Positions 1 through 36,579 of a DNA stretch of 36,579 bases are shown here, in pieces (positions within the stretch are counted from its first letter, which is position 1; every line of letters starts with the position of its first letter). Position numbers and translations under genes: made by a program. The notes beneath the pieces are model-generated. The model saw nothing but the letters and a program-made list of their open reading frames with translations, was not told the DNA's origin and did no database searches. The stretch lies in NCBI GenBank assembly GCA_021808445.1, contig JAKBBP010000027.1:1-36579 (forward strand). Direction: 5' to 3'. The stretch is from Pseudomonadota bacterium (GTDB lineage: Bacteria > Pseudomonadota > Gammaproteobacteria > Burkholderiales > Burkholderiaceae_C).

Positions 1-2
1 CC

Positions 3-623
3 TTCGCCAACTCGGGGCAGATCTGCATGTCCACCGAGCGCATCATCGTCGACGCCTCGGTGGCCGACGAGTTCGCCGCGCGCCTGGCCGCGAAGGCCTC
101 GGCGCTGCCCCTGGGCGACCCGCGCAAAGGCCCGGTGGTGCTGGGCTCGGTGGTGGACATGAGTACCGTGCAGCGCTGCAATGCGCTGATCGACGACGCG
201 CTGGCCAAGGGCGCCAGGCTGCTGTGCGGGGGCAAGGCCGAATCCACGTTGATGCCGGCCACGCTGCTGGACCACGTCCGCCCCGACATGGCCATCTACC
301 GCGAGGAATCCTTCGGCCCGGTCAAGCCCATCGTGCGCGTCCAGGGCCTGGAAGCCGCCGTGGCCTGCGCCAATGACAATGCCTACGGTCTGTCGGCGGC
401 CGTGTTCGGGCGCGACGCGGCGCGCGCGCTGGCCGTGGCCCAGCGCATCCAGTCCGGGATCTGCCATGTCAACGGGCCCACCGTGCACGACGAGGCGCAG
501 ATGCCCTTCGGCGGGGTCAAGGACAGCGGCTGGGGCCGTTTCGGAGGCAAGGCCGGCATCGACGCCTTCACCGAACTTCGCTGGGTCACGCTGCAGACGG
601 GCGAGCGGCACTATCCCTTCTGA
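3..623 (+). CDS. NAD(P)-dependent aldehyde dehydrogenase, C-terminal part (cut by window edge)
   Basis: Oxidises an aldehyde to its carboxylate with NAD(P)+. The reading frame is open to the left edge, so the N-terminal half lies outside. The first codons read FANSGQIC, the family active-site signature; the catalytic cysteine codon is at 24-26. An in-frame ATG at 27 follows that cysteine and cannot be the true start. The C-terminal motifs EESFGPV and PFGGVKDSGWGRFGG are typical of the branch acting on aromatic aldehydes (vanillin, salicylaldehyde and benzaldehyde dehydrogenases), but the substrate cannot be settled from this half. It converges on metE with a 23-bp gap and no obvious terminator. 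Confidence 0.93.
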   Translation, partial: FANSGQICMSTERIIVDASVADEFAARLAAKASALPLGDPRKGPVVLGSVVDMSTVQRCNALIDDALAKGARLLCGGKAESTLMPATLLDHVRPDMAIYREESFGPVKPIVRVQGLEAAVACANDNAYGLSAAVFGRDAARALAVAQRIQSGICHVNGPTVHDEAQMPFGGVKDSGWGRFGGKAGIDAFTELRWVTLQTGERHYPF

Positions 624-646
624 GGCCTTCCAGCGCGCATACGGGC

Positions 647-2941
647 TCAGACCCTGCGGCCGCGCAGGCTTTGCGCGGCCGCCACCATGTTGGCCAGCGC
701 CGGGCGTACTTCGGCCCACTGCCGGGTCTTGAGACCGCAGTCGGGGTTCACCCACAGGCGCTCGGCCGGGATGCGCTGCGCGGCCTTGCGCAGCAGCTGC
801 GCCATGTGCTCCCGCGTGGGAATGTTGGGGGAATGGATGTCGTACACGCCGGGGCCGATCTGGTTGGGGTAGTCGAAGCGATCGAAGGCCTCCAGCAGTT
901 CCATGTCCGAGCGCGAGGTCTCGATGGTGATGACGTCGGCATCCATGTCGGCGATGGGGCCGAGGATGTCGTTGAATTCGGAGTAGCACATGTGGGTGTG
1001 GATCTGGGTGTCGTCGCGCACGCCGTTGGCGGCCAGGCGAAAGCTCTCCACGGCCCAGGCCAGGTACGCCGCCCACTGCGAACGGCGCAGGGGCAGGCCC
1101 TCGCGCAAGGCGGCCTCGTCGATCTGGATCACCCGCACGCCCGCGGCCTGCAGGTCCAGCACCTCCTCGCGAATCGCCAGGGCCAGTTGCCTGCAGCTGA
1201 CGCTGCGCGGCTGGTCGTCGCGTACGAAGGACCAGTTCAGCATGGTGACCGGTCCGGTCAGCATGCCCTTCACGGGCCTGGGGGTCAGCGAGGCGGCGTA
1301 GCGGATCCATTCCACGGTCATGGGCCGCGCGCGACGAATGTCGCCGTACAGGATCGGCGGCTTCACGCAACGCGAGCCGTAGGACTGCACCCAGCCCTGC
1401 CGGCTCAGCGCGTAGCCTTCCAGCTGTTCCGCGAAATATTCGACCATGTCATTGCGCTCGGCCTCCCCGTGCACCAGCACGTCCAGGCCCAGCGCCTCCT
1501 GCTCGCGCACGCAGGCTTCGATCTCGGCCCGCATGGCCGCGTGGTAGGCCCCCGCGTCCAGGTGGCCGGCCTTGAATTCGGCGCGTGCGCGGCGGATGTG
1601 CGAGGTCTGGGGGAAGGATCCGATGGTGGTGGTGGGAAAAGGTGGCAGCGCAAGCGACTCGGCCTGGCGGGCGGCGCGCTGCGCGTGCGGACTGCGGCGT
1701 CGCCCCATCTCGGGCCTCAGGCCATCGAGCGCGGCACGCACCTCGGCCTTGTGCACGCGCGGCGAAGCGCGGCGGGACGCCAGCGCCGCCTGGTTGGCCT
1801 GGAGGGCCTCGCGCACCGCCTCCCTGCCCTGGTCCAGCGCCTGGCCCAACAGCTGCAACTCGGCCAGTTTCTGGCGCGCGAAGGCCAGCCACCCGCGAAT
1901 TTCAGGGTCGATGCCCTCCTCGCCGTCCAGGTCCATGGGCACATGCAGCAGCGAACAGGACGGCGCCAGCCAGAGTCGATCGCCCAGGCGCTCCGCCAAG
2001 GGCTCCAGCCAGTCCAGCAGGGCACAGAGATCACTTTTCCACACATTGCGTCCGTCGATCACGCCCAGCGAAAGCACCCTCCGCTCGGGCAGCAGGTTGA
2101 GCAGGGCTGCGACATCGTCCATTCCACGGCTGAGGTCCACGTGCAGGCCGTCCACGGGGAGCCGGGCTGCCAGGTAGCGGTTGTCGAGCAGGGGGCCGAA
2201 GTAGGTGGTGAGCATCAGGCGGATCCCGGGCACGCGCAATGCGTGGTAGGCGAGGTTGAAGGCCTGTTGCCAATCCATGTCCAGTTCGGTGGCCAGGATG
2301 GGCTCGTCGATCTGCACCCAGCTCGCTCCCTGCGCAGCCAGGGCCTGGAGCCATTGGGCGTACACGGGCAGCAGGCGGGGCAAGAGATCCAGCCGGTTCG
2401 AGCCGTCCTTGGACTTGCCCAGCGCCAGATAGCTCACCGGCCCCAGCAGCACCGGCTTCGCCCGTACGCCAGCCCGGCGCGCCTCGTCGAGATGCCCGAG
2501 CAGGCGGGAGGCATCCAGCTCGAATCGGGTGTGGGCATGAAACTCGGGTACGAGGTAGTGGTAGTTGGTGTCGAACCACTTGGTCATTTCCGCCGCGGCC
2601 ACGCCGGCGCAGCAGGCGGCATGCTCGTGCGGTCCCTGGGCGGCGCGCCCGCGCGCGGCCCGGAAATAGGCGTCCAGGGCATCGCCGCCCAGGGCGCGTA
2701 CCCGCTCGGGCACATGGCCCAGGGTGAAGCTCATGTCGAGCACGTGGTCGTACAGCGAGAAATCGCCCACGGGCACGTAATCGAGGCCGCGTTGATGCTC
2801 CCAATGGCGCAGGCGCAAGGCGGCCGCCTGCCGCTGCAGATCCTCGGCGGGAATCTGCCCCTGCCAATAGGACTCGAGGGCGAACTTGAGTTCCCTGCGC
2901 TTGCCGAACCGTGGATAGCCGAGGTTGTGCGTGGTGACCAT
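647..2941 (-). CDS. metE: Cobalamin-independent methionine synthase
   Basis: Transfers the methyl group of 5-methyltetrahydropteroyltri-L-glutamate to homocysteine in the last step of methionine synthesis, in the cytoplasm. At 764 aa it has the full MetE length with the usual N-terminal and C-terminal halves. The zinc ligands are present as His650, Cys652, Glu674 and Cys735, in the contexts [20 protein letters not shown] and NPDCGLKTR, with the same spacing as in E. coli MetE. The ATG follows an AGGAG ribosome site about 10 nt upstream. It is divergent from metR across 109 bp, the classical arrangement in which MetR with homocysteine activates metE. Confidence 0.98.
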
Positions 2942-3022
2942 GGACCCGAACTCCTGGATGCGAAAGACGCCATGCTAGGCAGGAGAATCCGTGACGTAAA
3001 ATGGTCATTTCTCACGAATCCA

Positions 3023-3035
3023 TGAATTTCTGTCA
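3023..3035. promoter_or_regulatory. Candidate MetR operator in the metE-metR intergenic region
   Basis: TGAA-N5-GTCA matches the known MetR consensus TGAA-N5-TTCA with one mismatch. It lies 16 bp before the metR ATG and about 80 bp upstream of metE. Location and family knowledge support it; the match is short enough to be chance. Confidence 0.4.
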
Positions 3036-3050
3036 AACCACGTCCTCGCC

Positions 3051-3935
3051 ATGATCGAGCGCATCCATCTCGCCATCGTGCAGGAAGTTGCGCGCCTGGG
3101 ATCGCTGACGGCGGCCGCGCAGGCCCTGTGCCTGACACCCTCCGCGCTGAGCCATTCGGTCGCCAGGCTGGAGGCCCAGGCCGGCACGGACATCTGGATC
3201 CGCGAGGGCCGCAGCCTTCGGTTCACGCAGGCGGGGGAACATTTGCTGGCGCTGGCCAGGCGGGTGCTGCCGCAACTGCAACTGGCCGAGCAGCGGCTCG
3301 AGCAGTACGCGCAGGGCGAGCGCGGCAGCCTGCGCATCGGCATGGAGTGCCACCCCTGCTACCAATGGCTGCTCAAGGTGGTCTCGCCCTACCTCGCGCA
3401 GTGGCCCGACGTGGACGTCGACGTGAAGCAGAAATTCCAGTTCGGCGGCATCGGGGCGCTACTGGACCATGAGATCGACCTGCTGGTCACGCCCGACCCC
3501 CTGCGCAGGCCCGGGCTGCATTTCGAGCCGGTGTTCGACTATGAGCAGGTCCTGGTGGTCGCCCGCGATCACCCCTTCGCGCAGCAGGCCTGGGTACGCG
3601 CGGAGCAGCTGAGCGATGAGGTGCTGCTCAGCTACCCCGTGGGCATCGAGCGCCTGGACGTGTACAGCCTGTTCCTCAACCCCGCGGGCATCTCGCCGCG
3701 TCGCCACAAGACCCTCGAAACCACGGAGATCATGCTGCAGATGGTGGCCAGCGGGCGGGGCGTCGCCTCGCTGCCGCGATGGCTGGTGCAGGAGTACGCG
3801 ACCCGATTCGAGGTGGTGCCCGTGCGCATGGGCGCCCGGGGAGTGGCCAAGCAGATCTTCCTGGGTTGTCGCAAGGCCGACCGCACCACGGGCTACCTGA
3901 GCGCCTTCGTCGACATGGCGCGCGCCGGCGCCTGA
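3051..3935 (+). CDS. metR: LysR-type regulator of methionine biosynthesis
   Basis: DNA-binding activator, 294 aa, the normal MetR length. A winged helix-turn-helix occupies roughly residues 1-60 (VARLGSLTAAAQALCLTPSA), followed by a LysR effector-binding domain from about 90 to 290 expected to sense homocysteine. The phrase GMECHPCYQWL early in the effector domain is typical of MetR. Divergence from metE strongly supports the assignment and implies mutual regulation from the shared 109-bp region. The last 43 bp overlap, tail to tail, the end of the metal-binding protein gene on the other strand. Confidence 0.95.
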   Translation: MIERIHLAIVQEVARLGSLTAAAQALCLTPSALSHSVARLEAQAGTDIWIREGRSLRFTQAGEHLLALARRVLPQLQLAEQRLEQYAQGERGSLRIGMECHPCYQWLLKVVSPYLAQWPDVDVDVKQKFQFGGIGALLDHEIDLLVTPDPLRRPGLHFEPVFDYEQVLVVARDHPFAQQAWVRAEQLSDEVLLSYPVGIERLDVYSLFLNPAGISPRRHKTLETTEIMLQMVASGRGVASLPRWLVQEYATRFEVVPVRMGARGVAKQIFLGCRKADRTTGYLSAFVDMARAGA

Positions 3936-4843
3936 GAGGCCCGCTCGTGTGCTGCGGGCCGTCGTGCGCGAAGCGCGGCCTGCACGGCGTCCAGGCTGCT
4001 CATCAGCCACCGCGAATAGTCCATCTCCGGCCCCGCGAACTCCTCGACCCCCACCGTGGGGACTCCCGCGGACCGCGCCACCTGCTCCATGCGCCTCGCC
4101 AGGGGACTGCCGACCTGTCGGTTGTAGAACAGCAGGGACACGCGTCGCTGGCGCAGCGCATCTTCGTAGCGGGCCACCACGGAGGGCTCGGGCTCGGTAT
4201 CGTTCATCACGTTGAACTGGAAGGTGTTGCCGAGACTGACCCATCCCAGTGCCCGCAGCATGTATCCGTACACCGGCTCGGTGGCCGTCACCTTCAGTCC
4301 GGGGTAGCTCGAGCGCAATTGCGCCACGCGCGCGTCGACGCCTGCCAGGCTGGCGCGGAAGGACGCGAGGCGCTGGGCGTAGTAGGGTCCATGCGCGGGG
4401 TCGCGTCGTGCCAGCAGCGCCTCGATGCGTGCGGCCATCGCATCGGCCACCCGCGTGTCGTAGAACAGGTGCGGATTGCCGTCCGGAAGCAGGCGTGCTC
4501 GATCCAGTTGCGCGGCGACGATCACTTCCCGCGAGGAGGAGGGATTGGCCGCCAGCAGGCGCTGCATCCAGTCGTCGTAGCCCATGCCGTTCATCAGCAC
4601 GATGGAGGCGCGCGCGACCTCTCGCGCGGTGCGCGGAGATGCCTCGAATTCATGCGGGTCGACATTGGGATCGTGGATGACGCTGCGCACCTCCACGTAG
4701 GTTCCGCCCACGGCCTGCGCGATCACCCCGTAGGTGCTCTCGGCGGCGACGACGGCCACGGGAGCCCTGGCCGGCACGCCCGCCGCCGCGGCAGACGGCA
4801 GCGCCCAGGAAAGCGCGGCAACGACAAGGGCGAGGATTCGCAT
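3893..4843 (-). CDS. Periplasmic metal-binding protein of a Zn/Mn ABC transporter (ZnuA/TroA family)
   Basis: Substrate-binding protein that would capture Zn2+ or Mn2+ in the periplasm; 316 aa from the ATG at 4843. The N-terminus (MRILALVVAALSWALPSAAA) is a signal peptide without a lipobox cysteine. Family landmarks are DPHEFE (His64), GNPHLFYD (His125) and ATEPVYGYM (Glu189); the last replaces the third histidine of classical ZnuA by Glu. The His-rich loop of ZnuA is missing. No ATPase or permease gene lies in the window, so the protein is an orphan here. It sits 128 bp downstream of an OprB-type porin on the same strand, and they may share a transcript. The metal is not certain. Confidence 0.85.
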   Translation of the reverse strand: MRILALVVAALSWALPSAAAAGVPARAPVAVVAAESTYGVIAQAVGGTYVEVRSVIHDPNVDPHEFEASPRTAREVARASIVLMNGMGYDDWMQRLLAANPSSSREVIVAAQLDRARLLPDGNPHLFYDTRVADAMAARIEALLARRDPAHGPYYAQRLASFRASLAGVDARVAQLRSSYPGLKVTATEPVYGYMLRALGWVSLGNTFQFNVMNDTEPEPSVVARYEDALRQRRVSLLFYNRQVGSPLARRMEQVARSAGVPTVGVEEFAGPEMDYSRWLMSSLDAVQAALRARRPAAHERASQAPARAMSTKALR

Positions 4844-4938
4844 ACGCAGGGGCAGGGTCCACGGAAAGCACGGCAAACGCAGGCCACAGCCTAGGCGAGT
4901 CAGGCTTGTTCTGCAAACGGCTTGCGTAATACCGGTGC

Positions 4939-4957
4939 GCCGGGCGCGTGGCCCGGC
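4939..4957 (-). terminator. GC-rich hairpin between the porin and metal-binding protein genes
   Basis: GCCGGGC and GCCCGGC form a perfect 7-bp stem around a 5-nt loop, just after the porin stop codon. There is no T-tract, so it may only attenuate transcription into the downstream gene or stabilise the porin mRNA end. Confidence 0.4.
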
Positions 4958-4971
4958 CCCGGGCCCTTGCC

Positions 4972-6099
4972 CTATTCGAAGCCCACGTGCAGGCGCAGGA
5001 TCGCGACCAGTGCCGAGGGCAAGCTGCCGTCCGGATGGACCACGTACTGCAGGTCGGGCTGCAGGGCCAGATGCGGCGCCAGCACGATCTGGTAGGTCGC
5101 CTCGTAGGTGGTCTCGGTTCCCAGGCCGCGGAACCGGGCGCGCGCGACGCCCAGGCTGAATTGGTCCTGCGCCCTCCCGGGCAAGGGCCCCGGGACCAGC
5201 ACGCCGGCCTCGACGTCGTAGCCCACGGCCCCCACCCGCTTCGGACTCCAGCCCACGCGCGCGAAGGCGCTCGCAGGGTGGTCGCCGCCTTCGAGCGGCT
5301 GGTCGACGCTCAGGTAGCCGCCCCAGTCGGCCTGGGGCAGCCGCGCATCGGCGGGGCCGTCGGGCCGGTAGCTCCAGGCGCCCAGCTTGTAGGTGCCGCT
5401 GCCGTGCCAGGTGCCCTCCTCCATCCACGTGGCGCCCCGGTGCAGCGCGCTCGAGCGATCCTGGGGGTCGCCCTGGAAAAGCCCGGTGCGGCTGGTCCAC
5501 GCGCCGGAATGCCAGGTGGCCATCGCCCCGATTCCGGACACCGGGAAAATGGGAGCCACCGTGTCGCCCGACCAGATCGGCTCGGCACCGAAGCTGCCAT
5601 TGAGCAGAAGGCCCGCGCTGTCGAGCACGTCGAAATGCGCGTCGGCCGCGATCAGGCCCGCGCGCAGCTCCCAGTGCGACCCGACCGGCTGGCCGTACCA
5701 GAGTTCATAGAAGCGGCTGCGCGAGGCGGCCTCGATGTTGGTGACGCTCTGCGCGTCGCCGACCCGCGTGGCCGAGGGCTGGGCGCTCTGGGTGCGCTGG
5801 AGCGTGGCCTTGATGCGTGAACCCTGCGGCAGGCCCAGCGCTCCGCCATCGAGCACGAAGCCCAGGCGAGCCAGGGTGTCGCCCACGCTGCCGGGCGCAA
5901 TGCCCCCGCCGAGGTTGTCGACGATCTCCGAATCCAGGGAGAAGGTCCAGTTGATGGGAGAGCCGGCGGGAGCCTGCGCGGCCACCGCGCAAGGCGCCGC
6001 CAGGACGAGGGTCGCCGCCCCCGCGAACGCCACGAAGGCTGCGGGGACGAGGCTGCGCTGCCGGGGCGCGGAAACCTTCGAGCTTGGGCTTTGATCCAT
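4972..6099 (-). CDS. OprB-family (carbohydrate-selective) outer-membrane porin
   Basis: Predicted outer-membrane beta-barrel of 375 aa. The start ATG at 6099 is chosen because GGAGAA lies 5-10 nt upstream; an in-frame ATG at 6117 has no ribosome site. A signal peptide covers about residues 1-42, ending near APCAVAAQA. OprB-like features are the early NWTFSLDSEIVDNLGGG segment, FYELWYGQ, GIGAMATWH, GLFQGDP, WGGYLSVDQ, the final-strand segment YQIVLAPHLALQPDLQYVVHP and a C-terminal F-E. OprB relatives pass sugars, but its position next to a metal-binding protein leaves open a role in metal entry. The substrate is not shown by the sequence. Confidence 0.87.
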   Translation of the reverse strand: MDQSPSSKVSAPRQRSLVPAAFVAFAGAATLVLAAPCAVAAQAPAGSPINWTFSLDSEIVDNLGGGIAPGSVGDTLARLGFVLDGGALGLPQGSRIKATLQRTQSAQPSATRVGDAQSVTNIEAASRSRFYELWYGQPVGSHWELRAGLIAADAHFDVLDSAGLLLNGSFGAEPIWSGDTVAPIFPVSGIGAMATWHSGAWTSRTGLFQGDPQDRSSALHRGATWMEEGTWHGSGTYKLGAWSYRPDGPADARLPQADWGGYLSVDQPLEGGDHPASAFARVGWSPKRVGAVGYDVEAGVLVPGPLPGRAQDQFSLGVARARFRGLGTETTYEATYQIVLAPHLALQPDLQYVVHPDGSLPSALVAILRLHVGFE

Positions 6100-6315
6100 G
6101 CGTTCTCCGGTGGGCATTGTCGGTAAAAATTCGCCGATCCATCGACGCCCGAGACCCGCGCGCCAGACTGTCGGCGGATGGGGCCTTGGAGGGACCATCC
6201 TACTGGGAATGCGTCGTATTTGCATATGTTGCTCGACACACCCGGCCATTCCCAGCGGGCCGGGCGAGGCCTGGGTATGCTCTGGCCACACCATGCCCCC
6301 CGAAAGGAAGCTTCG

Positions 6316-7329
6316 ATGCGCGCCATCGCCTATCGCCAACCCGGCCCCCTGGACGGCGCCGAGTCCCTCAGCGACGTCACGCTGGACGATCCTCGCCCCG
6401 GCCCCCGCGACCTGCTGGTGCGCGTGCGGGCCGTTTCGGTCAATCCGGTGGACACCAAGGTGCGCAAGAACACCGCGCCGCCCGCCGGCGAGTGGAAAGT
6501 TCTGGGCTGGGATGCCGCAGGGACGGTGGAGGCCGTCGGAGAGTCCGTGCGCAACTTCCGTGTCGGCGACAAGGTGTTTTACGCGGGGGATCTGACCCGC
6601 CAGGGCAGCAACGCCGAGCTGCAGGCCGTCGACGAGCGCATCGTGGGACATATGCCCGCCACGCTGGACTTCGCGCAGGCCGCCGCGCTTCCACTCACGG
6701 CCATCACGGCGTGGGAAGCCTTGTTCGATCGCCTGGACGTGCGCCGCGCGGTCCCCGGCGGCGCACAGGCTGTGCTGGTCATCGGCGGCGCGGGCGGCGT
6801 GGGATCCATCGCCATCCAGCTGGCACGCCAGCTCACCGACCTTCAGGTCATCGCCACCGCCTCACGGCCCGAGACGCGCGCATGGGTGCAGCGCATGGGC
6901 GCGCACCACGTGGTCGACCACACCGGGGCGCTGGCGCCCCAGGTGGAGGCCCTGCAGCTCGGCCAGCCTGCCTTCGTGTTCTCCACGACGCAGACCCATC
7001 GCCACCTGGCCGACGTCGCCGCGCTGATCGCTCCTCAGGGACGCTTCGCCCTGATCGACGATCCGCAGCAGCTCGACATCTCCCCGTTCAAGCGCAAGAG
7101 CGTGTCGACCCACTGGGAGTTCATGTACACCCGCAGCATGTTCGCCACGCCCGACATCGACGAACAGGGGCGGCTGCTCGACGAAGTCAGCCGTCTGGTC
7201 GATGCCGGCAGGCTGAGCAGCACGCTGCACACGCGCCTTGCGCCCATCGACGCGGCCACGCTGCGCCGGGCACATGCCATGACCGAGTCGGGCACCAATA
7301 TCGGCAAGATCGCGATCGAGGGATTCTGA
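6316..7329 (+). CDS. Zinc-type alcohol dehydrogenase / quinone oxidoreductase family protein (MDR superfamily)
   Basis: NADPH-dependent medium-chain oxidoreductase of 337 aa. The N-terminal GroES-like fold (about 1-125) contains the SVNPVDTKVRKN motif, and the Rossmann fold has a nucleotide-binding loop at VLVIGGAGGVGSIAIQLA. The family is annotated 'zinc-binding', but this subgroup lacks the catalytic zinc ligands of true alcohol dehydrogenases and resembles quinone or enone reductases. The ATG at 6316 follows a strong GAAAGGAAG ribosome site. It diverges from the OprB-like porin across 216 bp that include an AT-rich patch (GTATTTGCATATG) likely to hold promoter elements. The physiological substrate is unknown. 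Confidence 0.9.
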   Translation: MRAIAYRQPGPLDGAESLSDVTLDDPRPGPRDLLVRVRAVSVNPVDTKVRKNTAPPAGEWKVLGWDAAGTVEAVGESVRNFRVGDKVFYAGDLTRQGSNAELQAVDERIVGHMPATLDFAQAAALPLTAITAWEALFDRLDVRRAVPGGAQAVLVIGGAGGVGSIAIQLARQLTDLQVIATASRPETRAWVQRMGAHHVVDHTGALAPQVEALQLGQPAFVFSTTQTHRHLADVAALIAPQGRFALIDDPQQLDISPFKRKSVSTHWEFMYTRSMFATPDIDEQGRLLDEVSRLVDAGRLSSTLHTRLAPIDAATLRRAHAMTESGTNIGKIAIEGF

Positions 7330-7332
7330 GCC

Positions 7333-7359
7333 GCAGCGCCCGGCCCGCCGGGGCGCTGC
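7333..7359. terminator. Shared hairpin between convergent genes
   Basis: GCAGCGCCC and GGGCGCTGC form a perfect 9-bp stem around a 9-nt loop, between the stop codons of the oxidoreductase and hsp20. It can work in both directions; no T-tract follows on either side. Confidence 0.55.
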
Positions 7360-7372
7360 GCCAGGCGCGACG

Positions 7373-7834
7373 CTACTGCACCTTGACCTCGAGCACCTTC
7401 GGCCGGGCCTCGGCGGCCTTGGGAATGCTCAGGCTGAGCACGCCCTCCTTGAACTCCGCCTTGGCGGCCTGCTCGTCCACGTTGCCGGGCAGGGAGAAAC
7501 TGCGGCTGAAACTGCCGTAATAGCGCTCCACGCGGTGATAGCGGGTGTCCTTCTGCTCGCTCTCCTGGCGTCGCTCCCCGGAGATGGTCACCATCCCGTT
7601 GTCGATGGTGATCTTCACGTCCTCCTTCTTCACCTCGGGGATCTCGGCCTTGATCACATAGGCGGCGGGCGTCTCCGAAATATCCACGCGCGGTGACCAG
7701 TCCGCCACGGCCACCGACTCCGCGCCCTGGGCCCTGCGTCCCCAGGCGCCCATGCGCGACAGTCCGACCGCGCGGGTATAGCGATCGAACAGGTCCTCGA
7801 TCTCGTGCCAGGGATCCCATGGAACCATTGCCAT
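7373..7834 (-). CDS. Small heat-shock protein, Hsp20 / alpha-crystallin family
   Basis: ATP-independent cytoplasmic holdase chaperone of 153 aa that binds unfolding proteins. The N-terminus MAMVPWDPWHEIEDLFDR is typical of bacterial Hsp20 proteins. The alpha-crystallin domain covers about residues 45-150 with PRVDISETPAAYVIKAEIP, SGERR, the variable loop YHRVERYYGSFSRSFSLP and the conserved GVLSLSIPK. The start has an AAAGGAG ribosome site 8 nt upstream. It is divergent from the Fur-family gene. In the mRNA the ribosome site can weakly pair with an upstream CUCC/CUUC stretch, discussed as a possible RNA thermometer. Confidence 0.95.
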   Translation of the reverse strand: MAMVPWDPWHEIEDLFDRYTRAVGLSRMGAWGRRAQGAESVAVADWSPRVDISETPAAYVIKAEIPEVKKEDVKITIDNGMVTISGERRQESEQKDTRYHRVERYYGSFSRSFSLPGNVDEQAAKAEFKEGVLSLSIPKAAEARPKVLEVKVQ

Positions 7835-8152
7835 GATGCTCGCTCCTTTGCGGGAGGAAGGGGTCGGGTCTCGCCGGTCGCCCCGCGCACGACCGAGAGC
7901 CGCCGGACCGTGGCGCTCGCGCGCCTGCCGCGCGCATGCGGTCGTCTCGAGGGACCGCTTGCTGGCGGTGACTCCGGCCGGCAGGAACAGGGCCAGTATG
8001 GATTCGTGCCCCCCGCGGCGTCCCTGATGTGGGTCAAGCACGCCGGCGCAGGCTTCGGCGCAGCTGCGGACCCGAGCAAGTTCCTGCGGCGTCGGCAGGG
8101 GCGGGGTCTCGCGGCCTTCGCTACGATGAGGCATCGCCGCGCCCCACCCCTC
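7835..8152. other. 318-bp intergenic region between hsp20 and the Fur-family gene
   Basis: Divergent promoter region. I searched both strands for a sigma-32 promoter for hsp20 and a sigma-70 promoter for the Fur gene and found no convincing pair of boxes. On the hsp20 strand TTGACC occurs without a correctly spaced -10. CGCATGCG is a short palindrome near the middle. No additional gene is supported. Confidence 0.6.
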
Positions 8153-8725
8153 ATGTCCCGTCCCGCCCGCGTTCCCGATCAGGTGCTCGAACTCCTGCGC
8201 CAGGGGCGGCGGCACGCGTGGACCATGGAGCAGATCGCCAGCGGCTTGCAGGAGGCCGGCCACCAGGCGGATTTCTCCACCGTGTACCGGGCGGTCGAAC
8301 GCCTGCTGAGCGAGCACTGCCTGGACCGCGTGCCTCTGGGCGACGGCGCCACGCAGTACGAACTCGCCGGCCAGCACCACGACCATGTGCGTTGCGTGCG
8401 CTGCAAGGCCCTGGCGGCGCTGGATTGCGTACTGCACGACAACGAGCTGCGCGCGGCGGAGCAGGCCAGCGGATGGACCATCCTGGAGCACCGCGTGGTC
8501 CTCGACGGCCTGTGTCCCGAATGCCGCGCCGAATGCCGCTCCGAATGCCCTGAAGCGCCGCACGGCCGCGGCAAGATCCACGCCCACGAAGGCGCCCACG
8601 AAGGCGCCCCCGGCATCGCGCCCCGACACGCCAACGAGCCCGCGGCTGCCGCGTCCCCCGCGGCCTCGCTCAGCCCGAAGCCCCGGCCGCGCCGTCGCAG
8701 GACGGGCCCAGGTTCGCGTCGATGA
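8153..8725 (+). CDS. Fur-family metalloregulator (Zur/PerR/Fur type) with extended C-terminal tail
   Basis: Metal-dependent transcription repressor of 190 aa; Fur proteins are usually 135-160 aa. The winged-helix domain fills about residues 1-75 (DFSTVYRAVERLLSEH), followed by the dimerisation and metal-binding part with QHHDHVRCVRC and LCPEC, the two CxxC pairs that hold structural zinc. Beyond about residue 125 the protein continues for roughly 65 aa of low-complexity sequence with extra Cys and His (ECRSEC, HAHEGAHEGAPG) and an Arg-rich end. The tail overlaps the convergent hydrolase gene by 56 bp. An earlier in-frame ATG at 8126 is possible but lacks a ribosome site. Which metal it senses is not determined; the nearby metal-binding protein makes zinc attractive. 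Confidence 0.87.
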   Translation: MSRPARVPDQVLELLRQGRRHAWTMEQIASGLQEAGHQADFSTVYRAVERLLSEHCLDRVPLGDGATQYELAGQHHDHVRCVRCKALAALDCVLHDNELRAAEQASGWTILEHRVVLDGLCPECRAECRSECPEAPHGRGKIHAHEGAHEGAPGIAPRHANEPAAAASPAASLSPKPRPRRRRTGPGSRR

Positions 8726-9548
8726 ATGCGGCGACGTCGCGCAGCGTCGGCGCCAGCCGGCGCAAGGGCGCGCCGAGTGCGGCCAGCACCAGCAGGTGCC
8801 CGATGCCCGGGTAGTAGCGCTCGACCACCGGGCTGCCCACGGCGCGCAGGCGCGCCGCCATGCGTGTCGAGTTGCCCGGATCCACCGTCCGGTCGCGCCG
8901 GCCGCTGGCCAGCAGCAAGGGCGGCTCGCCGCCACGCACGAAATGCAAGGGCTGGCTGGCGGTCCGCGTCGCCTCGGGGAACACGCGCTCGAGCATCGGG
9001 TCGCGCAAGGGCAGGAAGTCGTAGGGCCCCGCCAGCCCGATCGCGCCGGCCAGCACGCGACCCGGCGAGCCCAGCGCGCGCAGGTATTCGGGGTTGGTCG
9101 CCAGCAGCATGGCGATGTGCGCGCCGGCCGAGTGACCCATCAGGAACAGGCGTCGAGCATGCACGCCGAGGCTCGGCGCCTGTGCGTGCGCCCACGCCAC
9201 GGCCGCTGCCGCGTCGGCCATGAAACCGGGAAACGCCGTGTCCGGAAACACCCGGTAATCGGGCACCACCGTGGCACAGCCGAGCGAGGCCAGCGCCTTG
9301 CCCACGAAGCGGTAATCGCGACGGTTGCCGTCCTGCCAGCTGCCGCCGTAGAAGAACACCACCAGCGCGCGCGGCGGCCCTGGTGGAAGGTGCAGATCGA
9401 GGTGCTGGCGCGGGTGCGCTCCGTAGACGATGTCGCAACGCGAGCGCATGCCCCCATGCGGGGTCAGCGCGTCGAGCCAGGCCACCGGCCGGCAGGCGGC
9501 CGCAGCGGCATGCAAGACGCCCGCGGCTCGGGCTCGCAAGCCGGTCAT
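8670..9548 (-). CDS. Alpha/beta hydrolase (carboxylesterase-like)
   Basis: Predicted serine esterase or lipase of 292 aa. The oxyanion region is FFYGGSWQDG. The nucleophile elbow is GHSAG with Ser140. The likely acid is Asp219 or Asp223 in SGRRDRTVD, and the base His251 in PGIGHLL. The whole resembles the HSL/BD-FAE group of small ester hydrolases. The N-terminus has an Ala-rich stretch but no clear signal peptide. It lies 121 bp downstream of cheB on the same strand; a 7-bp GC hairpin at 9574-9593 separates them, so shared transcription is uncertain. The substrate is unknown. Confidence 0.88.
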   Translation of the reverse strand: MTGLRARAAGVLHAAAAACRPVAWLDALTPHGGMRSRCDIVYGAHPRQHLDLHLPPGPPRALVVFFYGGSWQDGNRRDYRFVGKALASLGCATVVPDYRVFPDTAFPGFMADAAAAVAWAHAQAPSLGVHARRLFLMGHSAGAHIAMLLATNPEYLRALGSPGRVLAGAIGLAGPYDFLPLRDPMLERVFPEATRTASQPLHFVRGGEPPLLLASGRRDRTVDPGNSTRMAARLRAVGSPVVERYYPGIGHLLVLAALGAPLRRLAPTLRDVAAFIDANLGPSCDGAAGASG

Positions 9549-9573
9549 CGCGTTCCCGGACCGCTCGGGCCGC

Positions 9574-9593
9574 GGCGCCCCGCGCCGGGCGCC
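9574..9593 (-). terminator. GC-rich hairpin downstream of cheB
   Basis: GGCGCCC and GGGCGCC form a perfect 7-bp stem with a 6-nt loop in the 121-bp gap after cheB. No T-tract is present, so termination activity is only possible. Confidence 0.35.
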
Positions 9594-9669
9594 ACCAGGG
9601 ACCGTGCCGCGGCTGGCGCCTCCTCGCGTCGACCCTGGCCGCGCCCTCGCCCTCGGCGTGTGGACATGC

Positions 9670-10794
9670 TCAACGCCTGGCGCTTTCGATGATCGCGCCG
9701 GGAATCTCGGTCAGGCCCAGCACGCGCTCGGCGCCGCCCATGCGGATGGCTTCGCGCGGCATGCCGAACACCACGCTGCTGGCCTCGTCCTGGGCGATGG
9801 TGCGCGCTCCGGCCTCGCGCATCTGCACCAGGCCGCGTGCGCCGTCGTCGCCCATGCCGGTCATCAGGATGCCCAGCGCGTTGCGCCCGGCGCATTGCGC
9901 GACCGAGCGAAACAGTACGTCCACCGAGGGGCGGTGGCGGTTCACCGGCGGCCCGTCGCGCACCTCGGCGTGGTACTGGGCGCCGCTGCGGCGCACCTGC
10001 AGATGACGCCCGCCCGGCGCGATGAGCACCGTGCCCGGCAGCAGCCGGTCGCCGTCGCGAGCCTCGCGCACCTGCAGCGCGCACAGGCGATCCAGGCGCT
10101 CGGCGAAGGCCGCGGTGAATTTCTCGGGCATGTGCTGGACCACGGCAATGGCCGGCAGGGTCGCGGGGAGTTCCACCAGCACGCGCTCCAGCGCCGTGGT
10201 GCCCCCGGTGGACATCCCCATGGCGATGATCTTCTCCGTGCTCTCGTGCAGGGCGAGCAGGGTCGCCGCCGGCGCCGCCTGCGGCCCTGCGGCAGGCGCG
10301 GGCGCTCCGGACGCCGGGGGCTTCGCCACCCGCGCGGCGCGTGCCGACTGCGCCAGGTGGGAGGTGTTGGCACGCGCCGCGGCACGAATGGTCTGGCCGA
10401 ACTCGGCCGTGCTCTCCACCAGGAAGTCCTTGAGCCCGACGCGGGGCTTGGTGAGCACGCTGAAGGCTCCGGCCGCCAGCGCATCCAGCGTGAGCTGCGC
10501 GCCCTTCTCGGTCAGGGTGGAACAGATGATCACGGGCAGCGGGTGCTCCTGCATGATCTTGCGCAGGAAGGTGATGCCGTCCATACGGGGCATTTCCACA
10601 TCCAGGATCAGCACGTCCGGCCAGCCTTCGCGCTGCATGCGCTGCAGCGCGAACAGCGGGTCGGGGGCCACCCCCACGACATGCACTCCGGGATCGCGCG
10701 CCAGCACGGCCTGCAGCACCTGGCGAACCACGGCCGAGTCGTCGACGATGAACACGCGCACCGGCGAGCCGGCTGCGCCAGGGACAGGACTCAT
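9670..10794 (-). CDS. cheB: Chemotaxis protein-glutamate methylesterase/deamidase
   Basis: Removes methyl groups from chemoreceptor glutamates and so resets adaptation. The protein has 374 aa. The receiver domain (about 12-130) has acidic residues Asp18-Asp19, phospho-acceptor Asp65 ([12 protein letters not shown]) and Lys116 (TKP). A long Ala/Pro-rich linker follows (about 145-182). The esterase domain carries the triad Ser195 (GMSTGG), His221 (VVQHMP) and Asp317 (TGMGDDG), offset by a constant 31 residues from E. coli CheB. It is the last gene of cheR-cheD-cheB; its ATG overlaps the cheD stop as ATGA. Phosphorylation by a CheA encoded elsewhere is expected. Confidence 0.97.
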
Positions 10795-11405
10795 CCTCGA
10801 ATCTCCATGGGGTTCTGCTCGGCGCCCTGGCCCCAGAATCGCAGGTAGGCGTCGCCACTCCACAATTCGAACAGCAGGTTGCGATGTCCCTGCCCGCCCA
10901 GATGCTCGGCGCGCAGGCGCAGGCCATGTTGCCGCACCAGCGCACGCGCCGCGGCGATGTTGCGATAGGGCACGTCGCCGGCGGCGCCCTCTCCCCCGAA
11001 CATGCGCCCGCCCCCGAACAGCTTGGCGTCGAATTCCTGCGGCTTCGCCCCGGCCGCGTGCATGCTGCGCAGGAACAGGTACATGGCCTCGTCCGCGTAG
11101 CGCCCGTCCAGGTGCCCTCCGTGGCCACCCAGGCCATGGGGAGGGTGCCCGTGGCGAGCATAGGCATTGCGGGTCGGCAGCATGAAATGACACAAGCCCC
11201 CCACGCGCATGCCGGGATGCCAGACGGCGATGGCCACGCAGGAGCCGAGCAGGGTGCGCAGGCGCGTGTGCCCGGAGCCGAAATGCCACTGTCCGGGCTG
11301 AAGGTAGATCTCCTCGGGCTGGGCGGGCGCGCGCTCCTGGCCGGCGCCGGCAGCGCCGATGGCCGGCGCCTGGCCGTCCCGGGGATGGATGCGTGGCAGG
11401 TTCAT
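10791..11405 (-). CDS. cheD: Chemoreceptor glutamine deamidase
   Basis: Deamidates glutamines of chemoreceptors and often binds CheC or CheB-type partners. The protein has 204 aa. Catalytic Cys56 (LLGSCVA) and His73 (GLCHFMLP) keep the 17-residue spacing known from the Thermotoga enzyme. The N-terminal 30 residues are a disordered Ala/Gln-rich extension. The insertion around [20 protein letters not shown] is His/Gly-rich. It is translationally coupled on both sides: the cheR stop overlaps its ATG as ATGA, and its own stop does the same with cheB. This order suggests the three enzymes are made together to adjust receptor modification. Confidence 0.96.
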
Positions 11406-12202
11406 CGCGCGGCGCGGCGGTAGATGGCTGGCTGCACGGCCTGCAGCTCGCTGTCCAGCCCGCTGAGACTTTCCGAGTGTCCCACGAACAGATGGCCCCC
11501 GGGGCGCAGGCACTGGGCCAGGCGAGCCACCAGGGCGCGCTTGGTCGGAGCGTCGAAATAGATCATGACGTTGCGCAGCCAGATCAGATCGAAGCCTCCC
11601 ATGTCGGGCCAGTGACCGTTGAGATTGATGCACTCGAATCGCACGCGCTCGCGCAGCGAGGCCTGCACCGCGAGCTTGCCCTCCTGCGCCCCGACTCCAC
11701 GCAGGCAATAGGCCTTCAGGTAGGCCTGGGGAATACGCTGCGCGCGCTCCATGGAGTAGACCCCGGCGCGCGCCTGCTGCAGCACCCGCGTGCTGATGTC
11801 CGACGCGAGGATCTCCCAAGGCCGGGAGCCCAGGCGCTCGGCCAGCACCATGGCCACGCTGTAGGGCTCCTCGCCGCTGGAACACGCGGCGCTCCAGACC
11901 CGGAAGGGCCGCGAGCCATCGACCGCGGGCAGGATGCGCTCGGACAGGAAGCTGAAATGCTGGGGTTCGCGGAAGAAGTAGGTCTCGTTGGTGGTCAGCA
12001 GGTCGACCGCCCGCTGGCGTTCCTCGGCATCGCGCCGCAGATGCTCCAGGTACTGCGCGAAGCTGTCGTGGCCCAGCACCTGCAGACGCCGCCCGAGGCG
12101 ACTGCTCACCAGCGCCTTCTTGGACAGGGGCAGCGAGATGCCCGCGGCTTCGAACATGAGCTTGCTGAATCCCTGCAATTCCTGGTCGGTAAGCGCTTGC
12201 AT
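11402..12202 (-). CDS. cheR: Chemotaxis protein methyltransferase
   Basis: Methylates specific glutamates of chemoreceptors using S-adenosylmethionine. The protein has 266 aa from the ATG at 12202, with GGGA about 7 nt upstream; a GTG at 12247 would add 15 residues but has no ribosome site. The N-terminal helical domain (about 1-70) carries SSRLGRRLQ. The catalytic domain has [12 protein letters not shown], the SAM-binding [22 protein letters not shown] and [13 protein letters not shown]. It is the first gene of cheR-cheD-cheB. No cheA, cheW, cheY or receptor gene is in the window, so the partner pathway lies elsewhere. Confidence 0.97.
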
Positions 12203-12300
12203 GGTTCCCGAAAGAGGCCGACGCGGGCGAAAAACCGCCGCGCGCACAGCGAGAGACTAGCATCCGACGCCATGCCCGTGAGCCCGCGCCGCCCTCCCCG

Positions 12301-13737
12301 ATGACCCCCTCCCCGCCCCCTGTGGCCGCTCCGACGGGCGCCGACAGCTTTGCCGAAGTGGCGCGACGCATCGCCGAGCGCGACCTGCCCTCCTTCGGCC
12401 TCACCCTGCGTGAACTGTTCCAGGCCACCGGGGACGCCAGTGCCTCGGGCCAGCGCATCGCCGGCATCGTGCTGCGCGACCCGGCACTGACCTCGCGCCT
12501 GCTGCGCGCGGCCAATGCCGCCCACCTGGGCCTGGGCGGCCACGCCCGCGTGGTCACGGTCAGCCGCGCCGTGGTGGTGCTCGGTCTCAACCCGATCCGC
12601 TCGCTGTGCGTGTCCGCGCTCACCGTGGAGGCCATGGCCGGCGGTACGCGCCAGACCCAGCGCGTGCAGCAGGCGCTGGGCCGAGCCCTGCACTCGGCCG
12701 TGCAGGCGCGCGACATCGGGCTGCGCCTGCGCGCTTCGCGTGAGTCGGCCGAGCAATCCTTCGTCGAGGCCTTGCTGGGCAGCATCGGCGAGCTGGCCTT
12801 CTGGTGTTTCGGCGGCGCCCATGCCCAGAGCCTGGACCAGGCCTTGCGCGACGGACGGCCCGCCGAGCAGGCCGAGACCGCCGTGCTCGGCACGACCCTG
12901 CGCGCCTTCGGACGCGAGTTGCTGCGCGCGTGGAACCTGGAGACCCTGCTGCGCGACAGCCGGGAGGTCGCGCTGGCGCGGCGCCTGGGCCAGGCCGCGG
13001 GCGCCGGCACGGCGCCGGGAGGCGGATGGACGGAGCCGGCGATGCGCGAGGCCGTGCACTCCGTGGCCCAGCTGCTGGGCCAGAGCGAGGCCGATACCCT
13101 CACGCGCCTGCGGGACAACGCCCGCGAGGCGCTGGAACTCGCGCGAGCCCTCGGCGCGCACGATGCCGCGGCCAGCATTCCCGCCAGCGCGGGCAAGGAC
13201 CCGGCGAGTCTGGAGCCCCCGCAGCCGCCCCAAACCCCCTTTCCCGAGGCCGACCCGCAGGCCCAGCTGCGCGTGCTCACGGAAATGAGCCAGGCGGCGC
13301 GCTCGCGCAGGGAACTGCCGCTGCTGCTGGAAACCTGCCTGGAGGGCCTGCATCGCGCCGTCGGGCTGGACCGGGCGGCCCTGTGCCTGCTCAACCCGCC
13401 ACGCAGCCGCATGAGCGCGCGCATCGTCCTCGGCCTGGACGCCGCCGCGCTGCGCGAAAGACTGCATTGGGACTGGAGCCCGGACATCGAATCGCGCTGG
13501 GCGCTGGGCGCACCATCCTGGTGCAAGGGCGAGGCCGGCGAGCCGCCTGGCCTGTTGCGCGCGACCGGTGCCGCGCAGGCCTTTGTCGCCCCTTTCGCCG
13601 TGGACGGACAGTTGCTCGGCCTGTTCTACGCCGATCGCGAAGCCTCCGGGCGCCCCCTCGGAAGCGAGCAATTCGAGAGTTTCCAGAGCTTCGTGACCCT
13701 GGCCCAGGTCATCGTGCGCTCCCTGCCACGCGCCTGA
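12301..13737 (+). CDS. HDOD-GAF domain signalling protein
   Basis: Predicted cytoplasmic signalling protein of 478 aa. An HDOD domain occupies about residues 15-220 (RIAGIVLRDPALTSRLLRAAN, VSRAVVVLGLNPIRSL, SFVEALLGSIGELAFW). HDOD is a non-catalytic relative of HD phosphohydrolases found in regulators of chemotaxis, c-di-GMP signalling and cell cycle. A GAF-like sensor domain follows at about 300-475 (ETCLEGLHRAVGLDRAALCLLN, APFAVDGQLLGLFYADR). Between them is a Pro-rich linker. It is divergent from cheR with 98 bp between, which suggests a link to chemotaxis or motility. No ribosome site is evident before the ATG; a -10-like TAGCAT lies at 12258. Confidence 0.86.
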   Translation: MTPSPPPVAAPTGADSFAEVARRIAERDLPSFGLTLRELFQATGDASASGQRIAGIVLRDPALTSRLLRAANAAHLGLGGHARVVTVSRAVVVLGLNPIRSLCVSALTVEAMAGGTRQTQRVQQALGRALHSAVQARDIGLRLRASRESAEQSFVEALLGSIGELAFWCFGGAHAQSLDQALRDGRPAEQAETAVLGTTLRAFGRELLRAWNLETLLRDSREVALARRLGQAAGAGTAPGGGWTEPAMREAVHSVAQLLGQSEADTLTRLRDNAREALELARALGAHDAAASIPASAGKDPASLEPPQPPQTPFPEADPQAQLRVLTEMSQAARSRRELPLLLETCLEGLHRAVGLDRAALCLLNPPRSRMSARIVLGLDAAALRERLHWDWSPDIESRWALGAPSWCKGEAGEPPGLLRATGAAQAFVAPFAVDGQLLGLFYADREASGRPLGSEQFESFQSFVTLAQVIVRSLPRA

Positions 13738-13748
13738 GCGCAGCGTCC

Positions 13749-13796
13749 CGGCGGGTTCCGCCGCACTGTTGTCCATGCACAACAGTTAACCCGCCG
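13749..13796. promoter_or_regulatory. Nested inverted repeats upstream of the porin gene
   Basis: Outer arms CGGCGGGTT (13749-13757) and AACCCGCCG (13788-13796) are perfect 9-bp complements. Inside them, ACTGTTGT (13765-13772) and ACAACAGT (13779-13786) are perfect 8-bp complements around CCATGC. An extended -10-like TGCTATGGAAT follows at 13803-13813, so the inner palindrome sits about where a -35 region would be. It may be an operator for the porin or a termination hairpin for the HDOD-GAF gene; no T-tract follows. Confidence 0.5.
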
Positions 13797-13874
13797 CGGC
13801 CCTGCTATGGAATGGTTTGCCACAACTCTGCGCTTAGGATTGTCCTGTCTGGCATTGATCGTCCCCGCTTTCCT

Positions 13875-13944
13875 GAGGGCCGGACAAAGCAGTGGTCCGC
13901 CCCTCGCGGGAGAGGGCCCAGAATCAAAACGATCCGCGAGGATC
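13875..13944 (+). promoter_or_regulatory. Structured 5' leader of the porin mRNA
   Basis: Two stem-loops lie in the presumed untranslated leader. GAGGGCCGGAC (13875-13885) pairs with GTCCGCCCCTC (13895-13905) with one mismatch. GATCC-GCGA-GGATC (13931-13944) is a short hairpin with a GNRA tetraloop. The ribosome site GGAG follows at 13953. Such leaders often stabilise abundant porin mRNAs or are sRNA targets; that role is inferred. Confidence 0.4.
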
Positions 13945-13965
13945 ACAACTCTGGAGATTTTCACG

Positions 13966-15054
13966 ATGAAAAAATCCCTGATCGCGCTGGCTGTGTTCGG
14001 CGCTTTCTCCGGTGCCGCTCTGGCTGACGGCAGCAACGTGCAGCTGTACGGCCTGATCGACCTGGGCGTGACCCACTTCAGCGGCGGCGCTGGCGGCAAC
14101 GTCACGCAGCTGAGCTCCGGCGTGCAGTCCGGCTCGCGCATCGGCGTGAAGGGCACCGAAGACCTGGGCGGCGGCCTGGCCACCATTTTCGACGTCGAAA
14201 CCGGTTTCTGCGCCAGTGGCAGCACCAGCGCTCCGGCCACCCAGTCGGCCTACTGCACCGGCGGCCCCGGCGGCCCCGGCTTCATGGGCCGTCAAGCCTG
14301 GGTCGGCCTGAAGGGCGACTTCGGTACCGTCCAGGCTGGCCGTCAGTACACCCTGACGTTCGACGACCAGGCCAACATCGACCCGTTCGGCTATGGCCTG
14401 ACCGGCTCGATCTCCAACATGGGTACCGTGGGCGTTCCGGCGCGTGCCAGCCAGGTCATCGGCTACACCTCGCCGAACCTGAGCGGCTTCACCGTCGCTG
14501 CCCAGTACATGTTCGGTGCCGGCATGCAATACGCCGCGGCCGACCAGTACAAGGCCACCGGTGGCTACAACCTGCAAGCCAGCTACGCCAACGGCCCGAT
14601 CGGCGTGACCCTGAGCTACATCCGTGCCAACGACCCGAGCGGCAACGCCTTCGTGAAGGACACGGAAATCAGCGGCAGCTACAACTTCGGCGTGGCCAAG
14701 GTCGTGGGCTACTACACCGACAACAAGCCTGACACCAACGCCGTCAGCACCGCCAACCTGGACAACATCAAGGCCTACATGCTGGGCGTGACGGTTCCGG
14801 TCGGCCCGGGTGCCATCCTGGCGTCGTACACCCACCTGTCGAACGACACGGTGGCCAACGCCGGTGCCAAGCAGTACGCGGTGGGCTACACCTACTCGCT
14901 GTCCAAGCAGACCAACCTGTACGCGTCCTACGCGCACATCAGCAACGACACCGCCGCCAAGTACGCGGTGGGCGATGCGACCGACGGCGGCTTCGCGCCG
15001 ACCGCCGGTGGTTCGTCGTCGGGCCTGGGCTTCGGCATCCGCCACCAGTTCTGA
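13966..15054 (+). CDS. Gram-negative trimeric porin (Burkholderiales type)
   Basis: General-diffusion outer-membrane porin, 362 aa before cleavage. The signal peptide is MKKSLIALAVFGAFSGAALA, cut before DGSNVQLYG. Typical features are VQLYGLIDLGV, SGSRIGVKGTEDLGGGLATIFDVE, FMGRQAWVGLKGDFGTVQAGRQ and a last strand ending in the aromatic GFGIRHQF. The ATG has GGAG about 9 nt upstream. Its codon choice is strongly biased to a small set (CTG, GGC, AAC, ACC), more than its neighbours, as expected for a very abundant protein. A long structured leader precedes it and a strong intrinsic terminator follows, so it is a single-gene transcript. Confidence 0.96.
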   Translation: MKKSLIALAVFGAFSGAALADGSNVQLYGLIDLGVTHFSGGAGGNVTQLSSGVQSGSRIGVKGTEDLGGGLATIFDVETGFCASGSTSAPATQSAYCTGGPGGPGFMGRQAWVGLKGDFGTVQAGRQYTLTFDDQANIDPFGYGLTGSISNMGTVGVPARASQVIGYTSPNLSGFTVAAQYMFGAGMQYAAADQYKATGGYNLQASYANGPIGVTLSYIRANDPSGNAFVKDTEISGSYNFGVAKVVGYYTDNKPDTNAVSTANLDNIKAYMLGVTVPVGPGAILASYTHLSNDTVANAGAKQYAVGYTYSLSKQTNLYASYAHISNDTAAKYAVGDATDGGFAPTAGGSSSGLGFGIRHQF

Positions 15055-15108
15055 TCGACGCAAGTCGAACGAGTTGGAACCGCGCCGCCTCCGGGCGGCC
15101 GGTTTTCG

Positions 15109-15134
15109 AAAACCGCCTTCGGGCGGTTTTTTTT
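15109..15134 (+). terminator. Intrinsic terminator of the porin gene
   Basis: AAAACCGCC and GGCGGTTTT form a perfect 9-bp stem with loop TTCG, and the T-run is eight long (15127-15134). It lies 55 bp after the porin stop codon. A smaller CCGCC/GGCGG hairpin precedes it. Confidence 0.92.
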
Positions 15135-15201
15135 CGCCCGGCGGCGCATGGCGAGGATGCGCGACAATGGAGCCCTACGATCGCCGAGCTTCGCATTCGA
15201 C

Positions 15202-15879
15202 ATGACCACCTCGCTCCGGGGCCGCGACTCCCGCGCCCGCCCCCAGGCCTCGCTGCAGGACCGCCTGCTGGCGCTGGCCGACAACGCCCTGAAGACCCTG
15301 GCCGGGGGCCTGCACGCCTCGCGCCCGACGCCCGAGGCCCCGGCGGGCGCGACCGCACGCCCGCTGGAGCCGGCGGAACGCGAGCTCTCCGGGCGCCTGA
15401 TGCGGGTCAACCACGTGGGGGAGATCTGCGCGCAGGCGCTCTACCAGGGCCAGGCCCTGGTGGCGCGCGACCCCGGACTTCGCGTGCATTTCGCCCAGGC
15501 GGCCCGCGAGGAATGCGACCACCTGGCCTGGTGCCGCGAACGCCTCCAGCAACTCGACTCCCGCCCCAGCTTGCTGGACCCGCTTTGGTATGCGGGCGCG
15601 CTGGGCCTGGGCGTCGCGGCCGGCAGCTTCGGGGAACGCCTCAGCCTGGGCTTCGTGGTGGAGACCGAGAACCAGGTCGAACAGCATCTGGCCTCGCATC
15701 TGCAGCGCCTGCCGCAGGCCGACCTCGCCTCGCGCGCCGTGGTGGAAAAGATGCGCGGCGACGAGGTGGCCCATGCGACCGCCGCGGAAAAACTCGGTGG
15801 CCTGCCCCTGCCGGCGCCGGTGCGCTGGGGCATGCGCGCGGCGGCCAGGGTCATGACCACCACCGCCCACTGGATCTGA
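15202..15879 (+). CDS. coq7: Demethoxyubiquinone hydroxylase (Coq7)
   Basis: Di-iron monooxygenase that hydroxylates demethoxyubiquinol in ubiquinone biosynthesis; peripheral inner-membrane protein of 225 aa. Six metal ligands can be read: Glu in HVGEICA, Glu and His in EECDHLAW, Glu in ETENQVEQH, and Glu and His in DEVAHA. The start at 15202 gives the usual beta-proteobacterial N-terminus; an upstream ATG at 15148 lies too close to the porin terminator. A -10-like GACAAT is about 30 bp upstream of the ATG. It converges on the OsmC-family gene. Confidence 0.95.
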   Translation: MTTSLRGRDSRARPQASLQDRLLALADNALKTLAGGLHASRPTPEAPAGATARPLEPAERELSGRLMRVNHVGEICAQALYQGQALVARDPGLRVHFAQAAREECDHLAWCRERLQQLDSRPSLLDPLWYAGALGLGVAAGSFGERLSLGFVVETENQVEQHLASHLQRLPQADLASRAVVEKMRGDEVAHATAAEKLGGLPLPAPVRWGMRAAARVMTTTAHWI

Positions 15880-15886
15880 GCATCCC

Positions 15887-15904
15887 GCCCCGACGGGCCG
15901 GGGC
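15887..15904. terminator. Shared hairpin between coq7 and the OsmC-family gene
   Basis: GCCCCG and CGGGGC form a perfect 6-bp stem with a 6-nt loop, filling the 25-bp gap between the convergent genes. No T-tract follows, so activity is plausible rather than shown. Confidence 0.45.
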
Positions 15905-16351
15905 TCAGCCCTCGACGATCTCGAAACTGGTGGTGATGGCTGCGGTCTTCGCCAGCATGGCGCTGGCGGAGCAGTATTTCTCGTGGGACAGCGCGATCGC
16001 CCGCTCGACCTTGGCCGCATCGAGCGCGAGTCCGCTGACGACGAAGTGCATGTGGATCGCGGTGAACACCTTCGGGTCGCTGCCGGCTCGGTCGGCCTGC
16101 AGGCGTACGCTGCAGTCGCGCACGTCCTGGCGCCCCTTGCGCAGGATGTACACCACGTCGTAGGCGGCGCAGCCGCCGGTGCCGGCCAGCACGGTTTCCA
16201 TCGGCCTGGGCGCCAGGTCGTGCCCGCCGGGCTCGCCCTCGCGCGCAGCCGGGGCTCCGTCCATGGTGATCATGTGCCCGCTGCCCGTGGTGGCGACGAA
16301 GGCCATGCCCTCCCCCTCCAGTGGCTTGGTCCAGCGCACCGTGCATTCCAT
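15905..16351 (-). CDS. OsmC-family protein (YhfA-like)
   Basis: 148-aa protein of the OsmC/Ohr superfamily. Many members reduce organic hydroperoxides through two cysteines, here Cys61 (GTGGCAAYDV) and Cys127 (HEKYCSASAML). The overall layout and the motif KTAAITTSFEI match the YhfA branch, whose physiological substrate is poorly known. The start is supported by GGGAGAG about 8 nt upstream. A weak -10-like CACAAT lies on its strand near 16397. Confidence 0.92.
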   Translation of the reverse strand: MECTVRWTKPLEGEGMAFVATTGSGHMITMDGAPAAREGEPGGHDLAPRPMETVLAGTGGCAAYDVVYILRKGRQDVRDCSVRLQADRAGSDPKVFTAIHMHFVVSGLALDAAKVERAIALSHEKYCSASAMLAKTAAITTSFEIVEG

Positions 16352-16503
16352 TGCTTGGCTCTCCCATGCGGCCGATGGCCGTCCGAGCTTCTATTGTGCG
16401 ACATGCGCGGCGACAGCGTTGCCCTCCCGCAACACCGCAGCGCCGCGTCTCGGTGCTTGCGCCGCAAGCCCACGCAACGGCACCCCGCGTCGGCCTCTGC
16501 ATC

Positions 16504-16521
16504 CGCGCATTCGAATGCGCG
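16504..16521. promoter_or_regulatory. Perfect 18-bp palindrome, probable operator
   Basis: CGCGCATTCGAATGCGCG is its own reverse complement. It ends 27 bp before the -35 box of the candidate small RNA promoter, a usual place for an activator or repressor site. The protein that binds is unknown. Confidence 0.5.
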
Positions 16522-16548
16522 CAAATAAACCAGGACCAGCAAGGGGTT

Positions 16549-16577
16549 TTGCCAAGTACTCGGGTTTGTCCTAAGAT
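16549..16577 (+). promoter_or_regulatory. Sigma-70 promoter of the candidate small RNA / ilvA leader
   Basis: TTGCCA (16549-16554) and TAAGAT (16572-16577) match -35 and -10 boxes closely, with the optimal spacing of 17 bp. Transcription would start near 16584. It is one of the two best promoters in the window. Confidence 0.75.
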
Positions 16578-16583
16578 AGAGCC

Positions 16584-16673
16584 ATGTCGACGATGTCTGG
16601 TCGACGCCTCTTGTCTCCTCCACCCTCCTCCATAGGTGGATTCAAACCCAGGCCCCAAGCCTGGGTTTTTTTT
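16584..16673 (+). ncRNA. Candidate small RNA (or ilvA attenuator) with anti-Shine-Dalgarno loop
   Basis: Predicted RNA of about 90 nt between its own promoter and an intrinsic terminator. Hairpin 1 is GTCGAC/GTCGAC (16586-16591, 16600-16605) with an 8-nt loop. Hairpin 2 is TCCACC/GGTGGA (16619-16624, 16635-16640) and shows CTCCTCC in its 10-nt loop; a further TCTCCTCC lies just before it and partly overlaps the stem. Hairpin 3 is the terminator. C-rich loops of this type are known in regulatory RNAs that pair with ribosome binding sites. The frame opened by ATG 16584 has no stop before the terminator and no Ile/Val/Thr run, which argues against a leader peptide. It may act in trans or as a cis attenuator of ilvA. 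I do not recognise a named RNA family. Confidence 0.6.
16644..16673 (+). terminator. Strong intrinsic terminator upstream of ilvA
   Basis: AAACCCAGGC and GCCTGGGTTT form a perfect 10-bp stem with loop CCCAA, and the T-run is eight long (16666-16673). It ends 70 bp before ilvA and closes the candidate small RNA. Confidence 0.93.
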
Positions 16674-16743
16674 GTGCCCTGCGCGGCGAGCCTCTCGGCT
16701 GCCCTTGGATAAACTGGGGTCTTTGCCCGCTCTGGCCCCGCAC

Positions 16744-18285
16744 GTGACCCGCAAGCCCATCGACTACCTCCAGCGCATCCTGACCGCGAACGTGTACGAC
16801 GTCGCGCACGAGACGCCGCTGGACCTGGCGCACAACCTCAGCCGAAGGCTGCACAACACCGTGCTGCTCAAGCGCGAGGACCAGCAACCCGTATTCAGCT
16901 TCAAATTGCGCGGCGCGTACAACAAGATGTCGCGCCTGAGCGAGGAAGAGCGGGGGCGCGGCGTGATCTGCGCATCGGCCGGCAATCATGCCCAGGGCGT
17001 CGCGCTGGCGGCGCGCAAGCTGGGGTGCCGCGCCGTCATCGTGATGCCCTCGACCACCCCGAAGGTCAAGGTCGATGCGGTTCGATCCTTCGGCGCGGGC
17101 GCCGTCGAGATCGTGCTCGAGGGCGAGAGTTACAGCGATGCCGCGGCGCACGCGGCGAAGCTGCAGGGCGAGCGCGGGCTGAGTTTCGTGCACCCCTTCG
17201 ACGACCCCGACGTGATCGCCGGCCAGGGCACCATCGGCATGGAAGTGCTGCGCCAGCATCCGGGGCCGCTCCACGCCGTGTTCTGCGCCATCGGGGGAGG
17301 CGGCCTGATCTCCGGCGTGGCCTCCTACGTGAAGGCGGTGCGCCCCGAGGTACGGGTGATCGGGGTGCAGACCACCGACTCGGACGCCATGCTGCGCAGC
17401 GTGCGCGCCGGGCGCCGCATCGAGCTGGCCGAAGTCGGGCTGTTCGCCGACGGCACCGCCGTCAAGCGCGTGGGCGAGGAGACCTTTCGCATTGCCCGGG
17501 AACTGGTGGACGACTACGTGGTGGTCGACACCGATGCCGTGTGCGCGGCGATCAAGGACGTGTTCGAGGACACCCGCAGCGTGCTCGAGCCTTCGGGGGC
17601 GATGTCGGTGGCGGCGCTCAAGCAGTACGCCGCGCAGCACAAGCTGAAATCGCAGACCCTGGTGGCCATCACCTGTGGCGCCAACATGAACTTCGACCGC
17701 CTGCGATTCGTCGCCGAGCGGGCCGAGGTCGGCGAGGCCCGCGAGGCCTTGTTCGCGGTCAGCATCCCGGAGCAGCCGGGAAGTTTTCGCAAACTGTGCG
17801 CGCTGATCGGCCAGCGTGCCGTCACCGAATTCAACTACCGCCTCGGTGACACCGAGCGGGCACAGGTGTTCGTGGGAATCGCCATCAGCAGCCGCGACGA
17901 CGCGCGGCGCATCGCGGCCCACCTGGAGCGGGCCGGATTCGCCACCCTGGACCTCAGCGAGGACGAACTCGCCAAGCAGCATGTGCGCCACCTGGCGGGC
18001 GGACGCGCGCCGCACGCCGAGGAATCCGCGCCGCTGCACGAGCGCATCCTGCGCTTCGAGTTTCCCGAGCGCCCGGGCGCGCTCATGCGTTTTCTCGACC
18101 GGCTCAAGCCGGACTGGAACATCAGCCTGTTCCATTACCGCAACCAGGGCGGCGACAGCGGGCGCGTGCTGGTGGGCATCCAGGTGCCGCCGGCCGACCG
18201 CAGACGCTTCGCCGAATTCCTCGACTCCCTGGGCTATTCCCATGTCGAGGAGACCGCCAACCCCGCGGTGCGCCTGTTTCTCTGA
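16744..18285 (+). CDS. ilvA: Threonine ammonia-lyase, biosynthetic
   Basis: PLP enzyme that deaminates threonine to 2-oxobutanoate, the first step to isoleucine; 513 aa. The start is taken as GTG 16744 because it gives the family N-terminus (TRKPIDYLQRILTANVYDV); open frame upstream runs through the terminator of the preceding RNA and is not coding. The PLP lysine is Lys54 in SFKLRGAYNK, and the phosphate loop is AIGGGGLISG. From about residue 330 two ACT-like domains (VSIPEQPGSFRKLC, RFEFPERPGALMRF) are present, so feedback inhibition by isoleucine is expected. A -10-like GATAAACT lies about 35 bp upstream. Confidence 0.96.
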   Translation: MTRKPIDYLQRILTANVYDVAHETPLDLAHNLSRRLHNTVLLKREDQQPVFSFKLRGAYNKMSRLSEEERGRGVICASAGNHAQGVALAARKLGCRAVIVMPSTTPKVKVDAVRSFGAGAVEIVLEGESYSDAAAHAAKLQGERGLSFVHPFDDPDVIAGQGTIGMEVLRQHPGPLHAVFCAIGGGGLISGVASYVKAVRPEVRVIGVQTTDSDAMLRSVRAGRRIELAEVGLFADGTAVKRVGEETFRIARELVDDYVVVDTDAVCAAIKDVFEDTRSVLEPSGAMSVAALKQYAAQHKLKSQTLVAITCGANMNFDRLRFVAERAEVGEAREALFAVSIPEQPGSFRKLCALIGQRAVTEFNYRLGDTERAQVFVGIAISSRDDARRIAAHLERAGFATLDLSEDELAKQHVRHLAGGRAPHAEESAPLHERILRFEFPERPGALMRFLDRLKPDWNISLFHYRNQGGDSGRVLVGIQVPPADRRRFAEFLDSLGYSHVEETANPAVRLFL

Positions 18286-18296
18286 GCAGCAGCCTG

Positions 18297-18929
18297 CTAC
18301 GGCTGCGCCGCCGCGCCCTGCCCCTGCCCGGGAACGCCCGGCTGCACGGGCCGGCCCGGCTGTTCCACGACCAGCGGGCGCTGGAGCATGCCCGGAAAGA
18401 CCTGCGCGGCGGGCGCGGCCGGCGCCGCAAGGCTGGGCGAGCCGTCGCGCGAGGGCTCGCTGCGCAGCACGCTGCGCAGACCCTGGCGTTCGATCTGCAC
18501 CTGCCCGAAAGCGGTCGACACCAGGCGCACTCCCGGCGCGATCTCGGAGCCCACGGCATAAGCCACCACGGGCTTGCCGTCCACGCCGATCAGGGCCGCC
18601 CCGGCATGCTCTCCCCCGCCGATCACTCCGAACAGGCGAAAGCGCCGTGGCGCGCGAGGCATCTCGGGCGCCGCACCGTACAGGCGCGGGGCCTGCCGCG
18701 CCAGCGCCCCCAGGCTGTCGGCGCCACCCGCCAGCGCATGCGCGGGCAACTCCAGGGGGCGCGCCAGCAGACGCAGCAGGGCGTGGGTCGCCGCCTCGGC
18801 GCAGGCGAAGGCCAGCACCAAGGACAAAAGCCAGGCCAGCCACGTGGATCGCAGCTCCAAGGCGCCCGCGTCCAGGCCACGGCGCGTGCTGTCAATGACC
18901 GGCTTGTGGTGATGGGAAAAGAGTCGCAT
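18297..18929 (-). CDS. gspC: Type II secretion GspC-like inner-membrane protein, copy 1
   Basis: 210-aa inner-membrane component that links the assembly platform to the secretin. A cytoplasmic N-terminus leads to one membrane segment (about 28-50, WLAWLLSLVLAFACAEA), then a periplasmic homology region around RFRLFGVIGGG to LRSVLRSE that contacts GspD. The PDZ or coiled-coil end of enterobacterial GspC is replaced by an Ala/Pro/Gln-rich tail. It is divergent from gspG, with 84 bp between; a -10-like CATAAT lies just upstream on its strand. A second gene with the same core closes the locus at 29947; the two differ in their tails. Which is the working GspC is unknown. Confidence 0.85.
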   Translation of the reverse strand: MRLFSHHHKPVIDSTRRGLDAGALELRSTWLAWLLSLVLAFACAEAATHALLRLLARPLELPAHALAGGADSLGALARQAPRLYGAAPEMPRAPRRFRLFGVIGGGEHAGAALIGVDGKPVVAYAVGSEIAPGVRLVSTAFGQVQIERQGLRSVLRSEPSRDGSPSLAAPAAPAAQVFPGMLQRPLVVEQPGRPVQPGVPGQGQGAAAQP

Positions 18930-19013
18930 GGGCCTCGTATTATGGGCTCGGCCACGCGCGACCCGGTTTTCCGCTGCGCCCGGCCCGAAGTTCCCCTTCC
19001 CACGAGCCCGAGC

Positions 19014-19457
19014 ATGCAAGCCCCGCAATTCCCCACGAACAAGCCCCGCCGCGCCCGCGGCTTCACGCTCATCGAACTGATGGTCGTGCTGGTCATCATG
19101 GGCGTGCTGGCCGCGCTCATCGTGCCCAACATCATCGGTCGGACCGACGAAGCCCGGGTTACCGCGGCAAAAACCGATATCGGCACCATCATGCAGGCGT
19201 TAAAGCTCTACAAGCTCGACAATGGTTTCTATCCCTCGCAGGAGCAGGGGCTGCAGGCCCTGGTCGTCAAGCCCTCGACCACGCCGGTTCCCGGCAACTG
19301 GAAGCCCTACCTGGAAAAGCTGCCCAGCGACCCCTGGGGACGTCCCTACCAGTACCTCAACCCGGGCGTGAAGGGCCCGGTGGACGTGTTCAGCTACGGG
19401 GCCGACGGCAAACCGGGCGGCGAGGGTTCGAATGCCGACATCGGCAGCTGGCAGTAG
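19014..19457 (+). CDS. gspG: Type II secretion major pseudopilin
   Basis: Main subunit of the periplasmic pseudopilus that pushes substrates through the secretin. The precursor has 147 aa; the prepilin site is RARG/FTLIELMVVLVIM with Glu at +5, followed by the hydrophobic helix. The C-terminal globular part has the GspG signatures YKLDNGFYPSQEQGLQALV, LPSDPWGRPYQYLNPG and FSYGADGKPGGEGSNADIGSW, which contain the calcium-binding loop. First gene of the plus-strand run; the next gene begins 26 bp before its stop. Confidence 0.98.
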   Translation: MQAPQFPTNKPRRARGFTLIELMVVLVIMGVLAALIVPNIIGRTDEARVTAAKTDIGTIMQALKLYKLDNGFYPSQEQGLQALVVKPSTTPVPGNWKPYLEKLPSDPWGRPYQYLNPGVKGPVDVFSYGADGKPGGEGSNADIGSWQ

Positions 19458-20004
19458 TTCGCGCCACCGCCTCGCGAGCGCCTGCGCCGGATTCACGCTG
19501 CTGGAGATCCTGGCGGCGGTGTTCATCATGGCCCTGCTGACTTCGCTGGCCGCGCTGGCATTGCCCGGGGGCAACGATGAGCTGGCACGCACCGAGGCCC
19601 AGCGCCTGGCCGCGTTGTTCGACACCGCGCGCGAGCAGGCGGCCGCCTTGTCGATGCCCGTGGCCTGGGCGGCCGGACCCGATGGCTATGAGTTCCTGCG
19701 CCCTTCGGCCCGCGGCTGGGTGCCGCTGCAGCAGGCCCCGCTTTCGCCGCGCGCCTGGGGCTGGCTGGACGTCGCCGGCCCCGGATCCGCCATTCCCCGC
19801 GCTCCCGCGTCCTCGTGGTACGCCGGGCGGGTACGCATCCGGGTGCTGGGCGGCGGGGGGGCGCTGGGGGCCGCCCCCGGCTGGCTGGTGTTTGGCGCCG
19901 AGCCGGTATCCCAACCCATGCAAGTGGAGCTGGACACCGGCAGCCTTCGGCTGAGCGTGGTCAGCGACGGCGCGCAGCCCTTCGAGGTCCGCGAACAACG
20001 CTGA
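19432..20004 (+). CDS. gspH: Type II secretion minor pseudopilin GspH
   Basis: Minor pseudopilin of 190 aa. The prepilin site is SACAG/FTLLEILAAVFIMALL, with Glu at +5. The region after the helix (LARTEAQRLAALFDTAREQAAALSMPVAWA) is typical of GspH. It overlaps the end of gspG by 26 bp, so translation is probably coupled. It contains a Gly/Ala-rich loop (RVLGGGGALGAAPG). Confidence 0.92.
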   Translation: MPTSAAGSSSRHRLASACAGFTLLEILAAVFIMALLTSLAALALPGGNDELARTEAQRLAALFDTAREQAAALSMPVAWAAGPDGYEFLRPSARGWVPLQQAPLSPRAWGWLDVAGPGSAIPRAPASSWYAGRVRIRVLGGGGALGAAPGWLVFGAEPVSQPMQVELDTGSLRLSVVSDGAQPFEVREQR

Positions 20005-20029
20005 GCGGCTGCTCCATCGTCCCACCTCC

Positions 20030-20449
20030 ATGATCCCGCTGCCGCCATTGCCCGGGCCCGCTCGCATGCCGCGCACCTTCGCCGGTGCCGGCGCGCGCCG
20101 GTCAGGATTCACCCTGCTGGAGGTGCTGGTTGCGCTGGTGGTGGTTTCGCTGGCGCTGCTGGCCGCGCTGCGGGCTGGCGGCGGGCTCCAGGATGACGCC
20201 GAGCGCTACCGCGAGTCGGTGCTGGCCCAGCAATGCGCCCAGAACTACCTGGTGGAGCAGAGGCTGCGCCAGAATTTCGTCGGCACGGGCGTGCACGTGC
20301 AGGCGTGCACCGAGGCCGACCGTTCCTTCACCCTTCGCACCGACGTGCAGCCCACCCCCAACCCCAACTTCCGGCGCGTGGACCTGAGCGTGCTCGATGC
20401 CTCGGGCTGGGCGGCGTGGAAAGTCGTGGCCATCGTCTGGAACCAGTGA
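20030..20449 (+). CDS. gspI: Type II secretion minor pseudopilin GspI
   Basis: Minor pseudopilin of 139 aa that with GspJ and GspK forms the tip of the pseudopilus. The prepilin site is RRSG/FTLLEVLVALVVVSLALLA. QQCAQNYLVEQRLRQ is the usual GspI motif. An in-frame ATG at 20066 would give a shorter, 14-residue leader that is closer to common length; either start is possible. Its TGA overlaps the gspJ ATG (TGATG). Confidence 0.92.
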   Translation: MIPLPPLPGPARMPRTFAGAGARRSGFTLLEVLVALVVVSLALLAALRAGGGLQDDAERYRESVLAQQCAQNYLVEQRLRQNFVGTGVHVQACTEADRSFTLRTDVQPTPNPNFRRVDLSVLDASGWAAWKVVAIVWNQ

Positions 20450-21153
20450 TGCGCCGCGTGCCGAGCTTTTCGCGCCAGCGCGGCTTCACGCTGCTGGAAA
20501 TGCTGGTGGCCGCCTTCATCATGGCCATCGTCGCCGGCCTGGGCTGGCGCGGACTCGACAGCGTGGCGCGGTCGCGAGACGACGCCGCGCAGCGCATGCG
20601 GGCCGGCACGCAGCTGCAGCTGACCATGCAGCAGATGGATGACGACCTGGCCGAAGCCAGCGATGGCGGCAACCTGCTCCCGGCCGTCAGCCAGTCCGGA
20701 AACGGAGACCTGCTGATCGTGCGCCGCGTGGGCGTGGCGCTGGGCTCGGACCTGCGCGCCTCGCCCCAGGCGCCATCGCCGCTTTCGGGCGCGCTGCTGG
20801 TGGTGCGCTGGGGGGTGCGCGACGGGCGCCTGCTGCGCTGGGCCAGCCCGCCGCAGCTGTCGCGCGCGGCCCTGGTGCAGGCGATGCGTCAACCCACCGG
20901 TGGCGCCGTCGTGCTGCTCGACGGCGTCGCGTCCATGCACATGCTGGTGTATCGCTTCGCCGGCAACGGGCTGCAGAGCCAGTCGGGAGCCTGGGTCAAC
21001 CTGTACACCGCGGCCGACGGGGAGCAAAGCGGCAACAATCCGCTGCTGGCGCAGTTGCGCACCCCGGGCGGTCTGCGCCTGAGCCTGGACATGGTGGCGG
21101 AGCAACTGCACGGCCCCATCGAACGCGAGTTCCTGCTGGAGAACCGGGGATGA
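20449..21153 (+). CDS. gspJ: Type II secretion minor pseudopilin GspJ
   Basis: Minor pseudopilin of 234 aa. The prepilin site is RQRG/FTLLEMLVAAFIMAIVAGLGW, and the GspJ motif MQQMDDDLAEA follows the helix. It starts within the gspI stop codon and its TGA overlaps the gspK ATG (ATGA). The C-terminal part (LRTPGGLRLSLDMV, REFLLEN) matches family expectations. Confidence 0.95.
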   Translation: MRRVPSFSRQRGFTLLEMLVAAFIMAIVAGLGWRGLDSVARSRDDAAQRMRAGTQLQLTMQQMDDDLAEASDGGNLLPAVSQSGNGDLLIVRRVGVALGSDLRASPQAPSPLSGALLVVRWGVRDGRLLRWASPPQLSRAALVQAMRQPTGGAVVLLDGVASMHMLVYRFAGNGLQSQSGAWVNLYTAADGEQSGNNPLLAQLRTPGGLRLSLDMVAEQLHGPIEREFLLENRG

Positions 21154-22118
21154 GGGGCCGTGTTGACCGCCCCGGGCGCCACCACCGGCCGTGCTCCCGC
21201 ACCGCACAGCGAGGCGCGGCGCTGATCACCGCGCTGCTGCTGGCGGCGCTGAGCGCCGTGATGGTCTCGGGCATGCTGTGGCGCGAATGGGGCGCGATCC
21301 AGCGCGAGCAGGCGGCGCGCGAAAGCGAGCAGGCCCGCTGGCTGCTGCGCGGCGCGGTCGACTGGGCGCGCCTGATTCTCAACGAGGCGGCGCGCAACTC
21401 GCCGGTGGTGGCACTGGACCAGCCCTGGTCCGTACCCCTCGCGGAGGCCGACCTCGGCAGTTTCCTGGCCGCCGGACAGGGCAGCACGTTGGGGCAGGTG
21501 TGGCTGGAAGGCCGCATCGAGGATGCCCAAAGCCGCTTCAACCTCAACGACCTGGTGCAGTTCGGCAAGCCCTGGCCGACCGCCATCGAGGTGTTGCAGC
21601 GCCTGTGCTCGGAGCTCGGCCTGTCTCCCTCGCTGGCCGTTCAGATCGGGCAGGCCATGGCCCAGTCGCAATCCGCGACCTCGGGCGCGCTGCCCATCCG
21701 CGAATTGCAGGACCTGGCGCGGGTGTCGCCCGGCATCGCCGCCGCGCTGCCGCGCCTGGCCCCCTACGTGACGGTGCTGCCCACCAGCACCCCGGTCAAT
21801 GCCAATACCGCCAGTGCGCCCGTGCTGGCCGCCGTGATGGACCTCAGCGGGGATCAGGCGGCGCGCCTGATCGCTGCGCGGGCACACAGCCACTTCGCCG
21901 ATTACAACGCCGTGCTCGCAGCGCTGGGGCCGAAAGGTCCACCCAGCGTCGACTACGCGCTGATGGGCGTGACCAGCAGCTATTTCGACGCCATAGCCCG
22001 TGTTCGCATCGGGGACTTCGAGTACGCCGAGCGCGCGCTGATCCAGCGCGTGGGCACACTGAGCATGGTGCTGCGCATGCAGCGAGTGGCGCCGTGGCTG
22101 GCCGATCCCCGCTCCTGA
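21150..22118 (+). CDS. gspK: Type II secretion minor pseudopilin GspK
   Basis: 322-aa tip pseudopilin. The N-terminal segment QRG/AALITALLLAALSAVMVSGML lacks Glu at +5, as is normal for GspK. The large globular domain has the helix-hairpin motif TPVNANTASAPVLAAVM and IEDAQSRFNLNDLV. It is translationally coupled to gspJ. A 159-bp non-coding break with its own promoter-like elements follows, so the pseudopilin block may form a separate transcript from gspL onward. Confidence 0.95.
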   Translation: MRGRVDRPGRHHRPCSRTAQRGAALITALLLAALSAVMVSGMLWREWGAIQREQAARESEQARWLLRGAVDWARLILNEAARNSPVVALDQPWSVPLAEADLGSFLAAGQGSTLGQVWLEGRIEDAQSRFNLNDLVQFGKPWPTAIEVLQRLCSELGLSPSLAVQIGQAMAQSQSATSGALPIRELQDLARVSPGIAAALPRLAPYVTVLPTSTPVNANTASAPVLAAVMDLSGDQAARLIAARAHSHFADYNAVLAALGPKGPPSVDYALMGVTSSYFDAIARVRIGDFEYAERALIQRVGTLSMVLRMQRVAPWLADPRS

Positions 22119-22277
22119 GCCGGGCGGCCCGATGCGTCCGATCCCGTCCGCTCGCAAGTCCCGCGCACACGCATTGCATGAAACTTTCATGAATCCACGA
22201 GCTTTGTTGCGCCAATCCCCTGGGCTCCTCCGGGAAAGACACGGATCCCCGGGGTGCCCTCCTTACAATCCTCGCGC
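22119..22277 (+). promoter_or_regulatory. Internal regulatory gap between gspK and gspL
   Basis: 159 bp without a gene in an otherwise tightly packed locus. It holds a perfect inverted repeat CATGAAA-C-TTTCATG (22177-22191) and a consensus -10-like TACAAT (22264-22269) just before the gspL ATG. No good -35 box is seen, so the promoter may need an activator. Confidence 0.5.
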
Positions 22278-23441
22278 ATGACCCGCCTCGTGCTTCAGCT
22301 TCCCGTCGGCCACCGGCCCGGCGTCGTGCCCTATGTGCGGCTCGACGCCGGAGCTTCCGCGAGCGAGCACGGCGAAGCGCAGCCGGCGCTGTTGCCCAAG
22401 GCCGCGGCCGTGATCGGGGTGTGGCCCGCCGAGCAGCTCACGCTGCTGGGTCTGCAACTGCCGGCGATGCCCTCCGCGCGCCTGCAGGCCGCGCTGGCCG
22501 GCGCGCTCGAGGACCGTCTGCTCGGCGACGTGGCCTTGCAGCATCTGGCGGCCGCGCCGCGTGAGGCGGACGGCAGCCTGCGCTGGGCGGCCTGCTGCGA
22601 GCGCGAGGCCCTGCGCCAGTCGCTGGATCTGCTGGAGCAGGCGGGCTGCGAGGTGGGGAGGGTCGTTCCCGAGCCCGCGCTGCTCGAGCCCGGCTGGGCC
22701 TGCCTGCAGCGCCTGGACGACACCCGCGTGCGCCTGTTGTGGCGCGATGCCGCCGGCGAGGCCGGATGGCTGCACCTGCAGCAGCAGGAGCCCGGCGCGG
22801 CCTGTCCGCAGCTGCCGCTGGGCGTGCTGGTGGAGCCGGGCCTGGAGCCGCTGGCCACGCGCTGGTTCGGCGCGGCCACCGCGCAGCACCCCTGCGAGCG
22901 CAGCCAGTGGCTGGCGCGCGCCGCCGACTCCGCCTGGGACCTGCGCCAGTTCGAGCTCGCTCCGCGCGCTGCCGCGCAGCGCCTGTGGACCCAGTTGCGT
23001 GAGCAGGCGGCCACGCCCGCCTGGCGTCGAGTAGCCTGGCTGGCCGGCACCCTGGCGGCACTGGAGCTGCTCGGCCTGAACCTGCACGCGGCGCAGCTGC
23101 GCCGGCAGCAGGCGGCGCTGGAACAGCAGCTGCAGCTCACCGTCTCCCAGGCCCTGCCCGGGGCTCCGGCGGTGCTCGACCCCGGGGTGCAGATGCGCCG
23201 CGCCCTCGACCAGGCCCGGCTGCGCACCGGTGCGCCGACCAGCGACGGCCTGGAGGTGCTGATGGGTCGCGCCGCCCAGCTGCTTGCGGGCGCGCGCCCG
23301 CTGGCGCTGGACTTCCATCCCGGGCGCCTGAGCCTGCGCATGGCCTCCGGGCAGGCCGACGCCGCCTCGCGGCGCTGCCAGGAACAGGGCCTGGCGTGCA
23401 GCGTCGACGGCAGCTCGCTGCTGGTCTCGTCATCGGATTGA
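22278..23441 (+). CDS. gspL: Type II secretion inner-membrane protein GspL
   Basis: 387-aa bitopic protein that recruits the ATPase GspE to the membrane. The cytoplasmic actin-like part is about residues 1-250, with the family phrase LPAMPSARLQAALAGALEDRLLGD. The membrane segment is near 257-275 (RVAWLAGTLAALELLGLNL). The periplasmic ferredoxin-like part ends the protein. The ATG at 22278 lies close behind a TACAAT box, so the mRNA leader would be very short. Confidence 0.9.
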   Translation: MTRLVLQLPVGHRPGVVPYVRLDAGASASEHGEAQPALLPKAAAVIGVWPAEQLTLLGLQLPAMPSARLQAALAGALEDRLLGDVALQHLAAAPREADGSLRWAACCEREALRQSLDLLEQAGCEVGRVVPEPALLEPGWACLQRLDDTRVRLLWRDAAGEAGWLHLQQQEPGAACPQLPLGVLVEPGLEPLATRWFGAATAQHPCERSQWLARAADSAWDLRQFELAPRAAAQRLWTQLREQAATPAWRRVAWLAGTLAALELLGLNLHAAQLRRQQAALEQQLQLTVSQALPGAPAVLDPGVQMRRALDQARLRTGAPTSDGLEVLMGRAAQLLAGARPLALDFHPGRLSLRMASGQADAASRRCQEQGLACSVDGSSLLVSSSD

Positions 23442-23461
23442 ATCCCAGGCGCAGCCCCCTC

Positions 23462-24037
23462 ATGGCCCTGTCCCCACGTCGCGGCGCCCGAGCCCCGCTC
23501 GCCGCCCTGAGCACCGAGTTCGCGGCGCGCTGGCGCGCCATGTCCGGCCGCGAGCGCCGCCTCGTGCTGGCGGCCGCGGGCGTGGTGGCGGCGGCGCTGG
23601 TCTGGCTGGTGCTGTTGCGTCCGGCCCTGCGTACCGAGGCGCGAGCGCCTCAGCGCATCGCGCAATTGCAGGCGCAGCTCGCCCTGGCGCGCAGCCAGGC
23701 CGATGAACTGGCACGCCTGGCCGCGCAGCCCCCCGTGCATGCGCAGGAGGCCGATCTCGGAGCCGCTGCCACCCGCTGGCTGCGTGCGCACGGCGCCCAG
23801 GCACAGGCCGCATCGCTGCCCGGCAGCGTGACCTTGCAGGTGCATCACCTGCCGGCCAGCGATCTGGCCGATTTCGCGCGCACCGCCCGTCAGGACTGGG
23901 CGGCCCAGGTGGCCTCGGCCAAGCTTCAGCTGGATGGCGGCGCGAAGGGCTCCAGCCTTTCGGGCAGCGTCGAGCTGCAGTCCCGGCAGGCGGCCTCCGG
24001 CGCAGCAGCCGACACGTCCTCGGGGCAGGCGCCATGA
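23462..24037 (+). CDS. gspM: Type II secretion inner-membrane protein GspM
   Basis: 191-aa partner of GspL in the assembly platform. A short cytoplasmic start contains FAARWRAMSGRERRLVL, the usual GspM lead-in, then one membrane segment (about 37-55, AAAGVVAAALVWLVLLRPA) and a periplasmic ferredoxin-like domain. It follows gspL by 20 bp, and its TGA overlaps the gspN ATG as ATGA. Confidence 0.9.
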   Translation: MALSPRRGARAPLAALSTEFAARWRAMSGRERRLVLAAAGVVAAALVWLVLLRPALRTEARAPQRIAQLQAQLALARSQADELARLAAQPPVHAQEADLGAAATRWLRAHGAQAQAASLPGSVTLQVHHLPASDLADFARTARQDWAAQVASAKLQLDGGAKGSSLSGSVELQSRQAASGAAADTSSGQAP

Positions 24038-24816
24038 GCTCGCGACGCTGGCCCTACATCACCGCGTTGCTGCTGGGCTGCGCGTGGGCGCTGCTGGCCC
24101 ACGCGCCGGCCACCTGGGTGGCCGGCGCCGTCGCGCGCGCCTCCGGCCGGCATGTGCTGCTCGGCAATGCCCAGGGCTCCTGGCATGACGGCAAGGCGCT
24201 GGTGGTGCTGAGCTCGGGACCTCAGGGGCGCGAGGCCAGCACCCTGCCGGGCCTGCTGTCCTGGAACATCGGTTTCGGCTCGCTGTGGCGCGGCGCCATC
24301 GAATTGCGCCTGCGCTGGCCGCCACTGGCTGCCGGCGCCCTGCGCGCCCGGCTGGAGCCGGGAGTCGGCGGCTGGACGCTGGCGCAACAGGGGGCTCCGT
24401 GGCTGGCGGTGTTCCCCGCCTCGCTGCTCGAGGGCCTGGGCACGCCGTGGAATACCCTGGCCCCCCAGGGCCTGGTGCACCTGCGCCTGCAGGGCCTGCG
24501 CCTGCACTCCGCGGCCGGGCGCATGGAACTCGGCGGAAGCCTGCGGGCGGATCTGCTGGACATGAGCTCGCGCCTGAGCACGGTATCGCCCCTGGGCAGC
24601 TACCGGGTGGACGTCGACGGGCGCGGCGCAAGCGCCGAGCTGCATCTGAGAACGTTGTCGGGGGCGCTGATCCTCGCGGGCGACGGCGTGTGGAACGGTC
24701 AACGCATGCAGTTCTCGGGAACCGCCCGCGCAGCCCCTCAGCGCGAGCAGGCACTGGCCACGCTGCTGGGCCTGCTGGGGCGCCGGGAAGGCGACCACGT
24801 GCGCATCGGACTGTGA
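24034..24816 (+). CDS. gspN: Type II secretion protein GspN
   Basis: 260-aa accessory inner-membrane protein found in only some type II systems. One N-terminal membrane segment (ITALLLGCAWALLAHAP) precedes a periplasmic domain with GNAQGSWHDGKALVV and LSWNIGFGSLWRGAIELRLRW, family motifs. Its function is not well established. A 67-bp spacer with imperfect tandem repeats separates it from gspD. Confidence 0.88.
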   Translation: MSSRRWPYITALLLGCAWALLAHAPATWVAGAVARASGRHVLLGNAQGSWHDGKALVVLSSGPQGREASTLPGLLSWNIGFGSLWRGAIELRLRWPPLAAGALRARLEPGVGGWTLAQQGAPWLAVFPASLLEGLGTPWNTLAPQGLVHLRLQGLRLHSAAGRMELGGSLRADLLDMSSRLSTVSPLGSYRVDVDGRGASAELHLRTLSGALILAGDGVWNGQRMQFSGTARAAPQREQALATLLGLLGRREGDHVRIGL

Positions 24817-24867
24817 AGGCGTCGAGCGGTGAAGACATTGAGCGTCGAAGGCATTGAGCGGTGAACC
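24813..24867 (+). repeat. Imperfect short tandem repeat between gspN and gspD
   Basis: Three degenerate units of 15-17 bp (GTGAAGGCGTCGAGCG, GTGAAGACATTGAGC, GTCGAAGGCATTGAGCG) and the start of a fourth fill the gap and begin inside the gspN stop codon. Probably a replication-slippage product; no function is evident. Confidence 0.6.
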
Positions 24868-24883
24868 ACAGGGACCCACTTTC

Positions 24884-27244
24884 ATGAGCGCATATCCCAT
24901 CCCCAGGATGATTCGTCCGGCGCTCCGCCGAGGCCGCGGCGCCACGGCGTGGCTGCTTTGCGCAAGCCTGGGCCTGGCGCCCATGTCCCCGGCCCTCGCC
25001 GCGCCGCCCGGGCTGGCCGGCCATGCGCAGGAAGCCGCCGCCCGCCCGCCCATGACCATCGACCTGGTCAATGCCGAGATCTCCAGCGCGGTGCAGGCGG
25101 TGGCCGCGGCCACGGGTCGCAATTTCATCGTGGATCCGCGCGTGAAGGGGCGCATCTCCCTGCAGTTCAAGACTCCGGTGCCGCCACAGCAGGTCTACCT
25201 GGCCCTGCTCACGCAACTGCGCCTGGCCGGCTACGCGGTGGTCGAGCACGACGGCGTGTTCAAGGTGGTGCCCGAGGCCGACGCGCGCCTGCAGACCACG
25301 CCGGTGGGCGTGGGCAACACCCTCGCGCGCATCCCCGGTCGCGGCGACCAGGTGGTCACGCAGGTATTCGAGCTGCGCAACCAGGCCGCCAGCAACCTGC
25401 TGCCGGTGCTGCGACCGCTGATCTCGCCCAACAACACCATCAACGTCGATCCCGGCAGCAATGCGCTGGTGATCACCGACTACGCGGACAACCTGCGGCG
25501 CCTGGCGCGCATCATCGCGGGCCTGGACATCCCCACCGGCAGCGAGGTCGACGTGGTGCCGCTGCGCTACGCGGTGGCCGCCGAGCTCGCCCCGACCCTG
25601 GACAAGCTGATCTCGCTGCAAGGCTCCTCGGACAGCGCGCGGGGCCTTCCGGCACGCGCCCCGGTGCAGAACACGGGGGGCGTGTCGACCTCCTCGGGCA
25701 TGCGCGCCGTGGTGCTGCCCGACACCAGCAGCAACTCGCTGATCGTGCGCGCCAGCAACGGCGTGCAGCTCATGCAGATCGAGCAGATGATCCACAAGCT
25801 CGATCGTCCGGCCGCAGACGACGGCGACGACATCCATGTGGTCTACCTGCACAACGCATCGGCCGCCTCGCTGGCCAAGGTGCTGCAGGGCGTGCTGGCC
25901 GTCAACGCGGCCACCGGCGCAGCCGGCGAGGGCTCGCTGCAGCAGGCCGCGCGCCAGGCCGTGGGCTCGGCGGCGGCCGGCGGGCGCTCCGACTACACCT
26001 CGGGCGGCATGGGCTCCGGCTCCTCGGGCTACGGATCGGGGGGCTCCGGCCAAGGCAGCGGCGGCCTGGGCCACGCCCCGGACTTCGCTCCCGCCGATGA
26101 AAGCCAGACGGTGGCGCTGCCGCAGGGCGGCTCGGTCTATGCGGACGTGGCGATGAATGCCCTGGTCATCAATGCGCCGCCGCCGGTGTTCCGCCAGCTC
26201 AAGGCGGTGATCAACAAGCTCGACGTGCGCCGCGCCGAGGTCTACGTCGAGGCCCTGATCGTCGAGGTCAGCGCCACCAAGGCGGCGCAGCTCGGCGTGC
26301 AGTGGGAGTCGGCGCTGGGCAGCGCCAGCGGCAGCAACGCCATCGTCGGCGGCACCAATTTCAACAACCTGTCCAACGGCGTGCACAGCAACATCATCGG
26401 GCTGCAGGCGGCGCTGTCCAGCGGACAGGGAGCCGCCGCGCTGGCCAGCGGGGCGATCGCGCCCGAGGAGGGCCTGAACATCGGCATCCTGCACAACATC
26501 GCCGGCATCACCACCCTGGGTCTGCTGGCGAACTTCATGCGCAACAACCTGGACGCCAACATCCTGTCCCAGCCGAACCTGATGACCCTGGACAACGACA
26601 CGGCCAAGATCATCGTCGGTCAGAACCTGCCCTTCCTCACCGGCTCCTACGCGCAAACCGGCTCCACCACCAACAGCGTGACGCCCTTCCAGACCTACGA
26701 TCGCCAGGACGTGGGCCTGACCCTGAAGATCCGCCCGCAGATCACCGCCGGCAACGTCATCAAGCTGGACGTCTACAGCGAGAACTCCACCGTGGCGAAC
26801 CCCACGGTGACCAACGGCCAGTACATCACCGACAAGCGTTCCCTGCAGACCACGGTGCTGGTCGACAGCGGGCAGACCATCGTGCTGGGCGGCCTGATGC
26901 AGAACCAGCTCACCTACAGCCACAACAAGATCCCCGGGCTGGGCGACATTCCGGTGCTGGGCCTGCTGTTCGGCTCCAAGGCGCGCACGCTGACCAAGAC
27001 CAACCTGATGGTGTTCCTGCGCCCGATCATCGTGCGCAGCCAGGCCGAGGGCACCCAGGTCAGCCAGCAGCGCTACGACTACATGCAGCATCTGGAGCGC
27101 GGCACCCAGGCCCTGCCCTCCTTCGGCCTGCCCGAGCTGCCGGGTCCGATCCTGCCCGACCTGGGCCCGGCCGACAAGTCGGCACCCCTGCCGGGACCCG
27201 CGTCCCTGCCGGCACCGGCGCTGGGGCCGGCGGCCAAGCCCTGA
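24884..27244 (+). CDS. gspD: Type II secretion outer-membrane secretin
   Basis: 786-aa subunit of the outer-membrane channel. A signal peptide ends near PALAAPP; the N0 domain (MTIDLVNAEISSAVQAVAAATGRNFIVDPRV start) is followed by N1-N3 repeats (NTINVDPGSNALVITDYADNLRRL; SSNSLIVRASNGVQLMQIEQMI; AMNALVINAPPPVFRQLKAVINKLD) and the secretin core (QPNLMTLDNDTAKIIVGQNLPFLTG, VGLTLKIRPQI, LGGLMQNQ). A Gly/Ser-rich insert lies between N2 and N3, and the C-terminus is Pro-rich. ATG 24884 is preferred (AGGGA upstream); ATG 24908 is possible. Outer-membrane targeting normally needs a pilotin; none is in the window. Confidence 0.97.
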   Translation: MSAYPIPRMIRPALRRGRGATAWLLCASLGLAPMSPALAAPPGLAGHAQEAAARPPMTIDLVNAEISSAVQAVAAATGRNFIVDPRVKGRISLQFKTPVPPQQVYLALLTQLRLAGYAVVEHDGVFKVVPEADARLQTTPVGVGNTLARIPGRGDQVVTQVFELRNQAASNLLPVLRPLISPNNTINVDPGSNALVITDYADNLRRLARIIAGLDIPTGSEVDVVPLRYAVAAELAPTLDKLISLQGSSDSARGLPARAPVQNTGGVSTSSGMRAVVLPDTSSNSLIVRASNGVQLMQIEQMIHKLDRPAADDGDDIHVVYLHNASAASLAKVLQGVLAVNAATGAAGEGSLQQAARQAVGSAAAGGRSDYTSGGMGSGSSGYGSGGSGQGSGGLGHAPDFAPADESQTVALPQGGSVYADVAMNALVINAPPPVFRQLKAVINKLDVRRAEVYVEALIVEVSATKAAQLGVQWESALGSASGSNAIVGGTNFNNLSNGVHSNIIGLQAALSSGQGAAALASGAIAPEEGLNIGILHNIAGITTLGLLANFMRNNLDANILSQPNLMTLDNDTAKIIVGQNLPFLTGSYAQTGSTTNSVTPFQTYDRQDVGLTLKIRPQITAGNVIKLDVYSENSTVANPTVTNGQYITDKRSLQTTVLVDSGQTIVLGGLMQNQLTYSHNKIPGLGDIPVLGLLFGSKARTLTKTNLMVFLRPIIVRSQAEGTQVSQQRYDYMQHLERGTQALPSFGLPELPGPILPDLGPADKSAPLPGPASLPAPALGPAAKP

Positions 27245-27264
27245 AGGCCTGAACGGAGCCGCCG

Positions 27265-28689
27265 ATGTCCGCACGCTACCCGCTGCCCTACGCCTTCTGC
27301 CGCGACCAGGCGCTGCTGGCCGAGCGCGAGGGCGAGGATCTGAGGCTGTGGATCAGCGAGTCCACGCGCGCCGCCGGCATGGCCGAGGTGCAGCGCCAGC
27401 ACCCCGTGCGCGAAGTGCAGCGCATCGCGCAGGACGAACTGCTCGAGCGCATCGGCGCCGCCTACGCGCAGCGCGACGGCAGCGCGGCCGAGGTGGTCAG
27501 CGAGGTCGAGGGCGACGTCGACCTGTCGCGCCTGCTGCAGGATCTTCCCGCGGTGGAGGACCTGCTGGAGACGGCCGACGACGCGCCGATCATCCGCATG
27601 CTCAACGCGCTGTTCACGCAGGCCGCGCGCGACGGCGCCAGCGACATCCACGTCGAGCCCTTCGAGACCTTCTCGGTGGTGCGTTTCCGCGTGGACGGCA
27701 CGCTGCACGACGTGGTGCGTCCGAACAAGGCGCTGCACGCGGCGCTGATCTCCCGCGTGAAAATCCTCGCCCAGCTGGACATCGCCGAGAAACGCCTGCC
27801 GCAGGACGGACGGATCTCCCTGCGCATCGGCGGACGCGCGCTGGACGTGCGCGTGTCCACGCTGCCGTGCGCCCACGGCGAGCGCGCGGTGCTTCGCCTG
27901 CTGGACAAATCGGCCGCGCGCCTGGACCTGCGCGCGGTGGGCATGTCCGCGCCCATGCTCGAGCGCTTCGACGCGCTGGTGCGCCACCCCCACGGGCTGC
28001 TGCTGGTCACCGGCCCCACCGGCAGCGGCAAGACCACCACGCTGTATTCGACCCTGGCGCGCCTGGATTCGGCCGAGCTCAACATCATGACCGTGGAGGA
28101 TCCGGTCGAGTATGACCTTGCGGGCATCGGGCAGACCCAGGTCAATCCGCGCATCGAGCTGAGCTTCGCGCGGGCGCTGCGCGCCATCCTGCGCCAGGAC
28201 CCGGACATCGTGATGATCGGCGAGATCCGCGACTTCGAGACCGCGCAGATCGCCATCCAGGCCTCGCTGACCGGGCATCTGGTGTTGGCCACGCTGCACA
28301 CCAACGATTCTCCGTCGGCCGTCACGCGCCTGATCGACATGGGGGTCGAGCCCTTCCTGCTGGCCTCCTCGCTGCTGGGGGTGCTGGCGCAGCGCCTGGT
28401 GCGCATGCTGTGCGCGCAATGCCGCAAGCCCTCGCCCGACGGAACGGGCTTCGTCGCCGATGGCTGTCCGGCCTGCAACCACACCGGCTACCGCGGTCGC
28501 ACGGGCGTGTTCGAGTTGCTCGAGGCCGACGACGCGCTGCGTGCGGCCGTGCACGAGCAGGCCGCCGAGGCGGAGCTTCGACGCCTGGCCAGCGCCGCCG
28601 GCATGCACAGCATGCGCGAGGACGGCATGCGCTGGGTGGAATCGGGCCAGACCTCGCTGGCCGAACTGATGCGCGTGACCCGCGAATAG
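27265..28689 (+). CDS. gspE: Type II secretion ATPase
   Basis: Cytoplasmic hexameric ATPase of 474 aa that drives pseudopilus assembly. The N-terminal domain binds GspL. The core has Walker A GPTGSGKTTT (Lys256), the Asp box (MTVEDPVEYDL), Walker B IVMIGEIRD and the His box (LHTNDSPSAV). A zinc-binding module CxxC-x14-CxxC is formed by Cys383, Cys386, Cys401 and Cys404. It starts 20 bp after gspD and precedes gspF by 37 bp; that gap has a short CGCAGCA repeat. Confidence 0.98.
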   Translation: MSARYPLPYAFCRDQALLAEREGEDLRLWISESTRAAGMAEVQRQHPVREVQRIAQDELLERIGAAYAQRDGSAAEVVSEVEGDVDLSRLLQDLPAVEDLLETADDAPIIRMLNALFTQAARDGASDIHVEPFETFSVVRFRVDGTLHDVVRPNKALHAALISRVKILAQLDIAEKRLPQDGRISLRIGGRALDVRVSTLPCAHGERAVLRLLDKSAARLDLRAVGMSAPMLERFDALVRHPHGLLLVTGPTGSGKTTTLYSTLARLDSAELNIMTVEDPVEYDLAGIGQTQVNPRIELSFARALRAILRQDPDIVMIGEIRDFETAQIAIQASLTGHLVLATLHTNDSPSAVTRLIDMGVEPFLLASSLLGVLAQRLVRMLCAQCRKPSPDGTGFVADGCPACNHTGYRGRTGVFELLEADDALRAAVHEQAAEAELRRLASAAGMHSMREDGMRWVESGQTSLAELMRVTRE

Positions 28690-28726
28690 CCCGCAGCACG
28701 CAGCACGCAGCCCGGAGCACGCCGCC

Positions 28727-29941
28727 ATGCCCGCTTACCGTTTCGTCGCGCTGGATGCCGCCGCCACCGAACAGCGCGGCGTGCTCGAAGCCGACAGCGC
28801 GCGCGGCGCCCGCTCGCTGCTGCGCTCGCGCGGCCTGATTCCCCTGCAGGTCGACGCCATCGCCGCCGAGAGCGCGGCTGCCGGCACGCGGCGCTTTGCG
28901 CGCCGTCGCATGAATGCCCAGGAGCTGGCGCTGCTGACCCGCCAGCTCTCGGGTCTGCTGGTATCGGGCCTGCCGCTGGAGCGCGCGCTGGGCGCGCTGG
29001 CCGAGGACGCGGATCGCGCCGAGGTGGCCGACCTGCTGCAGGCGGTGAAAAGCGAGGTGGGCGGCGGGCACAGCCTCAGCGCGGCGCTGTCGCGCCACCC
29101 GCGCGAGTTCACCGACGTGTACCGCGCGCTGGTCTCGGCCGGCGAGGACAGCGGCGACCTGGGCGCCGTGCTGGGCAGCCTGGCCGACTACCTGGAAAGC
29201 AGCCAGCAGCTGCGCTCCAAGTTGCTGCAGGCGGTGGCCTATCCGGTGATCGTCGTGCTCGTGGCCATCGCCGTGGTCACGCTGCTGCTGACCTACGTGG
29301 TGCCGCAGGTGGTCGGGGTGTTCCAGGGAGCCCACCAGAAGCTTCCTCTGCTGACCGTGATGCTCATCGCGCTCAGCGGCTTCATCCGCCACTGGGGCTG
29401 GCTGCTCGCGCTGATGCTGGCTGGCGCGGCGCTGTTGCTGCGCCAGGCGCTGCGCGTGGCGGGGCCGCGTGCGGCGGTGCACGCCGCGCTGCTGCGCGTG
29501 CCGCAGCTGGGCCGCCTGATCCGCGGACTCAACACGGCGCGCTTCGCCTCCACGCTGGCCATTCTCAGCGGCGCCGGCGTGCCCATCCTGCGCGCGCTGC
29601 AGGCGGCCATCGACACGGTGTCCAACAGCGTGCTCAAGGCCGACGCCCAGGAGGCTCTGGCACTGGTGCGCGAAGGCTCCTCGCTGGCCTCGGCGCTGAG
29701 CCTGCACCGGCGCTATCCCCCCGTGCTCATCACCTTCATCCGGCTGGGCGAGCAGACCGGAACCCTGCCCGAGATGCTGCAGCGCGCCGCCGCCCAGCAC
29801 GCGCAGGAAGTGCAGCGCCGCGCCTTCACCCTGGTCACCATCCTGGAGCCGCTGCTGATCCTGGGCATGGGCCTGATGGTCATGACCATCGTGCTGGCGG
29901 TGATGCTTCCCATCATCCAGATGAACAACCTGGTGAAGTGA
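28727..29941 (+). CDS. gspF: Type II secretion inner-membrane platform protein
   Basis: 404-aa polytopic protein at the centre of the assembly platform. Two GspF domains (about 70-195 and 275-395) each begin with LTRQLSGLLVSGLPLERAL or FASTLAILSGAGVPILRAL. Three membrane segments are visible near VAYPVIVVLVAIAVVTLLLT, WGWLLALMLAGAALLL and LLILGMGLMVMTIVLAVMLP. The second gspC-like gene follows within a few bases. Confidence 0.97.
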   Translation: MPAYRFVALDAAATEQRGVLEADSARGARSLLRSRGLIPLQVDAIAAESAAAGTRRFARRRMNAQELALLTRQLSGLLVSGLPLERALGALAEDADRAEVADLLQAVKSEVGGGHSLSAALSRHPREFTDVYRALVSAGEDSGDLGAVLGSLADYLESSQQLRSKLLQAVAYPVIVVLVAIAVVTLLLTYVVPQVVGVFQGAHQKLPLLTVMLIALSGFIRHWGWLLALMLAGAALLLRQALRVAGPRAAVHAALLRVPQLGRLIRGLNTARFASTLAILSGAGVPILRALQAAIDTVSNSVLKADAQEALALVREGSSLASALSLHRRYPPVLITFIRLGEQTGTLPEMLQRAAAQHAQEVQRRAFTLVTILEPLLILGMGLMVMTIVLAVMLPIIQMNNLVK

Positions 29942-29946
29942 GCGCC

Positions 29947-30516
29947 ATGCCCGACATTCCCCTGAGCCCACGCCCCCGTCTCGACCGGACGCAACTGGCC
30001 GCCGGCCTGGGCGCGCTGGTGCTGAGCGCCGCGTGCACGGGCCTGGCCATCCACTGGGGCATGCGCATCTGGCGGGCGGCCCACGAAGCCCCCCCGGCAC
30101 CGCTGGCCATGCCCGACTGGAACGCCCTGGCCTCCAACGCCGCACGCCTGTATCCGGCGCCCCATGTGGTGGCGGCCTCCACGCGCTTTCGGCTGTGGGG
30201 GGTCATCGGCGGCGGTGCGCAGGCCGGCGCAGCGCTGATCGGCATCGACGGCGGGGCCCCGCAGGCCTATCCGGCAGGCGCCATGGTGATCGACGGCGTG
30301 CGCCTGGTGGACACCGGCTTCGGCCAGGCCGTGCTGCTGCGCAATGGCGTGCGCGAAGTGCTGCGATCCAACCCGGACGCGGCCCCGCTCGCGGTGCCGC
30401 AGGGCGCGCCGTCCGGCGAGGCCTGGCCCGCGGAGGGCCGCTCGGTGCAGTACGGCGGCGACTCTCCGGCCGCGGAGGCCGCGGCGCTGCGTCAATCCCT
30501 GCAACGCCCGCAGTGA
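29947..30516 (+). CDS. Type II secretion GspC-like inner-membrane protein, copy 2
   Basis: 189-aa protein with the same plan as copy 1: one membrane segment (about 15-40, LAAGLGALVLSAACTGLAIHW), the phrase ARLYPAP and the periplasmic homology region RFRLWGVIGGG to VREVLRSNP. By eye about 39 of 64 core positions match copy 1. The tail is shorter, acidic and Gln-ending rather than Pro/Gln-rich. It follows gspF at once; a GTG at 29938 overlapping the gspF stop (GTGA) is an alternative start that adds three residues. It could be the main GspC, a paralogue with another client set, or a partner in a mixed complex. Confidence 0.82.
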   Translation: MPDIPLSPRPRLDRTQLAAGLGALVLSAACTGLAIHWGMRIWRAAHEAPPAPLAMPDWNALASNAARLYPAPHVVAASTRFRLWGVIGGGAQAGAALIGIDGGAPQAYPAGAMVIDGVRLVDTGFGQAVLLRNGVREVLRSNPDAAPLAVPQGAPSGEAWPAEGRSVQYGGDSPAAEAAALRQSLQRPQ

Positions 30517-30554
30517 GCCCCGCGGTCTGAGCGAAAGCCCCCGCCACGGACGGC

Positions 30555-30576
30555 CTCCCCCGCGGACGCGGGGGAG
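30555..30576 (+). terminator. GC-rich hairpin at the end of the gsp locus
   Basis: CTCCCCCGC and GCGGGGGAG form a perfect 9-bp stem with loop GGAC, 38 bp after the last gsp stop codon. No T-tract follows; it may act with Rho or mainly protect the mRNA end. Confidence 0.5.
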
Positions 30577-30644
30577 CCGCGCCGCGTACCGGCTGTGTCA
30601 TCAAATCGTCTCGGGAAGATCCTACAAAGCGTGTCGGACGCAAC

Positions 30645-30656
30645 CTGTTGCAACAG
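30645..30656. promoter_or_regulatory. Perfect 12-bp palindrome upstream of the phosphoesterase gene
   Basis: CTGTTGCAACAG is its own reverse complement and lies 36 bp before the ATG. The half-site CTGTTG also forms the inner palindrome ahead of the porin gene. The binding protein is not known. Confidence 0.4.
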
Positions 30657-30692
30657 ATGCCGTCGCTTTGCCACCCTTTCCCGAGGACGACC

Positions 30693-31955
30693 ATGAACCG
30701 CAAGACCCTAGCCGCACTCGTCGGCGCCTGCTTCCTGTCCTGCGCCGCCGCGCAGGCCGACCAGGGCCCCGTGCCTGCCGGCGTTCCCCACCTGGACCAT
30801 GTCTGGGTGATCATGATGGAAAACCAGCCGATGAACGCCGAGGTGGGCAACCCCGACGTTCCCTTCATCAATCAGCTGTACCGCAGCGCCAACGTCGCCA
30901 CCAACTATTACGGCGTCGGCCACCCCAGCCTGACCAATTACCTGGAAGTCGTCGGCGGCTCGAACTTCGGCGTGCGCAGCGACAACATGCCCGACTGGCA
31001 CAACGCCGCGTGCTCGCCCAATATCGCCACCGGAGTGCCCAACCTCGACGTCGCGGCTCCCCAGGGCCAGCCCACCGTGATCTGCCCGATCCAGGGCACC
31101 GGTGTCGATGCCGCCACCCCCGCCATCGACTATGTCAACGAGGTCTACCCGGTCGGCTCCGGCGTACCCGGCAACCCGGCGACCGGATCCTGGGACCTGG
31201 ACGGCAAGGTCGGCTATGCCGCCGCTCCCACGGTGGGCAAGACCATTGCCGAGCAGCTCATGCAGGCCGGAAAGTCCTGGAAGAGCTACCAGGAGGATCT
31301 GCCGCTGGCCGGCGCCGACAAGGTCAATTACAGCGATGGAGTGTTCGTCAACGGCAACGACAGCGGCTCGCTGCTGAGCCAGCCGACTCCCAGCGGCAGC
31401 ATGGTGCAGCTGTACGCCGCCAAGCATGACCCCTTCGTGTATTTCCGCGACATCCAGGAGGGTCCTGCGCTGCGCGACAACATCGTCGGCTTCGACGGCC
31501 CTCGCGGCCTGTACGCAGACTTGCGCAGCGGCCAGGTACCGAATTTCTCCTTCATCGCGCCCAATCAGTGCAATGACCAGCATGGTCGCGGCAACGCGGG
31601 TGCGGACTGCACCGGGCCGGCCCTGATGTACCGCGGCGACGCGATGCTGCGCAAGCTGGTGCAGTCCATCCAGGCCTCGCCCGCCTGGGAGCATGGCCAC
31701 AATGCCATCGTCGTGACCTGGGACGAGAACGATTACGGGGTCAACGAACCCAACAAGGTGCTGACTCTGGTGATCAACAACCATCGTGCCCCGCGGGTGG
31801 TCGACAACACCTTCTACAGCCACTTCTCCTTGCTGCGCACGCTGGAAGGCGGCATGGGCCTGCCCTGCCTGAACCATGCCTGCGACGCCGGCACGGCGGT
31901 GATGAGCCCGCTGTTCGCCGGTGGCGAGCGCGATCGCGATCAGGATCGGCGCTGA
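30693..31955 (+). CDS. Secreted phosphoesterase (phospholipase C / acid phosphatase AcpA family)
   Basis: Predicted exported enzyme of 420 aa that cleaves phosphate esters. Signal peptide MNRKTLAALVGACFLSCAAAQA is cut before DQG. The family core is HVWVIMMENQ (metal-binding Glu-Asn), GVGHPSLTNYLEVVGG and VTWDENDYG. Paired cysteines (NAACSPN, VICPIQ, NQCNDQ, ADCTGP, LPCLNHACDAG) suit an extracytoplasmic fold. GAGGA lies 6 nt before the ATG. It directly follows the type II secretion genes, and related phosphatases and phospholipases C are known type II substrates, so it is a likely client. Own regulation is suggested by the upstream palindrome and hairpin. Confidence 0.9.
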   Translation: MNRKTLAALVGACFLSCAAAQADQGPVPAGVPHLDHVWVIMMENQPMNAEVGNPDVPFINQLYRSANVATNYYGVGHPSLTNYLEVVGGSNFGVRSDNMPDWHNAACSPNIATGVPNLDVAAPQGQPTVICPIQGTGVDAATPAIDYVNEVYPVGSGVPGNPATGSWDLDGKVGYAAAPTVGKTIAEQLMQAGKSWKSYQEDLPLAGADKVNYSDGVFVNGNDSGSLLSQPTPSGSMVQLYAAKHDPFVYFRDIQEGPALRDNIVGFDGPRGLYADLRSGQVPNFSFIAPNQCNDQHGRGNAGADCTGPALMYRGDAMLRKLVQSIQASPAWEHGHNAIVVTWDENDYGVNEPNKVLTLVINNHRAPRVVDNTFYSHFSLLRTLEGGMGLPCLNHACDAGTAVMSPLFAGGERDRDQDRR

Positions 31956-32001
31956 GCTGAACGCGGACGGGCGATCCGCTAAGCTCGACACCATCCGGAG
32001 C

Positions 32002-32035
32002 CTGGGCGGCAGCAGGCTCGCCCTCTGCCGCCCAG
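32002..32035 (+). promoter_or_regulatory. Long perfect hairpin ahead of the 5'-nucleotidase gene
   Basis: CTGGGCGGCAG (32002-32012) and CTGCCGCCCAG (32025-32035) are exact 11-bp complements around a 12-nt loop. A -10-like TAAGCT at 31980 would put the hairpin in the leader of the following gene. No T-tract follows, so it is either a leader element or a Rho-assisted terminator of the phosphoesterase gene. Confidence 0.5.
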
Positions 32036-32063
32036 ACTCCCAGTCCGAACCAGGTGTGCCGCC

Positions 32064-33023
32064 ATGAGCCAGCCCGATCCTGCCGCAGCCGAAACCCCCG
32101 CGCCGCCGGAAAAGCTGGTGGTGGCGATTTCCTCTCGAGCGCTATTCGATTTCGAGGAGGAAAACCTCGTGTTCGAGACGGCCGACGACACGGCCTACAT
32201 GCAATTGCAGCTCGAACGTCTGGACGTGCCGGCCTCGCCCGGCGTGGCCCTGCAACTGGTGCGCAAGCTGCTGGCCTTCAATACCAGCGACGCCGACCGC
32301 GACCGCGTGGAGGTGGTGCTGCTGTCGCGCAACGATCCGGTCTCGGGGCTGCGCGTGTTCCGCTCCGCCCGGCACCATGCCACCGCCATCGAGCGCGGGG
32401 TGTTCACCCGCGGGCGCCCGCCCTACCACTACCTGCACGCGCTGGGGGCGAAGCTGTTCCTGTCCGCCAACACCGACGACGTGCGCGCGGCGCTGGCCGC
32501 CGGTTTTCCCGCCGCCCAGGTGTATCCGCAGTCGGTGCGCGCCGGCGAGGCCCACCCGCAGGAAGTGCGCATCGCCTTCGACGGCGACGCCGTGCTGTTC
32601 TCCGACGAGGCCGAGCGGGTGTATCAGCGCGAGGGCCTGCCGGGTTTCACGCGCCACGAGACGCGCAAGGCTTCGCTGCCTCTGCCCCCCGGCCCCTTCA
32701 AGCCGCTGCTGGAGGCGCTGCACCGGCTGCAGCACGCCGCCAGCAGCGGCGCCACCTCCATGCGCCTGCGCACCGCGCTGGTCACGGCGCGCAGTTCGCC
32801 CGCGCACGAGCGCGCGGTGCGCACCCTGATGGCCTGGAACATCGCCATCGACGAGGCCATGTTCCTCGGCGGCCTCGACAAGGGCCCCTTTCTGCGCGAG
32901 TTCCAGCCGGACTTCTTCTTCGACGACCAGACCCGCCACGTCGAGTCGGCCGCTCGCCACGTCCCCGCCGGCCGCGTGCACTCCGGGGTGCATGAGCAGG
33001 CAGGTGGCCGGAAGTTGCGATAA
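32064..33023 (+). CDS. Cytosolic 5'-nucleotidase (NT5C1-like family)
   Basis: 319-aa cytoplasmic protein of the family containing mammalian cN-I type 5'-nucleotidases, which dephosphorylate nucleoside monophosphates. Family stretches include VVAISSRALFDFEEEN, YMQLQLERLDVPASPGVALQLVRKLLAFN, LSRNDPVSGLRVFRSA, HYLHALGAKLFLSAN and FLGGLDKGPFLREFQPDFFFDDQ. The start lacks a strong ribosome site but gives the expected N-terminus. Its stop codon lies inside a -10-like GATAAT that may start the trp transcript. The neighbouring secreted phosphoesterase suggests, without proof, phosphate or nucleotide salvage. Confidence 0.88.
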   Translation: MSQPDPAAAETPAPPEKLVVAISSRALFDFEEENLVFETADDTAYMQLQLERLDVPASPGVALQLVRKLLAFNTSDADRDRVEVVLLSRNDPVSGLRVFRSARHHATAIERGVFTRGRPPYHYLHALGAKLFLSANTDDVRAALAAGFPAAQVYPQSVRAGEAHPQEVRIAFDGDAVLFSDEAERVYQREGLPGFTRHETRKASLPLPPGPFKPLLEALHRLQHAASSGATSMRLRTALVTARSSPAHERAVRTLMAWNIAIDEAMFLGGLDKGPFLREFQPDFFFDDQTRHVESAARHVPAGRVHSGVHEQAGGRKLR

Positions 33024-33024
33024 T
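33019..33024 (+). promoter_or_regulatory. -10-like box for the trpGDC transcript
   Basis: GATAAT overlaps the TAA of the nucleotidase gene and lies 7 nt before the ATG of the Trp-rich short frame. No good -35 box is present at the normal distance, so confidence is limited. Confidence 0.4.
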
Positions 33025-33031
33025 CACGTTC

Positions 33032-33127
33032 ATGCAAGCTTGGCACCCGCTCCCGCACGCTCCCGCGCAACCCGCGTGGCGCAGCGCCGTGGGGGAGGCC
33101 TGGCCCTGGCGCAAGCCAGCCGCCTGA
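33032..33127 (+). CDS. Candidate trp leader peptide, 31 aa
   Basis: A short frame in the 213-bp gap before trpG encodes 31 residues with Trp at 4, 16, 24 and 26, the last two as WPW near the end. Such clusters are the mark of leader peptides for attenuation. After the stop come two perfect 8-bp hairpins, GCCGCCCG/CGGGCGGC (33150-33168) and GCGCCGGC/GCCGGCGC (33179-33206). Against it: neither hairpin has a T-tract, no ribosome site precedes the ATG, and TGG is common in GC-rich DNA. If real, the transcript would be nearly leaderless. Treated as a hypothesis. Confidence 0.4.
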
Positions 33128-33236
33128 ACGCATCCCCCTCCCCCGCCTTGCCGCCCGCCCCGGGCGGCCCCTCGGCGCGCGCCGGCCGCGACATCGCAGC
33201 CGGCGCCGCGCGGCGCAGACCCCGGAGTGTCCCGCC

Positions 33237-33809
33237 ATGCTGCTGATGATTGACAATTACGACAGTTTCACCTTCAACCTCGTGCAATACCTGGGCGAAC
33301 TCGGCCAGGACGTGCGCACCGTGCGCAACGACGAGCTCACGACGGCCGACATCGAGCGCCTCGCCCCCGAGCGCATCGTCATTTCCCCGGGCCCCTGCTC
33401 TCCGGCCGAGGCCGGCATCAGCGTGGAGGTGCTGCGCCACTTCGCCGGGCGCCTGCCCATCCTGGGCGTGTGCCTGGGCCACCAGGCCATCGCAGCCGCC
33501 TTCGGCGGGCGCGTGGTGCGCGCGCGCACCATCATGCACGGCAAGACCAGCCCCATCGAGCACGACGGGCGCGGTGTGTTCGCCGGGCTGCCCAGCCCCT
33601 ACACGGTGGTGCGCTATCACTCGCTGGCCATCGAGGATGCGGGCCTGCCGGCCTGCCTCGAAGTCTCGGCCCGCACGGCCGATGGCGAGATCATGGGCGT
33701 GCGCCACCGCGAGCACGCGATCGAGGGCGTGCAATTCCACCCGGAATCCATCGAGAGCGAGCACGGCCATCGCCTGCTGCGCAATTTCCTCGACCTGCCG
33801 AATCGCTGA
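33237..33809 (+). CDS. trpG: Anthranilate synthase glutamine amidotransferase subunit
   Basis: Supplies ammonia from glutamine to TrpE for anthranilate; many such subunits also serve 4-amino-4-deoxychorismate synthase (PabA). The protein has 190 aa. The triad is Cys79 (GVCLGHQ), His168 and Glu170 (FHPESIESE), with the oxyanion motif SPGPCSP. It starts a tight trpG-trpD-trpC run. trpE, often directly upstream in Burkholderiales, is absent; a 5'-nucleotidase takes that place, so the large subunit must be encoded elsewhere. Confidence 0.96.
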
Positions 33810-33825
33810 ACAGGGGCGCCCCACC

Positions 33826-34863
33826 ATGACCATCACCAACCAGGAAGCGCTGGTGCGCGTCATCGAGCACCGCGAGATCTTCCACGACGAGATGCTCGCG
33901 CTGATGCGGCGCATCATGACCGGGGAGATGTCCCCGGTGCTCATCGCCGCGCTGATCACGGGACTGCGGGTGAAAAAGGAGACCGTGGGCGAGATCACCG
34001 CCGCCGCCATGGTCATGCGCGAATTCGCCACCAAGGTGCCGCTGCACGATACCGACCGCCTGGTCGACATCGTGGGCACGGGGGGCGACAGCGCGCACAC
34101 CTTCAACATTTCCACCACCAGCATGTTCGTGGCCGCGGCCGCCGGGGCGCGCGTGGCCAAGCACGGCGGGCGCAGCGTGAGTTCCTCCTCGGGCTCCGCC
34201 GATGCCATCGAGGCGCTGGGCGGCGCGCTGACGCTGTCGCCCGAGCAGGTGGCGCAATCCCTGCAGCGCACCGGGATCGGCTTCATGTTCGCGCCCAACC
34301 ACCACAGCGCGATGAAGCACGCCGCGCCCGTGCGCAAGGAGCTGGGCGTGCGCACCCTGTTCAACATCCTGGGGCCGCTGACCAATCCTGCCGGAGCCCC
34401 CAACCAGCTGCTCGGCGTGTTCCATCCGGACCTGGTCGGCATCCTGGTGCGCGTGCTGCAGCGCCTGGGCAGTCGCCACGTGCTGGTGGTGCACGGGGCG
34501 GACGGACTCGACGAGGTCTCGCTGTGCGCCCCCACGCTGGTGGGCGAGCTGCGTGACGGACAGGTGCGCGAGTATTCGGTGCATCCGGCCGACTTCGGCA
34601 TGCAGGTCTGCGATCTGCGTGCATTGCAGGTGGCCTCGCCGGGCGAATCGGTGCAACGCATGCGCGAGGTGCTGGATGACCAGCCCGGTCCGTCCCGCGA
34701 CGTGGTGCTGCTCAACGCAGGCTTCGCGCTCTACGCCGCCGACGTGGCGCCCAGCGTGGGCGAAGGCGTCGAGCTGGCGCGCAAGGCGCTGGCGTGCGGC
34801 GCCGCGCGCAAGAGCATGCAGGCCTTCGTGGCCTGCACCCGCGAGCTCGCCGGCCTGTCCTGA
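33826..34863 (+). CDS. trpD: Anthranilate phosphoribosyltransferase
   Basis: Joins anthranilate and phosphoribosyl pyrophosphate in the second dedicated tryptophan step; 345 aa. PRPP and anthranilate-binding motifs are [39 protein letters not shown] and [35 protein letters not shown]. It begins 16 bp after trpG; an AGGGGCGCC stretch ahead of the ATG may act as ribosome site. Confidence 0.98.
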
Positions 34864-34891
34864 TTCCCCTGCCCCGCACGGGCCAGTCCCC

Positions 34892-35716
34892 ATGAACGAC
34901 ATCCTGCAACGCATCCTGGCCACCAAGTCCCGTGAGGTCGAGGCCGCGCGCGCCACGCTGCCCTTGGCCCAGCTCGAGGCGCGCGCACGCGCTCGCACCG
35001 ACGCGCCGAGGGGCTTCGCCGCGACCCTGCGCCGCCGCGTGCAGGCCGGGCACCCGGCGGTGATCGCCGAGGTAAAGAAGGCCAGTCCCTCCAAGGGCCT
35101 GCTGCGCGCCGATTTCCGCCCGGCCGACATCGCCGCCTCCTACGCCTCCCATGGCGCCGCCTGCCTGTCGGTGCTGACCGATCGCGAGTATTTCCAGGGC
35201 TCGCCCGACTACCTGCGCGAGGCTCGCGCGGCCTGCCGGCTTCCCGTGCTGCGCAAGGACTTCCTGATCGACGCCTACCAGGTGTTCGAAGCCGCCGCGA
35301 TGGGCGCCGACTGCGTGCTGCTGATCGCCGCGGCCCTGGACGACGCGCGCATGGCCGAGCTCGAGGACTGCGCCGGCCGCCTCGGCCTGGACGTGCTGGT
35401 GGAAGTGCACGACGGCGAGGAACTGGAGCGCGCCCTGCGCCTGCGCACACCGCTGCTGGGCATCAACAACCGGGACCTGCGCAGTTTCGAGACCCGGCTG
35501 GAGGTCACGCTGGACCTGCTGCCGCGCATCCCCCCCGGCCGCCTGGTCGTGACCGAAAGCGGGATCTCCACCCAGGCCGACGTGGCGCGCATGCGCAGCC
35601 ACGGGGTGCACGCCTTCCTGGTGGGCGAGGCCTTCATGCGCCGGGAGGATCCGGGCGCCGCGCTGGAGGACCTGTTCGGCACGAGTCCCGCTGACGCGCT
35701 GCAGCAGGGGAGTTGA
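34892..35716 (+). CDS. trpC: Indole-3-glycerol phosphate synthase
   Basis: Closes the indole ring in tryptophan synthesis; TIM barrel of 274 aa, not fused to TrpF. Active-site motifs are [13 protein letters not shown] (Glu60, Lys62), [20 protein letters not shown] and VTESGI. It begins 28 bp after trpD. Its TGA overlaps the TTGACA box of the following tRNA promoter, and no terminator separates the two units. Confidence 0.98.
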
Positions 35717-35741
35717 CAAAACAGCCGGATGCCTTGAGAAT
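35713..35741 (+). promoter_or_regulatory. Promoter of the tRNA-Tyr/Gly/Thr-tuf operon
   Basis: A perfect TTGACA (35713-35718) and GAGAAT (35736-35741, four of six matches) are 17 bp apart. Transcription would begin near 35748, a few bases before tRNA-Tyr. The -35 box includes the trpC stop codon. Confidence 0.75.
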
Positions 35742-35755
35742 TTTAGGTTCGCCTC

Positions 35756-35841
35756 GGAGGGGTGCCCGAGTGGCTAAAGGGGGCAGACTGTAAATCTGTT
35801 GGCTTACGCCTACGTTGGTTCGAATCCAACCTCCTCCACCA
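35756..35841 (+). tRNA. tRNA-Tyr (anticodon GTA)
   Basis: 86-nt class II tRNA with encoded CCA. Acceptor GGAGGGG pairs with CTCCTCC including one G-U; the anticodon loop CTGTAAA places GTA at 35790-35792; a long variable arm and the T-loop GGTTCGAATCC are present. It is first in the tRNA-tuf operon. Confidence 0.98.
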
Positions 35842-35880
35842 GAACATTGAAGTAGGGTTTTCGCGGTTTTTCCGTGTTTG

Positions 35881-35918
35881 TTGAACGGTTTAACGGTTTG
35901 GGTTTGACGGTTTGACGG
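35881..35918 (+). repeat. 8-bp tandem-like repeat, consensus TTTGACGG
   Basis: Units TTGAACGG, TTTAACGG, a broken TTTGGG, then TTTGACGG twice. Located 40 bp after tRNA-Tyr. Confidence 0.8.
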
Positions 35919-35997
35919 TTCTCGCACGGCTTCGGGGGTCCTGGACCCACGGAGCAGCGCAGGTAGCACAGGTGGCGAAAGCGCAGAGGAACGAGCA

Positions 35998-36049
35998 GGC
36001 AGCAGCGGTAGGCGGCAACGATAGGCGGCAGCGGTAGGCAGCAGCGATA
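35998..36049 (+). repeat. 13-bp tandem repeat, four copies
   Basis: Four contiguous units fit GGCRGCARCGRTA: GGCAGCAGCGGTA, GGCGGCAACGATA, GGCGGCAGCGGTA and GGCAGCAGCGATA. Differences are confined to purine transitions at fixed positions. Confidence 0.92.
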
Positions 36050-36097
36050 CGACAAGACCACGCCGGCAGGCGCGGTCCGCGCAAGCGGATTGCAGTC

Positions 36098-36171
<74 letters not shown>

Positions 36172-36290
36172 GACTCTCTTGCGCCTCGCCCTGCCAGCTG
36201 CCGTCCGGTCGATTCGCCGCAGGCCTGAACGCCTGCCCTGGATCGCCCCCGGCGAGGCCTTTCGAAGTCGTCGCGAACCGGCAGGAACAC

Positions 36291-36365
<75 letters not shown>

Positions 36366-36457
36366 TCGATTGGTAGTTGATTTGCGGCATCCGTTTTCCA
36401 GGTCACGCCGTTTTCGAGTCGCACGTTTCACCCTCACGGTTTTCAGGAGCATTCATC

Positions 36458-36579
<122 letters not shown>

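What the first reader, a model, noticed from the sequence alone, without database searches (positions are those of the whole stretch)
16549..16673. Unnamed small RNA or attenuator upstream of ilvA with an exposed CUCCUCC loop
Seen: TTGCCA-17 bp-TAAGAT promoter, then about 90 nt with three hairpins, ending in a 10-bp stem plus T8. Hairpin 2 shows CTCCTCC in its loop, a perfect anti-Shine-Dalgarno sequence, and TCTCCTCC occurs again just before. Known: C-rich loops are used by trans-acting sRNAs in several bacteria to block ribosome binding sites. Inference: a trans-acting regulator, or a cis switch for ilvA 70 bp downstream. No Ile/Val/Thr-rich leader peptide exists, so classical attenuation is unlikely.
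Basis: partly seen in the sequence, partly recalled or inferred. Interest (0 to 1): 0.75.

Follow-up and report, generated by a model that had tools for sequence, protein, structure and literature searches.

The report
Known small RNA that throttles uptake
This is a member of an already catalogued family of small bacterial RNAs that most likely stick to the start signals of nutrient-transporter genes and turn them down, and comparison with relatives suggests that the family is usually switched on when the cell fills its carbon store.

Summary
In detail: promoter TTGCCA-17-TAAGAT, about 90 nt, three hairpins, terminator, CUCCUCC loop. It is not unnamed: 16612-16674 match Rfam RF02278, Betaproteobacteria_toxic_sRNA, full length at 66.6 bits (cut-off 50), the family of Burkholderia double-hairpin RNAs and relatives of Bordetella S17. 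Hairpin 1, outside the Rfam model, covaries in the genus (5 of 6 pairs). The RNA sits in a conserved coq7-osmC-sRNA-ilvA order, but 3 of 55 loci lack ilvA, so a cis switch is unlikely. In the window's genome, start sites complementary to its 5' strand lead mostly to transporter genes (10 of 13 frames; control 1 of 18); two congeners do not repeat this clearly (2 of 6).

New lead: in same-family relatives the -35 box is usually the left half of a palindrome matching the published PhaR operator (48 of 52 loci outside the genus). In other families it is rare without PhaR (1 of 20) and common with it (26 of 40). RF02278-like RNAs also follow operator-bearing phasin genes in 6 genomes. The window's own clade lost the operator. 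I propose PhaR, which polyhydroxybutyrate granules sequester, as the usual switch; no experiment was done.

The parts
16549..16577 (+). sigma-70-like promoter, TTGCCA-17-TAAGAT; the -35 box lies where relatives carry the left half of a PhaR-type palindrome, whose right half is lost here
16584..16673 (+). predicted primary sRNA transcript of about 90 nt (5' end inferred from the -10 box, 3' end from the T run)
   Evidence: no RNA data
16586..16605 (+). hairpin 1, 5' leader hairpin outside the Rfam model; covaries in the genus
16612..16674 (+). RF02278 Betaproteobacteria_toxic_sRNA, full-length match; by analogy with Bordetella S17S the processed short form
   Evidence: analogy from PMC11722255
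16612..16622 (+). site 1, UGUCUCCUCCA, nearly invariant seed complementary to extended Shine-Dalgarno sequences
16619..16640 (+). hairpin 2, loop with CUCCUCC (site 2, 16625-16631)
16644..16673 (+). hairpin 3 and T run, intrinsic terminator
15905..16351 (-). OsmC-like gene (name recalled from the sequence, from no call); conserved upstream neighbour
15148..15879 (+). coq7-like gene (name recalled from the sequence, from no call); conserved neighbour, a coq7 gene also lies next to Bordetella S17

Best explanation
It is a stand-alone, trans-acting sRNA of family RF02278. A sigma-70 promoter makes a transcript of about 90 nt. Its 5' hairpin is probably cut off, as RNase E does for Bordetella S17, to leave a stable form of about 62 nt. 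The exposed 5' strand UGUCUCCUCCA, helped by the C-rich loop 2 and probably by Hfq, pairs with extended Shine-Dalgarno sequences and blocks translation, mainly of solute transporters. Shown here: family membership, structure and covariation, conserved position, transporter bias of complementary start sites in this genome. Shown by others for relatives: transcripts, processing, Hfq binding, direct repression. Inferred: that this copy is expressed and does the same. In most same-family relatives examined the promoter also carries a PhaR-type operator; the window's clade has lost it.
For: RF02278 at 66.6 bits, cut-off 50. The own genome and all 27 other same-genus genomes searched have a match; 170 of 200 genomes of the family sample, 141 above the cut-off; 0 of 14 control genomes. 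Fold z -5.18. Hairpin 1 covariation, hairpin 2 covariation. Fixed neighbourhood: OsmC upstream in 54 and IlvA downstream in 52 of 55 loci. Own genome: 14 distinct GGAGGAGACN{2,10}ATG sites, 13 frames of at least 100 aa, 10 transporter proteins by Pfam; control sites GGAGGAGBN{3,11}ATG, first 30 of 57 examined, 18 such frames, 1 transporter; Fisher 6e-5, or 1.3e-4 with two near-identical permeases counted once. Bordetella S17: RNase E processing, Hfq binding, 32 transporter-related genes or operons among its candidates, direct repression of BP2158. B. cenocepacia ncS27: overexpression slows growth, silencing speeds it.
Against: No RNA data for this organism. Control sites include many inside longer frames that are not true starts, so the transporter contrast is too favourable by an unknown amount. 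Only exact matches to one seed pattern with ATG starts were counted. In the congeners G010 and G021 the same pattern gave 5 and 2 sites, 6 frames of at least 100 aa, of which 2 (an MFS protein each) are transporters; alone this does not differ from the control (2 of 6 against 1 of 18, P 0.14). Some MFS proteins export, so 'uptake' is an inference. Hfq dependence was not testable.
Confidence: 0.87

Rival explanations
1. A cis-acting attenuator or switch for ilvA: the terminator is bypassed under some condition so that ilvA is read.
For: ilvA follows in 52 of 55 loci on the same strand; the scan found no separate promoter for ilvA in 16350-16800.
Confidence: 0.05
2. A general translation inhibitor: the anti-Shine-Dalgarno strand poisons ribosome binding broadly (the sense of the name 'toxic').
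For: Family members inhibit E. coli on cloning vectors (Kimelman 2012 as cited in PMC4603805); ncS27 overexpression slows growth.
Against: [quoted passage not shown] coli BL21; the complementary start sites in the window's genome are biased to transporters; the seed is longer than the Shine-Dalgarno core.
Confidence: 0.08
3. In relatives, the palindrome at the -35 box is the site of some other regulator, not PhaR, or merely a promoter feature.
For: No binding assay was done; of the 26 palindromes in PhaR-plus loci of other families only 13 sit on a -35/-10 pair as I scored it; PhaR-minus genomes belong mostly to other families with a different promoter, so descent may explain the contrast; G042 has PhaR but none of its 5 copies examined has the palindrome core; the window's clade has PhaR and no palindrome.
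Against: It matches the published consensus of R. eutropha PhaR and the footprinted motif of H. seropedicae PhbF; the same exact pattern lies upstream of the best phasin domain in 6 of 6 genomes tested, nearest site 114-171 bp from it; 1 of 20 PhaR-minus against 26 of 40 PhaR-plus loci have the core; sRNA-like hits follow phasin genes with such sites upstream in 6 genomes.
Confidence: 0.2
4. The transcript also encodes a peptide from the ATG at 16584, read through the RNA to a stop near 16709.
For: The frame is open (read by eye); S17 of Bordetella also overlaps a 32-codon ORF.
Against: The ATG is not kept in the genus: several members have no ATG there, and loop lengths differ; the terminator lies inside the frame.
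Confidence: 0.04

Closest known systems
Rfam RF02278 Betaproteobacteria_toxic_sRNA; Burkholderia cenocepacia double-hairpin RNAs ncS03/ncS05/ncS27/ncS62 (one RNA of this family is called bdhR1 in PMC11722255)
   Same: sequence and two hairpins, full-length match above the cut-off; intergenic, own promoter and terminator; C/U-rich strand and loop
   Different: one copy here, three to five in Burkholderia; the extra 5' hairpin is outside the Rfam model (ncS27 also has a longer form that is processed)
Bordetella pertussis S17 (S17L/S17S)
   Same: likeness in the conserved 5' strand and loop as described there, place beside coq7, promoter with a TTGC -35 box and 17 bp spacer (TTGCAT there, TTGCCA here)
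   Different: leader of S17L is about 120 nt, here about 28 nt; higher in the Bvg+ mode there, control unknown here; I did not fetch or align the S17 sequence
Rfam RF02837 anti-hemB (Burkholderia RNA 7)
   Same: C-rich hairpin and terminator; 28.5 bits
   Different: below its cut-off of 49.5
Sinorhizobium meliloti MmgR, an sRNA repressed by PhaR (as told in PMC12542648, passages)
   Same: an sRNA under PhaR in an alphaproteobacterium; parallel to the wiring proposed for relatives of this RNA
   Different: no sequence comparison was made; MmgR is said to act on phasin expression, here transporters are the likely targets

Membership tests
RF02278 | score above the curated cut-off, full length | tested here: met
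   66.6 bits against 50, model 1-64 of 64
RF02278 | two hairpins, the second a terminator, preceded by UGUCUCCUCCA | tested here: met
RF02278 | independent intergenic gene in Betaproteobacteria | tested here: met
RF02278 | growth inhibition when cloned in E. coli | not testable with these tools
   reported for the family, not for S17S in exponential growth
RF02278 | Hfq binding | not testable with these tools
   shown for S17
RF02837 anti-hemB | score above the curated cut-off | tested here: not met
   28.5 bits against 49.5
amino-acid biosynthesis attenuator of ilvA | RNA always upstream of ilvA, as part of its leader | tested here: not met
   3 of 55 loci without an IlvA match downstream
PhaR regulon (this copy) | palindrome YTKNTGCRNYGCANMAR near the promoter | tested here: not met
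   5 mismatches at best upstream of the core; core TGCRNYGCA absent
PhaR regulon (same-family relatives outside the genus) | palindrome core TGCRNYGCA near the promoter | tested here: met
   48 of 52 loci examined; over all groups 62 of 64 palindromes form a -35 box with a -10 box at 15-18 bp
PhaR regulon (same-family relatives outside the genus) | binding and regulation by PhaR | not testable with these tools
   no assay

The most novel reading that the evidence does not exclude
RF02278 sRNAs are, in many Burkholderiales and perhaps ancestrally, a post-transcriptional arm of the PHB regulon. PhaR represses them by sitting on the -35 box. When PHB granules form they soak up PhaR, so phasins and the sRNA come on together, and the sRNA shuts nutrient transporters: a store-is-filling, stop-importing signal. 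Evolution built the link in two forms, as a stand-alone gene with a PhaR operator and as the 3' end of a PhaR-controlled phasin mRNA. The window's clade has cut this wire and kept the RNA.
Probability: 0.6. Interest if true: 0.75.

Novelty: new member of a known kind. Interest (0 to 1): 0.55.

Why it matters
The RNA itself is a catalogued family. What would matter is the switch: the S17 authors postulate an unknown repressor of its promoter (PMC11722255 discussion), and the papers seen here call the function of the Burkholderia and Herbaspirillum members unknown or predicted. A PhaR operator at these promoters would give a physiological signal, granule formation, and a testable loop that ties carbon storage to nutrient uptake in many species, among them bioplastic producers. 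It would also mirror PhaR control of MmgR in Sinorhizobium, and a PhaR-repressed sRNA might explain why many transport proteins there appear to need PhaR (my inference).

Tried and rejected
Considered and rejected: ilvA attenuator (3 of 55 loci without IlvA); membership in anti-hemB (below cut-off); conserved leader peptide (ATG not kept); operator loss through loss of PhaR or PHB genes in the window's genome (PhaR and PhaC are both present, and its best phasin still has two exact operators upstream).

Led nowhere: Kimelman 2012, the founding paper, is not held; I know it only as cited in PMC4603805. Figure S3 of PMC5688073, which is said to show a common upstream motif of three Burkholderia copies, was not seen, so I cannot say whether it is the same palindrome. 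The second, weak RF02278 hits in the window's genus (about 30-33 bits) were not followed.

Mistakes made and mended: the IlvA query was translated in a wrong frame; one search repeats it in the right frame and only one search is used. and later set the position of L043 and L045 by hand, because my filter had missed them. and notebook entry 6 count 12 frames of at least 100 aa in the own genome; the right number is 13, and repeats the tests with it. An earlier count said 37 genomes; hold 40 loci of 36 genomes. Entry 5 says 150-200 bp to the phasin; searches give 114-171 bp for the nearest site. Entry 4 gives 4-5 mismatches for the window's clade; one search shows 3-5.

Rows dropped: L026 and L065 (too little upstream sequence), L071, L078, L081 (my core filter found nothing in them), and second-copy rows (L068_2, L076_2, L087_2, L092_2), three of which were shifted duplicates; L016 and L066 lacked enough IlvA for the tree. 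Of 27 genomes with an sRNA match and no PhaR match, holds 20 (hits of at least 45 bits); L074 and L080 were seen before; G268, G302, G337, G344, G352 (weaker hits) were not fetched. On the PhaR-plus side the best copy of each genome with at least 50 bits outside the own family was taken, if not fetched before, and four second copies; G056 was fetched again there. Only 30 of the 57 control sites were examined.

Full report
WHAT IS THERE. One sigma-70-like site, TTGCCA-17-TAAGAT, lies at 16549-16577; shuffled sequence gives a mean of 0.0 such sites. The predicted RNA 16584-16673 folds at -35 kcal/mol, z -5.18, with none of 200 shuffles as good; the 3' 62 nt alone give z -5.00. CTCCTCC stands in loop 2 (16625-16631), and TCTCCTCC just before (16614-16621).

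WHAT IT IS CALLED. Rfam RF02278, Betaproteobacteria_toxic_sRNA, matches 16612-16674 over its whole length at 66.6 bits, cut-off 50. It is the only match in the own genome. Of 60 genomes searched as relatives (own included) 50 have a match, 42 above the cut-off; all 28 of the genus, own included, are among the 50. Of 200 genomes sampled from the family 170 have one, 141 above the cut-off; of 160 sampled from the order 104, 61 above the cut-off; of 14 well-known control genomes none. The family includes the double-hairpin RNAs of Burkholderia cenocepacia (PMC4603805, PMC5688073; passages read), four RNAs of Herbaspirillum seropedicae (PMC7011215; passages) and, by the likeness its authors describe, S17 of Bordetella pertussis (PMC11722255; abstract, first part of the results, discussion and passages). 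The name goes back to Kimelman 2012, which I know only through its citation.

STRUCTURE UNDER SELECTION. On 28 genus sequences (26 distinct) hairpin 1, which is outside the Rfam model, keeps 96.1% of its cells paired, and 5 of 6 pairs show changes on both sides. Over all three stems 7 pairs and 31 cells change on both sides, against 2.3 pairs and 6.3 cells on average in shuffles, 0 of 500 as high. Hairpin 2 never varies in the genus; on 72 sequences across families it changes on both sides at 2 of 6 pairs, 14 cells (8 of 500 shuffles reach the pair count, 0 of 500 the cell count). Hairpin 3 changes on both sides at 2 of 10 pairs. Outside the genus the leader still folds better than nearby control stretches within the family (median z -1.2 against 0.09), but not in 10 loci of other families (-0.37 against -0.46), and its sequence is not kept. 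The nearly invariant part is the 5' strand UGUCUCCUCCA. The 11 copies on contigs titled Polynucleobacter that one search prints keep that strand but not the CUCCUCC loop (my count by eye, titles).

PLACE. In 55 loci around best-scoring copies, OsmC lies upstream on the other strand in 54, Coq7 in 49, IlvA downstream in 52; L028, L030 and L038 lack IlvA (some loci are cut by contig ends). In the 119 contigs, OsmC is near in 109 and IlvA in 83. Bordetella S17 also lies next to coq7. The RNA is thus an old fixture of this place, and not tied to ilvA.

WHAT IT PROBABLY DOES. S17 is cut by RNase E to a short stable form, binds Hfq and represses BP2158 directly; 70 candidate genes match its single-stranded regions, and the authors name 32 transporter-related genes or operons. 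I searched the window's genome for start sites complementary to site 1 beyond the Shine-Dalgarno core, GGAGGAGACN{2,10}ATG: 15 matches, 14 distinct sites, none for the pattern read backwards. Thirteen open frames are at least 100 aa. By Pfam 10 of these 13 are transporter proteins: one SBP_bac_3, three MFS, two Peripla_BP_6, two near-identical BPD_transp_2 permeases, one DctP, one PTS EII-GUT. The other three are L262 and L272, without a Pfam match, and L279, a response regulator. For control I took GGAGGAGBN{3,11}ATG: of the first 30 of 57 matches 18 have frames of at least 100 aa, and 1 is a transporter, an MFS protein; a MotA/ExbB proton channel was not counted. Fisher's test on 10 of 13 against 1 of 18 gives 6e-5, and 1.3e-4 with the permeases counted once. 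The control holds many sites inside longer frames, so the contrast is too favourable. In the congeners G010 and G021 the pattern gave 5 and 2 sites, 6 frames of at least 100 aa, 2 of them MFS transporters; alone that does not differ from the control (P 0.14).

A SWITCH SEEN IN RELATIVES. Reading the upstream sequences I saw a palindrome TTGC(T/A)GC...GCAGCAA at the -35 box and recalled PhaR. It matches the PhaR consensus YTKNTGCRNYGCANMAR of Ralstonia eutropha (PMC12849132, passages) and TG[N]TGC[N]3GCAA, footprinted for PhbF of Herbaspirillum (PMC3206438, passages). In the 120 bp examined upstream of the core, TGCRNYGCA is present in 48 of 52 same-family loci outside the genus, 13 of 28 in the genus and 3 of 10 loci (6 genomes) in other families. 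With at most two mismatches to the full consensus the counts are 42 of 52, 13 of 28 and 3 of 10, against 4.2%, 2.4% and 1.9% in shuffles. In 62 of 64 cases the left half serves as -35 box (TTGC, in some CTGC or GTGC) with TANNNT 15-18 bp on, 43 of them at 17; of 917 other TTGC in these loci 11 have such a partner. The loci were taken mostly from the best-scoring hits, not at random, and are related.

IS IT PHAR'S SITE? In six genomes the exact consensus occurs 5 to 13 times; in 6 of 6, the window's own included, a site lies 114-171 bp from the start of the best phasin domain. In other families of the order, loci with the palindrome core number 26 of 40 (36 genomes) where PhaR (PF07879) is found and 1 of 20 where it is not; the one exception is in a genome 85% complete whose congeners have PhaR. 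By the looser measure of at most two mismatches the counts are 26 of 40 and 3 of 20. Two further PhaR-minus loci, L074 and L080, also lack it. Fisher for the core 6e-6, but not corrected for descent: the PhaR-minus genomes are largely other families with another promoter, and only 13 of the 26 palindromes sit on a -35/-10 pair as I scored it. G042 has PhaR and nine copies, none of the five examined with the core. Absence of PhaR was inferred for part of these genomes from their not being among the 110 listed matches.

A SECOND LINK. Comparing the printed rows by eye (the list is cut), weak RF02278-like hits (32-40 bits, below the cut-off) lie beside phaR itself in 7 genomes of 3 families. In six of them the RNA begins 0-66 bp after the stop of a gene divergent from phaR, and all six genes are phasins (PF09361; one only just above the cut-off). 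All six have a site with at most one mismatch to the PhaR consensus upstream of the phasin start. In the seventh, L378, the RNA stands alone with two such sites (1 and 2 mismatches) just upstream. These are RF02278-like, not members by score.

THE WINDOW'S OWN CLADE. It keeps TTTTGC and the -10 box but not the right half of the palindrome; the best match in the window has 5 mismatches. On an IlvA tree of 29 rows the 14 operator-less rows need one change, support 100/98; that it was a loss is inferred from the relatives outside. PhaR, PhaC and an operator-bearing phasin are all still in the genome. What controls this copy is unknown.

MODEL. PhaR is reported to leave the phaP1 promoter for nascent granules (PMC12849132). 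If it represses these sRNA promoters, granule growth would raise the sRNA together with phasins, and the sRNA would lower transporters. Three B. cenocepacia double-hairpin RNAs are 4.3 to 8.0-fold more abundant in glucose medium (PMC5688073 table), as this would have it. In Sinorhizobium PhaR represses the sRNA MmgR, and 30% of genes that seem to be activated by PhaR in rich medium concern membrane transport (PMC12542648, passages).

IN PRINT? No paper of the library holds both 'PhaR' and 'toxic small RNA' as whole words. Wider searches gave long lists of which I saw the top: 15 of 44,149, 12 of 217, 10 of 135; none of the titles links the two. PMC11722255, PMC7011215, PMC5688073 and PMC6321483 do not hold the word PhaR in their main text as searched. 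That covers only the open-access library.

VERDICT. The finding is real and is a new member of a known family, ordinary in itself. The value lies in the comparison it opened: a likely, testable PhaR switch for a widespread sRNA family whose regulator is open, lost in the very clade from which the window comes.

Noticed in passing
L372-L377 (sRNA-like hit at the 3' end of a phasin gene), L378 (stand-alone): RF02278-like RNAs, below the Rfam cut-off, follow phasin genes divergent from phaR in six genomes of two families; in a seventh the RNA stands alone beside phaR with two PhaR-type sites.
   Followed up: partly
L122, L134, L137, L146, L152, L162, L167, L174, L185, L195, L200: Copies on contigs titled Polynucleobacter keep site 1 but have a loop without CUCCUCC.
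   Followed up: no
L312-L330: Most PhaR-minus loci carry the sRNA behind another, shared promoter style (ATATTAGATAATNCTAAT-like) and a different leader.
   Followed up: no
G042 and G279: Nine and eight RF02278 hits in one genome, more than in any other genome.
   Followed up: no
L277 and L278 (window's genome, contigs 68 and 72): Two near-identical loci for a BPD_transp_2 permease, both with an extended site-1 complement before the start; paralogues or an assembly duplication.
   Followed up: no
16584-16709: An open frame starts with ATG at the predicted transcription start and runs through the whole sRNA; the ATG is not kept in the genus.
   Followed up: partly
L374:2175-2285: A TPP riboswitch, 67.6 bits, lies about 300 bases downstream of the phasin-linked RNA.
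   Followed up: no
35756-35838, 36098-36168, 36291-36362: Three tRNA genes near the end of the window.
   Followed up: no
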